Shown piece after piece: positions 1 to 64,000 of a stretch of 64,000 nt of DNA (its first letter is position 1; each line of letters starts with the position of its first letter). A model generated the notes under the pieces. The model did not search any database, was not told where the DNA came from, and saw only the letters and a program-made list of their open reading frames with translations. The position numbers and the translations under genes were made by a program. This DNA comes from Leadbettera azotonutricia ZAS-9 (GTDB lineage: Bacteria > Spirochaetota > Spirochaetia > Treponematales > Breznakiellaceae), in assembly GCF_000214355.1 (NCBI RefSeq), contig NC_015577.1:2002453-2066452 (forward strand), in the 5' to 3' direction.

Positions 1-186
1 GCCAAAACAGTGATAGGCTTTCATTTCCGGGTTGACCGTGAAGGAACCTGTCTTTTCAGAATGAAAGGGACAGAGGCCCCACCAGCGGCCTCCCCTTTTA
101 TCGAGGCGCACATAATCCTGAACAACCGCCACGGCGTCCATGCGGCTGTTCACTTCATCGATGGTGGTTTTGGAAATAAGGGGCAT
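1..186 (-). CDS. dnaG: DNA primase DnaG, N-terminal part (runs off the window)
   Basis: The first 62 codons of a leftward gene are visible, starting at an ATG one base after the mltG stop. The translation begins MPLISKTTIDEVNSRM and carries the primase CHC2 zinc-finger pattern, with CPFH at about residues 39-42 and YHCFG at 58-62. DnaG makes RNA primers for the replisome at the fork. The gene is the last visible member of the ruvA-to-dnaG operon, so replication priming is coupled to recombination and cell-wall genes here. The rest of the zinc domain, the TOPRIM core and the C-terminal helicase-binding part lie outside the window. Confidence 0.93.
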   Translation of the reverse strand, partial: MPLISKTTIDEVNSRMDAVAVVQDYVRLDKRGGRWWGLCPFHSEKTGSFTVNPEMKAYHCFG

Positions 187-1263
187 CTAGCGGGCGCTCC
201 CCTTGAGGTAAAGGGCTCCCGCTTTTATATGGTCGTCCAGGGTTCTGGAAAAATAGTGGCTGCCTGCTGCGGCGTCTACAAGCCTAAAGTAGAGGAAGTC
301 CGAAGGCACGGGGTGGAAAGCCGCGTCCAGGGCTACCCTGCCGGGGGCTGAAATCGGCCCTGGAGGAAGGCCCGGCCGTATGTAGGTATTGTAAGGGTCC
401 CGGATCTCAATGTCCCGGTTATAAAGCACTTCCGGGTGGGGCCGGCCCTGAATCTCGGTGATGACGTATTCGACAGTGGCGCAGGACTGGAGTGCCATGC
501 CGATTTTAAGGCGGTTGAGGAAAACACCCGCCATAATGGCCGCTTCCTGGTTAACCCGGTATTCCCGCTCAACAATGGAAGCGAGTATCACCCTATCGTT
601 GAGTTCCCCGGCGCTCATGTTCAGTGCCTCCGGAGCAGCCTCGGAAAGGCGGCTGTAAAAGTTATCCGCCATTTGGGCAGCTACTTTTTCGGCAGGATAG
701 GAAAGGGGGAAAAGGTAGGTGTCGGGGTAAAGATAGCCTTCCAGGGTTTTGTTAGGGATATGGTAATAGTTTAAAAGGCCTGGGGACGAGGCGGCTTCGA
801 TAAATGCATCCCCCGGACAGATTCCTGATTCTTCCATGATGCGGGCGGTTTTTTTTAGGGTAACGCCCTCGGGTATGGTAACACGGACGAGGATTTGATC
901 CCCCGCCACAAGAAGCGAATGAATGGCGATCTGGCTTGCGGGGAGTTCAATGCGGTAAGAACCGGTTTTTATATAGTCCTTTTTGTATCGCGACAGAACC
1001 TGCCAAAAATAACGATTGCGTATGATTCCAGCTTCCTGGAGGCGGTTCCCTACGGAAAGGGAAGTCTCGCCGCTCCTCACTTCAAGGAAAAGGGCGCCAT
1101 CGCTGTCTATTCTTAGAGTATTGTCCCCTGCAAGGGGATGGGCTGCCGAATCCGGAGGGGCATTGAAATACATAAAGCCCGCTACGGCCAGGCCGCACAG
1201 AACCAAAGCCAGGGCTATGAGTATGCTCATGAATTTGGCAATTCTACGTATTACCCGGAGCAT
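187..1263 (-). CDS. mltG: Endolytic murein transglycosylase MltG (YceG family)
   Basis: A 358-residue protein with one N-terminal membrane anchor (about residues 11-33) followed by a periplasmic YceG domain. The family cuts nascent peptidoglycan strands and ends their elongation. The conserved block ASIVEREYR places the catalytic glutamate near residue 232, followed by VFLNRLKIGMALQS and, later, PYNTY and GLPPGPI, all typical of MltG. An AAGGGG ribosome site lies 6 bases before the ATG. The stop codon is directly next to the dnaG start, so the two are co-transcribed. Length matches the family. Confidence 0.96.
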   Translation of the reverse strand: MLRVIRRIAKFMSILIALALVLCGLAVAGFMYFNAPPDSAAHPLAGDNTLRIDSDGALFLEVRSGETSLSVGNRLQEAGIIRNRYFWQVLSRYKKDYIKTGSYRIELPASQIAIHSLLVAGDQILVRVTIPEGVTLKKTARIMEESGICPGDAFIEAASSPGLLNYYHIPNKTLEGYLYPDTYLFPLSYPAEKVAAQMADNFYSRLSEAAPEALNMSAGELNDRVILASIVEREYRVNQEAAIMAGVFLNRLKIGMALQSCATVEYVITEIQGRPHPEVLYNRDIEIRDPYNTYIRPGLPPGPISAPGRVALDAAFHPVPSDFLYFRLVDAAAGSHYFSRTLDDHIKAGALYLKGSAR

Positions 1264-1305
1264 GAATTACCCCTTAAACACCATTGTTCAGTGAAATACC
1301 GATGT

Positions 1306-1476
1306 TCATTCATAGAGGTCTTCAAGCTCCTGAACAGTAAGGCGGGCATACAGCAGTTTCTCGATACGGCGGAGTATGTCCCGCTTGGCATCGGACAGAT
1401 TGGCTTCATCCTTTTTAAAAGCCAGGAACAAGGCTTTGCAATCGTCCATATCCAGAAAAACCCCGTCCTCGTCCAT
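1306..1476 (-). CDS. Small conserved-looking protein of 56 residues, function unknown
   Basis: An unbroken 56-codon frame starts MDEDGVFLDMDDCKALFLAF and ends LTVQELEDLYE. Its ATG lies 2 bases after the stop of the upstream metallo-hydrolase gene, and it ends 42 bases before mltG, so it fits into the operon like a real gene. It has no membrane segment or signal peptide; the sequence is acidic at both ends with a basic, probably helical middle. I do not recognise a family. Position suggests a small soluble partner of a neighbouring protein, but nothing in the sequence says which. Confidence 0.6.
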   Translation of the reverse strand: MDEDGVFLDMDDCKALFLAFKKDEANLSDAKRDILRRIEKLLYARLTVQELEDLYE

Positions 1477-1478
1477 GC

Positions 1479-2420
1479 TTAAAGGGCCAGCTCCATGCCT
1501 TCCATCGCAAGGGAGATTTTAATCCCCTTGATGTTCATGCGCTCCGTATACCAGCGGGCAGACTGGAGTATATTGAAAAGCTTGTGATCGTCGTAGGTCG
1601 GGTCATGGTGGAAAAGAACCATATGCTTGATGCCCCAATTGGCCGCAAAATCCACCGCAAGGCTAAAAGCGCTGTGGCCCCAATTGTACTTGTCTATGGC
1701 CTCGCCCAGGGTGTATTGGGAATCTATGACAATAAGGTCGGCGCCCTGAAAATAGGCAATGTTTTCATCATTTTTGAGGAAATCGTCAGCCGAAAGCTCC
1801 GTGTCTGTAGCGTAAATGAACTTCTTCTGATGCTCCTCGACTTTATAGGAGTAGGAATCCCCAGGATGGTTCATCTTTTTCCAGGTAATTTTGCAGCCAT
1901 TGATATCGAGTGGCTCTCCCAGGGTGCGGAAAGCCTTTTTTGCCCCCATGGATTCCATGTGCACCGGAAAATAAGGGGACGCCATCTGGCCATGGAGGGC
2001 GGTTTCGAGGTTGGGCTTGGGGGAATAGAAATCAACAGAGACAGAAGGATCGTAGGCGGGGTTAAAGAAAGGAAGGCCCGCTATATGATCCCAATGGAAA
2101 TGGGAAAAAAAGATATGGTAATGCTGGGGCTTGGGCGATTCTTTGGAACAGGCAATGCCCAGCTCCCGTATGCCCGAGCCTGCATCGAAAACAATGACTT
2201 CGCTGCTTTTGTCAAAGCGCACCGCAACACAGGGTGAATTACCGCCTACTGTGCCAAAAAGCCAGGGCGGGAGACCAGCCAGGAAGTGTTCGCGGTTTTC
2301 GGGACTGGCTATATCGTCAGGGGTCAGCCGTTCGAGGATGGCCGAGATTTTGGACTTTATCTGGGACGGCAGCTGGGGCGCTGCAATGGAGCCTCGGACG
2401 CCGAAAAAACAGATCTGCAT
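1479..2420 (-). CDS. MBL-fold metal-dependent hydrolase
   Basis: A 313-residue metallo-beta-lactamase-fold protein. The metal-binding motif HFHWDH lies at residues 107-112, preceded by VFDAGSGIREL and followed by a later NHPG, an ATDTE strand and a C-terminal FHHDP. The order resembles phosphodiesterase/RNase Z-like members that start with a GVRGS motif (FFGVRGSIAAP). The start is the ATG in TGATG, sharing bases with the stop of the gene before it, with an AAGGGGGG site 6 bases upstream; a GTG two codons earlier is less likely. The substrate is unknown: cyclic nucleotides, nucleic acid ends or phosphonate-type esters are all possible for this fold. Confidence 0.85.
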   Translation of the reverse strand: MQICFFGVRGSIAAPQLPSQIKSKISAILERLTPDDIASPENREHFLAGLPPWLFGTVGGNSPCVAVRFDKSSEVIVFDAGSGIRELGIACSKESPKPQHYHIFFSHFHWDHIAGLPFFNPAYDPSVSVDFYSPKPNLETALHGQMASPYFPVHMESMGAKKAFRTLGEPLDINGCKITWKKMNHPGDSYSYKVEEHQKKFIYATDTELSADDFLKNDENIAYFQGADLIVIDSQYTLGEAIDKYNWGHSAFSLAVDFAANWGIKHMVLFHHDPTYDDHKLFNILQSARWYTERMNIKGIKISLAMEGMELAL

Positions 2421-2908
2421 CAACACCCCCCCTTAGGGTCTGAGGTCTTCCTTATAATAACATTTTCCTTATGCTGTTGTTCAAGCCAGCCCTCTATAAT
2501 GTCGGCAGAATGAAGCTCCCCATGCCCCATGCCCGGACAACCCATAGCTGTTGCCTTCCAGGCCGTTTTTGAACGGAGCACAGAGGGCCAGAAGGGAAAG
2601 GACCTGCATTGCAGGGGCCGGGCTTCGTAAACAAGGCAGCCCTCCCTCCAAAGAACGCAGTCCAGATTGGATCTTTCCCTTAAAGAAAGCCGCTCGGTAC
2701 CGTCAGGAGAGGGAACCCAGCGGCAACAGGTTTCCATGAACTGAGTATACCCCATTAGCAAGGCTTTAGATAGAACATTGAAATCATTCTCGGTAAGGAA
2801 CACGAAACCAGGCTCGTGCCTGCAGCAGTCCGAGCATTTGGTACAGGAGAACTTGAGTCCTTTGGCATAGAAAGGGGCAGAATCCCCGGTTTTTTTGCTG
2901 TTTTGCAT
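2420..2908 (-). CDS. YkgJ-family cysteine-cluster protein
   Basis: A 162-residue soluble protein rich in cysteines. FSCTKCSDCCRHEPG near the N-terminus, then ETCCRW, NLDCVLW, GCLVYEARPLQCRSFPFWP and MGCPGMG form the CxxCxxCC-type cluster pattern of the YkgJ/UPF0153 family, which probably binds zinc or an iron-sulfur cluster. The biochemical role of the family is not known. The chosen ATG gives a typical N-terminus. A GTG at 2980, overlapping the queA stop, would add 24 residues and cannot be excluded. It is translationally linked to queA upstream and to the hydrolase gene downstream (TGATG overlap). Confidence 0.83.
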   Translation of the reverse strand: MQNSKKTGDSAPFYAKGLKFSCTKCSDCCRHEPGFVFLTENDFNVLSKALLMGYTQFMETCCRWVPSPDGTERLSLRERSNLDCVLWREGCLVYEARPLQCRSFPFWPSVLRSKTAWKATAMGCPGMGHGELHSADIIEGWLEQQHKENVIIRKTSDPKGGC

Positions 2909-2976
2909 AGCCCAAACAATAATAACGGCGAAATTGAGGGGGTGCAAGGGCTTCGGCCCGGCTTTATTCCAAATAA

Positions 2977-4026
2977 TCACTTTATCAGCATAGCATCGCC
3001 GTAGCTGAAAAACCTGTACTCCTTCTCTACCGCTTCCCTGTAAGTCTCCAGGATAAGCTCCCTGCCCGCGAAAGCCGATACCAGCATAAGCAGCGTTGAG
3101 CCGGGGGTGTGAAAATTGGTGAACATGGCATCTATCACTTTAAATTGATATCCCGGATAAATGAATATCGAAGTAGCCCCATCGCCTCGTTTGAGATAGC
3201 CCCCCGAAGGAGAACCGGCATCGCAAATCCAGGCCGATTCCAGTGTACGCACACTGGTAGTACCTACTGCCAGCACCGGCCTCTTCTCGGACTTGGCTTT
3301 TTCAATCTTCGCTGCGGTCTCTTCATCAATGCTGAAACTTTCCTCGTGCATGGTATGGTCTTCGATGTTGGAAGCGCGGACAGGGAGGAAAGTTCCAAGC
3401 CCCACATGGAGGGTGACAAAGGCGGTGTCCATGCCGTGTTTTTCAAGGTCCGCCAAAATCTCTCGGGTAAAATGAAGGCCGGCGGTGGGCGCTGCAGCGG
3501 AACCGGTATTTTGGGCATAGACCGTTTGATACCGGTCGCTATCGGTTTTAGTATCATCACGCTTGATATAGGGCGGCAGGGGTATGTGTCCGTGGATGTC
3601 CAGCCAACTGTCGTCTATGGGGCGATCAAAGCGGAGTATGCGGAATTCTTCGTCCTCTGCAAGGATCTCCCCTTTGGCAAAATCACCAAACACATAGCGG
3701 CTGCCGGGGTGGCGGCGTTTTGCCCGCTGGGCCATGGCCTTCCAGGTATATTCATCGATTTTATTGAGGAGGAGAAATTCTGCTTTCGCGCCTGTTTCCG
3801 CTGAAGTTCCCAAAAGCCGGGCCTTGCGGACTTTGGAATTGTTGAAAACCAGAAGGGGCCTTTTATCCCAAGCGGAAAGTATTTGAGGGAGTTCCGCTGT
3901 CATGCGGTGTTCACGAAGGCCGGACTTCCTGTCCAATACCACTAGACGGCTCATGCCCCGCTTCTCCGGCGGGTACTGGGCAATGAGGTTTTCAGGCAAA
4001 TCAAAAAAGAAATCGGAAGTTTTCAT
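2977..4026 (-). CDS. queA: tRNA preQ1(34) S-adenosylmethionine ribosyltransferase-isomerase QueA
   Basis: A full-length QueA of 349 residues. It transfers and rearranges the ribosyl part of S-adenosylmethionine onto 7-aminomethyl-7-deazaguanine at the tRNA wobble base, giving epoxyqueuosine. Diagnostic blocks are FFFDLPENLIAQYPPEKRG at the start, LVFNNSKVRKARL, TAGLHFT, HVGLGTFLPVR and FTNFHTPGSTLLMLVSAF. It lies between ruvB (15 bases upstream) and the YkgJ-like gene. The ruvB-queA neighbourhood is common in bacteria. Confidence 0.97.
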   Translation of the reverse strand: MKTSDFFFDLPENLIAQYPPEKRGMSRLVVLDRKSGLREHRMTAELPQILSAWDKRPLLVFNNSKVRKARLLGTSAETGAKAEFLLLNKIDEYTWKAMAQRAKRRHPGSRYVFGDFAKGEILAEDEEFRILRFDRPIDDSWLDIHGHIPLPPYIKRDDTKTDSDRYQTVYAQNTGSAAAPTAGLHFTREILADLEKHGMDTAFVTLHVGLGTFLPVRASNIEDHTMHEESFSIDEETAAKIEKAKSEKRPVLAVGTTSVRTLESAWICDAGSPSGGYLKRGDGATSIFIYPGYQFKVIDAMFTNFHTPGSTLLMLVSAFAGRELILETYREAVEKEYRFFSYGDAMLIK

Positions 4027-4041
4027 TATACACCGGTAATT

Positions 4042-5109
4042 TTAAAAAAGGAGACCCGCATCATTCCCCGGCTTCAAGTTGAGGTGTTCGTAGGCCAGGG
4101 CGGTTACTACCCTGCCCCGGGGGGTGCGCTGGATGAGGCCCGCCTGGATGAGGTAAGGCTCGTAGTAATCTTCCAGGGTGTCTACCGATTCGCCTATGGA
4201 AATGGCGAGGGTTTCTGCGCCGACAGGGCCGCCGTTGTAGCGCTCTATGATGATGCGAAGTATTTCGCGGTCGTGGCGTTCAAGGCCGAGGCTATCAATC
4301 TCGAGGCGCTTAAGGCCCTCGGCTACTACTTCGCTTGAGATGACGGGGCTGTTCCTGATTTGGGCAAAATCCCTGATGCGGCGGAGAAGGCGGTTTACCA
4401 CGCGGGGAGTGCCCCGGGCTGAACGGGCCAGGAGGGCCGCGGCGTCATCATCAATTTGAACTTTCAGAATTCCTGATGAACGGCGGACTATGGCTTCCAT
4501 ATCTTTTTCATCGTAAAAAGAAAAACGGCAGGTGATGCCGAAACGGCTTATGAGTGGGCTCGAAACATTGCCTGCCTTGGTAGTGGCGCCTACCAGGGTA
4601 AAGGGCTGAATGGGTATGCGTATGGTACGGGCCGAAGGGCCCTGGCCTATGATCCAGTCGAGTTCGTAATCTTCCATTGCGATATAGAGCATCTCTTCGA
4701 TGGCGGGCTTGAGGCGGTGAATCTCGTCGATGAAGAAAACAGTCTTCGCAGTAACCGTGGTAAGTATGCCGGCGAGGTCTTTGGGTTTATCCAGGGCAGG
4801 GGCTGAGGTAACTTTGAATTCGGAACCCAGCTCGTGGGCTACTACCTGGGCAAGGGTAGTTTTGCCGAGACCCGGAGGACCTATCAAAAAAAGGTGATCC
4901 AGGCTTTCATTGCGTTTTTTGGCGGCCTCGATAAAAACAGAGAGGTTTTCTTTCATCTGCTTTTGGCCGAGGAATTCTCCCATGCTGCGGGGGCGAAGGC
5001 TTAGTTCGTGTTCGTCATCCAAAGGCTTTTGTTCGGGATGGACTATACCGTCAAAATCGGCAAAATCTTCGGATACTTTTTCGCTTGTTTTTTCGCGTTT
5101 TTTTGCCAT
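4042..5109 (-). CDS. ruvB: Holliday junction branch-migration ATPase RuvB
   Basis: A 355-residue AAA+ motor that drives branch migration together with RuvA. Walker A GPPGLGKT is at residues 77-84, Walker B FFIDEIH at about 125-131, sensor/arginine-finger region GATTKAGNVSSPLISRFG follows, and a C-terminal winged-helix ends with TPRGRVVTALAYEHL. The first ~37 residues are a charged extension (many K, E, D) before the usual LRPRSMGEFLGQ start of the family core. The gene follows ruvA by 7 bases, so the pair is made together in the cytoplasm. Confidence 0.98.
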   Translation of the reverse strand: MAKKREKTSEKVSEDFADFDGIVHPEQKPLDDEHELSLRPRSMGEFLGQKQMKENLSVFIEAAKKRNESLDHLFLIGPPGLGKTTLAQVVAHELGSEFKVTSAPALDKPKDLAGILTTVTAKTVFFIDEIHRLKPAIEEMLYIAMEDYELDWIIGQGPSARTIRIPIQPFTLVGATTKAGNVSSPLISRFGITCRFSFYDEKDMEAIVRRSSGILKVQIDDDAAALLARSARGTPRVVNRLLRRIRDFAQIRNSPVISSEVVAEGLKRLEIDSLGLERHDREILRIIIERYNGGPVGAETLAISIGESVDTLEDYYEPYLIQAGLIQRTPRGRVVTALAYEHLNLKPGNDAGLLF

Positions 5110-5116
5110 ATTTCCG

Positions 5117-5719
5117 TTACATCCCGCTTAAATAGACAATGGCCTGCTTAAAGAGAAGCTTCTCTTTTTCGGCTTTGTCTTTACCAGTCAAACTCGATGC
5201 CAAATCCGCATCGGCCTTTGCCAGGGCGTCAACTGCCTGCTTTTTATCGTAGCCCATTTCCACAAGAGCGTTGGCAAGTTCGCCGTAGGGAGAAGCAATT
5301 TCAGGGGCCGCCCTTGCGGAAGCGAGCTTGCCTTTGAGGGCCAGTATCATCTTCTGGGCGGTTTTCTTGCCCAGCCCCGGCACTGCTTCGAGCCTGCTAA
5401 GATTTTCTGTTTCCAGAGCCCGCTCAAGTTCTTCCTGCCCTATGCCGCCCATTATTTTAAGGGCGCCTTTGGGGCCTATGCCTTCAACTTTGAGGAGTTC
5501 CAGAAACGTGGCACGCCTCTCCTCATCTGCAAAACCGAAAAGCTTCATCTGATCTTCCCGGTGCAATAACCAGGTGTAGACCCTGCCCTCCTCTCCCCTG
5601 GTTGGGAGGCGGTCTATGTCGGTGGATGGAACGGAAATTTCCCATTCTACTCCGCCGGTTAAGAGATAAACCGAATCGGATAACTTTTCTGTGATAATGC
5701 CCTTGAGACTGTTAAACAT
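5117..5719 (-). CDS. ruvA: Holliday junction DNA-binding protein RuvA
   Basis: RuvA, 200 residues, binds four-way junctions as a tetramer and loads RuvB. It has an N-terminal OB domain (MFNSLKGIITEKLSD), two helix-hairpin-helix motifs (LLKVEGIGPKGALKIMGGIG and LEAVPGLGKKTAQKMILAL) and a small C-terminal three-helix RuvB-contact domain (ALVEMGYDKKQAVDALAK). It opens the long leftward operon. No Shine-Dalgarno sequence precedes the ATG; instead a promoter ends 6 bases upstream, suggesting a leaderless message (see the promoter entry). Its usual neighbour ruvC is displaced to 8196 by an inserted island. Confidence 0.97.
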   Translation of the reverse strand: MFNSLKGIITEKLSDSVYLLTGGVEWEISVPSTDIDRLPTRGEEGRVYTWLLHREDQMKLFGFADEERRATFLELLKVEGIGPKGALKIMGGIGQEELERALETENLSRLEAVPGLGKKTAQKMILALKGKLASARAAPEIASPYGELANALVEMGYDKKQAVDALAKADADLASSLTGKDKAEKEKLLFKQAIVYLSGM

Positions 5720-5755
5720 TGCTAGATACTAGCATTAAAAAAGGGAGGTTGTAAA
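5720..5755 (-). promoter_or_regulatory. Leaderless-type promoter of the ruvA operon with palindrome
   Basis: Reading leftwards: TTTACA (5755-5750), an 18-base spacer, TGC then TAGTAT (5731-5726, an extended -10), 6 bases, then the ruvA ATG. Transcription would start at the A of the start codon. The -10 lies inside the palindrome TGCTAG-ATA-CTAGCA (5720-5734), which could be an operator for a dimeric repressor. The promoter explains how ruvAB can be expressed although ruvC and yebC are separated from it. This is a reading of consensus matches only. Confidence 0.5.
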
Positions 5756-5791
5756 CGCGCGTAAGCCGGAAGCGTCCCTGCAGCACGAAAA

Positions 5792-5840
5792 ATCGTCTTA
5801 TCTGACTAGTTTTTTTGTAAAAGTAGTCAGATAAGACGAT
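5792..5840. repeat. Perfect 17-bp inverted repeat with AT-rich loop
   Basis: The arms ATCGTCTTATCTGACTA (5792-5808) and its exact reverse complement (5824-5840) are separated by 15 bases that hold a run of seven T and a run of four A. It lies in the gap between ruvA and the ferredoxin-type gene at the edge of the island. A stem this long without a following T-run is not a standard terminator. It could be a two-way transcription barrier between convergently placed units, or the scar of a small mobile element. Confidence 0.7.
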
Positions 5841-5954
5841 ATTGGTACAATACGAAATCGGTTTTATCATTATGTTCGCTTCGCGCATTTGCACGAAAGG
5901 GCGTCCTCCCGCTAAGTGGGGGGATGGCCCATAGCACTATTCCTCCAATGACTT

Positions 5955-6563
5955 TTAATCTGCCAGGATTTCGCCGTTTATGGATAGGGTAATCACCCTC
6001 CAGGGAATCATTTTATTGGAATTTTTAAGCGCAGTAATTACGGCATTTTCAATGCCGCCGCAACAAGGGACTTCCATCCTGATTACCATAACTGATTTTA
6101 TGTTATTCCGCTTAATAATTTCAGTTAGTTTTTCGGCGTAGTCTCCTTCATCAAGTTTCGGACAGCCTATCAGAACGACTTTGTTTTTCATAAATTCATT
6201 GTGGAAATTGCCGTAGGCGTATGCGCCGCAGTCAGCGGATATTAACAGGGCGGCATTATCAAAATACGGCGCATTTACCGATACAAGTTTTATCTGTACC
6301 GGCCACTGGGTAAGTTGACTTTGCGTTACCGTAGCCTCGCGGGAAATTGCCTTCTCGTTATATTCTTTTGCCTCGCGTTCCTCAAAAGTAATAGCGCCTG
6401 TAGGACAAACGGGCAAACAATTACCAAGTCCATCACAATAATCGTCCCGTATTAGTTTTGCCTTGCCATCAATAATGCGGATAGCCCCCTCATGACAGGC
6501 TTCAGCGCATAGCCCGCAGCCGTTACATTTTTCGCGGTCTATGGTTATAATTTTTCGCACCAT
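5955..6563 (-). CDS. Ferredoxin-type 4Fe-4S protein with CCGG motif
   Basis: A 202-residue protein. Residues 1-65 form a two-cluster ferredoxin domain: CNGCGLCAEAC, followed by CDGLGNCLPVCP, with the last cysteine of each motif completing the partner cluster. The remaining ~135 residues form an alpha/beta domain with ADCGAYAYG, LIGCPKLDEGDY and MEVPCCGGI, whose spaced cysteines may bind another metal or cluster. Proteins of this build are often encoded next to Crp/Fnr regulators and the hybrid-cluster protein in anaerobes, and a Crp/Fnr gene is divergent here. A GGAGGAG site sits 5 bases before the ATG. Electron-transfer partner unknown. Confidence 0.8.
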   Translation of the reverse strand: MVRKIITIDREKCNGCGLCAEACHEGAIRIIDGKAKLIRDDYCDGLGNCLPVCPTGAITFEEREAKEYNEKAISREATVTQSQLTQWPVQIKLVSVNAPYFDNAALLISADCGAYAYGNFHNEFMKNKVVLIGCPKLDEGDYAEKLTEIIKRNNIKSVMVIRMEVPCCGGIENAVITALKNSNKMIPWRVITLSINGEILAD

Positions 6564-6650
6564 ACTGCTCCTCCATATTGACTTGGTAAAATAAATATAG
6601 AAGAATAGAACCGGAAAATCGGTTGTATTTACAACATAAAAGGACGAATT

Positions 6651-7331
6651 TTGAAAAAAAATACTCTATTTATTAAGTCAATGCGCTCTTTTTGAGGGAA
6701 TTGACGAAACCGAATTGGATACGCTTCTCAGCTGCCTGTCGGCGGTACAAAAAAGTATAAAAAGGGCAGTTTTGTTTCTATGGCTGGAGGAAAATTTACC
6801 TCAGTTGGTGTTGTCCTTTCCGGTTGTATTCACCTTGTGGAGGATGATTTCTGGGGGAATCGTAGTATTGTGGCAAGGTTTGAGCCGGTCGAATCATTTG
6901 GCGAAGCCTTTTCTTTCGGAGAAAAAGATTATATACCTGTCAGCATTTTAGCCGCAGAACAATCGGATATTCTTTTGATTAACTGTAACAAAATTATTTT
7001 CACTTGTTCATCGGCCTGTATGTTTCATCAGAGACTAATAATGAATATTATCAAAAACATGGCGCAGAAAAACAATATGCTTATGAAGAAAATTGAGCAT
7101 ATTACCCGCCGTACCACAAGAGAAAAATTGCTTTCCTATCTTTCATTCCATGCCCGGAAAACAAAAAGCGGCATATTTGAAATTCCCTTCAACAGGCAAG
7201 AACTGGCGGATTATCTTTCAATTGATAGGAGCGCAATGTCGCAGGAACTTTGCCGGATGCGTGATGAAAGAATGTTGAATTTTAATAAAAATAAATTTGA
7301 ACTTTTGCAGGGTAATGAAAATAATATATGA
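6651..7331 (+). pseudogene. Crp/Fnr-family transcription regulator, interrupted by two frame changes
   Basis: The C-terminal part from about 6753 is a clear Crp/Fnr protein: sensor-domain text GGKFTSVGVVLSGCIHLVED, a long dimer helix, and a helix-turn-helix with FNRQELADYLSIDRSAMSQE. The matching N-terminus, LFEGIDETELDTLLSCLSAV, lies in another frame from about 6655 to 6753. The start, probably TTG at 6651, is back in the first frame. The two switches fall at runs of A: eight A at 6654-6661 (seven would be in frame) and six A at 6749-6754 (seven would be in frame). It may be a pseudogene, rescued by slippage, or a homopolymer sequencing error. It is divergent from the ferredoxin-type gene. 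Confidence 0.75.
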
Positions 7332-7417
7332 ATTTGGGAAGAAATTAGGGAAGAATGGAAGCAGTGTACGGATATGTCACGCATTCTAATTTTACAAAAC
7401 TAAAAGGGGAATAAACA

Positions 7418-8032
7418 ATGAACGTAATGCCAAAATTATACTACCAGGGACACGGCAGCTTTCGTATAAGCGCCAGTGATGGACGAGTGATATATGTTGA
7501 CCCCTATGCGGGTGACGGATACACTTTGCCCGCCGATATTGTGCTTATCACCCACCAGCATAGCGACCATAACAAGATCGAACTGGTCACGCAAAAAGAC
7601 GGCTGCCGGGTTATTACGAATGTCGAGGCATTGGCTGGCGGTAAACATAACAGTTTTGATATAAATGGAATTCATATTGAAGCCGTTGAAGCGAAAAATC
7701 TTATACATAACCCAAGAAAATGCGTTGGGTATATCATCTCACTTGATGGTATATCTTTGTATGCTTCCGGTGATACGTCAATGACAAAACAAATGGAAAG
7801 CTTTGCGGAACGTAAACTTGATTACGCATTATTTCCTTGCGATGGCGTTGTCAACATGAGCCTCAAAATGGGGTCGAAATGCGCAAAGATGGTCGGGGCA
7901 AAACACAACATACCCATTCATCTGAAACCTCGCGCACTGTTCAATAGGAAACGTGCAGATAAATGGGATGCGCCAAATAAGCTCATTATCGAACCGGGGC
8001 AAGAAATAATCCTGAGTTCAGCGGGTGAGTAA
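7418..8032 (+). CDS. MBL-fold hydrolase, UlaG-like
   Basis: A compact 204-residue metallo-beta-lactamase-fold protein. The HxHxDH motif reads HQHSDH at residues 46-51 after YVDPYAGDGYTLPADIVLIT. ASGDTS supplies a later metal ligand, and the C-terminal histidine lies in NIPIHLKP. This spacing is typical of UlaG-like lactonase/hydrolase members, whose natural substrates are mostly unassigned. An AAAAGGGG site precedes the ATG. It follows the Crp/Fnr gene on the same strand, inside the island that splits ruvC from ruvA, and its codons look more AT-rich than those of the flanking genes. Confidence 0.83.
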   Translation: MNVMPKLYYQGHGSFRISASDGRVIYVDPYAGDGYTLPADIVLITHQHSDHNKIELVTQKDGCRVITNVEALAGGKHNSFDINGIHIEAVEAKNLIHNPRKCVGYIISLDGISLYASGDTSMTKQMESFAERKLDYALFPCDGVVNMSLKMGSKCAKMVGAKHNIPIHLKPRALFNRKRADKWDAPNKLIIEPGQEIILSSAGE

Positions 8033-8195
8033 AGAGATTTTATGCCGCAATAGAGTAAAAATACCGATAGGCTCGGAACAGACAAAATACGCAAATACGT
8101 TCAGGTCCGACAGACACCCCCGCACGTCTATTGCGTTTCCGTGTCCGCAATTGGAAAATTAATGTGTGGTTATTTATTAAATATAAAAATGTTCA

Positions 8196-8732
8196 TCATC
8201 CAAACGTAACCGAATGCGCCGCGCACACCGCAGCGCCCAGGGCGTCGGCAGCATGGTCGGGCCTGGGTATCTCCGTAAGGCCCAGGAGAAAACGCACCAT
8301 CTCCTGAACCTGAGCCTTGCCCGCCGAACTTTCACCCACCACCGCTTTCTTGATGGCATTGGGAGTAAGCTCCAGCACCGGAAGGCCCGCCTGCGCCAGG
8401 GCCATGCAGAGCACTCCCCGGGCTTCGGCCACTGCCATGGCGCTTGAAACATTCTTGCCGAAATAGAGATTTTCTATGGCCGCTTCCGCGGGCGTATATG
8501 TTTTGAGCACCTCAACAAAAGATCGATAAATAAAAAAAAGGCGCTCCGCCCTGGGGCGGTTCGCCTCTGTTTCGATGCAGCCGTGGGCTATGTAGCGGAG
8601 CTTATTGCCCGTATAATCAATCACCCCCCAGCCAGTGGAGGCAAGGCCGGGGTCAACGCCCAAAATCCTGCGCCCTGCCCGATCGCTGGCGGCCTTGAGG
8701 AGGCCGCTTTTTTTACTCGGACTCGAACCCAT
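8196..8732 (-). CDS. ruvC: Holliday junction resolvase RuvC
   Basis: RuvC cuts Holliday junctions symmetrically as a dimer. The first catalytic aspartate is in ILGVDPGLASTGWG (about residue 27), the glutamate in AAIENLYFGKN, and the final acidic pair in PDHAADALGAAVCA. With the ATG at 8732 the product has 178 residues and overlaps the end of yebC by 20 bases; an upstream GTG/ATG would add an unlikely basic leader. yebC-ruvC-ruvA-ruvB is a usual bacterial order. Here ruvA is missing directly downstream and lies about 2.5 kb further on. Confidence 0.95.
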   Translation of the reverse strand: MGSSPSKKSGLLKAASDRAGRRILGVDPGLASTGWGVIDYTGNKLRYIAHGCIETEANRPRAERLFFIYRSFVEVLKTYTPAEAAIENLYFGKNVSSAMAVAEARGVLCMALAQAGLPVLELTPNAIKKAVVGESSAGKAQVQEMVRFLLGLTEIPRPDHAADALGAAVCAAHSVTFG

Positions 8733-9453
8733 CGGGGATGGCGATATTCGAGTACACGTTCTGAACATCGTCGTTTTCTTCGAGCCTGTCGATGAGTTTT
8801 ACAGCCTTTGCGGTCGCTTCGTTTTCAAGGCTTACCTCGGTATCGGCAACCATGCTGATTTCGGCGCTCATGGTTTCAAAACCCTTTTCAGAAAGGGCAT
8901 TGGCCACGGCTTCAAAATCTTCAGGGGCGGTGGTAACTTCGACGATGCCATCAGAAGCAGCCACATCTTCGGCGCCTCCGTCGATGGCAGCTTCCATCAC
9001 CTGATCTTCGGTGTATTTTTCCCCGTCCAGGGTGATGATCCCCTGGCGCTTGAAGAGCCGCGAGACAGAGCCGGCCTTGGCAAGCTCGCCGCCGCCACGG
9101 GTCAAGAGATTGCGTACATCCGCAGCCGCGCGGTTTTTGTTGTCTGTAAGCACCTCGATGAGCAGCCCTACCCCGCCTCCAAGGAAGGCTTCGTAAGTCA
9201 GTTCTTCGTAGCTGACGCCTTCAAGTTCGCCGGTGCCCTTTTTGATGGCATTGGTGATATTGTCCTTGGGCATATTGGCGCCCCTGGCCTTGAGGATGGC
9301 AGTCCTAAGCCGGGGATTCCCATTGGGATCGCCCCCGCCCATTCTGGCGGCAATAGTAATTTCCTTGATCAGCTTAGTGAACATCTGGCCCCGCTTTGCA
9401 TCAGCGGCACCCTTAGCGTGTTTAATAGTCGCCCATTTGCTGTGGCCCGACAT
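8713..9453 (-). CDS. yebC: YebC/PmpR-family protein
   Basis: A 246-residue member of the YebC (TACO1) family with the invariant start MSGHSKWATIKHAKGAADAK, then GRMFTKL-like GQMFTKLIKEITIAARMGGG and GGGELAKAGSVSRLF. The family has been described both as a DNA-binding regulator of junction-processing genes and as a helper for ribosomes stalled on proline-rich stretches. Location upstream of ruvC is conserved. A strong AAGGAG site lies 6 bases before the ATG. The acidic C-terminus ends NIAIPDGFESE. Confidence 0.95.
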   Translation of the reverse strand: MSGHSKWATIKHAKGAADAKRGQMFTKLIKEITIAARMGGGDPNGNPRLRTAILKARGANMPKDNITNAIKKGTGELEGVSYEELTYEAFLGGGVGLLIEVLTDNKNRAAADVRNLLTRGGGELAKAGSVSRLFKRQGIITLDGEKYTEDQVMEAAIDGGAEDVAASDGIVEVTTAPEDFEAVANALSEKGFETMSAEISMVADTEVSLENEATAKAVKLIDRLEENDDVQNVYSNIAIPDGFESE

Positions 9454-9590
9454 AGAATCTCCTTACCAAATGAATTGGAATATATTTATAGCAGAAAATA
9501 AAAAGAATGGGAAGAGGGAGCGAAGCATCTTGAGGGATAGTTCAAGACAAATTTCCAGGAAACTGCCCTGGCCTATCCCTCGGGGATATT

Positions 9591-9830
9591 TTACGCCTTG
9601 CTGGCGTCGAATTTACCTTTTTGTATTGCTTTTTCGATGGATTCCTGGACAAGCTTAGAATACCAATCGTAAGAGAAAGGCGCCTTGGTTCTGACCGTGG
9701 GTTTAATCAGGGCTTCAAGTTTGTCATGGCAGGGTTCGCAAATGTCCCGGTGGGCCAGATGGAAATAGTTACGGTTCGAAACAGGAGACTGGATGATATT
9801 CCTGCACACATCGCAAGTAAGGGTCTTCAT
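9591..9830 (-). CDS. Small zinc-ribbon-like protein (79 residues)
   Basis: The product starts MKTLTCDVCRNII and has a second pair in DICEPCHDKL, so two CxxC knuckles about 25 residues apart could bind one zinc. The rest is helical and basic, ending QKGKFDASKA. An AAAGGAG site 7 bases before the ATG fixes the start and excludes longer readings of the frame. It is divergent from the NeuB-like gene, with two TATAAT-like boxes between them. Family and function are unknown; a nucleic-acid or protein-docking role is only a guess. Confidence 0.75.
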   Translation of the reverse strand: MKTLTCDVCRNIIQSPVSNRNYFHLAHRDICEPCHDKLEALIKPTVRTKAPFSYDWYSKLVQESIEKAIQKGKFDASKA

Positions 9831-9903
9831 ATAAAACTCCTTTAATGTATAATTGTCTATAATTAGTATATCCCTAGTGAAAAAAAAAGTCGAGGGGGAA
9901 ACC

Positions 9904-11022
9904 ATGGGAAATGAAAAATTTCGCATAAAAAACACCGAATATAGCCCTAAAAAAGCGCTTATTATAGCCGAGCTGGGAACATCCCATGGAACAGACCTGA
10001 CAAAGGCCCGGGAACTCATTGCCGCCGCTGCCGAAGCCGGCGCCGATTGCGTCAAATTCCAGATAGTCTACGCCAATGAGATACTCCACCCCAATACCGG
10101 GGAGGTAGCCCTTCCCGGAGGCAATATCAGGCTTTACGACCGCTTCAAGGAGCTTGAAACAGACCCTTCGTTCTACGCCCAAATGAAGGAAGAAGTTGAA
10201 AAACGGGGCCTCCTTTTCCTCTGCACTCCCTTTGGCCTGCAAAGCGCCAGGGAACTCAAGCGCCTGGACCCCTTTTTCATCAAAATAGCATCCCCGGAGC
10301 TTAACCATACACCTCTGCTCAAAGAAATAGCCAGTTACGGGCTTCCTGTCCTGCTCTCGACAGGGGTTTCGAAGCTGGGGGACATAGAGGAAGCGGTAGA
10401 AATACTGAGGGGCGGGAAAAACAAGGCGAATTTATGCCTCCTTCATTGTGTGACCTCGTATCCGGCCCCCGAAACTGACTACAACCTTAGGGTTTTGCAG
10501 AGCCTGAGCTCGGTTTTTGGCCTCCCTGTGGGGGTGAGCGACCACAGCATGGACCCCGAAATGGTGCCGGTTCTCGCAGTGAGCATGGGCGCCTCGGTCA
10601 TCGAAAAGCACTTTTGCCTCTCCCGGGACGATCCGGGCCTGGACGATCCCATCGCCCTGCCCCCCGAAGGCTTTAAGGCAATGGTCAAGGCGGTACGGGA
10701 AGCTTCCGCCCTGGGGCCTCAAAAAACCCTGGAGGCAAAGTCAGAAACCTGGGGGGGTGAAAAAGTCCAGGCCATTCTTGGGGATGGAATAAAGCGCCTG
10801 GCGCCATCCGAGAATGCCAATTATACCCGCACCAATCGTTCCATCCATGCCTTGAGGGACATAGAGGAGGGGGAAATCATCACAGAGTCCATGATTTCGA
10901 TATTGAGGACCGAAAAGATACTCCGGCCGGGGCTTCCGCCCTCCTGGGAGGGCTATGTGATAGGGAACAAAGCCAGGGCCTTCATCCCTGCAGGGGAAGG
11001 GATACGTTTCGATGATATATAA
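9904..11022 (+). CDS. NeuB-family sialic-acid-like synthase with SAF domain
   Basis: A 372-residue enzyme of the N-acetylneuraminate synthase family, which condenses phosphoenolpyruvate with an amino sugar to give a nonulosonic acid. The TIM barrel (about residues 15-270) has IIAELGTSHGTDLTKA, GADCVKFQ, FLCTPFG, IKIASPELNHTPLL, SDHSMDPEMVPVLAVSMGA and IEKHF. A C-terminal SAF/antifreeze-like domain follows (NRSIHALRDIEEGEIITESM). A GAGGGGG site 5 bases before the second ATG sets the start. No other sialic or legionaminic genes are nearby, so the product (sialic, pseudaminic or legionaminic acid) cannot be told; decoration of flagellin or surface glycan is likely. Confidence 0.88.
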   Translation: MGNEKFRIKNTEYSPKKALIIAELGTSHGTDLTKARELIAAAAEAGADCVKFQIVYANEILHPNTGEVALPGGNIRLYDRFKELETDPSFYAQMKEEVEKRGLLFLCTPFGLQSARELKRLDPFFIKIASPELNHTPLLKEIASYGLPVLLSTGVSKLGDIEEAVEILRGGKNKANLCLLHCVTSYPAPETDYNLRVLQSLSSVFGLPVGVSDHSMDPEMVPVLAVSMGASVIEKHFCLSRDDPGLDDPIALPPEGFKAMVKAVREASALGPQKTLEAKSETWGGEKVQAILGDGIKRLAPSENANYTRTNRSIHALRDIEEGEIITESMISILRTEKILRPGLPPSWEGYVIGNKARAFIPAGEGIRFDDI

Positions 11023-11103
11023 TTTGCCCCTAAAACCTGCCCTGCACCATGCCCTTGCCAAATTTATAAAACTTATATAAATTGAAAAAGAGGTTAAGGG
11101 AAG

Positions 11104-11931
11104 ATGGCAACAGCGCCTGCGGGGCCGGCACAATACATGGCAAGGTTCTCCGAGTCAAGCATACCGTGTAATCAGTACGCCCTTGCTAAACTTGGGGTGG
11201 ATCGCGCCCATTGTTCCCTTAAAATCGAAGAATATGTGATACTCTGCGTGCCCTTCCAGCTGGGTTTCAAGCGCTCCATTTTTTTGGCATCCCTTTCGGT
11301 CCAGGAGCTTACCTTTTTTCAGCGCTATGTGAATGGCATTGTGGGGCTTTCCATAGCCTTGAACCCTGAGGCCAGGCCGGAACCGGTAAAATTCTTTATT
11401 CGCTGCAACCTGAGCACCATAGGGCAGATGAAGGGCAGGGAGAATGTGGGCCTTTTTGTGGTGGACTTTAAGACTTCGCCGGACGAGATGATCAATATCC
11501 TGGGAAACTTTATGGATACCCAGGACAGAATCAAGATGCAGTATGAGGATTATGGCAAAAAATCCATCAGGATTACCCCTGATGTTGCCAAGGCCATGGG
11601 CTACAATATGTACGCCACTATCATAGAGCCCAAGAAAGAAGCCCGGCGCATACAGATCTATTCCCTTTCCAGCAAGACCGTGGAACACATGGAAGCCCCC
11701 GGCGCGCCTCTCAGGCCTTCAGGATCTCCCATAGCCTATCAATTTTACTTTAAGAAGTACCGGGTTTCGGCTGCGGGGATAGTCTCTACTTCAGAGACCC
11801 TCCCCCAGGGCATAGTCCGTACCACAGCGAACCTTGCCTTTAGCCCCGAACTTGTGGAAATCATAGATGATTACTGGTATAACCTGAGGGTTGCTCCGGC
11901 CGCAAACGCGTCAGGAAAACTAAGCTACTAA
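11104..11931 (+). CDS. Spirochaetal protein of unknown function, possibly PilZ-like
   Basis: A 275-residue cytoplasmic protein without signal peptide or membrane segment. An N-terminal alpha/beta region (FSESSIPCNQYALAKLGVD, then VILCVPFQLGFKRSIFLASL) is followed by KFFIRCNLSTIGQMKGRENV and a middle domain beginning GLFVVDFKTSPDEMINILG. I think of the PilZ-related spirochaetal proteins, but the c-di-GMP signature RxxxR...(D/N)xSxxG is not visible, so that reading is weak. It sits 14 bases before hisS on the same strand and is probably co-transcribed with it. AAGGGAAG directly precedes the ATG. Confidence 0.55.
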   Translation: MATAPAGPAQYMARFSESSIPCNQYALAKLGVDRAHCSLKIEEYVILCVPFQLGFKRSIFLASLSVQELTFFQRYVNGIVGLSIALNPEARPEPVKFFIRCNLSTIGQMKGRENVGLFVVDFKTSPDEMINILGNFMDTQDRIKMQYEDYGKKSIRITPDVAKAMGYNMYATIIEPKKEARRIQIYSLSSKTVEHMEAPGAPLRPSGSPIAYQFYFKKYRVSAAGIVSTSETLPQGIVRTTANLAFSPELVEIIDDYWYNLRVAPAANASGKLSY

Positions 11932-11945
11932 AAAAAGAGAAAAAC

Positions 11946-13271
11946 ATGGCAGCATTTATTGAACCCAGGATCCTTAAGGGGTTTCGGGATTTTTTGCCCC
12001 CTGCGGAAATAGCCCGCAGGGATCTCCTCGAAAAGATCGAAGCCTCCTTCCGGTCCTTCGGCTTTGTGCCCATAGACACCCCTGCCCTGGAATATACAGA
12101 AATCCTTCTGGGCAAGGGCGGCGGCGAAACCGAAAAGCAGGTCTACCGCTTTAAGGACAACGGGGATCGCGACGTAGCCCTGCGCTTCGATCTCACCGTC
12201 CCCTTTGCCCGCTTTGTGGCGGAACACCGCCAGGAAATCGCCCTCCCCTTTAAGCGGTACCACATTGCCAAGGTGTGGCGGGGCGAAAACACCCAACGGG
12301 GCCGTTACCGTGAATTTACCCAGTGCGACTTTGACATAGTGGGCAGCGACAGCGCAGCCGCCGATTTTGAAATACTCCTCATGATGAAGAATGCCCTTGG
12401 TGTGCTTGGCGCAGGCGAAGTCAGTATCAGGCTCAACCACCGGGGCCTCTTTAACCGCTTCCTCTCCCGCATCGGCGTACTCGATAAATCGGTGGATATA
12501 CTGCGGGCTGTGGACAAGCTTGAAAAAATCGGCAGGGACGAGACCCTCAAACTTTTGTCAGAATCCACCGGCACTGCAAAGGCAGAAGAAGTCCTCAAGT
12601 TCATTGAGATAAAAGGCAGCTTTGACGAAATTCTCAATGCGATGAAAGAAGCAGCCTCTGGCAATGAAGCCTGCCCCGAGGCCGAGAGGCTCATGTTGAT
12701 ACGCCGCTTTATGATCGACTCAGGCATAGCCGAAAATTTTGTGCTCGACCCTTCGATCACTCGGGGCCTTGATTACTACACCGGCATAGTCTACGAAACC
12801 CTGCTCAAAGAAATGCCCGAACTAGGCTCAGTGTGCTCAGGGGGCCGCTACGACAACCTGGCTGCTCTCTATTCCAAAGAGGCCATACCCGGCGTAGGCT
12901 CCTCCATTGGCATAGACCGCCTTATCGCCGGCCTTGAGCACCTGGGAAAACTCCAGGCAAGGCCCAGCTATGCTTCCGCGGCCATCGCCTGCATCAAGGA
13001 AGACAAAGGCGGCTTGAACCAGGCCCTGGCAGAAAAATTCCGGCAGGCGGGGATCCCCTGCGAAGTGTTCCTCGACGAAGCAAAGCTCACCAAGCAGTTT
13101 ATGCTGGCCGAAAAAAAGGGCCTCCGCTGGCTGATCATTCCCGGCGAAGACCCCTTAAAAAGCCCCCTCATCCTCAGGGATTTGCCATCTCGTGAAAACA
13201 AAGAGGGCCTTTCGGTGGAAGAAGCGGTAAAGGCGATGTCGGCCTTGCATCATGAAACACAGGAAAGTTAG
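11946..13271 (+). CDS. hisS: Histidyl-tRNA synthetase
   Basis: A class II synthetase of 441 residues that charges tRNA-His. Motif 1 lies near the start (ILKGFRDFLPPAEIARRDLL), motif 2 is WRGENTQRGRYREFTQCDFD, the histidine-specific blocks are LDPSITRGLDYYTG and VCSGGRYDNLAALY, and motif 3 is GVGSSIGIDRL. A C-terminal anticodon-binding domain follows (residues ~335-430), ending with ENKEGLSVEEAVKAM. It follows the unknown gene by 14 bases and converges on the aminotransferase gene with only 11 bases between the two stops. Confidence 0.97.
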   Translation: MAAFIEPRILKGFRDFLPPAEIARRDLLEKIEASFRSFGFVPIDTPALEYTEILLGKGGGETEKQVYRFKDNGDRDVALRFDLTVPFARFVAEHRQEIALPFKRYHIAKVWRGENTQRGRYREFTQCDFDIVGSDSAAADFEILLMMKNALGVLGAGEVSIRLNHRGLFNRFLSRIGVLDKSVDILRAVDKLEKIGRDETLKLLSESTGTAKAEEVLKFIEIKGSFDEILNAMKEAASGNEACPEAERLMLIRRFMIDSGIAENFVLDPSITRGLDYYTGIVYETLLKEMPELGSVCSGGRYDNLAALYSKEAIPGVGSSIGIDRLIAGLEHLGKLQARPSYASAAIACIKEDKGGLNQALAEKFRQAGIPCEVFLDEAKLTKQFMLAEKKGLRWLIIPGEDPLKSPLILRDLPSRENKEGLSVEEAVKAMSALHHETQES

Positions 13272-13282
13272 ACCGCGACAGC

Positions 13283-14494
13283 TCACCAATTCTCCATGGC
13301 TTTTTTGAAGGCTTCTCCTGACGCTTTGATAATCTTCTCGTCCACGCAGTAGGCAAACCGGAGCCAGCCGGGTTTGCCGAAACCGGTGCCTGGCACCCCC
13401 AGGATGAGGTACTGCTTGAGGTGATCCACAAAGGCTTTGTCGTCTCCTGCTTCTCCCTGGGTGAGGGGCTTGCCGCCTTTGCCGGGGACTTTACAGAACA
13501 GGTAGAAGGCGCCCTCCGGCCTGGCGTAGGGGATGCCAACGTCATCCAGAATTTTGGTGAACGCTGCCCTGCGGCGGGCGTATATGTCAATGTCAACTTT
13601 GGCAAAGATGAGTTCCGCCACTATGCGCTGCATCAGGGCCGGGGCATTCACAAAACCCAGGATGCGGGTGGCAAAGATAAGAGCGCCAACCACATTGAGT
13701 TTATCGCTTACCTTGGGCCCTACAGCCACAAAGCCTATGCGCTCGCCGGGGAGGGAAAGACTCTTGGAATAGGAGCTTACCACCAGGGATTCGCTGTAGA
13801 CTGCCAGCACCGGGGGCACTTCGATGCCGTCGTAGGCGATCTCGCGGTAGGGCTCGTCAGAAATAAGATAGGGCATGCGGCCCGAGGCATTGCCGTGCTC
13901 TTCCAAAATCTTTGCAAGCTCCGAAAGGGTCTGAGCCGAATAGATGCGGCCTGTGGGGTTGTGGGGGGAGTTGATCAGCACTGCGGCGGTTTTGGCAGAA
14001 AGCTTTGCCTTAATGGCATTGAGGTCAAGGTTGAAATCGGGCAGGGTGTCTGCCTCTACCAGCTTGCCGCCGTGGTTCCCCACATAGGAGCGGTATTCCA
14101 TGAAATAGGGCCTGGGCACTATGACTTCATCCCCTGGGTTGAGTATGGACTTAAAGACCACGTTGAGGCCGCCTGCTGCGCCTACTGCCATGACAATATG
14201 GGAGCCGTCTATGGCAACACCATGCTCTTTTGAAGCCTTTTGGGCCAGGGCTTCGCGCACTTCAGGATACCCTGCATTGGGCATATAGCCATGGGAGCCT
14301 TTTTTGTCTTCCTTGGCCATTTTAAGGAAAACCCGGTGGAAGGCCGGGGGCGGCTCTATGTCAGGGTTCCCCAGGGAAAAATCAAAGACCTTGTCAGCAC
14401 CGTGTTGTTTTTTAAGCTGGGTTCCTTCTTCAAACATCTTCCTGATCATGGACTGGGAACCAAGGGCCTCTTTTATCGCATTCGCTATTGGCAT
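13283..14494 (-). CDS. PLP-dependent class I/II aminotransferase
   Basis: A fold-type I aminotransferase of 403 residues. It has the family start FDFSLGNPDIEPPPAFHRV, the cofactor-stacking region AVGAAGGLNVVFKSILNPGDE, NSPHNPTGRIYS, the ISDEPYREIAYDG strand and the lysine that binds pyridoxal phosphate in SSYSKSLSLPGERIGFVA. The C-terminal substrate arginine is in GKPGWLRFAYCVDE. The sequence type suggests aspartate or alanine transamination, but amino-acid specificity cannot be read safely. GGAGGAG before the ATG at 14494 fixes the start. It is divergent from the glycerol-1-phosphate dehydrogenase gene. Confidence 0.92.
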   Translation of the reverse strand: MPIANAIKEALGSQSMIRKMFEEGTQLKKQHGADKVFDFSLGNPDIEPPPAFHRVFLKMAKEDKKGSHGYMPNAGYPEVREALAQKASKEHGVAIDGSHIVMAVGAAGGLNVVFKSILNPGDEVIVPRPYFMEYRSYVGNHGGKLVEADTLPDFNLDLNAIKAKLSAKTAAVLINSPHNPTGRIYSAQTLSELAKILEEHGNASGRMPYLISDEPYREIAYDGIEVPPVLAVYSESLVVSSYSKSLSLPGERIGFVAVGPKVSDKLNVVGALIFATRILGFVNAPALMQRIVAELIFAKVDIDIYARRRAAFTKILDDVGIPYARPEGAFYLFCKVPGKGGKPLTQGEAGDDKAFVDHLKQYLILGVPGTGFGKPGWLRFAYCVDEKIIKASGEAFKKAMENW

Positions 14495-14543
14495 GTCTCC
14501 TCCGTAGCTTAAATATACATCATAAAATGTGGTACAGTAAACC

Positions 14544-15926
14544 ATGAACGAAAACACATTAACCGCCCTGTCTCTGGACGACTGCATTAATCAGGCCGAT
14601 GAGACAAAAGAGCTTCTTTTAAAACCCGGCGCCCTGGACGAGATCCCGGGGCTTCTTTCAAAATTCTTTGCCTCCAGGGCGGTTTGCGTTATAGCGGACG
14701 AAAACACCATGAAGGCGGCGGGAAAGCGGGTCAAGGACATAATAGAAGATGGTGGAACCAAGGTCGCCGGGATGCATATATTCCCCGGGGAACCCAGGCT
14801 CCATGCAGACTACGGCCATGTTCGTTTCCTTAAAAATTTCATGGCTTCCCTCGGGGGCTACCCTGAACTGGTTCCCATTGCAGTGGGATCAGGCACAGTC
14901 AACGACCTGGTAAAATGTGCGGCCTATGAACTCCGACTGCCCTATCTCTGTGTGCCTACAGCCGCGTCGGTAGACGGCTTTACCCCCAACGGGGCCGCCC
15001 TGCTCCTGGATGGCTTCAAGCAGACCCTGCCCTGCACTGCCCCCTTGGCACTGGCTGCCGATACCGAAGTGATAGCCAGGGCGCCGGCCTTCCTCTCTTC
15101 ATCGGGCTTTGGGGATCTGGCGAGCAAAATAACCGCAGGCACCGACTGGATCGTCGCCGAAAAAGCAGGGGCTTTCGGGGCGCCTGAAGCGCCTGCAAGG
15201 GATCCGGTTTGCTGGTCCATGATTCAGATCAATCTTATGGACAACCTTCAAAATTCGGTCAACGCTGTCCAGGGCGACGGAGACGCCATAAACACCCTTT
15301 TCAAGTCCCTCGCCATAACAGGCTTTGCCATGCAGTACATGAAAAACTCCCGCCCGGTTTCGGGGGGGGAGCATCTTTTTAGCCATGTGTGGGAAATGGA
15401 AGACCTTTCCATGAACGGGGTACCTGTCACCCACGGGCACAAGGTGACTATTGGAACCCTGGCGTTAACCGCCTTCACGGAAACATTTTTTGCCGATCCT
15501 TCCGGCCCTCCTGCCATACCCAAGGGCTTTAAGCGGCCCAGCCTGGAGGAGAGGGAAGCCGAAGTTTCAAGGGCCTTCGACGGGAGCCCTGCCCACGACG
15601 GCATAGTCAAAAAATCAAAAGAGAAATTCATGGACGACAAAAAAGCCGGGATAATCAATGAAGCTTTCAGGGATTCATGGAAAGATCTTCGGGCCAAAGT
15701 GCTGGCTAAACTTCTCCCCTATAAAGAGCTCAAAGAACTCCTGGCAAAGGCCGGCTGCCCAGTGCTGCCCGAGGCAATTGGCCTTGCCCGGGGCTATGCT
15801 ATTGCCACAGCCCGCCGTGCCCAGATGATACGCAACCGTTATGGCGTCATAGACATAGCCTGGGACATGGGCGCCTTCGAGGGCATACTCGCAAAGATGG
15901 AGAAATCGGAAATTTATTTGAGATAG
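14544..15926 (+). CDS. sn-glycerol-1-phosphate dehydrogenase (AraM/EgsA type)
   Basis: A 460-residue member of the iron-type alcohol dehydrogenase superfamily closest to AraM/glycerol-1-phosphate dehydrogenase, which reduces dihydroxyacetone phosphate to sn-glycerol-1-phosphate. The nucleotide-binding part has VPIAVGSGTVNDLVK, followed by LRLPYLCVPTAASVDGFTPN and a metal-binding region with SGFGDLASKITAGTDWI and GGEHLFSHVWEM, then THGHKVTIGTL. The product is the archaeal-type glycerol phosphate isomer, rare in bacteria. The ATG lacks a Shine-Dalgarno sequence; TACAGT (14533-14538) lies 5 bases upstream, hinting at a leaderless message, though the -35 match is poor. Confidence 0.88.
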   Translation: MNENTLTALSLDDCINQADETKELLLKPGALDEIPGLLSKFFASRAVCVIADENTMKAAGKRVKDIIEDGGTKVAGMHIFPGEPRLHADYGHVRFLKNFMASLGGYPELVPIAVGSGTVNDLVKCAAYELRLPYLCVPTAASVDGFTPNGAALLLDGFKQTLPCTAPLALAADTEVIARAPAFLSSSGFGDLASKITAGTDWIVAEKAGAFGAPEAPARDPVCWSMIQINLMDNLQNSVNAVQGDGDAINTLFKSLAITGFAMQYMKNSRPVSGGEHLFSHVWEMEDLSMNGVPVTHGHKVTIGTLALTAFTETFFADPSGPPAIPKGFKRPSLEEREAEVSRAFDGSPAHDGIVKKSKEKFMDDKKAGIINEAFRDSWKDLRAKVLAKLLPYKELKELLAKAGCPVLPEAIGLARGYAIATARRAQMIRNRYGVIDIAWDMGAFEGILAKMEKSEIYLR

Positions 15927-15939
15927 GGGCGGCAGCTGC

Positions 15940-16086
15940 TTATAGTTTCCGGCGTTCCGTTTCCGTCAACTTAAACCGGGCGCCTATAATTCCCATTTGA
16001 GGTTCTGCATAGAAACGGATCTCTTCGGATGTACCGGTGAATGATATTTCATCTCCGGAATCCGTTTTTGAAGACCCTGCCTGCAT
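15940..16086 (-). pseudogene. Possible 3' fragment of a surface protein gene
   Basis: A leftward frame of about 48 codons from an ATG at 16086 reads MQAGSSKTDSGDEISFTG and then EIRFYAEPQMGIIGARFKLT, an alternating pattern that looks like beta strands. The frame stays open upstream to a stop just after the barrel-protein gene. AGGAGG is present near 16120 but is not suitably placed for this ATG. It may be a remnant of a second outer-membrane protein or the displaced tail of a lost gene. Evidence is weak; the rest of the interval between 15927 and 16132 shows nothing else. Confidence 0.25.
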
Positions 16087-16132
16087 GGTATGCGAGCCGT
16101 TGGCGACAATTATTTTGGCCTCCTGAACTCAA

Positions 16133-16795
16133 TTATATCCCTGCGCCGATTTTTATTGAGAAATTGTGCGAGGCGCTTGCCTTAAGAGGCGGAAGCGGTA
16201 AATTCCCGACTTTTTCGCCGTCATACCGGACACTGTACTCGCTTATTTTTGAAGCCCATCCCAGCCGGTAACCGGCTTCGAGGTACATGTATTTAAAAAC
16301 ATGGAATTTTGCCCCAAGACTCAGGCCCAGGCCGCTTGTGCCCGAACCGGAAAGAGTGACATCTTTGCCATTGGCCTCGCCTAATTTATAGCTTATCAAT
16401 GCAAGAGAACCCCCTATGCTGCCGACAAAAGACCAGCGGGGCGAAAAATAATAATCAAAATAAGCTCCAATGAGGCCAGACATATAATTAAAGCCGCCCA
16501 ATTCGATGTTCAGCCCCAGGGCAAACAAGTCGTTAAAATAAAAGGGAAGCCTGGTATCAAAACTTATGCCTACAGGCTTTTTAATGTCTGAAGGGCTGTA
16601 ATCATAATAATAGATAGGTCCATGATTATCGCTCAGCCAAATTGAATACGCTGCATTATCCCCGGAAATATCCCCCCCGGCCATAAAATTCGGCCCGAGG
16701 GAAACATTGCAATGGGCTAAATATTCCAGAAAGGTTAGGGAATAAACAGGGATTGAGCCAAGGATCAAAACAAAAATAATGATAAATTTCTTCAT
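16133..16795 (-). CDS. Predicted outer-membrane beta-barrel protein
   Basis: A 220-residue exported protein. Residues 1-19 are a signal peptide (MKKFIIIFVLILGSIPVYS). The rest alternates aromatic and small residues in short strands, for example FNYMSGLIGAYFDYYFSPRW, SLGAKFHVFKYMYLEAGYRL and the final FSIKIGAGI, typical of small outer-membrane barrels. No enzymatic motif is seen. AGAGGAG lies 7 bases before the ATG. It is the first gene left of the glycerol-1-phosphate dehydrogenase and is not clearly linked to thrA. Function unknown. Confidence 0.65.
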   Translation of the reverse strand: MKKFIIIFVLILGSIPVYSLTFLEYLAHCNVSLGPNFMAGGDISGDNAAYSIWLSDNHGPIYYYDYSPSDIKKPVGISFDTRLPFYFNDLFALGLNIELGGFNYMSGLIGAYFDYYFSPRWSFVGSIGGSLALISYKLGEANGKDVTLSGSGTSGLGLSLGAKFHVFKYMYLEAGYRLGWASKISEYSVRYDGEKVGNLPLPPLKASASHNFSIKIGAGI

Positions 16796-16824
16796 ACGCT
16801 GCTCCTCTTATAATCTATATGACC

Positions 16825-19323
16825 CTAAACCAGGGTCCGCGCGATCCTCACAATATCCGCGAATACTCCCCCGGCTGTAACCTGGGCGCCGGCGCCGGGG
16901 CCTTTTATGACCATGGGGAGGCTTGAATAACGATCCGAGGAGATCACTACAATGTTGTCCGAGTCTATCAGGGAAAGGAAAGGGCTGCCTGGGGCTTCCG
17001 CCCGGAGCGAAAGCTTTGCGGCGCCCTCTTCGATAATGGCGACATAGCGCAGGGATTTGCCTTCAGCCTCAGCTGCGGCGCGGCGTTTTTCAAAATCCCT
17101 GTCGGATTTTTCAAGCTCCGAGAAGAAGGCTTCCACATTGTCAGCCTTGAAGCAGGAGGGGGGCAAAATCGGTTCTATATCCACAGCAGGGAATTCCAGG
17201 GAGAGGCCGCATTCACGGGCAAGGATGAGGGCCTTTCTGGCGGCATCCATGGCATTAAGATCATCCCGGGGATCGGGCTCGGTGTAACCCTTGGCCTTGG
17301 CTTCCCGCACCAGGGCCGAGAAGGGTTTGGAGCCGTCGTAATTGTTGAAGATGTAGCTCAAGGTACCTGAAAGGACCGCCTCTATGCGGCGCACTTTATC
17401 CCCCGAAAGGAAGAGATCCCGCAGGGTGGAAATGACCGGAAGCCCGGCGCAGACTGTGGTTTCGTAGAGATAGGGTATGCCCCTTTCGCGGGAAAAACCG
17501 GTGAGGGTTTTGTAATAGCCCAGGCTGCCTGCGTTGGCCCGCTTGTTGGGGGTTACTATGGGAATGGACGACTGGAGTATTTCGGCGTACCATCCTGCAA
17601 CTTCGTCACTGGCAGTGCAATCGCAAAAGCAGGTATTGGGCAGGTTCATGGCCTTCATTTTTGAAACGAAAGCCTGCAAATCGAGGGCTTCCTTTCCTTC
17701 CCTTAGCTGGGCTTTTATGGATTTTGGATCAAGCCCCGACTGGCTGAGCATCATGTGTTTGGAGTCCCCTGCGCCAACCAGGTTAATCTTTATCTTGTGC
17801 TGATCAGCCAGAATTTCGCGCTGCGCCGCAATCTGTTCCAGGAGGGTTCCGCCTATGAGTCCTGTACCCAGGAGAAAGAGATTCACCGAACGGACCCCAG
17901 AAAGGAAAAAGACTTCGTGTATGGCGTTGAGGGCTTTGGCCTCGTCCTGCTTTGAAATCACTGCGGAGATATTGAGTTCCGATGAACCCTGGGCTATGGC
18001 TACCACATTGATGCCGTTGCGGCCAAGCGCATGGAAGACCTTGCCCGAAACGCCGGAGCTGTGCTTCATCTTTGCCCCAACCACTGCGACAATTGAAAGA
18101 TCCGTTTCCGCAATGGGAGGCTCGATATGGCCAGCGGCAATTTCCGTCCTGAATTCTTCTTTGACCGCTTCGCAGGCGATTTCAGCATCCTCGGGGATCA
18201 CCGCAAAACAGAGGGAGTACTCACTCGAACTTTGGGTAATAAGGTTGATGTTGATGCCCTTCCTGGCTATGGCGGTGAACAACCTGGCGGAAAAGCCCCT
18301 GACCCCTACCATACCCGAACCCTGGACGCGGAGCAGCGCCATGCCGCTCATGGAACTTATGCCCCTGATGGGGAAAGGACCCTGGCTTGCATCTTTGACA
18401 ATACTGGTGCCAGGGCAGGCGGGGTTAAAGGTGTTCTTGATCCTGATGGGTATGCCTTTTTCCAGGGCCGGCCTGATGGTAGGAGGGTAGATCACCTTGG
18501 CGCCAAAATGGGAAAGCTCCATGGCCTCTTCATAGGAGATGCTTTCTATGCGGAAAGAATTTTTAACCTGCCTGGGATCTGCGGTGAGTATGCCATCCAC
18601 ATCGGTCCAGATCTCCACTTCTTCGGCATCCAGGGCCGCCCCTATGATGGCTGCGGTAAGGTCGGACCCGCCCCTGCCCAGGGTAGAAGTGGTATCGTCC
18701 ATGGTGGAAGAAATAAAGCCCGTGGCAACCTGGATAGGCGCTTTGGCTTTGGCTGCCCCTGCATCCATGGGCAGCTTGAGGGAAAGAGAATTAAAATAGG
18801 AGCGTATGCGGCCCGAAGTTTCTTCAATAAAATAATTGGCCTTGCCAAAAACCCGATCCGTTTTTATCAGGGGCCGGGCATCAAGGTAGGACGCGGGTAT
18901 GCCCCGGGAGCTGAAAATAGGCGCTATGAGGGAGGCCGAAAGCCTTTCCCCAAAACTCATGACAAGATCCTGGGTACGGGGCGAAAATTCCTTGAGGGCC
19001 GCAATACCATCCAAAACGCGGACAAGCTCCAGAATGGCATCGTCCAGGGCCAGGGAAGCTTTTTCCAGGGCTTCGCCTGATAAAAAAGCCCCTGCTGTTT
19101 CAAGGTGCCGCTTCTTGAGGGATTCTGCGGCTTCACGGTAGGCGCCATCCCCAGAGGCGGCCTTGAGGCTCATGCTGATGAGGCTGTCCGTGACCTTCGA
19201 AAATGCCGAAACTACCACGACCCGGACTCTGTCCCGGTGCTCCCCATCTTTGAGTATATCAATAATCTTGCCAATAGCTTCAGGGGTTCCTACTGAAGTG
19301 CCACCAAATTTCAAGACCAACAT
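16825..19323 (-). CDS. thrA: Bifunctional aspartate kinase / homoserine dehydrogenase
   Basis: A fused enzyme of 832 residues catalysing the first and third steps from aspartate to threonine and methionine. The kinase part starts LVLKFGGTSVGTPEAI and includes GRGGSDLTAAIIGAAL and a metal/aspartate-binding WTDVDGILTADPR. Two ACT regulatory repeats follow (SARLFTAIARKGININLITQ and KVFHALGRNGINVVAIAQGS). The dehydrogenase starts with the NAD fold LFLLGTGLIGGTLLEQI and contains TPNKRANAGSLGYYK, GLPVISTLRDL and GTLSYIFNNYDG. The ATG overlaps the arsR stop by one base (TAATG), so regulator and enzyme are made from one message. Confidence 0.96.
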   Translation of the reverse strand: MLVLKFGGTSVGTPEAIGKIIDILKDGEHRDRVRVVVVSAFSKVTDSLISMSLKAASGDGAYREAAESLKKRHLETAGAFLSGEALEKASLALDDAILELVRVLDGIAALKEFSPRTQDLVMSFGERLSASLIAPIFSSRGIPASYLDARPLIKTDRVFGKANYFIEETSGRIRSYFNSLSLKLPMDAGAAKAKAPIQVATGFISSTMDDTTSTLGRGGSDLTAAIIGAALDAEEVEIWTDVDGILTADPRQVKNSFRIESISYEEAMELSHFGAKVIYPPTIRPALEKGIPIRIKNTFNPACPGTSIVKDASQGPFPIRGISSMSGMALLRVQGSGMVGVRGFSARLFTAIARKGININLITQSSSEYSLCFAVIPEDAEIACEAVKEEFRTEIAAGHIEPPIAETDLSIVAVVGAKMKHSSGVSGKVFHALGRNGINVVAIAQGSSELNISAVISKQDEAKALNAIHEVFFLSGVRSVNLFLLGTGLIGGTLLEQIAAQREILADQHKIKINLVGAGDSKHMMLSQSGLDPKSIKAQLREGKEALDLQAFVSKMKAMNLPNTCFCDCTASDEVAGWYAEILQSSIPIVTPNKRANAGSLGYYKTLTGFSRERGIPYLYETTVCAGLPVISTLRDLFLSGDKVRRIEAVLSGTLSYIFNNYDGSKPFSALVREAKAKGYTEPDPRDDLNAMDAARKALILARECGLSLEFPAVDIEPILPPSCFKADNVEAFFSELEKSDRDFEKRRAAAEAEGKSLRYVAIIEEGAAKLSLRAEAPGSPFLSLIDSDNIVVISSDRYSSLPMVIKGPGAGAQVTAGGVFADIVRIARTLV

Positions 19324-19622
19324 TAAGGACTCCGTTTCTCGTCTACAATTTTCGCAACCAGATCTCGTATAAAGTCATCGGCAATGGAATAGATCCGCTT
19401 GTTTTTTTGCACTGTGCAATCTACTATACCGCTTTCCTTTAAAACTGCAAGGTGCTGGCTGATAACAGGCTGGCTCTCGCCCAGGCAGTTCCAAAGATTA
19501 GTGACACAGGTGTCATCCTGCTTGGAAATAGCGCAGAGAAGCTTGAGCCGCACAGGATGGCCGCAAACTTTGAGCTTTTTTGAGTATTCATCAATAAGAG
19601 GATCTGAGCAAAATGTTCCCAT
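19323..19622 (-). CDS. ArsR-family repressor-like regulator
   Basis: A winged-helix regulator of 99 residues from the ATG at 19622; ATGs at 19628 and 19646 are alternatives. The core reads GHPVRLKLLCAIS, then ESQPVISQHLAVLKESGIVD as recognition helix and wing. Cysteines in DTCVTNLWNCLGE sit where the metal-sensing ELCVCDL motif of ArsR lies, but the spacing differs, so metal sensing is uncertain. The promoter -10 box overlaps the upstream ATG candidates, favouring the 19622 start and a leaderless message. It is followed with a one-base overlap by thrA, an unusual pairing that suggests control of amino-acid supply by a redox, metal or sulfur signal. Confidence 0.82.
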   Translation of the reverse strand: MGTFCSDPLIDEYSKKLKVCGHPVRLKLLCAISKQDDTCVTNLWNCLGESQPVISQHLAVLKESGIVDCTVQKNKRIYSIADDFIRDLVAKIVDEKRSP

Positions 19623-19629
19623 ATCCATG

Positions 19630-19679
19630 ATTATCAAGTTTCCCATGGTCTTGTCAGGAAGTCAATACTTTTTTATGAT
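19630..19679. promoter_or_regulatory. Divergent promoters sharing one -35 region (arsR-thrA and nifS-like-thiI)
   Basis: Rightward: TTGTCA (19651-19656), 17 bases, TATGAT (19674-19679), 6 bases, then the ATG of the desulfurase at 19686. Leftward: CTGACA (complement of 19652-19657), 16 bases, GATAAT (complement of 19630-19635), 7 bases, then the arsR ATG at 19622. The two -35 boxes occupy the same seven bases, so RNA polymerase can hardly use both at once. Both starts of transcription would fall on the start codons. A regulator bound here would act on both operons. Confidence 0.6.
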
Positions 19680-19685
19680 TTATTG

Positions 19686-20831
19686 ATGGATAAGCGACGC
19701 TACTTCGACTGGGCTGCCACTGCCCTCCCCCTTCCTTCCCTGGGGGATATTGATATAAAAAATACATTCGGAAACCCTTCATCCCCCTATGCTGAAGGCC
19801 GCCAGGCAAAAGAAGCCCTCGAAAAAGCCCGATCACGCTGCGCAAAAGCCCTGAAGGTACCCGCCGAGTGTCTTTATTTTACTTCCGGGGGTACGGAATC
19901 CAATGCCCTGGTGCTCCATTCCCTGCTTTTGCGGCCAAAGAAGGTGAAATTCCTCTATTCCGCAGTGGAGCATCCTTCGGTCAGGGAAAACTGCCTGGTC
20001 CTGGAAAAGCTGGGGTTTTCCCCGGCCATTATCGAGGTTGAAAAAGACGGCAGGGTAAGCCCTGAAATTCTTTCCAAAGCCCTGGCAAAAAATCCCGATG
20101 CCCGCCTTGCCGCCATAATGGCTGTGAATAATGAAACCGGGGCCATCATGGACATGGAAGGGCTTTCAAAAATCTTGCGGGCAAAAGATGGCGCCCCGGT
20201 GCACTTCCACGGCGACCTGGTTCAGGCGGCGGGAAAAATCCCCCTCGATATAAGAAGCTGGGATCTTGACTCGGCCTCGTTCACGGCCCACAAGCTGGGG
20301 GGGCCAAGGGGCATAGGACTCCTCTATCTGAGAAAACCTTTGGAAGTCCTCTATTCAGGGGGCGGCCAGGAACGGGGCATACGGCCGGGGACCGAAAACA
20401 CCTCCGGCGCGTTGGCCCTGGCAGCCTGCCTTGAACAATATGCCTCCCCGGATGCGGTCAAGCTTGAGCAGGAAAAGGCCCGCCAGCGCTGGGGCCATCT
20501 CATAGGCGGTTTAAAGAAAAACCCCCGGGCTTTGCTGATACCCGAAAGCCGCACAGAAGATGATCTCCGTTTTTCGCCCTGGATACTGCAGGCAAGGTTC
20601 AAGGATGTCCCCGGCGAAGTGATGGTCAGGGCTCTGGACAGCGAAGGCTTCGCGGTCTCCACTGGTTCTGCCTGTTCGTCATCCTCCCCGGACAGGCCGG
20701 TTTTGGAAGCCATGGGCTTGGACGAGCATGCCCGCCTCGAAGGCATCAGAATCTCCCAGGGCTGGTCCACCACCCTAGAAGACATTGTCGCCCTCCTTGA
20801 GGGCATCGAAAAGGCGCTGGCATTCCTGTGA
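19686..20831 (+). CDS. Cysteine desulfurase (NifS/IscS type)
   Basis: A 381-residue class V aminotransferase-fold enzyme that takes sulfur from cysteine as a persulfide. It begins RRYFDWAATALPLP and contains NPSSPYAEGR, the cofactor-binding FTSGGTESNALVLHSLL, VNNETGAIMDM, the lysine in FTAHKLGGPRGIGLLYL, and the active-site cysteine in STGSACSSSSPDRP. The next gene, thiI, starts inside its stop codon (GTGA), so the sulfur released probably feeds tRNA thiolation directly. The start is the ATG at 19686, 6 bases after a -10 box and without a ribosome-binding sequence. Confidence 0.93.
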   Translation: MDKRRYFDWAATALPLPSLGDIDIKNTFGNPSSPYAEGRQAKEALEKARSRCAKALKVPAECLYFTSGGTESNALVLHSLLLRPKKVKFLYSAVEHPSVRENCLVLEKLGFSPAIIEVEKDGRVSPEILSKALAKNPDARLAAIMAVNNETGAIMDMEGLSKILRAKDGAPVHFHGDLVQAAGKIPLDIRSWDLDSASFTAHKLGGPRGIGLLYLRKPLEVLYSGGGQERGIRPGTENTSGALALAACLEQYASPDAVKLEQEKARQRWGHLIGGLKKNPRALLIPESRTEDDLRFSPWILQARFKDVPGEVMVRALDSEGFAVSTGSACSSSSPDRPVLEAMGLDEHARLEGIRISQGWSTTLEDIVALLEGIEKALAFL

Positions 20832-22006
20832 GCAAAACCCTCTACCTCCTCAAGCCTGGGGAACTTACCCTTAAAGGCGGAAACCGCCAGAGCTTTGAAG
20901 CAGTCTTGCGGCGCAACCTTGCAGCCCTCCTCAAAGGCACAGGCGCCCAGGTCTCGACAACCAACGGCCGCTTTTTTGTGCGCTGCCCCGAAGGCAGCGA
21001 GCTCCAGGCAGAGGACGCCCTGAACCACCTCGTCGGGATTTCAGGCTGGGCCAAAACCAGGATCTGCGAAAAAGAAAAGCCATCAGTGCTGGCTGCCTGC
21101 GTCGAAGAAGGCCGGCTCCTCGTTTCCAAGGGGATAAAGACCTTTAAGGTTGAAGCCCGCCGCACGGACAAAAGCTTCCCCCTCAATTCCTACGAGATAG
21201 AATGCCAGGCAGGGGACGCCATCTGCGAAGCCTTCCCGAACCTCAAGGTTGATGTCCATGAACCCGAAGGCATTGTCTCGGTGGAAATACGGGAAAAGGC
21301 TTTTATTTACGGCATTGCAAACCAGGGCCTCCGGGGCCTGCCGGTAGGAACCGCAGGCCGAGGCCTCCTCCTTCTTTCGGGGGGCATAGATTCCCCGGTT
21401 GCAGGCTTTATGATGGCCTGCCGGGGCATGAGCCTTGAGGCAGTTTATTTCCACGCCTATCCCTACACCTCCAACGAGGCGCGGCAGAAAACCGTAAAGC
21501 TTGCGGAAATAGTAGGCCGCTATTCCCTTGGCATGCGCCTCTTTGTCATAAACTTCACCCCCCTCCAGATGAGGATCAAGGAACGTTCCCCCGAAGAATG
21601 GCGCACCGTCCTTCTCCGCATGGCCATGATGGACTGCGCGGAAAAGCTGGCCATCAGGAGAGGGAATAAATGCCTTGTGTCAGGCGAGAGCCTTTCCCAG
21701 GTTGCAAGCCAAACCATAGAAAACATCACTTGCACCCAAAGCCGTGTTACCCTGCCTGTCCTGCGCCCCCTCATAGGAACCAACAAGGAGCAGATTATAG
21801 GCATGGCAAAAAAACTCGGCACCTACGAAACTTCGATATTGCCGTATGAGGATTGCTGTGTCCTCTTTAGCCCGCCCCACCCCATACTCCGGGGAGATCC
21901 GGAAGAAGCCTGGAAGCTTTACGAGGCACTGGAATGTGGGGATCTTATAGAGGAAGCGCTGCGGGCAAAGGAGCTGGAGAGGTGCGGGTATCCGGCTAAG
22001 CCTTGA
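20828..22006 (+). CDS. thiI: tRNA 4-thiouridine synthase ThiI (no rhodanese domain)
   Basis: A 392-residue ThiI that adenylates uridine 8 of tRNA and replaces its oxygen by sulfur. An N-terminal ferredoxin-like/THUMP region spans about residues 1-165. The PP-loop LLLLSGGIDSPVAGFMMACR is at about 178-197, with GESLSQVASQTIENI downstream, as in the family. The C-terminal rhodanese domain found in the E. coli enzyme is absent, as in many bacteria, so sulfur should come straight from a dedicated desulfurase, which the overlapping gene provides. The start is GTG at 20828. A tail beyond the core ends KELERCGYPAKP. Confidence 0.95.
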   Translation: MSKTLYLLKPGELTLKGGNRQSFEAVLRRNLAALLKGTGAQVSTTNGRFFVRCPEGSELQAEDALNHLVGISGWAKTRICEKEKPSVLAACVEEGRLLVSKGIKTFKVEARRTDKSFPLNSYEIECQAGDAICEAFPNLKVDVHEPEGIVSVEIREKAFIYGIANQGLRGLPVGTAGRGLLLLSGGIDSPVAGFMMACRGMSLEAVYFHAYPYTSNEARQKTVKLAEIVGRYSLGMRLFVINFTPLQMRIKERSPEEWRTVLLRMAMMDCAEKLAIRRGNKCLVSGESLSQVASQTIENITCTQSRVTLPVLRPLIGTNKEQIIGMAKKLGTYETSILPYEDCCVLFSPPHPILRGDPEEAWKLYEALECGDLIEEALRAKELERCGYPAKP

Positions 22007-22018
22007 CCCGCAATTCTG

Positions 22019-22426
22019 CTATTTATCCGCAGCCTTGACAAAGGCGGCCATGCGGAAGTCGTCGCCTTTTATGTGGTTGAGGAGCCATGAACCTACGGCA
22101 GCGCTGACTTCGGCGATAATGGCCTGGTTGGGGCCTTCTTTGGTGAGGCGCTCGGTGTAGGTGCCTACGGTGCTTTTAAAATCATCGTGGATGCGCTTGT
22201 GGTTCAGGTAGTCGGGGTAGTTGAACTGCTTCTGGAGTCTTTCTTCGTCAGCAAAATGTTTGATGGTATACCCGGTGAGGAAGTCCACAGTCTCCATGAC
22301 TGCCTTATCCCCCTTGCCGCTTTGACTGGCCTCCATCATGTTATTCACCGCAGCGATAAGTTGTTTGTGCTGGTTGTCCACCAGTGCATAGCCTGTTTCA
22401 AGGCTTGAATCCCATTGATATGCCAT
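22019..22426 (-). CDS. Bacteriohemerythrin
   Basis: A 135-residue four-helix protein that binds oxygen with a di-iron centre. The iron ligands read HKQL (DNQHKQLIAAVNNM), HFADEERLQKQF and YLNHKRIHDDF, with the last histidine and aspartate in LLNHIKGDDF. It is a single domain with no signal peptide and acts in the cytoplasm. In anaerobes such proteins buffer or sense oxygen, which suits a gut spirochaete. A clear AAGGAG site is upstream, and TACTAT near 22446 may be its -10 box. It converges on thiI with 12 bases between the stops. Confidence 0.93.
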   Translation of the reverse strand: MAYQWDSSLETGYALVDNQHKQLIAAVNNMMEASQSGKGDKAVMETVDFLTGYTIKHFADEERLQKQFNYPDYLNHKRIHDDFKSTVGTYTERLTKEGPNQAIIAEVSAAVGSWLLNHIKGDDFRMAAFVKAADK

Positions 22427-22453
22427 TTCATTCTCCTTGGTATAGTATTGATA

Positions 22454-24538
22454 TTATTCCAAAGGCGGGAAGTAGCCTGTACTGTCCCTGCCTGATCGAT
22501 CCATAAGGTAGACTTCTGCTTCCAGAGGAAGGTAGGCCCTACCGAAATCCGTGGACAGTCCGGAACGATAACTTAAAATATAATAGCCCGAAGGCTTATG
22601 CGCAAGCTCCTGAATGACAGGCCCTATGCCCTGATTACGGTAGAGGGGAAGCACCTCGCCGCCGGTCTCTTCGCAGAGGTATCGCAGATCCGCCCCAGGA
22701 GCATTCCCCCCTACGAGGATCGCGTAGAAAATTATATTGTTGTTGGCAAGATAGGCTGCCAATTCCGAAAGGCCGTACTGCTCGAAGGCAAGCTCGCCGA
22801 GGCTGTTGGTTTCGCCGTTTTCAGCGCCTGAACCCACGAAGACCACGGCACGCTTCTTTTCCGCAGGGAGGAGATCGGTGGCCGCAAGGCGGAGGCCAAG
22901 ATCGAACCGCCAGCGGGGGCTGTAGTTTCCGCTTCTCGCAGCCTCGTCGAGGCGGCGGGCCGGGGTGCTCCCGGCGGCGGGCACGAGGCTTTCCCTTTGG
23001 GGCTGCTCGCCTGCCGAGACAAGGGATACCACATTGCCGGCAGCCGCATTGATGTCCCGCACGGCAGCGGCGAGGTCATCCCGCAAGGCCCGGGTCGCAG
23101 GGGAACGTTCAACCAATATGGATACATCGCTGCGGTTCGAAAGGAAGCCGGCGCCCAGGAAATTCTGTTCCGCCACAGTCTGGCCCTGTTCGCTCAGGAG
23201 GAAGTTGCGGGCATCAAGGCCCACTACGGGGCGGCGAAGCCTGTCCTGCACCTGGATTTCAGCCTGAACCAGGGGGAAGTTGTCGGATACTATGCGGTCT
23301 ATCTGCACGAAAAGGCCCGAAGCCATATCCTCCATGCGGGTCATGATGGTTACTTCCCCTGAAAGGAAGTCGGCTGCAAGCACATTGCCGTTGCGATCTA
23401 TATCGGCCCCGGTTATGCGCACCCTTCCGGTATTCCCAAGAACCCCAAGCTCGTTCACTATGGCGGTGTTGGGATCGATGAGGAGTATGCGATTGGCATC
23501 GGATACCAGGAGGGTACCGTCATCGAGGAAGCGGAGGCTTTCTGGGGAAAGGAGGACATCCCCGGTGAGGAGGCCAAGATATGATCCATTGCCGTCAAAA
23601 ATGTGGATCTGTTTGGCAAGGCCGTCCGCAATATAGACGCGTCCGTCTTTGGCCGCGATGCCCGTAGGGGAGGTGAAGCCCTGAAAGCCTGAACCTCTTA
23701 CGCCAAAGGAAAGTATGAAGGTCCCTGAAGGATCGAATTTCGAGATCCGGCGGTTGCCATAGTCCACCACGTAAAGATAACCCTCTTCATCAAGGGTGAG
23801 ATTTTGAGGGCCCACAAATTCACCGGGCGCCAGGCCTTTGGAGCCTATATAATACTGCCAGTCCCCGTTATTCGAAAGGACGCTTACCCTGCCCCCCCGG
23901 AATTCAGAAACATAGAGCCTGCCGTCAGGGCCCCTGGCTATGTCGTAGGGCCTGTCGAAGCCATTGAGAGGGCCCCGCTTGCGGTCCCGGATTATGCCGT
24001 TCACATCAATACGGACAAGCTCGTTGCTGCCATAGGCCGCTACCCAGGCAGAGCCGTCCTCGCAGGCAAGGACAGCAGTGGGCTGACGGTAGAGGGAAAT
24101 TTCGCCGTTGGTATTGGGATAACGGCCGGACTCCACATAACGCACAAGGGGCACAGGAAGAAGGCTCCGGCGGTTTCTCACGGTTTCAATAATGGAGCCT
24201 AAAAGTATGCCCTGCCCCGAGGTATACCCATAGGCGGCCGCAGCTGCCTGCCACTGCCTCAAGGCGGTATCCTCGAACCCCGAACGGTAATAAGCCCTGC
24301 CCAGCCAATCCAGGATCAAGGACTCGCCAGGGCGGAAGGCCAGAGCCCGCTCAAAGGAAAGTATGGCTTCGTTGAAGGCAAAGCGGTTATAAGCCTGAAC
24401 CCCTATGCGGAATTCCTCACGGGCCCTGACCACATTGAGATCGGGCCCCTGGTTTTGCTCTGACTGGAATTGCTGGGCATACAGGAAAACTGAAAAAAGG
24501 AGAAAAACAAAAACAAGGGTAATGGGCTTATTCTTCAT
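22454..24538 (-). CDS. Exported protein: TPR region, NHL beta-propeller and von Willebrand-like domain
   Basis: A 694-residue protein with a signal peptide (residues 1-21, VFVFLLFSVFLYAQQ). Residues ~25-110 look like two or three TPR helices (RVFNEAILSFERALAF-type text). Residues ~150-400 contain NHL repeats such as GFDRPYDIARGPDGRLYVSE and LTLDEEGYLYVVDYGNRRIS. The last third (about 430-640) has VSILVERSPATRALRDDLAA and AVVFVGSGAENG, resembling a VWA fold, although the full DxSxS metal site is not present. It probably acts in the periplasm as a binding scaffold. It overlaps the TPR gene before it by ATGA and ends the galK-like operon. Confidence 0.75.
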   Translation of the reverse strand: MKNKPITLVFVFLLFSVFLYAQQFQSEQNQGPDLNVVRAREEFRIGVQAYNRFAFNEAILSFERALAFRPGESLILDWLGRAYYRSGFEDTALRQWQAAAAAYGYTSGQGILLGSIIETVRNRRSLLPVPLVRYVESGRYPNTNGEISLYRQPTAVLACEDGSAWVAAYGSNELVRIDVNGIIRDRKRGPLNGFDRPYDIARGPDGRLYVSEFRGGRVSVLSNNGDWQYYIGSKGLAPGEFVGPQNLTLDEEGYLYVVDYGNRRISKFDPSGTFILSFGVRGSGFQGFTSPTGIAAKDGRVYIADGLAKQIHIFDGNGSYLGLLTGDVLLSPESLRFLDDGTLLVSDANRILLIDPNTAIVNELGVLGNTGRVRITGADIDRNGNVLAADFLSGEVTIMTRMEDMASGLFVQIDRIVSDNFPLVQAEIQVQDRLRRPVVGLDARNFLLSEQGQTVAEQNFLGAGFLSNRSDVSILVERSPATRALRDDLAAAVRDINAAAGNVVSLVSAGEQPQRESLVPAAGSTPARRLDEAARSGNYSPRWRFDLGLRLAATDLLPAEKKRAVVFVGSGAENGETNSLGELAFEQYGLSELAAYLANNNIIFYAILVGGNAPGADLRYLCEETGGEVLPLYRNQGIGPVIQELAHKPSGYYILSYRSGLSTDFGRAYLPLEAEVYLMDRSGRDSTGYFPPLE

Positions 24539-25260
24539 ACTTCCCCAGTAACCACCCGTAAGTGATCCTTAATCTCCTTTTGCTGGGGGGCAGCCTCAAT
24601 AGCACGGCGAAGCCAGGTGCGGGCTTCAATGAGTTCGCCGTTTTTGAAATAGGCCCAGCCAAGGGAATCGAGATAAGCGGCGCTCTGGGGTTTCAGGTCC
24701 ACTGCTTTTTTGCAGCAGCGCAAGCCCCGCAGGGGATCTATGTCAGAATCGACCAGGACATAGCCAAGGCCATTAAGCGCAGTAGTGTTGTTCTCGTCGA
24801 GGTCCAGGGCTTTTTCATAATAGTCAACAGCCTGCTTGTAGTGCTTCTGGGTCCATGCCGCAAAGGCCAGGGTAGCGTACAGCTGGGCCGACTCGAAGCC
24901 GTTATTGGCAAGCCGGTGAAGTTCAAACTCCGCCATTTTTGATCTTTTGGTGAGCACATAGATATAGGCCAGGGTCATGCGGCACTGATAGACCCTTAAG
25001 GGATCCTGGCCGGAAGTTACCACTTGCTCGAGGTATAGCAGGGCATCGTCGAAGCGTTCAAGCTTGGTGTAGCAGAGGCCCAGATAATAGGCCAGCTCGG
25101 TGTTTTCTTCGGGGCTGAATTTTTCAGCGTTTACAAGAAGCAGTTCCTGAAGGGCCAGATCCCAGCGTTTGAGGCGGTAAAGCCGTACCCCCTCTTTTAT
25201 AGCTCCGCCCTGCCCTGCCTTTCTCGGCGGGGGCCCGCCTTTCCCTTCGGCCTCTGCCAT
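24535..25260 (-). CDS. Tetratricopeptide-repeat protein
   Basis: A 241-residue protein built almost entirely from TPR units, for example ELAYYLGLCYTKLERFDDAL, LYATLAFAAWTQKHYKQAVD and AAYLDSLGWAYFKNGELIEA. About five or six repeats follow a charged, glycine-rich start (MAEAEGKGGPPPRKAGQGGA). No signal peptide is visible from this ATG, which lies one base after the surE stop; longer readings would be out of place. It overlaps the downstream NHL gene by ATGA. TPR stacks bind other proteins, so it may pair with the NHL/VWA protein, but they would have to meet across the membrane, which the sequence does not explain. Confidence 0.78.
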   Translation of the reverse strand: MAEAEGKGGPPPRKAGQGGAIKEGVRLYRLKRWDLALQELLLVNAEKFSPEENTELAYYLGLCYTKLERFDDALLYLEQVVTSGQDPLRVYQCRMTLAYIYVLTKRSKMAEFELHRLANNGFESAQLYATLAFAAWTQKHYKQAVDYYEKALDLDENNTTALNGLGYVLVDSDIDPLRGLRCCKKAVDLKPQSAAYLDSLGWAYFKNGELIEARTWLRRAIEAAPQQKEIKDHLRVVTGEV

Positions 25261-25261
25261 G

Positions 25262-26050
25262 CTAAGCCTTCCACTGGGAGCTTCGCTGGAAGTTCCGCTT
25301 CCCTGCCGAGGCATAATCGGGGACGCCGGGGCACAGATCCCTGCGCACCACAGGATACACACAGACAGGGCTTATGGAAACAAGGTTTTTGGAAATCGCA
25401 TCATAATCAGAGCCAGCCTCGGGCGCCACAGTCTCTTTTCCTGACAGAAAAAAAACCCAATCCTTCCCATGGGGGTCCTTCATGAACTCAATTCGGTCAT
25501 GGTAGTCCTTGACCGCAGGCCATGTTTGGACCTGGCCCGAAGGCCCCTTGGGATTGTTGGGAATATTCACATTGATAAACACATCTTCCTTCCAGAGGGC
25601 GATAAATTCATCCAGATGATCCGCCGCATAATTTGCTGCCATATCCCAATAAAAATCCTTTCTCCCATCGAGGGAAAGGGCTATGCCCGGCACTCCCAAT
25701 AACGCAGCCTGTCTCGCGGCAGCAGCAGTACCCGAATAAATGATGTCCGTTCCCAGGTTTGCCCCATGGTTGATGCCCGAAATCACTACATCAGGCTTGC
25801 AGGGCCTGCCTCCCAGTATGGGGAGCATGGCGCAGTCAACAGGTTTCCCCGGACAGGAATAAGTATCTCTATCAATTTCGGCAAGCTTTAAGGGATTTCT
25901 TAGCAGGGTAAAGCCGTGGGAAACCCCTGAACGGTTCGAATCAGGGGCAAGGACAAAAACATTGTGCTCTCCCCTGGAACGGAGTACCTCTGCCAATTTC
26001 AGGAGGCCATTGGCGCTAATGCCATCGTCATTGGTCAGCAGTATGTTCAT
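25262..26050 (-). CDS. surE: 5'-nucleotidase SurE
   Basis: SurE of 262 residues, a metal-dependent phosphatase for nucleoside monophosphates and short polyphosphates. The metal site is in MNILLTNDDGISANGLLKLA, with the serine/asparagine ligands in NRSGVSHGFTL and VISGINHGANLGTDIIYSGT. The product ends SAGKRNFQRSSQWKA. The ATG at 26050 is one base after the stop of the galactokinase-like gene; an upstream in-frame start would overlap that gene and add no conserved residues. It is co-transcribed with sugar-kinase and TPR genes. Confidence 0.94.
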   Translation of the reverse strand: MNILLTNDDGISANGLLKLAEVLRSRGEHNVFVLAPDSNRSGVSHGFTLLRNPLKLAEIDRDTYSCPGKPVDCAMLPILGGRPCKPDVVISGINHGANLGTDIIYSGTAAAARQAALLGVPGIALSLDGRKDFYWDMAANYAADHLDEFIALWKEDVFINVNIPNNPKGPSGQVQTWPAVKDYHDRIEFMKDPHGKDWVFFLSGKETVAPEAGSDYDAISKNLVSISPVCVYPVVRRDLCPGVPDYASAGKRNFQRSSQWKA

Positions 26051-26051
26051 C

Positions 26052-27221
26052 TTAGCCTGCATTTGCCACAATCCTGGCCCCGGTGGCCGGCTTCACCTCG
26101 TAGATCACCGGATGGAAGCCGAAAATACGCTCGTAATCCTCGAGCCGCTTTTTATATTCCTCGATGGTGTCTTCCTTTATAAAGGTAAAAGTGCAGCCCC
26201 CAAAGCCGTCGCCCGTCATGCGGGAGCCCAGAACCCCCTCGATTTCCTGGGCCCGCTTCACAAGCCAGTCTATTTCAGGACAGGAAACTTCGTACAAATC
26301 CCGCAAACTTTCGTGGGAATGGAACAGGATCTTGGAAAATGCCGGAAGATCCGGCTTTTTAAGGGCAGCCCCGGCGTCTTCCACCCTGCGCAGTTCCTGC
26401 ACAATGTGCATGCTCCGCCTGCGTATCTCCTCGGGGAGGTTCCCCATGGATTCAACCAGATCCAGGGCCGCAAATTCCCTGAAGGTCGCCTCCTGCTTTT
26501 TATGGGAGAGGAGATCGAGCCCTTTTTTAATGTCCACCCGCCTCTGTTTAAGCTCATCCTCAACCCCCATACGGGGCACCCGGGAATCCATAATGAGGAG
26601 CTTGTACTTGGTCAGGGGCGATTTTATCTTTTTTATTTCCAGGGAGACCTCGTCCACGATGAGAAGCTGGTCTTTTCGGGCGGTCAAGGCTATAAGATAG
26701 TCCACAGGGCTGATATTCTTGCCGAAAAACAGGGCCTTTGAAGCTGTCAGCCTGGTCAAAAGCTCTTTCTCCGTGATATTCGCTTGAAAAATGCCCTTTA
26801 GAGCTACCGCAGCGGCCATTTCCATGGCTGAGGAAGAGGCAAGCCCCACCTGCTGGGGTATATCCCCGGAAATCGTGAAGTTAAGGCCCTTTACCGAATA
26901 GCCTAGCTCGGCAAAAATGTGGATAGCCACCTTGATATAGTTGGCCCAGCGGTCTTCCCGCTTGTATTTGAGGTTGACCAGGGTGGTGCGCTTGCGTTCA
27001 CCCAGATCCGCAGCAAAGAACCGGAGGGAATTGTCCTTCCGGAGACTAACCGCTACCCGGACGTACCGGTCTATAGCGGATGATAGGAATAATCCAGCCT
27101 TTGGTTCACCATGCTCACCCAGGTAATGTATGCGGCCGGGTGCTTCGGCTATGACAACAGGTTCGGATCGATCGGCGTCTAACTCGTATTCCTTACGGTG
27201 GATGGGACCGATATCCAGCAT
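26052..27221 (-). CDS. Galactokinase-like GHMP kinase with altered sugar-binding motif
   Basis: A 389-residue GHMP-family kinase. The ATP site is clear (DIPQQVGLASSSAMEMAA) and the C-terminal glycine motif is RMTGDGFGGCTFTFI. The N-terminal signature, normally GRVNLIGEHTDYNDG in galactokinases, reads GRIHYLGEHGEPKAG, so the TDY and ND residues that contact galactose are lost. The catalytic MDQ region reads SPVDYL, keeping only the aspartate. It may phosphorylate another sugar or have a different role. It heads the operon with surE, TPR and NHL genes; GAGGG lies 9 bases before the ATG. Confidence 0.8.
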   Translation of the reverse strand: MLDIGPIHRKEYELDADRSEPVVIAEAPGRIHYLGEHGEPKAGLFLSSAIDRYVRVAVSLRKDNSLRFFAADLGERKRTTLVNLKYKREDRWANYIKVAIHIFAELGYSVKGLNFTISGDIPQQVGLASSSAMEMAAAVALKGIFQANITEKELLTRLTASKALFFGKNISPVDYLIALTARKDQLLIVDEVSLEIKKIKSPLTKYKLLIMDSRVPRMGVEDELKQRRVDIKKGLDLLSHKKQEATFREFAALDLVESMGNLPEEIRRRSMHIVQELRRVEDAGAALKKPDLPAFSKILFHSHESLRDLYEVSCPEIDWLVKRAQEIEGVLGSRMTGDGFGGCTFTFIKEDTIEEYKKRLEDYERIFGFHPVIYEVKPATGARIVANAG

Positions 27222-27350
27222 TTATATAAACCCTCGTTGAACAATCTGGAGAAAGTATTTTCTCTTGAAATTATCATACAGGAAAATTCAGGTTTGTTCA
27301 AGAAAAAACAGCAAATAAAATACGGTTATTTCAAAGTTATTCTAAGCAAA

Positions 27351-27379
27351 TTGAAGGTATCTGAATAATCTGGTATACT
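27351..27379 (+). promoter_or_regulatory. Promoter of the first CHASE2 cyclase gene
   Basis: TTGAAG (27351-27356), a 17-base spacer ending in TGG, and TATACT (27374-27379) make a good sigma70 site with extended -10. The predicted message starts about 22 bases before the ATG and contains the ribosome site GAGGAGG, so this unit is normally led. The interval 27222-27350 between this and galK contains only AT-rich DNA that would carry the leftward galK promoter. Confidence 0.5.
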
Positions 27380-27407
27380 CAGGGAGGTTAAAACTTGAGG
27401 AGGCCTC

Positions 27408-30125
27408 ATGTCCCTTAAAAAAATCTCCATTTTGACTGCCGCAGGCTCCGCCCTCATCTTCTGCCTCCTCTATTTTACCCAGTTTTTCTCCCTGGCAGAA
27501 GACAAAGTATACGACCTTTTCCTAAGGGGGAGGCCCGAAAGGGAGCGCCCCGCAAACTTCATCTTCCTGGACGTGGACGATCAGGCCATTGCCCATGTAG
27601 GGATCTTCCCCTGGCCCCGCTCGGTCATGGCTGACGGGCTCCTCAGGCTCAAGGAATACGGGGTAGAAACAGCCATTTTCGATATTGAATATATTGACAA
27701 TGCCCCGACCCAGGTTGACGAGGTCTACCTTAAGGGCGGCCTTAAAGCCGATTTTGACCGCCGTTTTGCCGAAATCGAATCCAATATAAGCGAGCTTTTA
27801 GGCGCTGTGGCACAGGGCAGCATAAAAGGCGCAGATGCTGAAGCTTTTAAGGGCGAACTCCTCGATCTTATTGCCCAGGAGAAGGATGCCCTTTTTAACG
27901 AGACCACGAAGGTAACACGGGATAACGACATCTACCTTGCCCAGAGCATGGCGCTCTTCGACAGGGCCTGGGCAACGCTTAACCTACAGGCTTTAATGCC
28001 CCTTGAGGGCGAACAGGCTTCCCGCAGGCCCGCGGCTGAGAAGAAATTCTCCTACCCCATAAAGGCCTTTGGCGGCGCTTCAAGCGGGAGCTATGTCGAT
28101 GTGCTCCCCCCCATACCCCTGGTGATGGACGCTGCCCAGGGCGCGGGCTTTACCAACATCATCATAGATCAGGACGGCATAAGGCGGCGGCTTTACCCTG
28201 TCCGCAAGGTAGGCGATTATTGGTATCTCCAGCTTGCCTTTGCCCCCCTCGTTGCAAGCATGGGGAACCCCGAATTGGAACTTTACCCCGGAAAGCTGGT
28301 CATCAAGAAACAGGGAGGGGACATAGAAATCCCCCTGGACTCCAGGGGCGCCATGCTCCTCGACTGGCCCAAAACATCCTACCTGAAAAGCTATACCCAC
28401 CTCTCCTTTGCCCAGCTCTCTTACATGGAAGCATACCAGAGAGACATCAAGGCTTTTCTTGCCAATTTGGAAATCGTGAACGAAGACATCTTTCCGGCCG
28501 TAATTTCCGAGGTATCGAGCCTTCTTGGGACTATAGAGGCCGCGGAAGCCCACCGCGACAGGGCCCTGGAAAACAAAAGCGATTATGATTTTGATCAGTA
28601 TACCTCATTGCGAAACGAAGCCTTTGACCGCATCAGGGCTCTCCTGGATTCCGGCCTTAAGGACTATATCGCAGGTAAAAGCCGGGCATTCATCCAAGAA
28701 TACCCCGAAGAATCAGATTATATTGAAAATGAAACCCGGTATGCCCTGAACCTTTCTGAATACCTTGAAACAACCCTGGACCGTTATGAAGAAATTCACC
28801 ATGAGCTTAAAGAAAAGCTTAAAGGCAAAATCATCATTATAGGGCGTGTCGATACAGGAACCACCGATCTTGGGGTAAACCCCTTCCATGGCGAATACGT
28901 CAATGTAGGCACCCACGGGGTAATGATGGACACTGTTGTTTCAGGCTCTTTCATAAAACCCCTGAACCGCGTCTGGAGCATGCTGCTCTGCTTTGCCCTG
29001 ACCTTCCTTGTCATCTTTGCATTGACGCCCGTTAAAAAACCCGGAATTAGGATCAGCCTCGGGTTTTTGGGGGTCATGCTTGTATTGGGAATTTCTTTCG
29101 GCCTTTTTGTGCTGAGAGGAATATGGCTCGGACCTCTTGGCCCTGCCCTCGCATTATTAGTAGCAGTAGTAATAAGGGAAACCGCAGCATTTATCACATC
29201 AGAAAAAGAAAAACAATTTATACGCAACACTTTTTCTACCTATCTTTCGGGGGATGTAGTAGAAGAAATAGTAAAGAGCGGCAAGCCCCCTGAACTGGGC
29301 GGCGAAGCCCGCTATATGACCGCAGTCTTTACGGACGTCAAAGGCTTTTCCAGCATCTCCGAAGCCCTTTCTCAAAAATACGGCACCCAGGACGGCGCAA
29401 AGGCCCTTGTCCGGCTCCTCAACCGTTACCTTTCTTCCATGAGCGATGTGGTCCTTAGGCACAGGGGAACCATAGACAAATATGAGGGCGACGCCATCAT
29501 AGCCTTCTTCGGCGCCCCCCAGAAGGATCTTCAGGACCACGCATTAAGGGCCTGCGCCTCCGCGATCATTATGAAGCGCATGGAAAACGATCTCAACGCG
29601 GGCTTCCTTGCCGAGGGCCTTTCGCCCTACCCGCTCCTCACCCGCATAGGCATTAACACCGGCACCATGGTCGTAGGCAACATGGGCACCCAGGGCAAAA
29701 TGGATTATACCATCATGGGGAATTCGGTAAACCTCGCAGCCCGCCTCGAAGGAGTCAACAAACAATACGGCACCTGGATACTCGCAAGCCAGGACACCCT
29801 CAACGAAGCCGGCGATGGCATACTCTACCGCCGCCTCGACAAGGTACGTGTAGTAGGCATAGGCAAACCTGTACAACTCTGCGAAGTAATGGACATCAAA
29901 GCCGAAGCCCCTGAAGAAGTGCTCGAAAGGGCTGCCCTCTTCGATGAAGCCCTGAATCTCTTCAACGCAAAAGACTGGGCCAAAGCCCAAAGCTCCTTCA
30001 AGAAAGTCCTTGTCCGCACACCCGACGACGAACCATCCCAGATCTTCATCCGCCGCTGCAGCCAGTACCAAAAAGAACCGCCCCCCGAAAAGTGGGACGG
30101 TGTGTACAATATAAATCAGAAATAA
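27408..30125 (+). CDS. CHASE2-domain class III adenylate/guanylate cyclase
   Basis: A 905-residue membrane cyclase. A short N-terminal anchor (residues ~5-27) is followed by a long extracytoplasmic CHASE2 region (to ~515, starting VYDLFLRGRPERERPANFIF), then three membrane helices (VWSMLLCFALTFLVIFAL, FLGVMLVLGISFGLFVL, LGPALALLVAVVI). The catalytic domain (about 620-820) has the metal aspartate in TAVFTDVKGFSSISEAL, DKYEGDAIIAFFGAP, and RIGINTGTMVVGNMGTQGK followed by NSVNLAARLEG. The lysine in DKYEGD suggests ATP as substrate. A TPR-like tail follows, ending near a proline-rich end. An extra helical insert lies within CHASE2. The ligand is unknown. Confidence 0.9.
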   Translation: MSLKKISILTAAGSALIFCLLYFTQFFSLAEDKVYDLFLRGRPERERPANFIFLDVDDQAIAHVGIFPWPRSVMADGLLRLKEYGVETAIFDIEYIDNAPTQVDEVYLKGGLKADFDRRFAEIESNISELLGAVAQGSIKGADAEAFKGELLDLIAQEKDALFNETTKVTRDNDIYLAQSMALFDRAWATLNLQALMPLEGEQASRRPAAEKKFSYPIKAFGGASSGSYVDVLPPIPLVMDAAQGAGFTNIIIDQDGIRRRLYPVRKVGDYWYLQLAFAPLVASMGNPELELYPGKLVIKKQGGDIEIPLDSRGAMLLDWPKTSYLKSYTHLSFAQLSYMEAYQRDIKAFLANLEIVNEDIFPAVISEVSSLLGTIEAAEAHRDRALENKSDYDFDQYTSLRNEAFDRIRALLDSGLKDYIAGKSRAFIQEYPEESDYIENETRYALNLSEYLETTLDRYEEIHHELKEKLKGKIIIIGRVDTGTTDLGVNPFHGEYVNVGTHGVMMDTVVSGSFIKPLNRVWSMLLCFALTFLVIFALTPVKKPGIRISLGFLGVMLVLGISFGLFVLRGIWLGPLGPALALLVAVVIRETAAFITSEKEKQFIRNTFSTYLSGDVVEEIVKSGKPPELGGEARYMTAVFTDVKGFSSISEALSQKYGTQDGAKALVRLLNRYLSSMSDVVLRHRGTIDKYEGDAIIAFFGAPQKDLQDHALRACASAIIMKRMENDLNAGFLAEGLSPYPLLTRIGINTGTMVVGNMGTQGKMDYTIMGNSVNLAARLEGVNKQYGTWILASQDTLNEAGDGILYRRLDKVRVVGIGKPVQLCEVMDIKAEAPEEVLERAALFDEALNLFNAKDWAKAQSSFKKVLVRTPDDEPSQIFIRRCSQYQKEPPPEKWDGVYNINQK

Positions 30126-30160
30126 AAAGACTCGCCTCCGTTAGCGCCGCTTTAATGGTG

Positions 30161-30781
30161 TTAATGGATGAAATTTGTCCACTTTCTCCCTTCATAAGGC
30201 TGCGGGAGGGGTACTTCTTTTTTTGCTGCCGCCAGGGATTTGATGAGCCACCCCATGTTGCGGCCCTGGACTTCCATGTGCTGCATCCCTTCTTCGTCCT
30301 GGAGGGTTTCTTCGACAGTGTTGCCGTGGATCACTTCCCAGTACTGTCCGGGGGTGATGAGCATTTGGGCCAAGTTAAGGTAATTGTTAAGCTGATGGAA
30401 AGTCGTGACGCCCCCTGAACGGCGGAGCGAAACCACCGTGGCCCCCACTTTGTACTTCATGGCAGCGCCTGGGAAGAAAAGACGGTCCAGGAAGCTTTTG
30501 AAAGTTCCTGCCACTCCCCCGTAATACACAGGGCTGCCAAGTATAATGCCATCGGCTTCCTGCATCTTCCTGAAACAGTCATTAACAAGGTCGTTGGTGA
30601 TGACACAGTGCTTGAGTTCCCTGCACTTATGGCAGTCTACACAACCGTGTATATTCTGGCTTCCAACCTGGATTACTTCGGTTTCTATGCCGGCTTTTTC
30701 AAGTTCCCCGGCCATTACCGAAATGCCTTTGGCTACTACCCCGTCACTATGAGGGCTGCCATTGAATGCGATTACTTTCAT
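30161..30781 (-). CDS. Flavodoxin-fold NAD(P)H-dependent oxidoreductase
   Basis: A 206-residue FMN-dependent reductase of the NADPH:FMN/iron-sulfur flavoprotein type. It begins MKVIAFNGSPHSDGVVAKGI, has a CVDCHKC cysteine motif near residue 50 as in iron-sulfur flavoproteins, and the FMN-binding block DGIILGSPVYYGGVAGTFKS. The cysteine motif differs from the usual CxxCxxC and may be redox-active only. GGAAGG precedes the ATG at 30781. It converges on the first cyclase gene. Likely role: cytoplasmic electron transfer or quinone/nitro reduction under low oxygen. Confidence 0.87.
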   Translation of the reverse strand: MKVIAFNGSPHSDGVVAKGISVMAGELEKAGIETEVIQVGSQNIHGCVDCHKCRELKHCVITNDLVNDCFRKMQEADGIILGSPVYYGGVAGTFKSFLDRLFFPGAAMKYKVGATVVSLRRSGGVTTFHQLNNYLNLAQMLITPGQYWEVIHGNTVEETLQDEEGMQHMEVQGRNMGWLIKSLAAAKKEVPLPQPYEGRKWTNFIH

Positions 30782-30847
30782 ATCCACCTTCCTTTTATTC
30801 GTATTGATGGGGTTTAATACCCCGGGGTTGTTGATTCATGGCTTATT

Positions 30848-31021
30848 TTGGTAATTTCTGCCCTCTGCTTTCGCCTGGGCATCGCCACAATTACGCCAGT
30901 TTTTGCTATTCTCGCATTTTTCTTTTTGGGTGCTGGTTCCACCCATATAAGCTCCGTGGAGTTTGCACCTCTGGTTATAAACATCATACCATGGACACAT
31001 ACTATTTTCCTCCTGCTATAG
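30848..31021 (+). pseudogene. Hydrophobic open frame, probable membrane-protein fragment
   Basis: The 333-base gap between the flavodoxin-like and chagasin-like genes has no intact gene. It holds a 57-codon open frame with no good start, rich in membrane-type residues: LVISALCFRLGIATITPVFA, then FFFLGAGSTHISSVEF and IIPWTHTIFLLL. The last piece resembles the PxxHS region of membrane-bound metal-dependent hydrolases, but this is only a resemblance. A TATAAT at 31091-31096 lies further right and probably serves the chagasin-like gene. The rest shows nothing recognisable. Confidence 0.25.
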
Positions 31022-31114
31022 TTTCTAACTCATAATTGCTGCAAATGCCAATATCCTATAATGCCTATTCTTTTTTGTCTACTGTTGGGATATAATGAGG
31101 GTCAGGAGTTTATC

Positions 31115-31486
31115 ATGAAAAAAATGCTGCTCATTGTTGCGGCTGTATTCCTGAGCGCTACCGTGTTTGCAGGTTCAGCCAGGGAGCGCACTAAACGCAT
31201 CACCTTTGAGTTTGAAGGCAACCAAACCACAGGCTATAACTGGACCTATACCATGGTGCCGGAAGGCATTGTCAGGGAAGTGTCCGCAGAATACAAGAAG
31301 GATAAAAACGCTTCGGGTAGAGCCGGCGCGGGGGGACGATTTGTTTTTATGTTTGAGGGGCTTGCCCAGGGGGAGACGGTGCTGAACTTCCAATATTCCC
31401 GGCCGTGGGAAGGCGACGCAGAACCGGCAAAGACCGAAATCCATGTGCTCAAGGTAGGGGCCAATGGAAAAATTTTCCGGCAGTAA
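31115..31486 (+). CDS. Chagasin-like cysteine-protease inhibitor (I42 family), exported
   Basis: A 123-residue protein with a signal peptide of about 19 residues (MKKMLLIVAAVFLSATVFAG). The mature part carries the three inhibitor loops of the family: GNQTTGYNW (like NPTTGYxW), the glycine-rich ASGRAGAGGRFVF, and FQYSRPWEGDAEP (like RPW). Such proteins block papain-type proteases. In a gut symbiont it could protect envelope proteins from host or neighbouring proteases. CAGGAG lies 6 bases before the chosen ATG. It stands alone between a reductase and a cyclase and ends in a hairpin terminator. Confidence 0.85.
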   Translation: MKKMLLIVAAVFLSATVFAGSARERTKRITFEFEGNQTTGYNWTYTMVPEGIVREVSAEYKKDKNASGRAGAGGRFVFMFEGLAQGETVLNFQYSRPWEGDAEPAKTEIHVLKVGANGKIFRQ

Positions 31487-31497
31487 TCGCCGGTTTT
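31477..31497 (+). terminator. Hairpin terminator of the chagasin-like gene
   Basis: CCGGC, seven loop bases including the stop codon, GCCGG and then TTTT form a short hairpin with a T-run. It overlaps the end of the coding sequence and reaches the stop of the convergent cyclase gene, so both units end here. The stem is only five pairs, so efficiency may be modest. Confidence 0.5.
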
Positions 31498-33416
31498 CAT
31501 AAAAACACCACCTCGTAAGCCTCGATAGGTTTTTCGTAGCCCTTGACTCGGACTTCCCGCCTTTCGCCAAAGCTGAACATATCCTGCGTTTTTTCACGGA
31601 CTGCGGAGGTAACGAGGATGCCGCCGGCGGGGGCGGCGCCTTCCATGCGCTGGCCCAGGTTGACATCGGCGCCGATGACGGTGTATTCGATGCGGTTTTT
31701 GATTCCCAGGTTGCCCACAATGACATGGCCGGTATTTATTCCCATACGGACTTTTAGATCGATGTTGGCGCGATCCTTCCATGTCAAAGCCATCTCGCGG
31801 ATTTTCTTTTGCATGGATATGGCAGCGTCAACGCAGCGGCGGGTATGGTCGGGCATGTCGAAGGGATCGCCAAAGAAAGCGAGAATGCCATCGCCCATGA
31901 ATTTGTCCACTGTCCCTCCATATTCAAAGATGATGCTTCCCATGGCCTCCAGGTATTCGCTTAAAAAAGCATGAACCAGTGACGGTTCTTTGTCACGGGA
32001 CCAGGCGGTAAAGCTCGCGATATCAGAAAAAAGAATGGTAAGCTCTTTATAGGCAGGGGCAAGGTCTATCTTTTTTTCCGAAGCAATTCGGGCAGCAAGG
32101 GAACGGGGGAAATAGCGGGAAAGGGCATTTTGATAGAGGATCTGTTCCTTATAGCGGCGGAACAGGCGCAGAACAAAGCCGCTTATCCAAAAGAGAAAAA
32201 GCCCCGACCCAATTGCCCCATACCAGGGGCAGAGGCGCAGCAGAAACCAGGCGAGCACAGTCCAAAGGGTAAAGCCCCCGAGAAGCGCCAAAAAAGCAAT
32301 GTTATAGCGGGCATCCTTTTTTATGAAACTTAAAAACAGCAATGCGATTAAAAAGACCGCCAGGGTCCCAAGCTTTGCCGCGAACGACCACGGGGCATAA
32401 AAATATTCCTCCATAATTCCCGAGAGCACAGCGGTATGAATCCCCGAAAGGGGGTACACAGTTTCCCCCGGGGTAATGCCGAAATCCCGTTTCCCTGTGG
32501 TGGTATCTGCCGCCATGATCATGCTTCCGGACAGTTCCGAAAAAAGGGATGTGTAAAGTTCTTCGTCATGGGCAGCCCCGGCAATACGCTCAAAAGAAAT
32601 GCGGTAGTCGTCGTCAGCCCAGGTAGCAGTAAAGGGAATGAGGGCCGAGCAGCTTTCGTCCACAGGGATGCGTATGGCTTCATCCCCCGAAAGGGGAAGG
32701 ACGAGACAATGGCCGGGATAGAATTCGATTGCGGAAGGATCTATCCCCAGTTCCCGCACTGCCACTGCCAGGGAAATAGCAGGTATAAGGCCGTCTTCCC
32801 AGCGGTAAAAGAGAGGCGTTCTGCGGTACACACCGTCGCTGTCGGGAAGCACCCCGATATGGGCAAGCTCGGCTGCCGCGCTGGAAATAGGGTAATCGGA
32901 AAGTATAAAGGTCCGCGCCCGTGGTATGTTATTTTTGCCATGCTCCCGTATGTGCCACACATTGGACGAAAGGAGGGCCTTCTCCTCGGAGGTCAGACTG
33001 TCATAGGCGAAGTTGGCGTACTCCATTTCCACCGGCGCGATTGCCATGATGCAGAGGCTGGCAGAGCGGGCGGCTTCCGCAAAAGCAGCGTCCTCCGCGG
33101 CAGGGGTACGGAAAATAAAGTCAAAGGCAACCCGTGCATTATAGGAACCCAGGACATTGAGAAAGTCGGCAAAAGCCCCTCGGCTGCCGAGGCTTTCCCC
33201 AAGGCGGACTTCGGAACTATCGCTTAAGTCCGCGTGTATGATCTGGGAATTCAGAGCCAGGGGAAAATAGCGTATCTTTGCCGAAAGCAGGAGATCGTAA
33301 ATGCCCCGATCAATCGTCGCAAAAAGCCCCAATGCCCCAAGGACTGCCGACAGCACCAGGGCGGCAAGCGCAGCGCATAAAGGCCCCTTAACGGCCGATG
33401 GTGAAGGTTCTGACAA
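31497..33416 (-). CDS. Second CHASE2-domain class III cyclase
   Basis: A 639-residue relative of the cyclase at 27408 but shorter and without the C-terminal tail. An N-terminal anchor (LCAALAALVLSAVLGALGLF) precedes a CHASE2 region with DRGIYDLLLSAKIRYFPLAL and SGSMIMAADTTTGKRDFG, then three membrane helices around residues 345-420. The catalytic domain has LTILFSDIASFTAWSRDKEP, DKFMGDGILAFFGDPF, and RMGINTGHVIVGNLGIKNR followed by GADVNLGQRMEGA. The start is TTG at 33416, about 9 bases after GGGAGG. A divergent birA promoter lies just upstream. The paired but different sensor domains suggest two signals feeding one cyclic nucleotide pool. Confidence 0.9.
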   Translation of the reverse strand: MSEPSPSAVKGPLCAALAALVLSAVLGALGLFATIDRGIYDLLLSAKIRYFPLALNSQIIHADLSDSSEVRLGESLGSRGAFADFLNVLGSYNARVAFDFIFRTPAAEDAAFAEAARSASLCIMAIAPVEMEYANFAYDSLTSEEKALLSSNVWHIREHGKNNIPRARTFILSDYPISSAAAELAHIGVLPDSDGVYRRTPLFYRWEDGLIPAISLAVAVRELGIDPSAIEFYPGHCLVLPLSGDEAIRIPVDESCSALIPFTATWADDDYRISFERIAGAAHDEELYTSLFSELSGSMIMAADTTTGKRDFGITPGETVYPLSGIHTAVLSGIMEEYFYAPWSFAAKLGTLAVFLIALLFLSFIKKDARYNIAFLALLGGFTLWTVLAWFLLRLCPWYGAIGSGLFLFWISGFVLRLFRRYKEQILYQNALSRYFPRSLAARIASEKKIDLAPAYKELTILFSDIASFTAWSRDKEPSLVHAFLSEYLEAMGSIIFEYGGTVDKFMGDGILAFFGDPFDMPDHTRRCVDAAISMQKKIREMALTWKDRANIDLKVRMGINTGHVIVGNLGIKNRIEYTVIGADVNLGQRMEGAAPAGGILVTSAVREKTQDMFSFGERREVRVKGYEKPIEAYEVVFL

Positions 33417-33466
33417 TGGTTATTTCCTCCCGACCGATAGTATATCACGTTTTTTGAAAAAGCCAA

Positions 33467-33514
33467 TTGACATTCGTCCAATTCTTCGTTAACCTGATAT
33501 TTATGCAGGTTAAC
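33467..33514 (+). promoter_or_regulatory. birA promoter with overlapping BirA-type operator
   Basis: TTGACA (33467-33472), 17 bases, TAACCT (33490-33495) form the promoter. The palindrome GTTAACCTG (33488-33496), nine bases, CAGGTTAAC (33506-33514) covers the -10 box and the birA start codon at 33503. GTTAACC with 13 bases to GGTTAAC closely matches the known biotin-repressor site type of Gram-positive and other bacteria (TTGTTAACC...GGTTAACAA). The BirA-biotinyl-AMP complex would block its own promoter and the downstream transport genes. The predicted transcript starts at the ATG itself. Confidence 0.75.
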
Positions 33515-34522
33515 CAAAATATCCCATGCATCTCGGTAAAAGCATACATTCTGGAGCAATTTCGACAGAAAAAGGGCTGTTTTTTCACCGGCGAAGCCCT
33601 TGCCAGACAACTTGGGGTTTCGCGGGTAGCGGTTTGGAAGGGCGTTAAGGCCCTTATAGCTGCGGGGTATCCTATAGAAGGGGATGATAAAGGCTACCGC
33701 TGGATTCAGGAAAAGGAAAGCCTCACAGGGGACGATTTCCTCTACCCCTGGGAATTCGAAGAAAGGGAAAAGCTGTTTCACCATTGGGTATCTACAGACA
33801 GCACCATGAACCGGGCGGCGGAATTGGCCGGCAGACTATACCCCGGAGGGTCCGTAATCACCGCCGAGGAGCAGACTTCGGGCAGAGGGAGAAACAGCAG
33901 AACCTGGAATTCCCAAAAAGGGGGGCTTTTCTTTACTCTTCTGGAACGTCCTTTTTTATCGGCCCTCGAATATCCCAAACTTTCCATGGCCGCCCAGATT
34001 GCTTCCGCTAGGGCAATTTCCCGCATGTCGGGAAAAAGGGCTTTGCTCCGCTGGCCCAATGATATTTATGTGGAAGGCAAAAAAATCGCAGGAATACTGA
34101 CAGAATTCAGAGCCGAGGGGGACAGGCTGGATTGGATCGCTATAGGCATGGGTATCAATGTGAACAACAAGGTCAGCCAAAAAAGCGCAGCCAATCGCTC
34201 TTCGAATTATTCCGCAAACTCTTCGACAAACCTGTCAGAATTAACCGGACATTCCATTTCGCGCCGGGAAACCCTGCTGGCTGTCCTTAATGAATGGGAC
34301 AAGATAAAAAACGCGGATTCTTACGAACTCGGGAAACACTGGAATTCCATGGCTGAGGGCAGGGGGCGAAAGGTCATGGCTGTGGAGGGCAAGGAAAAAG
34401 AAAACCGGCCTGTTGAAAGAGGCATCTTCCTCGGCGTGGATGTTCTGGGCCGGGGGGTCATAAAAAATGACCGGGATGAGAAACGCGCTTTTTCGCCCGG
34501 ATCTGTTTCATTTTTATTTTAG
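33503..34522 (+). CDS. birA: Biotin operon repressor / biotin-protein ligase BirA
   Basis: A 339-residue two-domain BirA. The N-terminal winged helix reads VKAYILEQFRQKKGCFFTGE, then LARQLGVSRVAVWKGVKALI. The ligase has STDSTMNRAAELA, the biotinyl-adenylate loop EEQTSGRGRNSRTWNS, LLRWPNDIYVEGKKIAGIL and GMGINVNNK, then a C-terminal SH3-like part. It attaches biotin to carboxylase carrier proteins and represses transcription. A serine/asparagine-rich insert (QKSAANRSSNYSANSSTNLS) after NVNNK is not usual. The DNA-binding domain agrees with the operator over its own start. It heads the transport operon. Confidence 0.95.
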   Translation: MQVNQNIPCISVKAYILEQFRQKKGCFFTGEALARQLGVSRVAVWKGVKALIAAGYPIEGDDKGYRWIQEKESLTGDDFLYPWEFEEREKLFHHWVSTDSTMNRAAELAGRLYPGGSVITAEEQTSGRGRNSRTWNSQKGGLFFTLLERPFLSALEYPKLSMAAQIASARAISRMSGKRALLRWPNDIYVEGKKIAGILTEFRAEGDRLDWIAIGMGINVNNKVSQKSAANRSSNYSANSSTNLSELTGHSISRRETLLAVLNEWDKIKNADSYELGKHWNSMAEGRGRKVMAVEGKEKENRPVERGIFLGVDVLGRGVIKNDRDEKRAFSPGSVSFLF

Positions 34523-34574
34523 CGCAAAAGAATCAGGCAACTTCCTGGTTGATTTTTTATAGGAGTATAACATC

Positions 34575-35153
34575 ATGGAAAAATCGAAAACAATTTCGGG
34601 GAGAAAGACTCTCCTCAAAATTTGCCTTGCGGCTCTCTTTGGCGCCTTAACCGCGGCGGGGACTTTTATTTCCATACCGGTGCCGGTTTCGCCAGTGCCC
34701 ATAGTGCTGCAAAATCTTTTTGCCTTGTTGTCAGGTTTGATACTTGGGCCTTTCCTTGGAGGGGCCGCGGTAGGGCTTTACCTTTTGGCAGGCGCTATAG
34801 GGGTGCCGGTATTCGCAGGGGCAGTGGGCGGCATTGCCCATTTTGCAGGGCCCACCGGGGGATTTCTTTTTGGATATCTTTTGGCAGCTGTTGTGGGCGG
34901 CCTGATTGCGGGGCGGCCAAGGGTGGCCAAGGCTGCTCCCCTTTGGCGCATTATTTGCGCGGCGGTTCTCGGCCTGCTTGCAATCTACGTGCCAGGGGTA
35001 ATTTGGCTCAAATTCAGCAGGAATTTAAATTGGGCCCAGGCCCTGGCAGGGGGCTTTATTCCTTTTGTCATAGGCGATGCGATTAAAGCCGTAGTGGCAA
35101 TAATTGCAGCGCCCAGGCTCAGGAGGGCTGTAGCCGATCATCTTGAAGGATAA
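34575..35153 (+). CDS. bioY: Biotin ECF transporter substrate-binding subunit BioY
   Basis: A 192-residue membrane protein with five or six hydrophobic helices. It carries the BioY marks: GALTAAGTFISIPVPVSPVP, NLFALLSGLILGPFLGGAAV, YLLAGAIGVPVFAGAVGG and FAGPTGGFLFGYLLAAVVGG, and near the end GFIPFVIGDAIKAVVA. BioY is the membrane-embedded biotin-binding subunit of energy-coupling-factor importers. It starts 52 bases after birA, with AGGAG 9 bases before the ATG, and overlaps bioM, so repressor and transporter should be co-transcribed. Confidence 0.95.
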   Translation: MEKSKTISGRKTLLKICLAALFGALTAAGTFISIPVPVSPVPIVLQNLFALLSGLILGPFLGGAAVGLYLLAGAIGVPVFAGAVGGIAHFAGPTGGFLFGYLLAAVVGGLIAGRPRVAKAAPLWRIICAAVLGLLAIYVPGVIWLKFSRNLNWAQALAGGFIPFVIGDAIKAVVAIIAAPRLRRAVADHLEG

Positions 35154-35895
35154 GGAAGTCCTATTTAAGGTACGGTCCCTCAGGAAAAGATTCCCCAATG
35201 GCTTTGAAGCCATCAGCAATTTGGATCTCGATATATACAAAGGGGAATGTCTCCTTATGGCAGGGTCCAACGGCTCGGGGAAAACACTGCTTATGCGCAT
35301 GCTGGCGGGGCTTCAGGAGCCTACAGAGGGAAGCATTTTTTTTAAGGGGATTGCCCTTCCCCAATGCACCGGCCTGCTCCGCAGATCCCTGGGCATTGTA
35401 TTCCAGGATGCGGATTCCCAAATCGTCGGCGAAACCGTGGAAGAGGATATACGCTTCGGCCCTGAAAACCTCAAGCTTGGCAAAGACGAAATAGGCAGGC
35501 GCGTTGAAGATGCCCTTGAAATGCTGGAAATGAAAACCAAAAGGGACTTCCCTCCCCGCCGTCTGTCGGGCGGCGAAAAACGACGCCTTGCGGTCGCGGG
35601 AGTCATAGCCATGGGCTGCGATACCATCATCATGGATGAGCCTTTTGCCAATCTGGATATGATCGGGGTAGTGCAGGTAATCAAGATAATCAAAGATTTG
35701 AAACAGGCAGGCAGGACTGCCATCATACTCACCCATGAGCTTGAAAAAGTCCTGGCTCTCGCGGACAGGCTTGTCATTCTGGACAAGGGCAGAATCAGGG
35801 CTGATGGGAAACCCGAAGAAGTCCTCGACAGCCTCGACCCAGGCTGGGGGGTGCGTGATCCCCGCATGGGCTGGGAAGCCTTCGCTCATGATTAA
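35143..35895 (+). CDS. bioM: ECF transporter ATPase (BioM type)
   Basis: A 250-residue ABC ATPase of the energy-coupling type. Walker A is GSNGSGKT (about residues 42-49), the Q-loop region VFQDADSQIVGETVEEDIRF is characteristic of ECF ATPases, the signature is RLSGGEKRRLAVAG, Walker B IIMDEPFANLD and the switch histidine is in LTHELEK. It starts at a TTG inside the end of bioY and its stop overlaps the start of bioN (ATGATTAA). It powers BioY-bound biotin uptake. Only one ATPase is present, so it probably acts as a homodimer. Confidence 0.92.
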   Translation: MKDKEVLFKVRSLRKRFPNGFEAISNLDLDIYKGECLLMAGSNGSGKTLLMRMLAGLQEPTEGSIFFKGIALPQCTGLLRRSLGIVFQDADSQIVGETVEEDIRFGPENLKLGKDEIGRRVEDALEMLEMKTKRDFPPRRLSGGEKRRLAVAGVIAMGCDTIIMDEPFANLDMIGVVQVIKIIKDLKQAGRTAIILTHELEKVLALADRLVILDKGRIRADGKPEEVLDSLDPGWGVRDPRMGWEAFAHD

Positions 35896-36529
35896 GAACC
35901 GGCAATGCCCCTGGGCTTACCGCAAGGGGAATTCTTTTGTCCACCGTTTGAACGGGGGCGTAAAGCTGCTCATCCTCCTTCTCCTTTCCATAGCCGTATT
36001 TTTCCCCAATTTCATCGTACTCCCCGTTATCGGCATGATTCTTGTTTTAGGAGCATTGAACGCGGGGATAAAACCATGGGAACTGCTCAGGGGGAGCGGC
36101 CCCCTTTTCATGATTGTAATTGCAGTAATTCTGCTCCAGGGCTTTCATATTTCACCCTTTTCTTTTGACAGTTCAGGTTTAAAAGAGGGCTGCATTTTCG
36201 GCATACAAATGGCCCTTTCTTTTTCCGCAGGGGCACTGCTCTTTTCCGTTGCCACCATGGGGGAAATCAAAAAATCCCTCGCGAGGCTTGAAGCCCTCCT
36301 TCACGTAAAACATTTGAGGCTGAGCCTGGGGCTTTCGCTGATGCTTGGTTTTCTGCCCCGCTTTTTTGAAGTCTGGGAATCCGCGGAGCTTGCCTGGGAA
36401 AGCCGGGGCGGGAAAAAGAGTCTCCGCTTTTTTATTGTCATCATGCCTCTGGTGATCGAAGGGCTCATGGAGACAGCGGCCGAAACTGCGGCAGCTCTGG
36501 AATCGCGGGGCGCTCTTATGATAGACTGA
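35888..36529 (+). CDS. bioN: ECF transporter transmembrane subunit (BioN type)
   Basis: A 213-residue EcfT-family protein. Membrane helices near residues 22-60, 75-95 and 105-130 are followed by the coupling helices. ARLEALLHVKHLRLSLGLSL and the AWESRGGKK segment are typical of the family, where the A-R-G motif contacts the ATPase. The ATG at 35888 lies within the bioM stop region. With bioY and bioM it completes a dedicated BioMNY importer in the inner membrane. The next gene, a TonB-dependent receptor, begins only 21 bases later. Confidence 0.9.
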   Translation: MIKNRQCPWAYRKGNSFVHRLNGGVKLLILLLLSIAVFFPNFIVLPVIGMILVLGALNAGIKPWELLRGSGPLFMIVIAVILLQGFHISPFSFDSSGLKEGCIFGIQMALSFSAGALLFSVATMGEIKKSLARLEALLHVKHLRLSLGLSLMLGFLPRFFEVWESAELAWESRGGKKSLRFFIVIMPLVIEGLMETAAETAAALESRGALMID

Positions 36530-36550
36530 AGAAAAGGGAGCGCGAAGGCT

Positions 36551-39136
36551 TTGGCCTTAGGCAAAAAAATATTTTTCCTCATCATTGCTTTATCCTTCTC
36601 GGTTTTTAATTTGCTCTGGGCAAGGGATGTGGAGATCATTGTGGAAGACACTGACCTCGGCATTCCCCTTGAAGGCGCTGCGATACGTTCCTGGGATAAC
36701 AGCGATTATATGTGCGATGAGAACGGGATAGTCATAATTTCCGTGCCTGATGACAGGCAGGTTACCATACAGGTTCAGTACCCAGGTTATGAAAACGGCA
36801 GGCTCATCATCCCCCTGAAGGGCGACAGCTTTAAGCTGGGCTTAAGGCTCGGCGGGGTTATGGAATCACGGGAGCTTGTGATCGAGGCCAGGCGTCCTGG
36901 TTCAAGCGAAACAAAAAGCGGCCGCAGCGTTGCGATTTCAGGGGAAGCCCTGGAGCGATCATCCCAGATAGGCCTTATCGAAGACGTGATGACTTCCATC
37001 AAGCTCCTTCCGGGGGTAGGCTATACAGGCATGTTCAATGCCATGCCTTCCATACGCGGAGGAGAACCCGGCGACCTCATGGCTGTGCTGGACGGTTTTT
37101 ATATTGAGAACCCTTACCATTGGGGCGGCGGATTTTCAATCTTCGATCCCCACATGGTAGCCAGCGCCCAGCTTTCCCATGGCATTTTTTCCACCCGTTA
37201 CGGGCATACCATTTCGGGGCTTCTGGAAATCACTTCAAAAAAAGCCTCCCCTGATTTGGCGGAGCTTGAGCTTGGCTTGTCCACCAGCGCAGTCAATTTG
37301 AATCTTTCCATGCCTTTGGGAACCAGGGGCGGCCTTATGGTTATGGGGAAAGTTACCTACTGGGATCCTTTTGTCTGGGCTGTCAAGCAGCTTTCCAAGG
37401 TAATTGACAACGACACTCTTCAGATGGTCAATGCGGTAACCACTGCCCCGTATATCAGAAGCAGCGCTATAAATGTAAACTATCGCTTCAATGCGGATCT
37501 TGAATGGACTGCCGAGGCTTTTATAGGCGCGGACGGGGTAGGCGCCGACTACTCCAACGAGAGCAATGATGAATATGTCAAAAGCAAATCCCATATGGTT
37601 TTTGACTGGGACAATCTCCAGGGTTTTTTAATAACCGGCCTTACTTTTAACCCCCGGCGGGATATGGTCCTTAAAACCACTGCGGGGGCAGGGTTTGCCC
37701 AGGCTAAAATTGACGGGGAAATTAATTATGATTACCTGACCGCAAAATACACAAATGATATTATTGCGGATCATCCTAGCCTTGTGCCGCCCTACTCTTA
37801 TACTCTTGATAATGATGATATCGGCATGAATGTCAAAAGCGATGATTCCGCCCTGAATATCCAGGGCCGCATCGATTATGACTGGAGCCTGGGCAACGGC
37901 TTCCTTTGGAGCATCGGGGCACAGGAAATTTACAGCCATCATACTGCCAAACAGGAAGGCCGGTTTTTTGCGGAGATGCAGTACTTTGACACAGCCGTAA
38001 TGGAACTTAAATATATTCACTTCCCCAGGCAGTTTGGAATAGATTTCAGCAATGGAATGTTCAATACTTCCGCATACACCCTTTTGGAATACCTTGCGCC
38101 GGGTGGGCGTTTCGGCGCAGAATTAGGATTAAGGGTTGACCATTTTTATTTTTCCGGTGACGGCTTTGACATTCAGACCGTGCCGGTGCTTAACCCTAGG
38201 CTCAATCTGGACTTCAATGTTTTTAAAAACAAAGGCATTTTTGATTCTTTTGATCTCACCGCCGGGACAGGCCTTTTTTCTTCCATGAATGACGCGGTCG
38301 CTTCCATACAGCTGGATTCGGGCATTGATGATTTTACCTTAAAGCCTAACCGCTCATGGACTTCTGTCGTAGGTATGCGGACCGACATTATGGAAGAGTG
38401 GAGTTTTAACCTGGAGGGTTATTTTAAATTCGTATATGACCGGGCGTATCAATACCTCTATACCCAGCTGGGCGCAGTTCCGGAACAGAGATACCGATTT
38501 AATGGCGACGGCATCATCTGGGGTTTTGACGCGATGCTCCAGAAATTTGATTCCCGGTATTGGGACGGCTGGCTTTCCTACACCTTCACGTACGCAAAGT
38601 ACCATCAGCCTGAAAAGCCTCTCACTGAACTTTCACCGTCCCTCAATACGGAGCTTGAGGATTCAGGCTGGTATTATCCGGGATTTCACCGTTTCCACAA
38701 TATAAACATGGTAATCAATTTTAAGCCCCTAAGGAATTTCAATATTTATACCCGCCTTGGCATTGCATCGGGAAGGCTTAAACCCGAAATAACCGGAAAA
38801 ATCACCAGCTATCTTGTCGATCTTTATGATGACAGCGGCGCTCCAACAGGGAAACAAATCATAAAGTACAAGCGGGAATCCGAATACAACGAAAATTCCA
38901 GGACCACCTGGTCAATTCCGCTGGACACGAAATTTTCATATTTTATTTTCAACCCTAAAACAAAGATGCAAACAGAAATTTACCTTGGAGCCGAAAACCT
39001 GCTTTCCCTTGTGTATGTCGCTAAGGCAAACACCAGCTTTAACCAGTATACCGGCAAGGAAGATACAGGGAGCGACAGCGCCAATTATGAAATGCCCATA
39101 CCCATGGTTTCTTTTGGATTAAAATGGAGCTATTAA
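36551..39136 (+). CDS. TonB-dependent outer-membrane receptor
   Basis: An 861-residue receptor. Signal peptide about residues 1-24; residues ~25-100 form a carboxypeptidase-regulatory-like beta domain. A TonB-box-like ELVIEA is at 108-113. The plug follows (DVMTSIKLLPGVGYTG, SIRGGEPGDLMAVLDGFYIE, then HTISGLLEITSK), and the remainder is a beta-barrel ending in PMVSFGLKWSY, with the usual terminal aromatic. The start is a TTG with GAAGG just upstream. It sits inside the birA-bioYMN to tonB run, so biotin or a biotin conjugate is the leading candidate ligand; this is inferred from position, not from sequence. Confidence 0.9.
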   Translation: MALGKKIFFLIIALSFSVFNLLWARDVEIIVEDTDLGIPLEGAAIRSWDNSDYMCDENGIVIISVPDDRQVTIQVQYPGYENGRLIIPLKGDSFKLGLRLGGVMESRELVIEARRPGSSETKSGRSVAISGEALERSSQIGLIEDVMTSIKLLPGVGYTGMFNAMPSIRGGEPGDLMAVLDGFYIENPYHWGGGFSIFDPHMVASAQLSHGIFSTRYGHTISGLLEITSKKASPDLAELELGLSTSAVNLNLSMPLGTRGGLMVMGKVTYWDPFVWAVKQLSKVIDNDTLQMVNAVTTAPYIRSSAINVNYRFNADLEWTAEAFIGADGVGADYSNESNDEYVKSKSHMVFDWDNLQGFLITGLTFNPRRDMVLKTTAGAGFAQAKIDGEINYDYLTAKYTNDIIADHPSLVPPYSYTLDNDDIGMNVKSDDSALNIQGRIDYDWSLGNGFLWSIGAQEIYSHHTAKQEGRFFAEMQYFDTAVMELKYIHFPRQFGIDFSNGMFNTSAYTLLEYLAPGGRFGAELGLRVDHFYFSGDGFDIQTVPVLNPRLNLDFNVFKNKGIFDSFDLTAGTGLFSSMNDAVASIQLDSGIDDFTLKPNRSWTSVVGMRTDIMEEWSFNLEGYFKFVYDRAYQYLYTQLGAVPEQRYRFNGDGIIWGFDAMLQKFDSRYWDGWLSYTFTYAKYHQPEKPLTELSPSLNTELEDSGWYYPGFHRFHNINMVINFKPLRNFNIYTRLGIASGRLKPEITGKITSYLVDLYDDSGAPTGKQIIKYKRESEYNENSRTTWSIPLDTKFSYFIFNPKTKMQTEIYLGAENLLSLVYVAKANTSFNQYTGKEDTGSDSANYEMPIPMVSFGLKWSY

Positions 39137-39141
39137 TATAA

Positions 39142-39903
39142 ATGAAAAAATTGTCCGGCTTTTTGATATTCAATTTAATTCTCCTTATATCGGGCTGTTC
39201 TACTTTGATGAACAAGGCCGGCGAAGCCCTGGATGGTACAGCTTTTGCGGACAAGACCCTTGCAATTTACGCAACAAAGGGAAAACGAAAAGAACGCAAA
39301 GTCGAAGCGCGGCAAGTTAGGCTTAAGAATGGAGAAGAAATGCTGGCCATTACAGACAGCAATTTCCCCGGCCTGGAATTTCGGGGATATATTCCCGACA
39401 GTTCGGGCAATTTTGAGCTCGGCTCTGCGAAAATACTTTCGTCCCATGTGCATGGCTGGAATGAATTTACCCTGGATATTCTTGGCAGCGCGTCGTTTTC
39501 TGTTAATGGGGACAGGGCAATCTTAAACACTCCCCAACCTATAGAAGGGGTGCAAATTTCTGCAGGACGCATACGGCTAAAGAGCAACAGAATTACCGGA
39601 ACAGAAGCCCTTGCCAATTTACGGAACCGCAGGGAACGCATACTTGCCCTTATCGATTGGATGAAGAAACAGCCTGGTATCCCTGAATTCAAAAATCAAA
39701 AAGATTTTGATAAATATTGGGGTGCTGTGCTTTTCCCAAAACAGGCTTCCAACAGCAAATTCGGGGAAAGCCTTGAAGAATATTATGATTCAGGCGCCAT
39801 GCTCAGGGATTGGGAAGAAGCATCCCCATGGATATATATAGAATACTGCTGGGATGATATTATTGCGGGATTAAACAATACTGTTTTAACAAAAACAAAA
39901 TAA
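39142..39903 (+). CDS. Lipoprotein between receptor and ExbB
   Basis: A 253-residue lipoprotein: the signal peptide ends in LISGC (lipobox, cysteine at about residue 19). The mature part is mixed strand and helix, for example SNFPGLEFRGYIPDSSGNFE, LDILGSASFSVNGDRA and IEGVQISAGRIRLKSNRI, with a helical C-terminal third. I do not recognise a family. It begins 5 bases after the receptor and ends 9 bases before exbB. Being locked between receptor and energiser genes, it may be a surface or periplasmic helper, such as a ligand-capture or receptor-assembly protein. Confidence 0.75.
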   Translation: MKKLSGFLIFNLILLISGCSTLMNKAGEALDGTAFADKTLAIYATKGKRKERKVEARQVRLKNGEEMLAITDSNFPGLEFRGYIPDSSGNFELGSAKILSSHVHGWNEFTLDILGSASFSVNGDRAILNTPQPIEGVQISAGRIRLKSNRITGTEALANLRNRRERILALIDWMKKQPGIPEFKNQKDFDKYWGAVLFPKQASNSKFGESLEEYYDSGAMLRDWEEASPWIYIEYCWDDIIAGLNNTVLTKTK

Positions 39904-39912
39904 GGAGACACT

Positions 39913-40569
39913 ATGGGATCATCATTTTCTTTGCTTGAGCTTTTTGTTTTGGGCGGCTTTTTTATGTGGCCCCTGCTTTTCTTTTCCATTGCCACCATAG
40001 CCATTGCCATGGAACGTGCTATATACCTCCTCTACCATAACCTGCGCCTGGATGATCTTAAGGATGCAACCGAAGAATTTATACGCAGCAAAGATCTCAA
40101 CGGGGCCAGGGAATATTTGGAAAAGCTCACCAAAAGGCGCATAGGGGCAAGAATTCTTCTGGTGCTCATCAACCGTGCCATTGGCGCCAATGGAAAGCCA
40201 ATTTCAGAGCACCGCCTTGAAAAGGCTGCGGAAACAGAGGCTGTTACCTGCATTAATTCATTGGAAAACGGCTTTAATTTCCTCACCGCCCTGGGTTCCC
40301 TCTCCCCTCTTACCGGGTTTTTGGGCACTGTCTCGGGCATGATAGGGGCTTTCAAGTCTATTGCGGAGGCATCTGATGTAAATGCCCAAATCGTAGCGAA
40401 CGGCATATATGAAGCCCTTATTACTACGGTCTTCGGCCTCGTTATTGCCATCATCGCCATGGTAGCCCATTCCCTCTTTACCCATGTGGTGGATAAATTT
40501 TCCGCCGAAGTCGAGAGATCCTGTTCCGATATTATCTCCCTATTAAGCGACGAGGCTCCAGAGGCATGA
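39913..40569 (+). CDS. exbB: ExbB/TolQ-type proton channel protein
   Basis: A 218-residue MotA/TolQ/ExbB family protein. An N-terminal helix (LFVLGGFFMWPLLFFSIATI) is followed by a large cytoplasmic part and two further helices: FLTALGSLSPLTGFLGTVSG, then TTVFGLVIAIIAMVAHSLF. The TGFLGTVSGMIGAF block is the conserved pore motif. With ExbD it converts proton flow into movement of TonB. AAGGAG precedes the ATG. It is part of an exbB-exbD-exbD-tonB cluster with 4-base and 8-base overlaps. Confidence 0.93.
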   Translation: MGSSFSLLELFVLGGFFMWPLLFFSIATIAIAMERAIYLLYHNLRLDDLKDATEEFIRSKDLNGAREYLEKLTKRRIGARILLVLINRAIGANGKPISEHRLEKAAETEAVTCINSLENGFNFLTALGSLSPLTGFLGTVSGMIGAFKSIAEASDVNAQIVANGIYEALITTVFGLVIAIIAMVAHSLFTHVVDKFSAEVERSCSDIISLLSDEAPEA

Positions 40570-40967
40570 AACTCCAAAGGCGCAAAAGGGCAGGCTTCCT
40601 GGAATCCAGCGCTGCAAGCGATATGGCATTTCTCCTTATTATCTATTTTATAGTCATTGCGGGCTTTAATATTAATAAGGGTTTCCTTATGAACCTTCCG
40701 GCCAGGGATTCAATGCGCATGATCCTGAAAGATGATCTTATGCGGTTTGATATGGACGGCAGGGGCGATATTTCTTACGAAGGGAATTCGTTGGCCCCTG
40801 CGGAAGCCGAAAGATTGATTCAGCGGGCCGCCACGAGCCGCCCCAATTTGGCCGTAGTCCTGTCAATAAACCCAGGCGCGCCATGGCAGCAGGTGGTTTC
40901 CTTTGTGGAATTGGCGCAAAAGCTTGAGATAAATTCCTTTTCATTTAACATGAAGGGGGATTCATGA
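40566..40967 (+). CDS. exbD: ExbD-type protein, first copy
   Basis: A 133-residue ExbD/TolR family protein: one N-terminal membrane helix (MAFLLIIYFIVIAGFNI) and a small periplasmic domain. The expected proton-carrying aspartate is in AASDMAFLLIIYF. The periplasmic part ends NSFSFNMKGDS. It overlaps exbB and the second exbD by ATGA. Two different ExbD-like subunits suggest a mixed stator rather than simple duplication, since the two share only the general pattern. Confidence 0.88.
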   Translation: MKLQRRKRAGFLESSAASDMAFLLIIYFIVIAGFNINKGFLMNLPARDSMRMILKDDLMRFDMDGRGDISYEGNSLAPAEAERLIQRAATSRPNLAVVLSINPGAPWQQVVSFVELAQKLEINSFSFNMKGDS

Positions 40968-41362
40968 AATTAGCGCGAAAACAAAAGAATTTTATAGTCC
41001 CCTTGAATTCCATGTCCGATGTGGCGTTCCTTCTCCTCATTTTTATTATGCTTGTATCGCTTATTAATTACCGAAAGGAAGTCAAGATCGATTACCCCGA
41101 AGCTGAAACTGCAAAAAAGACCAGCGCCGAAAAAAACCTCGAAATTTGGGTGGATCGTTTTGGAAGCCTTTATTTGGACGGCGATTTATGCGATATCAAT
41201 ACCATAGAAGCGGGCATTGTCAACGCATATCAAAATGCCCCTGATACACGGGTGCATATCATTGCGGATCGTGACACCCCCTTTGAGCATATACACAAAG
41301 TCCTTGAGATCCTGCAAATACTTCAATACCGGGTAGTAAGTTTCGTGGTCAAAGATGCCTAA
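40964..41362 (+). CDS. exbD: ExbD-type protein, second copy
   Basis: A 132-residue ExbD family protein with the classic SMSDVAFLLLIFIMLVSLI helix, where the aspartate is the proton site. The periplasmic domain reads VDRFGSLYLDGDL, then IIADRDTPFEHIHKVLEI and RVVSFVVKDA, close to canonical ExbD. It overlaps both neighbours. It is nearer to the standard family than the first copy. Confidence 0.92.
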   Translation: MKLARKQKNFIVPLNSMSDVAFLLLIFIMLVSLINYRKEVKIDYPEAETAKKTSAEKNLEIWVDRFGSLYLDGDLCDINTIEAGIVNAYQNAPDTRVHIIADRDTPFEHIHKVLEILQILQYRVVSFVVKDA

Positions 41363-41978
41363 CGCAAAACATTCCGGTGAAAACAAAATACGCCTCCTCA
41401 TTTTTATGCTTGTCGCGGCTCTTCACGGTATTTTGCTGTTCTTTGTGGTGTTCCATTTTAAAAATGAGATAAAGGCCGAAGAGCCCCCTGCAAATGTAAT
41501 GAAGCTTGTGGACGTACGGGAGCAGCTCCCCCCTCCCCCGCCGCCCAGGGAAAGGCCCCCTGAAATTGTCCAGAACACCGTTGAGGCTGTGGCAGAAACC
41601 ATGATCGAAACTGACGAAGTCCCTGATGCGGTAATTACAAGCACCCTTCCCTATGTGGAGGAAGAAACCATAGAGTATCTTCCCATGAACAAGGTATCAA
41701 GGCTCCCGGAGTTTCCCGAGGATCAGATAAAACGAGCCATTGTGTATCCCCCCATTGCCCTGCGTTCCAATATTGAAGGGACGGTCTACCTTGAACTTTT
41801 TGTGGATCGCCAGGGGGTAATACGCCAGATATCAATATTGAGGGAAACACCTGAAGGCAGGGGCTTCGGGGAGGCTGCGGTCAATGCCTTTAAAGGCATA
41901 CAGGGCAAGCCCGCCGAATCAAATGGGCAAATTGTAGCAGTGCGTTACCGTTATCCTATACGCTTTACCATCAGGTAG
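41355..41978 (+). CDS. tonB: TonB-family energy transducer
   Basis: A 207-residue TonB-like protein: a single N-terminal helix (LLIFMLVAALHGILLFFVVF), a proline-rich stretch (LPPPPPPRERPPEIV), a spacer, and a C-terminal TonB domain (YPPIALRSNIEGTVYLELFV, then RQGVIRQISILRETPEGRGF and YRYPIRFTIR). It spans the periplasm and pulls on the receptor's TonB box using ExbB/ExbD. The start overlaps exbD. The stop overlaps the end of the convergent ABC ATPase gene by 8 bases. Confidence 0.92.
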   Translation: MPNAKHSGENKIRLLIFMLVAALHGILLFFVVFHFKNEIKAEEPPANVMKLVDVREQLPPPPPPRERPPEIVQNTVEAVAETMIETDEVPDAVITSTLPYVEEETIEYLPMNKVSRLPEFPEDQIKRAIVYPPIALRSNIEGTVYLELFVDRQGVIRQISILRETPEGRGFGEAAVNAFKGIQGKPAESNGQIVAVRYRYPIRFTIR

Positions 41979-42720
41979 CGAGGCCGACCAAAACTTCAAC
42001 AAGCTTTCCCTCCAATTCCGCTGCCTTGTGGGAACCATAAGCCCTTTCTTTTTTATTCAGCGTCAGTTCTTCATCAAAAACAATGCCTTGCCCTGCCTCG
42101 CCGAGGACAAGTATCCTGCTCCCCAAATAGAGGGCTTCCTTGGGATCATGGGTAACTGCCAGGGCAAGCCTTTTTTCCCTGTGCAGAAGATCCAGGGTTA
42201 GATCCATAAGTCCAAGCCGCAACGGTATATCCAGGGAATGAAAAGCCTCGTCCATGAGAAGTACGGGTGAAGGATAGGCAAAAGCCCTGGCAATGGAAAC
42301 CCTCTGCTTCTGGCCTCCCGAAAGCTCCGAGGGAAAGGCATGGGCTTTTTCTTCCATGGATACCAATTCAAGAAAGTGGCCTGCCCGAGCCAGGGCTTCG
42401 CCTTTTCCAAATATTTTTTCCAATGCCAAAGAAACATTTTCCAGCACCGTAAAATGGGGAAGGAGGCGATCCTCCTGAAACACAAAAGAGAAAGTCCCGC
42501 ATGCATCGTTATTGCTGCCCTCATCTTCAATATCAATGCTGCCTGAACCAGGCTGCAAAAGCCCGGCAATAAGCCGCAACAGGGTTGTCTTACCGCAGCC
42601 GGAAGGGCCAAGCAACGCTGTGGGCAGATCGTCACTGTCAGATCCCAGCAGCAAATTAAAATCAGTAAAGAGAAGATGTTCAGTGAAGCCAAATGAAAGA
42701 TCTTTGATGCGTATCTTCAT
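41971..42720 (-). CDS. ABC transporter ATPase, NitT/TauT type
   Basis: A 249-residue ABC ATPase with Walker A GPSGCGKTTLLRLIAG, Q-loop FVFQEDRLLPHFTVLENV, signature SELSGGQKQRVSIARA, Walker B VLLMDEAFHSLD and switch VTHDPKEALYLG. The set fits the nitrate/sulfonate/taurine and thiamine-precursor importers. In Walker B the usual glutamate after DE is kept (MDEAF). It overlaps the permease by 4 bases and completes a three-gene importer. Substrate unknown. Confidence 0.92.
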   Translation of the reverse strand: MKIRIKDLSFGFTEHLLFTDFNLLLGSDSDDLPTALLGPSGCGKTTLLRLIAGLLQPGSGSIDIEDEGSNNDACGTFSFVFQEDRLLPHFTVLENVSLALEKIFGKGEALARAGHFLELVSMEEKAHAFPSELSGGQKQRVSIARAFAYPSPVLLMDEAFHSLDIPLRLGLMDLTLDLLHREKRLALAVTHDPKEALYLGSRILVLGEAGQGIVFDEELTLNKKERAYGSHKAAELEGKLVEVLVGLAT

Positions 42721-43457
42721 GGTTTTTTTCTTTTAATGACAAGACCCAGCATGAACTGGGTAAGGGCTGCCGCCAAAACTGTCGCAAGGGTCCAGGCAAA
42801 AAGCTCGGGGGTTTCGAGCTGGGCTTTGGCCTGTTGCATGCCGGTTCCTATGCTGCGGAGGGGCTGCACTAAAACTTCCGCGGCCACTACAACCTTCCAG
42901 CAGAGCGAAAGGCTGCTCTTTAGCCCTCCAAGCATAAAGGGCATTATGGAAGGAATATAAAGATACCGCAAGGTTTCTTTGGGATTCATCCTGTAAACGA
43001 TGAATAATTCTTTTAGCTTAGGGTCCACCTGGTGTATGCCTTCTATGGTATTTGCAGCCATTACCGGGAAGACCATGAGGAAGGCTGTAAAAACCGGGGT
43101 CTTTTCTGATCCCAATATAAGAAAGCAGATGAGTATGACCGACATTACGGGGGTTGCGGAAATTATCGAAAAGAGGGGTTTTAAAAAGGCGCCCGCACGA
43201 TTATCAAGCCCCGAGGCTATCCCGAAGACAAGGCCCAGGGGCACAGAGATCAACATGCCGCCTATTACCCTTAAAAAACTAAAGCCCAGGCTGGTTAAAA
43301 ATTTCGGGTTTCCAAAAAGGGAACCGAATTTTTCAATTACCGGCAGAGGGCCGGGAAGGATAAGGCTGCTTCCAAAAAGAAATGCCCCAAGCTGCCAAAG
43401 GATGAGCAGAACTATAATCCCTGCCAATAACCAGAGGCCGGCTTTTTCCTGCTTCAT
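42717..43457 (-). CDS. ABC transporter permease, NitT/TauT type
   Basis: A 246-residue inner-membrane permease with about six helices. The first is LLAGIIVLLILWQLGAFLF; the coupling motif reads EGIHQVDPKLKELFIVYRMN, near the EAA loop of the family. LLAGLKSSL-like GGLKSSLSLCWKVVVAAEVL follows, then the last helix ends with AALTQFMLGLVIKRKKP. It lies 4 bases after the binding-protein gene and overlaps the ATPase gene. Permeases of this group import sulfonates, nitrate or pyrimidine precursors. Confidence 0.92.
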   Translation of the reverse strand: MKQEKAGLWLLAGIIVLLILWQLGAFLFGSSLILPGPLPVIEKFGSLFGNPKFLTSLGFSFLRVIGGMLISVPLGLVFGIASGLDNRAGAFLKPLFSIISATPVMSVILICFLILGSEKTPVFTAFLMVFPVMAANTIEGIHQVDPKLKELFIVYRMNPKETLRYLYIPSIMPFMLGGLKSSLSLCWKVVVAAEVLVQPLRSIGTGMQQAKAQLETPELFAWTLATVLAAALTQFMLGLVIKRKKP

Positions 43458-43460
43458 TCT

Positions 43461-44441
43461 CTAGGGCTTATAATAAAAACTGTCTCCCGGAAGGGAGCCG
43501 CCAATGGAAGCAGGAGAAAATTCAAGGAACACTTTGAAAAGCGCCTCTATCTGCGGCCTGGCCTGATCCGCAGGGATAAACACATAATTGCTGCGGGGTA
43601 TGGCAGCGCTAATCACGGGCGCCCTCAGCCCAAGGTCATGCTTTTCTACCAGAACCCCGGCTGCTGCGGGGTTGGAAACAGTCCATTCGATAGAAGCCTT
43701 AAGGCTTTCGAGGATTGCGTTGATTGCAGCGGGATTATAGGCCGCGAAATCCCCGTCTACTGCCAGGACGGTCATGGGATAATTGCCCTGACCGCCCGCT
43801 TTGATCCATTCATCCTGAATATCCCCTATTTGACGGAGATCGTTTTTTCCCGACCGGGCCATGGTGGCAAAGGGTTCGGGCAGCAGGGCGGTGGAAACAC
43901 GTCCGGCGATCAGGGATTGGGCAATTTCCGGATATGCCAGGGCATAGCTCAGGGTTACATCCTTCTCGGGGTTTATCCCCCCGGAAAGAAGCAGACGCCT
44001 GAACACATAATCGGGGGTGGCGCCCTGGCCAGCAACTTCCACGGTTTTGCCCCGCAGATCTGCAAGGCTCTGTACTGCCGGATCGGATGTGAGCAGACTC
44101 AGCATGCCGGTCCCGGTAATCGCGGCGATTTGAATGTTTTTCCCCGAAGAAGCAATCTTCGCCGCCACATTGGCGGGCAATATGCCGACCTTTGCGTCCC
44201 CGGAAATGAAACGGGCTGCCATCAAGTCTGCCTGGGCAAGGGCTTCAAGCTTAACCTCATAACCCCGTATCTGCGGCGGATACTCAAACATGCGTATCAT
44301 GCTGACGCCGGATGGCCCTTTGATGGCGTATATGGCAAGGCTGTTAATGGCCTGTTCATTGGCCCCCCGGGCATGGGCGAATCCGCTGATTGCAAGCAAG
44401 GCTAAAACAATTAGTATCGACCGCGAAAATTTTGTGTTCAT
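43461..44441 (-). CDS. ABC transporter periplasmic binding protein (NMT1/TauA type)
   Basis: A 326-residue exported binding protein. Signal peptide (ILIVLALLAISGFAHA) is followed by the family blocks KVGILPANVAAKIASSGKNI, LRGKTVEVAGQGATPDYVFR, LIAGRVSTALLPEPFATMAR and PMTVLAVDGDFAAYNPAAIN. Two-lobed proteins of this type collect sulfonates, nitrate or thiamine precursors. The ATG at 44441 is preceded by TTTCCA, 17 bases, TATTAT and 7 bases, without a Shine-Dalgarno sequence, so a leaderless message is predicted. An ATG at 44468 would lie inside that promoter. Confidence 0.88.
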   Translation of the reverse strand: MNTKFSRSILIVLALLAISGFAHARGANEQAINSLAIYAIKGPSGVSMIRMFEYPPQIRGYEVKLEALAQADLMAARFISGDAKVGILPANVAAKIASSGKNIQIAAITGTGMLSLLTSDPAVQSLADLRGKTVEVAGQGATPDYVFRRLLLSGGINPEKDVTLSYALAYPEIAQSLIAGRVSTALLPEPFATMARSGKNDLRQIGDIQDEWIKAGGQGNYPMTVLAVDGDFAAYNPAAINAILESLKASIEWTVSNPAAAGVLVEKHDLGLRAPVISAAIPRSNYVFIPADQARPQIEALFKVFLEFSPASIGGSLPGDSFYYKP

Positions 44442-44448
44442 ATTAATA

Positions 44449-44477
44449 ATAATACCGGAATAAGGCATAAATGGAAA
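44449..44477 (-). promoter_or_regulatory. Leaderless-type promoter of the ABC importer operon
   Basis: On the minus strand TTTCCA (44477-44472), a 17-base spacer and TATTAT (44454-44449) precede the ATG at 44441 by 7 bases. This puts the transcription start on the start codon. A longer frame beginning at 44468 would start upstream of transcription and is rejected for that reason. Confidence 0.5.
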
Positions 44478-44559
44478 GGTTCACAGGACAGCGTAACCTG
44501 GATGTTCTTGTAGGCTATGGGCAGAAGGAAGAATTTGACCACCACGGAACAGGCAGGGA

Positions 44560-45276
44560 TTAGGAATTTTGCTTTGTTTTTAGAACTTCGCTGTAGAAGC
44601 GCATGGTTTCTTCCAGGCTGATAAGGGAGGCGATTTTTTCATGCCCTGCGTTGAGGATTTTTGCAAGGGCATAGACGTAGGTTTTCATGATATCCATTAT
44701 TATTGTTTCCGCGCTGGCGCGGGTTTCGCCCGCAAAGGCCCTGCGGATTTCTTCGTCCACCCCCCTGTCCATCTGGCAGAGGAAAACAGAAAGGATGTCG
44801 GAGGAGGCGGCAAAATCGCACTCCCCTTTTTCCCGGGCTTCCTTGAGCAGGGGGCCGACAAGGGCCACATAAAAATCCCTTTCATATTTCTTTAACCTGT
44901 CCCTGAGCATAACGCTCCCCTCGTCCCGCCTGCGTTTTAAATATTCGGAAACAAAAGTGATATGGGACATGCCCATGTCCCGGTTTATCTCCCTGATTTT
45001 GCGTATCCTTTCGAAACAGGAGAGTTTTATATCCTGGGCCAACGGCTCCGCCGCCATGCCCAGCACCCGGTAATGCTCGGCGCACATGCGGTCCAGGAGG
45101 CTTTCTTTGGAATCAAAATGATGGTAAAGAGCTCCCTTGGTGAGGCCCGTACGTTCCGCAATCAGGCGCATGGAAGTTTTTTCATAACCCTGCTCCATAA
45201 AGAGCACTTCCGCAGAACGCATAATTTCGATAAAGGTTTCCGCTTTTTGTTTATCCCTGCGGTTCATTTTCCGCAT
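44560..45276 (-). CDS. TetR-family repressor
   Basis: A 238-residue TetR protein. The DNA-binding domain has EIMRSAEVLFMEQGYEKTSM, LIAERTGLTKGALYHHFDSK and ESLLDRMCAEHY. The ligand-binding part is all-helical and unlike named members. The ATG at 45276 overlaps the end of the MFS gene by 26 bases; an ATG at 45267 is an alternative. It closes the aldo/keto reductase-MFS-TetR operon, so it likely represses the operon until an exported compound binds. Confidence 0.9.
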   Translation of the reverse strand: MRKMNRRDKQKAETFIEIMRSAEVLFMEQGYEKTSMRLIAERTGLTKGALYHHFDSKESLLDRMCAEHYRVLGMAAEPLAQDIKLSCFERIRKIREINRDMGMSHITFVSEYLKRRRDEGSVMLRDRLKKYERDFYVALVGPLLKEAREKGECDFAASSDILSVFLCQMDRGVDEEIRRAFAGETRASAETIIMDIMKTYVYALAKILNAGHEKIASLISLEETMRFYSEVLKTKQNS

Positions 45277-46552
45277 CCATCTTTTCCCCTTCAGCAGGAG
45301 TTTCCGCTGGGAGGTAGGGGTTCTTCAAATAGTAGATAAAGGTCACCAAAAAGCCTGTGGCTAAAAGGCCAAGGTTCAGCACAAAAGGGAGACTCCGGGA
45401 AATACTTGAAAGCATTCCCCCTATATACCCGAAAGGCGAAGTTGCGGCCATGATAATCATGTGCTGGATTGCCATGACTCTTGCGCGCTCGGCGGCGTTT
45501 ACATGAAGGGCCACCAGGGATTCAGCAAGCATGGCAAGTATGCCAAAACCAAAACCATCAAAAATAAGGGAAATGCAAAGCAGCACATATTTTACTGCCC
45601 CCTCCACAGGGGTGAGTATGAGCAGGGACTGTCCGACAAAATAACAGGCAAAGCCCACAAGGAGGGGGATCTTGAGAAGCCCCTTGGTCAGATGGGGCAC
45701 CACCACAAAGAGGAAGAAGATGGCTACCACGGATTTCAGCACCGGGAAAAGGGGCAGCAGGGGATCGGGGACCAAAAGTTTCTTGCTTACGATTACCTGC
45801 CAGAAGGTATTGTTGATCATGCCTACAGCACCCACCAGGGCGGTTATCACCAGTGAAAAAACAGTGCCGTGGGAATGGGCGATAATCTTTATTACTCCAC
45901 CGTAGCCCCCTGCAAGCTGGAAGATGTTTTTACCCTGGGTCTCCCTGAGGCGCACCACGCCGGTACGGGTCTCTTTGGACACCAAATAGAGGACTATTAT
46001 CTTTGCGGTCATCATCACAAACGCATTGATGTAAAGTATCTTGATGGCGGGCACCAGGGTGAACCGTGAAACCATTATCGAGGATATGGGGGCAAACAAT
46101 GCTGAAAGCTGGCCGGCCACTATTACCAGCGAATAGATCTTGGTAATTTGGCTTTTCTCTGCATCTTCTACCAGAAGGCAGTCCCAGGAATTGGTGGTAA
46201 CCTTCATGGTTCCGTTGAAAAGGGCTGCCACCAGGAAGAACCAAAAATTTTCAGCCCTCCACCAGATTAAGCAGGGTATGCTCCAGGATATAAAATCGAA
46301 AACCGCAGTGGCTTTGCGCCTGCCCATTTTGTCCGTAATAGGGCCGGAAAAAAACGCAAAGACCACCTGGGAGAGCATGTAAATAGTAGCGATGAGCCCT
46401 ACCTGCACATCATTCAAGCCTATGGCCAGCATATACACTGACGCATAGGGTATGCAGAGATTCATGGAGAGCCCCCACATGGGCTCGGTATAAACGCAGG
46501 CCCGAGGGTTTCCCCTAAGGCCAACGAGGGTTTTTATTAGCGGATTGCTCAC
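45251..46552 (-). CDS. Major facilitator superfamily transporter
   Basis: A 433-residue MFS protein with 12 predicted helices. The A-motif-like loop is SGPITDKMGRRKATAVFD between helices 2 and 3. GTMKVTTNSWDCLLVEDAEK and ALVGAVGMINNTFWQVIVSK lie in loops. The C-terminal tail is acidic and ends EGEKMDAENEPQG. The start is GTG at 46552, six bases after the aldo/keto reductase stop, so the pair is co-transcribed with tetR. Direction and substrate cannot be read; a TetR partner suggests drug or metabolite efflux. Confidence 0.86.
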   Translation of the reverse strand: MSNPLIKTLVGLRGNPRACVYTEPMWGLSMNLCIPYASVYMLAIGLNDVQVGLIATIYMLSQVVFAFFSGPITDKMGRRKATAVFDFISWSIPCLIWWRAENFWFFLVAALFNGTMKVTTNSWDCLLVEDAEKSQITKIYSLVIVAGQLSALFAPISSIMVSRFTLVPAIKILYINAFVMMTAKIIVLYLVSKETRTGVVRLRETQGKNIFQLAGGYGGVIKIIAHSHGTVFSLVITALVGAVGMINNTFWQVIVSKKLLVPDPLLPLFPVLKSVVAIFFLFVVVPHLTKGLLKIPLLVGFACYFVGQSLLILTPVEGAVKYVLLCISLIFDGFGFGILAMLAESLVALHVNAAERARVMAIQHMIIMAATSPFGYIGGMLSSISRSLPFVLNLGLLATGFLVTFIYYLKNPYLPAETPAEGEKMDAENEPQG

Positions 46553-46558
46553 AAAAAA

Positions 46559-47713
46559 TCAGCCTGCCAATATTTTATGGGTTTCTTTAAGCTGCTCCCG
46601 TATGGGAAGGCTCTGGGGGCATTTGCCCTCGCAGATTCCGCATTCCACGCATTTGGAAGCGTTTTCGTAATTCATCCAGGGATTCTTCCCGATCTCGGAA
46701 TAATTCTTCTTTGCAAATTCCGTAAGCTTGTACACCCGGTGATAATTCATCATGGTGAAGATCTCGGGGATATTGATATTCTGTGGACAGGGCATGCAGT
46801 ATTTGCAGCCTGTGCAGTAAAGCCCCGCAAGGCGCTCGTTTTCTTTCATCATGCTTTCGATTTGGGATGTTTCCGAAGCGCTCAAGGGGGAAGCATTGCT
46901 CGCCACTTTGGCGTTTTCTTCAAGCTGCCCGATGGTGCTCACTCCCGAAAGGGCAATATCCACATTATGGTTTGAAAGCACAAAGCGCAGGGCCATTTCA
47001 GCGGAACTTTGAACCTTGCCGGGCATAAGATCCTGAATCACTTTTGATGGGGCGCCAAGACGTCCGCCGCCCACGGGGCCCATTATCACAGTCCCAAGAC
47101 CCATTTCGCGGGCCAGGGCAATGCCCGGTTCCTTATCCCTGTCCAGGAGGTTGTACTGGCAGAGGAGGGTTTCAAGCACACCTTCGCCCCTTTTGAGGAT
47201 CTCTTTCAGGTTATCGCATTCCTTCTTTCCCGCTTCCCTGTCATGGAAGGAGAACGAAATATGCCTAATCACTCCCTGAGCCTTGAGCTTTTTGGCCCTC
47301 TCGAAAGGGCCGTCCTTGGCCAGCACTTTGGTCAGGAAATCGTTAAGCGAAACACCCCAAAAGTGATAAAAATCGATATGATCTGTCTGGAGATTCTTGA
47401 GGGACAATTCCAGGCGTTTTTCATAATCATCGCCCGAATCATTTTCGATAGGGTTCTTGGTAGAAACCCAAACCTTGTCCCGCCTGCCGCCCTTGAGGGC
47501 CTTGCCTAAAATAACCTCGCTCTGCTTATCGCAATAATAAGGGGCGGTATCAAAATAGTTGACCTCCAATTCCATGGCGCGATGAATGAGGGCTATGCCC
47601 TTTTCTTCATCGAAAATAGTCTTGCCGTCTTTTTCATAGCTCGGCAGCCGCATACATCCCATTCCAAGGCGGGATACTTTTACACCCGTCTTTCCAAATT
47701 CTACATATTGCAT
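46559..47713 (-). CDS. Aldo/keto reductase with C-terminal 4Fe-4S ferredoxin domain
   Basis: A 384-residue protein: an aldo/keto reductase barrel (residues ~1-280) with KTGVKVSRLGMGCMRLPSYE and the catalytic tyrosine in NYFDTAPYYCDKQSE, fused to a C-terminal cluster domain (CTGCKYCMPCPQNINIP and CVECGICEGKCPQSLPI). The fusion family is common in anaerobes and probably moves electrons between NAD(P)H and ferredoxin while reducing a carbonyl substrate. AAGGAAA lies 7 bases before the ATG at 47713; upstream in-frame codons are non-conserved. Confidence 0.92.
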   Translation of the reverse strand: MQYVEFGKTGVKVSRLGMGCMRLPSYEKDGKTIFDEEKGIALIHRAMELEVNYFDTAPYYCDKQSEVILGKALKGGRRDKVWVSTKNPIENDSGDDYEKRLELSLKNLQTDHIDFYHFWGVSLNDFLTKVLAKDGPFERAKKLKAQGVIRHISFSFHDREAGKKECDNLKEILKRGEGVLETLLCQYNLLDRDKEPGIALAREMGLGTVIMGPVGGGRLGAPSKVIQDLMPGKVQSSAEMALRFVLSNHNVDIALSGVSTIGQLEENAKVASNASPLSASETSQIESMMKENERLAGLYCTGCKYCMPCPQNINIPEIFTMMNYHRVYKLTEFAKKNYSEIGKNPWMNYENASKCVECGICEGKCPQSLPIREQLKETHKILAG

Positions 47714-47842
47714 AACACTTTCCTTGAACCTCTCGAAGGCTCCTGTAATAATAATTTCAAAACAAGAATTAATGAACCGCAAAGGAACGCGAAGTAACAC
47801 AAAGGTAAGAGGACTTGTTTTTCTTCTTCCTTAAATTCGCCC

Positions 47843-47862
47843 AAAACCCCGCTTACGCGGGG
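47843..47862 (-). terminator. Terminator downstream of ppdK
   Basis: On the minus strand CCCCGC, a GTAA loop, GCGGGG and then TTTT make a strong hairpin with a T-run about 60 bases after the ppdK stop. The remainder of the 209-base gap up to the aldo/keto reductase start (47714-47842 and 47863-47922) contains no recognisable gene. Confidence 0.75.
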
Positions 47863-47922
47863 AGGGTTAAAAAACTTTTGTTTTGAAGCCGACTCAACCG
47901 ATTTCGGAATTATCTCCTTGTC

Positions 47923-50823
47923 TTATTTTTTAGCCTTGGGCTCGCGTTTTGCAGGAGAAGCATTTTTTGCCGCCGGTTTCTTCACCGCCTTTTTTACTGC
48001 CGGCTTTATGCTTTTGGCAGTCTTTTTAACAACCGCTTTTTTTGTAACCAGCTTTTTTGCTGCGGATTTCTTTACCGTTGTTTTCTTTGCAGTCTTTTTA
48101 TCAGCAGCCTTCTTGATCGCGGGTTTTTTCGCAGCCGGCTTCTTCACAGTCGACTTTTTATCAGCCTTGGGCTTATTGTTCAGCACCGCCTGGGCGGCAG
48201 CCAGCCGCGCGAGGGGCACCCGGAAAGGTGAACAGGACACGTAAGAGAGGCCTGCCCTGTAGCAGAAGTCTATGGTCAGGGGATCGCCGCCGTGCTCGCC
48301 GCAGATGCCTACTTTAAGATCGGGGTTCACTGCCCTGCCCTGCTGGGTCGCATAGGAGATAAGCCAGCCCACCCCTTCCTCGTCAATAGACTTAAAGGGA
48401 TCCACATCAAGCACATTCTGCTGCAAATACGCGGGCAGGAAAGACGCTACATCGTCGCGGCTGAAGGCAAAGGTCATCTGGGTAAGGTCGTTGGTGCCAA
48501 AGCTGAAAAAGTCCGCATATCTGGCAATGTGGCCTGAGCGTATAGCCGCCCTGGGTACTTCGATCATGGTGCCTATCTTCACATGAAGCTTGACCCCGGC
48601 TTTGTCAAAGACCCGCTTCAAAATAGCCTCGGCATTGGGGCGCAGGAGCTTGAGCTCCCTGGCGGTGATGACAATGGGGATCATGATTTCGGGCTGCACG
48701 GGGATCTTCTTGCTGATGCATTCCGCTGCGGCAAGGGCAATGGCCTCAACCTGCATATTGTAGATCTCGGGGTAGGTAACCGCAAGGCGGCAGCCACGGT
48801 GGCCCAGCATGGGGTTCTGCTCGTGGAGCCTGTCGATCTTGGGCTGGAGGGATTCCACCGAAACTTTGAGGAATTCGGCCAGCTCCTGGGTTTCTTCCAG
48901 AGTATGGGGGACAAATTCGTGGAGGGGAGGATCGAGAAGCCTGATGGTAACGGGCCTTCCTTCCATGGCTTTGAATATGCCGAAGAAGTCCTTCTGCTGG
49001 AGGGGGAGTATTTCTTTTAAGGCCGCTTTCCTTTCTTCCAGGGTATCGGCCACGATCATGGCCCTAAAGTGGATAAGCTTGTCTTTATCGAAGAACATAT
49101 GTTCCGTACGGCAGAGGCCCACACCCTGGGCGCCGAAGGCAAAGGCCCGCTTGGCGTCTTCGGGCTGGTCGGCATTGGTCCTAACTTCGAAGCCTTTAAG
49201 GCTGCCCCGTTTTGCGGACGCCCGTATGTCATCGCACCACTTGAGGAAGGTGTCCATGTCTTTGGAAATATCGGGAGTTACCAGGGGAAGCTTGCCTTCG
49301 TACACTTCGCCTGTTGAACCGTCTATGGTGATCCAGTCGCCTTCGCTGAATTTCTTGGTTCCGATAAACAGGGTGTGTCCCTGGACAATCGCTTCCTTGG
49401 CGCCTGCCACGCAGGGGGTTCCCATGCCGCGGGCCACAACTGCCGCATGGCTTGTCATGCCTCCCGTGGAGGTAAGTATACCCTGGGAGGCAACCATGCC
49501 GCCAATGTCTTCGGGGCTGGTGTCTTTGCGCACCAAAAGCACTTTCTCGCCCCTGGCCTGCCATTCTTCCGCATCATTGGCGCTGAATACTATCTTGCCA
49601 CATGCAGCTCCCGGAGATGCGTTGAGCCCCCGGGTCATGGACTTGGCGGTCTTGAGCACCTTGAGGTCGATCATGGGATGCAGAAGCTGATCCAGCAGCG
49701 CGGGGCTTACCCTCTGTACTGCGGTTTCCTTGTCGATGAGTTTTTCGGCTACCATATCCACGGCGCATTTTACCGCGGCAGCTCCGGTGCGCTTGCCGTT
49801 CCTTGTTTGCAGTATGAAGAGCTTGCCCTGCTGGACTGTAAACTCCATGTCCTGCATATCGCGGAAATGCTTTTCGAGCTTGTTCTTGATGCCCACAAGC
49901 TGGTCGTAAATTTTCTTGTTTCTTTTGGCCAAGGTGGAAATTTTTTCAGGAGTCCTAATGCCCGCCACCACGTCTTCGCCCTGGGCGTTCATAAGATACT
50001 CGCCGTAGAATTCATTTTCGCCCGTGGAGGGGTCGCGGCTGAAACAGACGCCGGTACCTGAATCTTCGCCGAAATTGCCAAAGACCATGGACTGGACATT
50101 TACTGCCGTTCCCTTGATATTCCTGATATCGTTGAGCTGCCGGTATTTGATGGCCCGCTCGTTCATCCATGATCCGAATACCGCATTTATTGCGCCCCAT
50201 AGCTGATCCATGGGCTGCTGGGGAAAATCCTTGCCCGTGGTTTTCTTGACGATTTTTTTGTATTCCCCTACAAGTTCTTCCAAATCCCTTGCTGTAAGGT
50301 CAGTGTCCAACTCAACGCCACGCTTCTTTTTAAGGTCATTGATGGCCCCTTCAAATTCTTCGTAGGGAACCAGCATGACTACATCGCCGTACATCTGGAT
50401 AAACCGGCGGTAGGCATCCCAGGCAAAGCGGGTATTGCCGGTTCTGGCAGCCAGGCCTTTGACTGATTTATCGTTGATTCCCAGGTTGAGGATGGTGTCC
50501 ATCATGCCGGGCAGGGAAACCGGCGCCCCTGAACGCACCGATACAAGGAGGGGATCATCGGGATCGCCCAGCTTTTTGCCCATGGTTTTTTCAAGCTTTT
50601 GTAAAACTGCCAGGACTTCTTTGTCCAATCCAACAGGATATTTTTTACTTTTTGCATAAAACGCGCAGATCTCGGTAGAAATAGTAAATCCCGGGGGAAC
50701 CGGGATTCCAAGGTTGGTCATTTCAGCCAGGTTGGCGCCTTTGCCGCCCAGCTCATTCCTCATTGATGCATCGCCTTCGGCCTTTCCGTTGCCGAAAAAA
50801 TAGACATTCTTTATCTTAGCCAT
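47923..50823 (-). CDS. ppdK: Pyruvate, phosphate dikinase with a lysine/alanine-rich C-terminal tail
   Basis: A 966-residue enzyme that interconverts pyruvate plus ATP plus phosphate with phosphoenolpyruvate, AMP and pyrophosphate. The ATP-grasp part starts GKGANLAEMTNLGIPVPPGF; the phosphohistidine is in GGMTSHAAVVARGMGTPCVA; the PEP barrel has RTEHMFFD and GICGEHGGDPLTIDFCYRAG, and the enzyme proper ends SPFRVPLARLAAAQAVLNN near residue 883. Residues 884-966 are extra: 33 of 83 are lysine, in units like KKPAAKKPAIKK, with alanine, proline, threonine and valine. That tail resembles histone H1-like proteins. GGAGGG precedes the ATG. PPDK is central to energy and gluconeogenic flux in anaerobes. 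Confidence 0.97.
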   Translation of the reverse strand: MAKIKNVYFFGNGKAEGDASMRNELGGKGANLAEMTNLGIPVPPGFTISTEICAFYAKSKKYPVGLDKEVLAVLQKLEKTMGKKLGDPDDPLLVSVRSGAPVSLPGMMDTILNLGINDKSVKGLAARTGNTRFAWDAYRRFIQMYGDVVMLVPYEEFEGAINDLKKKRGVELDTDLTARDLEELVGEYKKIVKKTTGKDFPQQPMDQLWGAINAVFGSWMNERAIKYRQLNDIRNIKGTAVNVQSMVFGNFGEDSGTGVCFSRDPSTGENEFYGEYLMNAQGEDVVAGIRTPEKISTLAKRNKKIYDQLVGIKNKLEKHFRDMQDMEFTVQQGKLFILQTRNGKRTGAAAVKCAVDMVAEKLIDKETAVQRVSPALLDQLLHPMIDLKVLKTAKSMTRGLNASPGAACGKIVFSANDAEEWQARGEKVLLVRKDTSPEDIGGMVASQGILTSTGGMTSHAAVVARGMGTPCVAGAKEAIVQGHTLFIGTKKFSEGDWITIDGSTGEVYEGKLPLVTPDISKDMDTFLKWCDDIRASAKRGSLKGFEVRTNADQPEDAKRAFAFGAQGVGLCRTEHMFFDKDKLIHFRAMIVADTLEERKAALKEILPLQQKDFFGIFKAMEGRPVTIRLLDPPLHEFVPHTLEETQELAEFLKVSVESLQPKIDRLHEQNPMLGHRGCRLAVTYPEIYNMQVEAIALAAAECISKKIPVQPEIMIPIVITARELKLLRPNAEAILKRVFDKAGVKLHVKIGTMIEVPRAAIRSGHIARYADFFSFGTNDLTQMTFAFSRDDVASFLPAYLQQNVLDVDPFKSIDEEGVGWLISYATQQGRAVNPDLKVGICGEHGGDPLTIDFCYRAGLSYVSCSPFRVPLARLAAAQAVLNNKPKADKKSTVKKPAAKKPAIKKAADKKTAKKTTVKKSAAKKLVTKKAVVKKTAKSIKPAVKKAVKKPAAKNASPAKREPKAKK

Positions 50824-50892
50824 TCAGTTTTACCCTCCAATTGATGAATTCAGCATATCACATTTGGAAAAAGAAATAAAGGCTTCCGCACC

Positions 50893-50921
50893 TTAACCTT
50901 ATTCGTTTATAAGGTTATGAT
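50893..50921 (+). promoter_or_regulatory. Leaderless-type promoter of the helicase gene with internal palindrome
   Basis: TTAACC (50893-50898), 17 bases and TATGAT (50916-50921) precede the ATG at 50927 by 5 bases. Between and into the boxes lies the inverted repeat AACCTTAT (50895-50902) and ATAAGGTT (50909-50916). It could be an operator or a small hairpin. The AAGG before the ATG is too close (1 base) for a standard ribosome site. Confidence 0.45.
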
Positions 50922-50926
50922 AAGGT

Positions 50927-53452
50927 ATGAATTATCTCGACCTCCCGGTCTATAAGCATAAAGACCTCATACTTAAGGCCCTCGAAACAAACCAGGTAGT
51001 GGTAGTCGAAAGCCCCACAGGTTCGGGCAAAACCACCCAGCTCCCGGTGATACTCATGGACGCGGGTTACGGCAACAACGGTGTCATTGGCGTCACCCAG
51101 CCCCGGCGCATAGCCGCTGTCTCGGTAAGCGAATTCATAGCCCGCCAACTGGGGACCCCAGTCCCCGGCGTAGTGGGTTACAAGATGCGCTTCGAAGACA
51201 AAACAACCAGGGATACCAAAATCAAAATCATGACCGACGGCATACTCCTCCAGGAGATGAAGCTCGACCCATGGCTTTCCAAATATGGCTGCCTCATAGT
51301 AGACGAAGCCCACGAGAGGAGCCTCAACATTGACTTCATCCTGGGCCTTTTAAAACGAGTCCTTGAATCGCGCAAAGAATTCAAAGTGATAGTGTCATCG
51401 GCCACCATAAACGCAAGCGTCTTCTCCGAATATTTCGGCGAATGTCCGGTGGTAAAAATTGATTCTGTCACCTACCCCGTTACCATGATCTACGATCCCC
51501 CCGCCGTTGCAGCCTCGGCTGGCAGCCAGCTTGCATCCGAAGCCCTCCTCGAAAAGATCAGCTCCATCACCGAACGGATCATAAGCGAAAAACGTGAAGG
51601 CGACATTCTCATCTTCCTCTCAGGTGAAAAAACGATAAAGGACTGCATGGGCCGCCTCGCAATGGGAAGCGCAGGCCCCTATCTCCATATCGTTCCCCTT
51701 TACGGAAGGCTGGGCAAGGAAGAACAGGAACGGGTTTTTGAAGCCCCTCCAAAAGGCAAGACCAAGGTGGTCATCTCCACCAACATTGCGGAAACTTCCG
51801 TGACCATAGACGGCATCACTGCGGTGCTCGATTCGGGCCTTTCAAAACTCAACTATTACAACCCCAGGACTTTTACGTCCAGTTTGATAGAAGCCCCCAT
51901 TTCCAAAGCCTCCGCAAACCAGAGGCGGGGCCGCGCGGGACGCACCAGGGAAGGAACCTGCTACCGCCTCTACAACCGCAAGGATTTTGAAAACCGCATA
52001 CTCTTTACCACCGAAGAAATTTACCGTACCGACCTTTCGGAAGTGGTGCTCCGCATGGCCGACCTGGGCGTTACGGCCTTTGAAGAATTCGACTTCATCT
52101 CCCCGCCCAACCACGAGGGCCTTATTGCCGCCATAGAAACCCTGAACCTCCTCGACGCCCTCGAAAGCGACAGGACTCTTTCCAGAACCGGGAAGCTCAT
52201 GACCGAATTCCCCCTGCCCCCCAGGCAGTCCCGCATCATCGTGGAGGCCATTTTAAAATACCCCGAAGTAACCGAAGAGACCGTCATTGCCGCGGCCTTC
52301 CTCTCGACCCAAAGCCCCTACATACTCCCCCCCGGCGAAGAGACCGACGCCCGCAAAGCCCACCACGGTTTCAGGGATCCTGACGGCGATTTTGTTTCCT
52401 ATTTAAAACTCTACCGCTCCTACATGGATTCGACAAACAAGCAGAAGTTCTGCGAAAAAAGTTACCTCGACGAAAAAGCCATGGCAGAAATCGCCAACGT
52501 AGTTGCCCAATTAGCACAAATAGTGTCGGATATGGAAATCCCCGTTCTAAGCGGCGGCCCGGTAGAAGATTACCTCTGCTGCATTGCACGGGGCCTTATA
52601 CAGTTTGTCTGCGTCCGGGAGGGAAGGGAATTATACCGCAGTCTTACTGCGGACCGCATTCTTATCCATCCCGGTTCGGTCATGTTCAGGATGGACCCCG
52701 AGTACATCGTGGCAGGCGAAATCGTCCGCACCACCCGGATGTACGCCATGTCCGTTTCGCCCCTCTCCTACAAGACCCTGGAAAAAATCAGCCCTGAATT
52801 GTTCAAAACTTTTGGAGGCAGCAGGGGCAGAAGGACTACCCAGTCAGAAAAGCTCAAGCGTCCCCGGGACTTCACGAACAATGTCAAAATCGGGGATGAA
52901 ATTTTTGAAATTGAAACAATCAGGGGCAAGAAGGAAGTTAAGCTCCCCTGGGAAAAGCTTTCCAAAGCCAAGGATAAAATCACCCCGGAAACCGCGTCGC
53001 TTTACAAGAATTTAAAAGGAACCATCATTGTCGGGGGCAAATATTCGCTTCTCCCAGGAGAAAAGCTCTCCCTCATCTTAACCCTTACTCCTTCGCTCAA
53101 CCCCGAAGAGGCATGGAACAAGAAACTGCCCAACAAGGGGAACCTCGATTCCAAAGAAAACCTGGACGAGCTTCTGGATGCCCTCCCCCTCCTCGTGACC
53201 CCGGCTCTCTGTAAGGCCAAAGGCAAAAACACGCCCAAGGGAACAATCAAAAAAGAGCTGGGCTTCATTGCCCTCTTTACAGACGGGGACGGAAATTACT
53301 GGATGAAAGTTTCAAGGGGTTTCCACACAAGCCTCAACGAAAGCCTCTCCAGCGTAGAAACCCTCATCGACGAATTAGGGGACGAAGTGGACATCGGCAA
53401 GAAGCACATCGTGAACCAGACGTACAGAAGGCTTTCGGATCTGCTGGGGTAA
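50927..53452 (+). CDS. hrpA: DEAH-box ATP-dependent RNA helicase (HrpA/HrpB type)
   Basis: An 841-residue superfamily 2 helicase. Motifs in order: GSGKTTQLP (I), TQPRRIAAVSVSEFIAR (Ia), DEAHERSLNIDFILGLL (II), VSSATINA (III), FLSGEKTIKDCMGRL (IV), STNIAETSVTIDGI (V) and QRRGRAGRTREGTCYRLY (VI). A helicase-associated region follows, with PPRQSRIIVEAILKYPEV. The last ~200 residues are lysine-rich (KSKGRRTT-like text, GGSRGRRTTQSEKLKRPRDF) and may bind RNA. The length lies between E. coli HrpB and HrpA. It likely acts in mRNA or rRNA processing. Single-gene unit. Confidence 0.9.
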   Translation: MNYLDLPVYKHKDLILKALETNQVVVVESPTGSGKTTQLPVILMDAGYGNNGVIGVTQPRRIAAVSVSEFIARQLGTPVPGVVGYKMRFEDKTTRDTKIKIMTDGILLQEMKLDPWLSKYGCLIVDEAHERSLNIDFILGLLKRVLESRKEFKVIVSSATINASVFSEYFGECPVVKIDSVTYPVTMIYDPPAVAASAGSQLASEALLEKISSITERIISEKREGDILIFLSGEKTIKDCMGRLAMGSAGPYLHIVPLYGRLGKEEQERVFEAPPKGKTKVVISTNIAETSVTIDGITAVLDSGLSKLNYYNPRTFTSSLIEAPISKASANQRRGRAGRTREGTCYRLYNRKDFENRILFTTEEIYRTDLSEVVLRMADLGVTAFEEFDFISPPNHEGLIAAIETLNLLDALESDRTLSRTGKLMTEFPLPPRQSRIIVEAILKYPEVTEETVIAAAFLSTQSPYILPPGEETDARKAHHGFRDPDGDFVSYLKLYRSYMDSTNKQKFCEKSYLDEKAMAEIANVVAQLAQIVSDMEIPVLSGGPVEDYLCCIARGLIQFVCVREGRELYRSLTADRILIHPGSVMFRMDPEYIVAGEIVRTTRMYAMSVSPLSYKTLEKISPELFKTFGGSRGRRTTQSEKLKRPRDFTNNVKIGDEIFEIETIRGKKEVKLPWEKLSKAKDKITPETASLYKNLKGTIIVGGKYSLLPGEKLSLILTLTPSLNPEEAWNKKLPNKGNLDSKENLDELLDALPLLVTPALCKAKGKNTPKGTIKKELGFIALFTDGDGNYWMKVSRGFHTSLNESLSSVETLIDELGDEVDIGKKHIVNQTYRRLSDLLG

Positions 53453-53482
53453 GGGCGGGGGATTTTTACCGCTAAGCCGGTT

Positions 53483-54102
53483 TTACTCCAGCTTTTGTGC
53501 GGCGGCTATCAGTTCTTCGGAAACGCCCAGCTTTTTCAGGCTTTCCATGAATTTAGCCTTGTCCTGCGCTGCCTTTTGTTCGGCTTCTTCCAGACCTTTG
53601 TTGTATTGGTGCATCTCACGGCTATGCTGGTCCATAAGCCATATCTGGCGTTTCTCAGCCAGTATCTGCGCCTGCTCGTCCTCGCTCAGTTCCATCAGTA
53701 CCGCAACAGCTTTCTTTACCCCAGGGTCTTTCTCAGCTACCATCGCAAATTCCTCCTCTTCCTCGCTCCTCAAAAACTGCCCCCCGCTCTTCCGGTTATA
53801 CAGTCCGTACCTATTATAATAATTTTCTTCCTCGGGAACCAGTATCTCATTCATAATGATAATACTGATTACCCGTTCCGCGGTGTTCCAGCTTTCGCCC
53901 CGTTTAAGCTGCTCGGAGAGCATTTTTGTACTGTGGTTTCGGGTTTAAGGTGGGGGTCTGCAATAACAAGGCCATCATACTCATCCGCAGGGATGTCGAG
54001 GGCTGCTTTGAGAAAAGCTTCCAGAATATCAATATTCCAGGAGTCGCCGAAGATAAGCTTGAACACATAGTCAAGCTTGGGGTGCAGAATCTTATTTGCC
54101 AT
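53483..54102 (-). pseudogene. Broken Rpn-family PD-(D/E)XK nuclease/transposase gene
   Basis: Two fragments lie in different frames. The N-terminal part (54102 to about 53930) reads MANKILHPKLDYVFKLIFGD, then IPADEYDGLVIADPHLKPE; the C-terminal part (53923 to 53483) reads MLSEQLKRGESWNTAERVIS and then ENYYNRYGLYNRKSG followed by EEEEEFAMVAEKDPGVKKAV. Compared with the intact relative at 55219, the catalytic stretch between DPHLK and the QLKRG segment is missing, and a second gap is seen after NRKSG. GGTGGAGG precedes the first ATG. It is a deletion-decayed copy of an accessory element. Confidence 0.75.
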
Positions 54103-54309
54103 GGTTTGCCTCCACCTTATATATGGTGTTGCCCTGCATGGCGCATTGAAATTTTGCGAAAAAAGTGAAAAATTCGGAGATTTTGCCGGGTTTTTTAAGT
54201 TTTTGGGGGTTTGTGCGAAATTTCAATATTCTGCGTATGTGAACGCCATATTGGCAAACGGCGCAGCGGCATTTAAACCCATTCTTTGGATCAAGCAGAG
54301 GGAAACGAA
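54103..54309. other. Gene-free stretch with a short inverted repeat
   Basis: No gene is recognisable. ATTGAAATTT (54145-54154) recurs as its reverse complement at 54218-54227, with AT-rich DNA between, which may be a scar of an inserted element. The left end carries the ribosome-binding region of the broken Rpn gene. Confidence 0.4.
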
Positions 54310-54358
54310 CAGGTCACTTTAGACCTATTTTATTTAAAAAAGGGTCTAAAGCGACCTG
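54310..54358. repeat. 16-bp inverted repeat with AT-rich loop
   Basis: CAGGTCACTTTAGACC (54310-54325) pairs with 54343-54358 with a single mismatch; the 17-base loop is T- and A-rich. It lies between the decayed Rpn gene and the broken repeat-protein remnant. Build and setting resemble the perfect repeat at 5792 and the one at 58384, although the arm sequences differ. Confidence 0.6.
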
Positions 54359-54436
54359 CTTAATTTAAGCAATACCATGTAAATATCCGGGAGACGCAGA
54401 GCCTCCCGGATGGATCTTAGTTCAAAAACCGGCGCT

Positions 54437-54619
54437 TCATTTGTGTGTAAAGGAATGCGCCATCTTGCTCTCGGCGCCAACGGCAACAAATTGACCATCC
54501 CCATAGGCTATGCCATTAATTGAGCTGGAACCATCGGGAGAGCTGGCTATCTTGCCGGAAGATCCGACGGCAATCCATTTATCGGTCCCATTACTACACA
54601 CAAATTGAATGGCTGTCCT
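54437..54619 (-). pseudogene. C-terminal remnant of a repeat protein
   Basis: A leftward reading of about 60 codons with no start of its own reads DKWIAVGSSGKIASSPDG, then INGIAYGDGQFVAVGAESKM and ends AHSFTHK. WxAVGxxGKIAxS and INGIAYGxGxFVAVG are the repeat units of a beta-propeller-like family I associate with termite-gut treponemes. The two half repeats join with part of a unit missing, so it looks like the tail of a deleted gene. It overlaps the end of the lipoprotein gene in another frame. Confidence 0.55.
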
Positions 54620-55029
54620 TAAATAAATTTGTCCAGATTTGGATACAAAGTTGCAACACCATTAAGTGCCGCAAATGCCATTTCTGTGGATACGCCGCTG
54701 CCATTTCTGGCATTTGAAAGATTCAATTTGCCGGCTGTAATTCTCCAATCAACTGTGCAGGATGTCCCCATTAATTCAAGAGTCAGTGTTGATGAATTCG
54801 CTTTCCATGTGCAACCTACCGTGGGGCTATTGCCCCATGTTCCGCTTCCATCAGAGTTTATCTGGAAAAATTGTGTATAAGGACTAGCAAGCCCCCATGT
54901 TCCAACTAGTTCGGCAGGAATACTACCGCCGCCGCCCGTTGATCCGTTATCGCACGAAACAAACCCCAACCCCAACCCCAATGCCAAAAGACCAACCAGC
55001 ATTGCCATAATAATTGATTTCTTTTTCAT
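54619..55029 (-). CDS. Small exported lipoprotein
   Basis: A 136-residue lipoprotein: signal peptide MKKKSIIMAMLVGLLALGLG with lipobox FVSC, then a glycine/serine linker (NGSTGGGGSIP). The mature domain is a small beta structure, ELVGTWGLASPYTQFF, NSDGSGTWGN, STLTLELMGTSCTVDWRITA, ending YPNLDKFI. Two cysteines could form a disulfide. GTW plus repeated strand text recalls lipocalin-like surface proteins. A good AGGAG site lies before the ATG. It sits in the accessory region next to decayed elements and may be recently acquired. Function unknown. Confidence 0.65.
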   Translation of the reverse strand: MKKKSIIMAMLVGLLALGLGLGFVSCDNGSTGGGGSIPAELVGTWGLASPYTQFFQINSDGSGTWGNSPTVGCTWKANSSTLTLELMGTSCTVDWRITAGKLNLSNARNGSGVSTEMAFAALNGVATLYPNLDKFI

Positions 55030-55182
55030 ACAAAATCTCCTTTTGGATTTTATTTTTCCATATAAAAAATATTTGTCGTGAGTTTAGCTACTCATATTTG
55101 CAGGGTTTTTTGGGGTGTTTTGTAGGTAGTTACGCACGAATTGGAGGGCTATTGGACTTTTGTGGGAGATCCGCAAGTCTTG

Positions 55183-55212
55183 TTGCATTCTGACCGCCCT
55201 TTTGGGTATACT
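55183..55212 (+). promoter_or_regulatory. Leaderless-type promoter of the intact Rpn gene
   Basis: TTGCAT (55183-55188), an 18-base spacer and TATACT (55207-55212) stand 6 bases before the ATG at 55219. The -35 match is weak; the -10 is good. No ribosome site is present. Confidence 0.4.
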
Positions 55213-55218
55213 GGTTAT

Positions 55219-56040
55219 ATGAATTATGAAATTCTGCCACCCACCGATGACTGGATCTTCAAGCTGCTTTTCGGCGATGAACGCCATAAGAGCAGCCTCA
55301 TATCATTATTACAGGCTTTTGTGGCCCTGCCGGATGAAGAATACGAATTGACCTTTTTAGACACCTACTTAAAACCTGAATCCGAGGATGATAAACTGGG
55401 CATCGTTGACGTGAAGGTTCAGACAAAGACCGGAAAGATTATTGATATCGAGATACAGGTCAATCCGATCAAAAATATCGGTCAACGGCTTTCCTTTTAT
55501 AAATCAAAGCTGATAGTAGAGCAGATAGGCAAGGGCGAACGGTACAACGTCATTCAGAAGGTCATCTGTATCTGCATAAGCAATTACGAGCTCTTCCCCG
55601 GGGTTCAGGGCTATTTGAACAATTTTAAGTTTTACAATCCAAAAACCGGGCTATGCTTTGAAGATATACCGGAAGAAGTATACACCCTTGAACTACCCAA
55701 AGTCCCAGTCAAAAGCGATGGTACCACCGGCTGGGAATGGATGCAGTTTCTGCGTGGAACGCAAAAGGAGGAATTCGAGATGATAGCGGCAAAGAACCCT
55801 GAAATAAGGAAAGCGGTAGACACCCTGTATGAGTTGAGCGCGGACGAAAAGGTCCGTGCGGAATACGAGATGCGTCAAAAAGCCTGGCGTGACCGTATTT
55901 CCCAGATTGAGGGCGCCTATGAGGATGGATCGCAAAAGAAAGCGGTAGAGGTTGCCAAAAAGGCTAAAGGAAAGGGCGCAAATATAGATTTTATCATGGA
56001 TATAACCGGGTTAACCGAACAACAGATACGGGAGTTATGA
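55219..56040 (+). CDS. Rpn-family PD-(D/E)XK nuclease (intact)
   Basis: A 273-residue protein of the recombination-promoting nuclease / putative transposase family. It starts MNYEILPPTDDWIFKLLFGD and has the nuclease core EDDKLGIVDVKVQTKTGKII followed by DIEIQVNP, giving the D...ExQ-type catalytic set. Middle text YNPKTGLCFEDIPEEVYTLE and ELPKVPVKSDGTTGWEWM is typical. The C-terminus has a helical DxxxxR tail ending DITGLTEQQIREL. Such proteins cut DNA and raise recombination, and are spread as accessory genes. The ATG is 6 bases after a -10 box. Confidence 0.85.
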   Translation: MNYEILPPTDDWIFKLLFGDERHKSSLISLLQAFVALPDEEYELTFLDTYLKPESEDDKLGIVDVKVQTKTGKIIDIEIQVNPIKNIGQRLSFYKSKLIVEQIGKGERYNVIQKVICICISNYELFPGVQGYLNNFKFYNPKTGLCFEDIPEEVYTLELPKVPVKSDGTTGWEWMQFLRGTQKEEFEMIAAKNPEIRKAVDTLYELSADEKVRAEYEMRQKAWRDRISQIEGAYEDGSQKKAVEVAKKAKGKGANIDFIMDITGLTEQQIREL

Positions 56041-56062
56041 AGATGAACCTGTTAATTCGGCA

Positions 56063-56092
56063 GGTCCGTGCGGAATACGAGATGCGTCAAAA
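56063..56092 (+). repeat. 30-bp direct repeat of the Rpn gene tail
   Basis: This stretch is an exact copy of 55851-55880 inside the intact Rpn gene, where it encodes VRAEYEMRQK. Here it is followed by KA and a stop. It is evidence that a second Rpn-type 3' end once lay directly behind the first, most of it now lost. The two copies are 212 bases apart in the same orientation. Confidence 0.85.
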
Positions 56093-56110
56093 GGCGTAGG
56101 ATATCCGGAG

Positions 56111-56731
56111 CTATATCTTCTGCAAATCCGAGCGTGACGCAATGCCGGTTTTGTAGTAAATGCGGGAAAGGAGGTTCTCCACGGTGCGGGGGCTTATACC
56201 CAGGGCGGAGGCGATACGTTTGTTGCTCTGGCCATCCCTTAAGTGCCTGAGTATTTCCGCTTCCCGGTGGGTAAGAAGTTTTTGGGTTTCTGCGGCGTTT
56301 TTCAGCTTGGGTTCCACGGCCTTGTCTATGGAGACTTTACCCTGAAGCACCGCATGGAGGACGGCTTCGAGTTCTTCCTCGTTCCGGTATTTGCAGACAT
56401 AACCCCGGACGCCGAAGCCCAGGGCGGCATTTGCGTGGGCGTAGTCATCAAACTGGGTGTACACAACTACGGGGGGCGTTTTGCCGAACCTTTCCCTCAC
56501 CCAGGGGATAAGATCAAGACCCATGGCGTCTTCTGTTTTGCCATCATGAGGGCTTAGCTGGATGTCAAGGAGCAAGATGTCAGGAAGCGCCGCCATCTCT
56601 GAAAACAAATCCCTGGCCTCCGCAAGATCCGCGGCGATGCCCAAAACTTGCCAGTGCCCGGTTCCGGCAAACCATGCGGCCAGCCCTTTGCGCATGACTG
56701 GGTGGTCCTCAAGTATGACGATGCTGTTCAC
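56111..56731 (-). CDS. NarL/LuxR-family response regulator
   Basis: A 206-residue regulator: receiver domain (residues 1-~120) with the phospho-acceptor in DILLLDIQLSPHDG (aspartate 56), VVVYTQFDDYAH and VCKYRNEEEL (the conserved lysine), then a LuxR helix-turn-helix with LTHREAEILRHLRDGQSNKR and ISPRTVENLLSRIYYKTG. The insertion KTEDAM after the aspartate loop is unusual. The ATG overlaps the kinase stop (ATGA). It is the output of the kinase encoded upstream. Confidence 0.92.
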   Translation of the reverse strand: MNSIVILEDHPVMRKGLAAWFAGTGHWQVLGIAADLAEARDLFSEMAALPDILLLDIQLSPHDGKTEDAMGLDLIPWVRERFGKTPPVVVYTQFDDYAHANAALGFGVRGYVCKYRNEEELEAVLHAVLQGKVSIDKAVEPKLKNAAETQKLLTHREAEILRHLRDGQSNKRIASALGISPRTVENLLSRIYYKTGIASRSDLQKI

Positions 56732-57495
56732 GGCTTATCCTGCGGCGGCACTTTAACGCACACCATAAGGCCGTTGCCCTCTACGCTGATAAAGTCGATA
56801 TGCGCCCCAAGGATTGCCGCCCGCTGGCGCATGGTACTCATGCCAAGGCCGTCATGTTTGCCTTCTCTACGCAGCCCTGGTCTGCTCTGCAGACCTTGGC
56901 CGTCATCTGAAATGCTGAACAGCAGGGGCTGACCCTTTCCAGGAAATCCTTTGGATTTCAGGAATCCGACAGGTTCCGGGACGCCCTGCCGGGCGACCAG
57001 CACGGCCTGTTTTGCGTGGGAGTGTTTGCCGATGTTGTTGAGCGCTTCCTGGGCGATACGGTAGAGATGCAGGCGGTGTTCGTCACTCAGGCCGTTAAAG
57101 TCCAGGCTTTCTTCTATTTCGACAATACATTCGATTCCGGTGCGTTTGACAAAGCTGTCGCATAAGGAGCTGAGAGAATCTTTCAAGCTGAACCGGATCA
57201 GATCGGGGGGCATAAGGCGGCCGCAAATTTCACGTATACGGGCGGCGGCAGGGTTGTCCCGCAGATCCGGGAGCACCGTGTCGTGAAGCTCGGCGGCAAT
57301 GCGGCGTCGCTCGGTTTCCTGCGCTTCCAGCGCCAAAGAAGAAAAAGCCATGTTTTGCAATTCCCGTTTCCTGGCTTTACGCATGGCAAGATAGATATAA
57401 CTGAGACAGGCCATAAGCAGACCGATAAAAAGCACCAGCAGCCACAACAGGCGGAAATATGAATCGAATTCCGAAGGCAACAGGATTTCCGGCAT
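56728..57495 (-). CDS. Sensor histidine kinase (HisKA_3 type) with shortened dimerisation domain
   Basis: A 255-residue kinase with one N-terminal helix (LLWLLVLFIGLLMACLSYIY) and no extracellular sensor domain. The histidine is in RRRIAAELHDTVLPDLRD (residue 71). From this motif to MPPDL the dimerisation segment is about 25 residues shorter than usual, so the second helix seems cut. The ATPase part is normal: EALNNIGKHSHA (N box), SISDDGQGL (G1) and HDGLGMSTMRQRA (G2). The start lies 6 bases after TATAAT with TG at the extended position. It overlaps the response-regulator gene. Probably senses through the divergent membrane protein. Confidence 0.88.
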   Translation of the reverse strand: MPEILLPSEFDSYFRLLWLLVLFIGLLMACLSYIYLAMRKARKRELQNMAFSSLALEAQETERRRIAAELHDTVLPDLRDNPAAARIREICGRLMPPDLIRFSLKDSLSSLCDSFVKRTGIECIVEIEESLDFNGLSDEHRLHLYRIAQEALNNIGKHSHAKQAVLVARQGVPEPVGFLKSKGFPGKGQPLLFSISDDGQGLQSRPGLRREGKHDGLGMSTMRQRAAILGAHIDFISVEGNGLMVCVKVPPQDKP

Positions 57496-57501
57496 TATCT
57501 T

Positions 57502-57545
57502 ATTATAACAGAAAACTGGACAAAAGGGCTATAAAGGTTTTTAAT
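57502..57545. promoter_or_regulatory. Divergent leaderless-type promoters (kinase and membrane protein)
   Basis: Leftward: TGTTATAAT (extended -10, TATAAT at 57507-57502) then AAGATA and the kinase ATG at 57495. Rightward: TGGACA (57517-57522), 17 bases, TTTAAT (57540-57545), 6 bases and the ATG of the membrane protein at 57552. The two start codons lie 57 bases apart and both transcripts would begin at the start codon. Neither gene has a ribosome-binding sequence. Confidence 0.55.
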
Positions 57546-57551
57546 ACGGAT

Positions 57552-58253
57552 ATGCTGACAGACTCTGTTTCCGGCCATAGAACGAAAAATCCGCCGGTTT
57601 TGTTTTTTGTATCCATCGCGGGGGCCTTGCTGAATGTCCTGGTGGGTCATTTTTTACGGAACCTGCTGGGCATTCCCCTGTACCTGGATACGGCGCTGAC
57701 CATGACCGTCACGTTTTACGGTGGCGTGTTCTGGGGCGTCCTGACCGGAGCGTTGACCAACCTGATTATGCAAAGCATCTTTTTTTACGGTTTTCCTCAT
57801 TATCTATATGCCCTCTGCAACATAGCGGTAGCCCTGGTTACTGCTGTATTTATCCGCTGGTTTCCCCAGGAGCTGCATATTGACGGCGCAGAGAAGCCGC
57901 TGCCCCAAGGCCATCGGCCCAGCCAATGGCAAAGCCAGTGGCTGCAGGACCTGATGGGAAGGGCTATTGTGCTTGTCATTTTGTCTTTTGCCCTATGCCT
58001 GGTTATAAGCGTTCTTGGGGGCCTTTGCGCGCTGATCATTAAAGGTTTTGATCCACAGGTTCATGATCCCATAGACCCTGAACTGAATTTCAGGCTCGCC
58101 CTGGTACGAAGAAATCTGCCCGGCATTGTCGTGGAGATAGGCTCGCGCATTCCGGTGAACCTCCTTGACCGGCTCATCTCGTCTTTTGCCGGGTACGGGC
58201 TGGCGGCGCTCCTGGCCTGCATAGGCGCGCGGCAGCCAATGAATGACCGCTAA
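57552..58253 (+). CDS. Polytopic membrane protein next to a two-component system
   Basis: A 233-residue protein with five or six hydrophobic helices: VLFFVSIAGALLNVLVGHFL, TALTMTVTFYGGVFWGVLTG, LYALCNIAVALVTAVFIRWF, IVLVILSFALCLVISVLGGL and FAGYGLAALLACIGA. A cytoplasmic loop is rich in glutamine and tryptophan (RPSQWQSQWLQDLMGR). The helix pattern recalls ECF-type substrate-binding subunits and the N-terminal sensor regions of some kinases. It is divergent from a kinase that lacks a sensor domain, so it may be that kinase's membrane sensor. An upstream in-frame extension (57459-57551) is rejected because it crosses both promoters. Confidence 0.72.
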   Translation: MLTDSVSGHRTKNPPVLFFVSIAGALLNVLVGHFLRNLLGIPLYLDTALTMTVTFYGGVFWGVLTGALTNLIMQSIFFYGFPHYLYALCNIAVALVTAVFIRWFPQELHIDGAEKPLPQGHRPSQWQSQWLQDLMGRAIVLVILSFALCLVISVLGGLCALIIKGFDPQVHDPIDPELNFRLALVRRNLPGIVVEIGSRIPVNLLDRLISSFAGYGLAALLACIGARQPMNDR

Positions 58254-58383
58254 AGCATCGATATGTTCAATAAAATATGCCCCTTTTGTTATTTCTGTCA
58301 ACATATTTTGCGCCAGTTTGCCGTGCCGGTTCCAAAATCAAGGGGATTTTAAAACCAATTCAAATTGCCTGCATTAAAAATGA

Positions 58384-58437
58384 AACTGCGCCCATGTTTG
58401 CAGTTTTTAATTAAAAAAAGCAGAGATGGGCGCAGTT
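58384..58437. terminator. Inverted repeat, probable two-way terminator
   Basis: AACTGCGCCCAT (58384-58395) pairs exactly with ATGGGCGCAGTT (58426-58437). The 30-base loop contains the palindrome TTTTTAATTAAAAA. It lies in the 243-base gap between the membrane-protein gene and the leftward unknown gene, where both units end. The remainder of the gap shows no gene. T-runs lie in the loop rather than after the stem, which is atypical. Confidence 0.5.
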
Positions 58438-58496
58438 CCATAAAAACCAATTAGCAGCACTATTCAACTTTTCATTCTTTGGTGTTAAATTAATTC

Positions 58497-59009
58497 TTAT
58501 TTTTCCTCTTCCTCTTCTTCGTCCTCTTCCCCTTCGTGCTCGGCGTCGCCGCCTGTGACAAGGCTTTTACCGGTGCGCTTAAGGGATTCGTAGCAGGAGA
58601 TGCCGGCCTGGGCTATGGCCTGGTCGTCTATGCCCATGAGGCCCGAGAAAGAGCAGATGCAGTTGCCGTCATCGCTTATGATAGCGCCGAGCCACCATGA
58701 TTCATTGCCCAGGACCTGGTAATAGTTGGTGCCCGAGTTCTTGCCTGTGCGGCGGCAAAAGGCTATTTTTTCATGGGCCAGCCCGTCGAAATTGACGCCG
58801 TTGTTTACCACAAGCTCGCCTTCGTAGCCGTAATCGCGGCTGACCACGCCGAAGCTCCGACAGGTGGAATCCCACTGCTCAGGGTTCTTGTCGTCCCTGA
58901 TTTCGACAACCATCATGCCCCGCCTGCCGTCTTTCATGTATTCGGCGGAGTTCTCTAAAATGGTCTTGGCCTTTTTTTCCATGGCGTTAATTATCGCATT
59001 CCTGTTCAT
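58497..59009 (-). CDS. Unknown protein with glutamate-rich tail
   Basis: A 170-residue cytoplasmic protein. The body begins MNRNAIINAMEKKAKTILEN and has MMVVEIRDDKNPEQW, ELVVNNGVNFDGLAHEKIAF and MGIDDQAIAQAGISCYESL. The last segment recalls GlcG/HbpS-like proteins (GIDDxxxAxxGI), a loose hint only. The C-terminus is almost all acid (DAEHEGEEDEEEEEEK), as in proteins that bind metal or basic partners. AAGGGGG lies 5 bases before the ATG. It is separate from hemW (24-base gap). Function unknown. Confidence 0.7.
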   Translation of the reverse strand: MNRNAIINAMEKKAKTILENSAEYMKDGRRGMMVVEIRDDKNPEQWDSTCRSFGVVSRDYGYEGELVVNNGVNFDGLAHEKIAFCRRTGKNSGTNYYQVLGNESWWLGAIISDDGNCICSFSGLMGIDDQAIAQAGISCYESLKRTGKSLVTGGDAEHEGEEDEEEEEEK

Positions 59010-59033
59010 CCTGGCCCCCTTAATTCAGTATCA

Positions 59034-60209
59034 TTATTGATCTATTTCATCAAAAGCGTCAATCAAAAAACGGTCAAGAAAAAGGAGGCCCCCGCTGTTG
59101 AGAGCCATGCTGCCCTGCCGCAAAAACCCCCTGGCATTCCACTTTTCCAGTGTATGGGGGATGGCTTCTTCCAGGGTTTTTCCAAATCGTTTTTTAAATA
59201 ACGGCTGGTCAACACCCTTAACATACCTGAACCCCATAAGGAGGCTCTCTTTCATCAGAGTTAGGCTGTCGAGACTCTCTTCTATTACCTCCGGCGGTTC
59301 CGAAGAGGTTTCGCGTTTCAGCCAGGCATCCGCATCAGCCTTGACCGTATAGCGCCGGGCTGTCCCCTCATCGTCAAAGATCGTGCCCGAAGCTCCGGGC
59401 CCAAGGCCGAGCCAGTTTTCCATGCGCCAGTACCGTATGTTATGCAGGGATTCTTTGCCGGGCAATGAAAAATTGGAAACTTCGTATTGACGGAAACAAG
59501 CCTGCTCAAGGAAATCCCTGCCCTTTATCCAAAGGCTGTCCGCTTCGTCAGGGGGCGGCAGCCCTATGTCTTCGCCCTGGGCAACAATATCAAACAGGGC
59601 GGAGCCTTCCTCGACAGTCAAACTGTAAAGGGAAACATGGCCGGGATTGAAGGATAAAAGCCTTTCAATATCATCAAGCAAAATCTTCTCGTTTTGAAAG
59701 GGAAGCCCCGCAATAAGATCCGCAGAAAAACTGCGGGGGTAAATTTCAGAAACCAATTCCAAACATCCGGTAAGAAGCCCCGCCTCCCCCACTCTGTGCA
59801 CAGCCTTCCTGCTTTTTTCGGAGAAACTCTGCACCCCCAGACTTACCCGTGTAACCCCGCCGTCACGGCAGGCTTCGAGGAAGTCCCGGCCGGCCGATTC
59901 AGGATTGGCCTCGACGGTAATTTCCAGGGGGGAATCCCGGCGGCTTTCTCCCGGCCAATACCCGGACAATCCATCCAAAAGCCGCTTAATGCCTTCGGCG
60001 CCAAGAACCGAAGGCGTCCCGCCTCCGATATAAACTGTAGGAATACAATCAACACGAAAACTGCGGAACAGCAACGCTGCGTCTTCAAGAAGCCTTTCAA
60101 TAAAAAGATTAAGCCGCTTGTCCTGCCTTAAAACCGGCGCCGAATAGAAATCACAATAGTCGCAGCATCCCGCGCAAAAAGGGACATGCACATAAAGCGA
60201 AGCCTCCAC
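59034..60209 (-). CDS. hemW: HemW-type radical SAM protein
   Basis: A 391-residue radical SAM protein of the coproporphyrinogen-oxidase-like HemW group, now regarded mainly as a heme chaperone. The cluster motif PFCAGCCDYCDF (CxxxCxxC) is at residues ~10-21; IPTVYIGGGTPSVLG and ITVEANPESAG follow, with RVSLGVQSFSEKSRKAVHRV as in the family. The C-terminal domain has NIRYWRMENWLGLGPGASGT. No haem-synthesis genes are nearby. It lies 3 bases after the signal-peptidase-like gene and ends the operon. Confidence 0.92.
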   Translation of the reverse strand: MEASLYVHVPFCAGCCDYCDFYSAPVLRQDKRLNLFIERLLEDAALLFRSFRVDCIPTVYIGGGTPSVLGAEGIKRLLDGLSGYWPGESRRDSPLEITVEANPESAGRDFLEACRDGGVTRVSLGVQSFSEKSRKAVHRVGEAGLLTGCLELVSEIYPRSFSADLIAGLPFQNEKILLDDIERLLSFNPGHVSLYSLTVEEGSALFDIVAQGEDIGLPPPDEADSLWIKGRDFLEQACFRQYEVSNFSLPGKESLHNIRYWRMENWLGLGPGASGTIFDDEGTARRYTVKADADAWLKRETSSEPPEVIEESLDSLTLMKESLLMGFRYVKGVDQPLFKKRFGKTLEEAIPHTLEKWNARGFLRQGSMALNSGGLLFLDRFLIDAFDEIDQ

Positions 60210-60212
60210 GCT

Positions 60213-60935
60213 CTAGGGCTGCCCCAGCTTTGTAAACGGCCAATACCTGAAAAGCACTTTTCCTGCTATATGCTTAACCGGAACAGGCCCCCAGGTACGG
60301 GAATCGTTAGTATTGCTGCGATCGTCGGAGAGGACAAAACATTCGTCACTGCCCAGGACCACCCTTTCCATATTGCCCGAGAAAGGAAGGGTGTTATCCC
60401 AGAGGGCAGGAACCTGGGGTATATCAATTTCATAAGGGGTATCCCAAAGCTCGAATTCCGTAAAACTGTAGGCATCCCCTTTTGGCTTTACCCTGATTAC
60501 AAAATTGGTCATGGTAATTTCGTCCCCCGGAAGGCCGATGACCCGTTTGAGATAAACCTGTTCCCCCTGCCTTTCAAGGCTGAAGCGCTGGGCTGTAAAA
60601 AAACGGAGCACTCCGTCAAGGGCAAGGGAGAAAAATCCCCTCTTGTTCCCCAGGGACGTATCCACCAGCACTACATTGCCCCGCTTAAAGGGAAGCTTTT
60701 CCATATCCGGTCCGGGGATAAAGGAATAAATTTTATAGGATGAAAAAATGAAACGGTCCCCCGCATGGAGGCCGGGCTCCATGGTTCCATTTTCGAGGAC
60801 CCTCATGGAAAAAACCAGGGAAGTGAGGGAAGTGTACACAGCAAAAAAAACAAATACCCAGAGGAGTATCCAGCGTATGCGGTGGCGCTGGTTTTTTTGC
60901 TCTGCGAAGGAATACCCGCGCTTTTTACCGAACAT
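60213..60935 (-). CDS. Signal peptidase I-like protein with Ser to Thr at the active site
   Basis: A 240-residue membrane protein with one N-terminal helix (WILLWVFVFFAVYTSLTSLV) and the S26 fold. The usual S-M-x-P motif reads NGTMEPGLHAGD: threonine 51 stands where the catalytic serine should be. The general base is kept in YLKRVIGLPGDE (lysine 130), and box E reads LSDDRSNTNDSRTWGPV. It may still cleave with threonine, or act as a non-cleaving partner of the adjacent LepB. It lies between lepB (3 bases) and hemW (3 bases). Confidence 0.88.
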   Translation of the reverse strand: MFGKKRGYSFAEQKNQRHRIRWILLWVFVFFAVYTSLTSLVFSMRVLENGTMEPGLHAGDRFIFSSYKIYSFIPGPDMEKLPFKRGNVVLVDTSLGNKRGFFSLALDGVLRFFTAQRFSLERQGEQVYLKRVIGLPGDEITMTNFVIRVKPKGDAYSFTEFELWDTPYEIDIPQVPALWDNTLPFSGNMERVVLGSDECFVLSDDRSNTNDSRTWGPVPVKHIAGKVLFRYWPFTKLGQP

Positions 60936-60938
60936 TGT

Positions 60939-61934
60939 TCACCTGATTGGGCCAATGCGCCCGAGCTGGGGCCAGGAGTAATAGATAACAGAACCCTTGC
61001 CCAGTATCTTTGAAGTCTTCACCGGGCCAAAATAACGGCCGTCCCTGGAATTGTCCCGGTTGTCCCCCAGGGGGAGTATGCGCGATTCGGGCACATACCA
61101 GCCAAGGGTGTGCCTGGCGAGCCTTGACCGGTAGCGGCTGTCCTGGGGATTGGCAGCCCGCAGCACTTCAAGCCATGCCTTCTCATGGGCAATATAATCG
61201 GGGTACCGTATGTTGTTCACCGGAGCAGCTTCGGCATTCAATGATCCGGGGACAGGAAGGCCAAGGTTGTTGTAGGCTGAAATCTTGCCCGCGGCCTCCA
61301 GGGCAGGATAGGCGCTTTCGTCCATGAGGCGGCTGATTTTGTGCACCATGCCCCGCTGATCATGAAAATCATTTTCGTCTGCCCAGCGATCTTCCCCGGC
61401 AAAGCGTATGCGCAAATTCCCCTTGTCCTGAACGAACCAATCGCCGCCCGTGCCTACAGCCCGCTTGATGAGGAAGTGGGCCTTGGGTTCCCCAGACTCG
61501 TCCTTGTCGATATCCACAAACGAAAGGGTGAGCATATAGATGATGCGCTGGGCCACGTCAAAGACAGTACCCCTGGAAATATACGAAGGGTTTTCAAAAA
61601 TAATAATATCGTTGCGTTTAGGCTTCACCGGGCTTGGCAGCTTGCCCAGGCCGGGAAGAATTTCGGGGCCGTAGATTATCTTGTTGACAAAGATCCTGTC
61701 CCCAATAAGGAGGGTGTCTATCATCGACCCCGAAGGGATCTGATATGCCTGAAAGAGATATTGATTGATGAGCAGCACCACGCCTGCTGCCCATAAAAAG
61801 GCCTCGAGCCAATCAAGAACAAAGTTCTTGGCCTTCTGCTTTTCCTTTTTGATGCGTTTTTCCCTGCGCCGGGCAGTAAGAAAAACCTCGGTCGCCCTTT
61901 GAAGGCGGTCAAAAAAATCAATTTCCCTGATCAT
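60939..61934 (-). CDS. lepB: Signal peptidase I
   Basis: A 331-residue leader peptidase that removes signal peptides at the outer face of the inner membrane. One anchor (FLWAAGVVLLINQYLFQAY) precedes the catalytic serine in IPSGSMIDTLLIGDR (serine 70). The lysine is in FLIKRAVGTGGDW (about 157), and box E is LGDNRDNSRDGRYFGPV. A basic N-terminal region of ~40 residues is rich in K/R. The inserted stretch between lysine and box E (about 60 residues) makes it longer than many bacterial forms. A perfect TATAAT lies only 2 bases before the ATG, so the true start or promoter is unclear. Confidence 0.95.
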   Translation of the reverse strand: MIREIDFFDRLQRATEVFLTARRREKRIKKEKQKAKNFVLDWLEAFLWAAGVVLLINQYLFQAYQIPSGSMIDTLLIGDRIFVNKIIYGPEILPGLGKLPSPVKPKRNDIIIFENPSYISRGTVFDVAQRIIYMLTLSFVDIDKDESGEPKAHFLIKRAVGTGGDWFVQDKGNLRIRFAGEDRWADENDFHDQRGMVHKISRLMDESAYPALEAAGKISAYNNLGLPVPGSLNAEAAPVNNIRYPDYIAHEKAWLEVLRAANPQDSRYRSRLARHTLGWYVPESRILPLGDNRDNSRDGRYFGPVKTSKILGKGSVIYYSWPQLGRIGPIR

Positions 61935-61965
61935 CTATTATAGAAAATACCATGAACAGCCATCG

Positions 61966-61994
61966 TTGACAAGATCCAGCCCCTCTCCTATAAT
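61966..61994 (+). promoter_or_regulatory. Consensus promoter of the PEGA/SUMF1 gene, leaderless type
   Basis: TTGACA (61966-61971), exactly 17 bases and TATAAT (61989-61994) are a perfect sigma70 promoter. The ATG at 62002 begins 7 bases after the -10 box, so the first transcribed base would be at or next to the A of the start codon. There is no Shine-Dalgarno sequence. It drives the SUMF1-like gene and smpB. Confidence 0.7.
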
Positions 61995-62001
61995 TCTAGC
62001 C

Positions 62002-63489
62002 ATGCCTTCCAAAAAGCCCGTCTCAGAGGAAATTGATACAACTTTACATGAAGAAGACAAAGTTCATTTAAAACCTTTCCTGGGCATGCGCCCCGGCATT
62101 TATTTGGCGGGAATTTACAGCGTGCTTATCGTCCTGATCCTCTATTTTGCCCTCCTCTATCCGGGGATTTCAAAACCCGGCAGCGTGCTGGTTGTTGATT
62201 CAGAGCCTTTCGGCGCAGCCATAAGGGTGGACGGTGTTTACATGGCCGCTGCCCCCTGCAGCGTGTTTGTCCCCAGGGGCATTCACCGCGTCGAAGCGGT
62301 GCTTCCCGGTTTTGAGCCTTACCGCGTCGAGCTTGAAATAAAATCTCGCGCCTTTGCCTCCCTTTTTGCGCCTTTGAAGCTTCCCTTTAGGGCAGAGCTT
62401 AAGCCCCTTGACCCTGCTGCCGCTTTTGTCAACGAGGCTGCTGATTTTGCGGCTTGGACTTTTGCGGGCGAGCCTACAGCATCCTATCAAATTCCTTTGA
62501 GCCTTTCGGAGGGTGCATACCGCCTAGGCCCTTCAGCTTCCAACGGGGCGGTCTTTGACGCAATGGATAAGACCCTCAGGGCATCCGCCAGGTTCGCCGT
62601 AACCCGCGCAAGTCTCAGGGATTTGGCGAGGGCCAAATTCCTTTTGGACAATCAGGGCCTCTCCCCTTCGCCATTGAGCCTTGTTTCTTCCGCCCAGGAT
62701 ATCCTTGCTTTCCTCGGGGCGAACCCCGGCTCTGCCGCATGGCTGGCCGACACGCTCCAGGATAATGCAAGCTCGGAAATCGCAGAATCATCCTGGTACA
62801 TGGGGGAAGTCGATTATGCTTCGACCCTGGGCAACCCAGGCGGGGCTGCAACCAGCAACGGGCCTGCTGTCCTGGGCCTCAACTTCAAGGAAATCTCCGG
62901 CGGCGAATTTGTCCAGCCCGGCGCCTTTCCCCATAAGGCAAAAGTCGAAAATTTCTACCTGGCCGAAACTGAAATCACCGCCCCGGTCTGGGATCTTTTT
63001 CTGAATGAAAACCCAAAGTGGCGGCAGGAAAATACCGCAGAATTGATGAAACAGGGCCTTGTAAACTCCGATTACCTCAAAGTGGCGGAGTTTCAGGATC
63101 TGAACCGCAATCCTCCTGCGGCCGGCATTCCCGGGATCTCCTGGCACGCTGCCAGGGCATTCTGCCAATGGCTCACTGCCAAACTTCCCCCCGCCTATTC
63201 AAAATGGGAAGCCAGGCTCCCCACGGAGGCTGAATGGGAGTATGCTGCCGGGGCCGGGATTGGCATGCAGGGGGCTTATTGGGAATGGTGCGAGGATTCC
63301 TACGCACCCCTGGATTTTTTCCCCGACCCTGCATCAATTTCCAATAATTTGTCGCCTGAGAAATCGGTAAAGGGCGGCGCCTGGATTAGCCCCTCAGGCT
63401 CCGTGGCTACCGAAACCCGGGGTTCCCTGCCCCCTTATTCCTGCTCCGCATTTGTCTCATTCAGGCCGGCACTGGGGGCAAAACCATGA
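62002..63489 (+). CDS. Membrane-anchored PEGA plus SUMF1/FGE-like protein
   Basis: A 495-residue protein. The N-terminus is cytoplasmic, then a helix (GIYLAGIYSVLIVLILYFAL) and an outside part. A PEGA domain (about residues 58-115) reads GSVLVVDSEPFGAAIRVDGV and VPRGIHRVEAVLPGFEPYRV. The last ~200 residues have the formylglycine-generating-enzyme fold: GGEFVQPGAFPHKAKVENFY, LAETEITAPVWDLFL, GISWHAARAFCQWLTAKLP, LPTEAEWEYAAGAGIGM and YWEWCEDSY, ending CSAFVSFRPALG. The copper/cysteine pair of true sulfatase-activating enzymes is not clear, so it is probably a binding or scaffold variant. smpB starts inside its stop codon. Confidence 0.85.
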   Translation: MPSKKPVSEEIDTTLHEEDKVHLKPFLGMRPGIYLAGIYSVLIVLILYFALLYPGISKPGSVLVVDSEPFGAAIRVDGVYMAAAPCSVFVPRGIHRVEAVLPGFEPYRVELEIKSRAFASLFAPLKLPFRAELKPLDPAAAFVNEAADFAAWTFAGEPTASYQIPLSLSEGAYRLGPSASNGAVFDAMDKTLRASARFAVTRASLRDLARAKFLLDNQGLSPSPLSLVSSAQDILAFLGANPGSAAWLADTLQDNASSEIAESSWYMGEVDYASTLGNPGGAATSNGPAVLGLNFKEISGGEFVQPGAFPHKAKVENFYLAETEITAPVWDLFLNENPKWRQENTAELMKQGLVNSDYLKVAEFQDLNRNPPAAGIPGISWHAARAFCQWLTAKLPPAYSKWEARLPTEAEWEYAAGAGIGMQGAYWEWCEDSYAPLDFFPDPASISNNLSPEKSVKGGAWISPSGSVATETRGSLPPYSCSAFVSFRPALGAKP

Positions 63490-63944
63490 GCGAGGGGATC
63501 AAGATCATTGCCACAAACCGCAGGGCAAGGCACGACTACAGCGTGGACGATACCTATGAATGCGGCATAGAACTCGAGGGGACAGAGGTCAAATCCTTTA
63601 GGGACGGGAAAATCTCCTTCCCCGACGCTTGGGCCGAGGTACTGGACGGGCAGGTCTGGCTCAGATCCCTCAGGGTGGCTGAAAACCCCTTTTCCTCCAT
63701 ATTCAACCATGATCCTGACAGGAAGAAGCGGCTCCTCCTCCATAAAGACGAGATAAAGCGGCTGGCCCGCAAAACCGAGGAAAAGGGCTATACACTTATA
63801 CCCCTTTCGTTCTATTTTAAGAAAAGCCGGGTCAAAGTTGAACTGGGCCTCTGCAAGGGCAAAAAGATGTTCGACAAAAGAGCCGATATTCGGGACAGGG
63901 ATGTTGAGCGGGATTTAGCCAGGGAATTCAGGAGACACCACTAG
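63486..63944 (+). CDS. smpB: tmRNA-binding protein SmpB
   Basis: A 152-residue SmpB, partner of tmRNA in rescuing stalled ribosomes. It starts IKIIATNRRARHDYSVDDTY, has ECGIELEGTEVKSFRDGKIS, and ends with the basic tail DIRDRDVERDLAREFRRHH typical of the family. The start ATG overlaps the stop of the SUMF1-like gene (ATGA), so it relies on upstream translation. No tmRNA gene is seen in the remaining 56 bases, which only show a weak hairpin with a T-run near 63970. Confidence 0.96.
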   Translation: MSEGIKIIATNRRARHDYSVDDTYECGIELEGTEVKSFRDGKISFPDAWAEVLDGQVWLRSLRVAENPFSSIFNHDPDRKKRLLLHKDEIKRLARKTEEKGYTLIPLSFYFKKSRVKVELGLCKGKKMFDKRADIRDRDVERDLAREFRRHH

Positions 63945-64000
63945 CTGATTTGCACCAACCCGCCAATAGCATTGTTTTTTTAAGAGAATGGGGATAGTAT

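Follow-up and report, generated by a model that had tools for sequence, protein, structure and literature searches.

A TonB-dependent receptor module adjoining the birA-bioYMN genes of Leadbettera azotonutricia and other termite-gut spirochaetes

In bacteria that depend on external biotin, its crossing of the outer membrane is usually ascribed to porins. At the inner membrane, the locus analyzed here resembles the biotin ECF transporter BioMNY (Hebbeln et al. 2007, as cited in PMC5343134), with one S, one A and one T component and a single ATPase, all encoded together. It differs from BioMNY in that an outer-membrane receptor and its energiser follow in the same unit, and in that the regulatory partner is BirA with a BirA box rather than BioR. 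The regulator resembles repressor/ligases of the BirA type in its HTH and ligase domains and in the inverted-repeat operator lying over the promoter, but here its own gene and the uptake genes are the predicted targets, and the start codon falls within the operator. Among the surveyed Proteobacteria, bioABCDF constitute the most conserved part of the BirA regulon, and autoregulation of BirA occurs only in Desulfovibrionales (PMC5343134).

Joint vitamin-sensing control of a TonB-dependent receptor and a vitamin transporter of the inner membrane has a counterpart in OMthi-PnuT, which forms one operon in most gut Bacteroidetes and for which genetics in Bacteroides thetaiotaomicron support thiamine transport (PMC5613172). 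Where the thiamine receptor operons of gut Bacteroidetes are split, the TPP riboswitch is mostly kept (PMC5613172), whereas in the spirochaetes the BirA box is not kept on splitting; in addition, the present unit includes exbB, exbD and tonB, and its ligand is putative. The energising proteins belong to the same families as those of the TonB-ExbB-ExbD complex, including the membrane Asp of ExbD, but here two ExbD copies are combined with a private receptor and a lipoprotein in one module.

The preliminary description of this DNA, made from the sequence alone, knew of no spirochaetal system of this kind, and we likewise found neither this spirochaetal locus nor any biotin operon with a TonB-dependent receptor described in open-access papers (subscription journals were largely outside the scope of the search). 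The text of a 2026 paper on Breznakiellaceae mentions neither biotin nor TonB. The locus is a new combination of known parts, common to several genera of termite-gut spirochaetes. If the receptor takes biotin, it would represent a class of vitamin receptors for which we found no description, and would reveal how spirochaetes of the termite gut compete for biotin. Even if the ligand is not biotin, the locus would illustrate how a vitamin repressor comes to govern an entire energy-coupled module of the outer membrane, and it brings to light a TonB module that is conserved in Treponematales and has no assigned ligand.

Gene content, operator and promoter

The window (the whole stretch of DNA that was analyzed, 64,000 nucleotides) corresponds to positions 2002453-2066452 of contig C1, the only contig (3,855,671 bases) of the L. 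azotonutricia genome (G000). The ten genes birA-bioY-bioM-bioN-receptor-lipoprotein-exbB-exbD-exbD-tonB occupy positions 33503-41978 of its forward strand, co-directionally and with no gap longer than 52 bases; the preliminary description had listed the same ten genes on one strand. The features of the locus are the following:

33467..33472, forward strand: -35 element of the birA promoter, TTGACA; in 15 of 16 birA loci of the family this hexamer, with one mismatch or none, lies 15-16 nt 5' of the dyad
33488..33514, no strand assigned: BirA-type operator GTTAACC-N13-GGTTAAC; an exact dyad, recurring at birA of many relatives
33503..34522, forward strand: birA, HTH and biotin-protein ligase (PF03099, BPL_LplA_LipB, 6.8e-18; PF08279, HTH_11, 2.6e-13; TIGR00121 over cut-off); start codon most likely within the operator
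34531..34550, forward strand: weak terminator-like hairpin between birA and bioY (-9.9 kcal/mol, z -1.5; not above chance)
34575..35153, forward strand: bioY, biotin S component of the ECF transporter (PF02632, 1.9e-41); the sole BioY found in the genome
35143..35895, forward strand: bioM, ECF ATPase (PF00005, ABC_tran, 5.5e-28; Walker A GSNGSGKT; signature LSGGEKRR)
35888..36529, forward strand: bioN, ECF T component (PF02361, CbiQ, 1.6e-12; two ESRG motifs)
36551..39136, forward strand: TonB-dependent receptor with an N-terminal carboxypeptidase-like domain, plug and barrel (PF07715; Foldseek)
39142..39903, forward strand: lipoprotein of the outer-membrane type, conserved partner of the receptor (signal peptide; lipobox LISGC; no Pfam match)
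39913..40569, forward strand: exbB (PF01618, MotA_ExbB, 1.8e-27)
40566..40967, forward strand: exbD, first copy (PF02472, 2.2e-09; membrane Asp in SSAASDMAFLL)
40964..41362, forward strand: exbD, second copy (PF02472, 4.2e-22; membrane Asp in NSMSDVAFLL)
41355..41978, forward strand: tonB, proline-rich linker and C-terminal domain (PF03544, TonB_C, 4.9e-13)
41971..44468, reverse strand: convergent SsuB/SsuC/NMT1-like ABC importer (ORFs; NMT1_2, 5.8e-11), the downstream boundary, outside the operon

Nine of the ten genes are named by Pfam, the lipoprotein being the exception. The locus thus encodes a BioY S component with a linked ECF ATPase and T component, all three protein types of the TonB-ExbB-ExbD complex, and a BirA with both the ligase and the N-terminal HTH. 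PF00005 and PF02361 pass their cut-offs. Among the NCBIfam models those for ECF ATPases score highest for bioM, TIGR04520 first, each below its own cut-off. Two TonB_C proteins were found in the genome, including that of the operon. The spacing is 52 bases between birA and bioY, 21 between bioN and the receptor gene, 5 between the latter and the lipoprotein gene and 9 between the lipoprotein gene and exbB; all remaining neighbors (bioY-bioM, bioM-bioN and the genes from exbB to tonB) overlap.

The PF07715 plug matches all 15 aligned members of the receptor family, with the window's protein passing the cut-off, and the best Foldseek matches of the predicted receptor model (pLDDT 67) are TonB-dependent receptors (E 1e-15), so that both the plug and the large beta barrel of this class are accounted for. 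The model, in which the plug is poorly built, indicates the fold alone and gives no hint of the ligand, and no solved structure matched the sequence profile of the receptor. Homologs of the lipoprotein, 37-48% identical, are found 3' of the receptor gene in relatives; a fold assignment for this protein was dropped, as no Foldseek match had E <0.001 and the best VIA-align hits (Z 4.6) were lipocalin-like barrels, a resemblance too weak for a function to be assigned.

In the window, TTGACA sits 15 nt 5' of the dyad, whose right part contains the birA ATG. Given a 17-nt spacer, the -10 element would be TAACCT at 33490-33495, in the left half-site. The start of birA is most likely this ATG (33503) rather than the TTG at 33467, because the start codon occupies that same part of the dyad at 16 birA loci of the family, i.e. 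those having a frame of birA length that starts inside such a dyad, which are also the loci counted for the -35 element. The dyad spacers are unrelated between birA loci and it is the arms that are conserved. Exact copies of GTTAACC-N13-GGTTAAC number five in the genome, against approximately 0.014 expected from base composition and none for the backwards control. Three of the other four lie within long ORFs (ftsA, ligA and an mlaD-like gene, by eye) and one is intergenic; thus, the birA site is distinguished by its position and not by its rarity. We considered these copies as further biotin targets and rejected them, since three of the four are inside frames of non-biotin genes; a box 5' of bioY in a relative (G002) was likewise rejected as a regulatory site, since it falls in the adjacent reductase-like frame. 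The BirA-type operator over the first promoter, noted already in the preliminary description, is borne out by a geometry common to 15 of 16 birA loci, and this conserved arrangement of promoter, operator and start codon strongly supports BirA autorepression as a prediction.

A scan for promoters and terminators returned no more sites than in shuffled sequence, and none within the 21-base gap between bioN and the receptor gene. The weak hairpin between birA and bioY implies that birA and the remaining genes may differ in the amount made. On this layout the ten genes probably form a single operon, and joint control by BirA is a well-supported prediction for those linked genomes that retain birA and the box. 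With ample biotin, BirA carrying biotinyl-5'-AMP would silence the unit by binding to the dyad, which covers both the -10 element and the start codon of birA; with scarce biotin the whole unit would be made. BioMNY would then import biotin through the inner membrane, while the receptor would import its ligand through the outer membrane, energised by its own TonB-ExbB-ExbD complex.

Linkage of bioN and the receptor module among relatives

The relatives are nearly all drafts of termite-gut Treponema, with the addition of Breznakiella homolactica. Among 200 genomes of the family Breznakiellaceae, a receptor homolog was found in 148 and BioY in 151; both occur in 117, the receptor only in 31, BioY only in 34 and neither in 18 (p 0.06), i.e. 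without clear association, and there was no clear association of receptor presence or absence with bioB either. Since most of these genomes are incomplete drafts, the absence of BioY from any single one is not firm. We read 79 receptor loci, approximately 40 bioY loci and 80 named loci (the sets overlap), and the tree and the gene-order calls are based on a simple choice of ORFs and on labels from BLAST.

The stable unit across the relatives is receptor-lipoprotein-exbB-exbD-exbD-tonB, with or without bioYMN upstream. The receptor gene follows bioN directly in ten genomes (G000, G074, G075, G076, G004, G007, G079, G080, G124 and G112) of seven genera, with a spacing that ranges from overlap, seen in genus g20, to 96 bases. 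This order is therefore not a quirk of one genome, and the conserved linkage for which the preliminary description had proposed to search does recur in other genera. The complete set, including birA and a visible box, occurs in G000, G075, G076, G004 and G079 (in the last the receptor gene is cut by the contig end). Linkage is looser in G070 (a gap of 510 bases), G034 (one gene on the opposite strand between) and G002 (three transporter-like genes between), and in G190 exbB-exbD-exbD-tonB come after bioYMN without a receptor.

A receptor dedicated to biotin would be expected to show consistent linkage of its homologs to biotin genes, but this is not what we found: among 91 distinct receptors for which 2.5 kb or more of upstream sequence was available, bioN is immediately upstream in six and within four genes in nine. 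Biotin-responsive control of the unlinked receptors, which would also be expected, is not apparent. In seven genomes that have a BirA box at birA or bioY, none was found within 500 bases upstream of the unlinked receptor, the closest sequences having 5-6 mismatches out of 14, which is background. In B. homolactica (G012, a single contig), birA-bioYMN has one exact box and the module is encoded elsewhere. One genome (G084) has the module and bioB over the cut-off, and another (G143) has bioB and a solo receptor; BioY was not found in either.

The module extends beyond Breznakiellaceae. In a second family of Treponematales (g68, g96), receptor, exbB, exbD and tonB occur in the same order, with the lipoprotein in several, and the receptor is roughly 30-36% identical; there, in contrast, none of the loci read (L262-L269) has biotin genes adjoining the module. 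Pfam annotation of one g96 locus showed an ECF sigma gene and a caspase-domain gene upstream, and the others appear alike by eye. A divergent member within the window's own family is preceded by a zf-HC2 gene of the anti-sigma type.

Ligand of the receptor and history of the joining

The explanation that we consider best, although at little better than even credence, is that a general TonB module was captured by the birA-bioYMN operon and so came under BirA control, with a ligand that the biotin genes do not define. The module would be a conserved, self-standing system of Treponematales, brought under biotin control here by capture. We favor this explanation over a biotin ligand because the order of the module is kept without bioYMN and because the second family carries it without biotin genes.

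The preliminary description had suggested instead a dedicated route for biotin through two membranes. In such a route the receptor would bind biotin or a biotinylated compound, TonB-ExbBD would bring it to the periplasm (where the lipoprotein may hand it over), BioMNY would take it to the cytoplasm, and BirA would shut the system off once biotin is sufficient. We regard this as possible but doubtful. It accords with the operator and promoter common to all the genes, the 21-base gap between bioN and the receptor gene, the TonB machinery in the same unit, the direct adjacency in seven genera, the run of bioYMN into exbB-exbD-exbD-tonB in G190 and the thiamine precedent of B. thetaiotaomicron (PMC5613172). 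Biotin supply is also consistent with it: bioB was not found over the curated cut-off in the genome (best match 75 bits versus 225), yet several proteins with biotinyl/lipoyl domains are present. Since no biotin synthase exceeds the cut-off, the cell probably scavenges biotin, as the preliminary description had proposed from the window; our genome-wide search for synthesis genes covered bioB.

Against a biotin route, most homologs, and the loci read in the second family, are away from biotin genes. It is further weakened because the BirA box is missing at unlinked receptors in genomes that do have one at birA or bioY, whereas split thiamine operons usually keep their riboswitch (PMC5613172), and because G084 (with the module) and G143 keep a receptor together with bioB, with BioY not found. 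Moreover, free biotin is far below the porin size limit, quoted as roughly 600 Da (PMC8589159), so that an active receptor is not obviously needed. The parts of the earlier proposal that stand are BirA-type autoregulation, BioMNY, the co-directional continuity from birA to tonB and the recurring order; its claim that the receptor is for biotin is not supported in that form, and biotin as the ligand is a live minority hypothesis.

Homologs unlinked from bioY and consistently linked to another ligand had been named in the preliminary description as evidence against the biotin route; the homologs are mostly unlinked from bioY, but not consistently linked to another ligand. Cobalamin was hinted at by a B12-dependent ribonucleotide reductase beside two solo receptors and a CobQ/CobB-type gene beside one, and was dropped, as other solo receptors stand beside unrelated housekeeping genes and neither 25 receptor loci nor the window yielded a riboswitch. 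Neither the neighboring genes nor the RNA elements of the receptor loci indicate an alternative ligand.

The convergent ABC operon, a conserved neighbor, served as a control for adjacency. An SsuBCA-like operon of this kind adjoins the module, or bioN directly, in several genera; beside the module it is retained in about seven (g1, g2, g3, g13, g20, g55 and g57). As this is similar to the number of genera that keep the bioN adjacency, retention alone is weak evidence of selection, and it counts against the biotin route that bioN adjacency is retained no better. The same comparison, with no evident shared function between module and importer, would suit a frozen accident in which the module is transcribed from a promoter of its own and the receptor does not really respond to BirA. 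We consider this improbable, given that the 21-base gap in the window holds no promoter- or terminator-like site and that the bioN and receptor genes overlap in genus g20.

Capture, our preferred explanation, could be countered by the argument that adjacency recurring at distant points of the tree with tight spacing reflects selection for joint function: on the receptor tree the linkage state changes at least eight times, and bioN-receptor adjacency occurs at distant points. Receptors can change specificity, and independence elsewhere does not therefore fix the ligand in L. azotonutricia. A shift of the receptor to biotin or biotinylated compounds in Leadbettera and the other directly linked lineages, giving a BirA-controlled route through both membranes, nevertheless seems to us rather unlikely.

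In four genomes without a receptor homolog (G013, G014, G015 and G018), bioYMN with birA directly faces a convergent ABC gene resembling the window's SsuB gene, and in the window the module lies between bioN and the convergent ABC operon. Read most simply, the module would have joined the bio operon at its end within the family and later have become separated from it in many lineages. In B. homolactica bioYMN faces the ABC operon and the module is elsewhere, for which this reading requires an excision.

Receptor, lipoprotein and TonB module in relatives

The window lipoprotein (39142-39903) lacks an in-frame segment of about 40 residues that is found in all 19 aligned homologues. Its partner, the TonB-dependent receptor, is 64% identical to the module receptor of locus L262, from a genome of the second family of Treponematales (G414), and that receptor is far nearer to the window receptor than are those of G414's own relatives; either transfer or misplacement would account for this. 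Receptor homologues were also found at L246 and L249, on contigs labelled as termite-gut Fibrobacteria, which would reflect either a binning error or transfer between gut phyla.

In genome G190 (L151, 5751-10037), exbB-exbD-exbD-tonB directly follows bioYMN, with the receptor and lipoprotein missing from between them. We found no homologue of the window receptor in this genome, which is 96% complete; a different plug-domain receptor exists there.

At five second-family loci of genus g96 (L263, L264, L267, L268 and L269) the TonB module is preceded by a caspase-domain-like gene and, in several of them, also by an ECF sigma-like gene, both genes being confirmed by Pfam in L263 only.

Further BirA-type dyads and the divergent cyclase

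Exact BirA-type dyads in the window's genome (G000) number far above the expectation from base composition. Four are additional to the birA operator:

G000:C1:1557359, extra exact dyad
G000:C1:1904566, extra exact dyad
G000:C1:2814153, extra exact dyad
G000:C1:3797450, extra exact dyad

Three of the four lie within frames resembling ftsA, ligA and an mlaD-like gene. In genus g15, the loci L134 and L135 have, besides the birA operator, another exact dyad about 300 bases 5' of it, within a divergent reductase-like gene.

Divergent from birA in the window is the following gene:

31497-33416, - strand, CHASE2-domain guanylate/adenylate cyclase

At L038, a locus in a relative, a CHASE2 cyclase is likewise divergent, there from the receptor.
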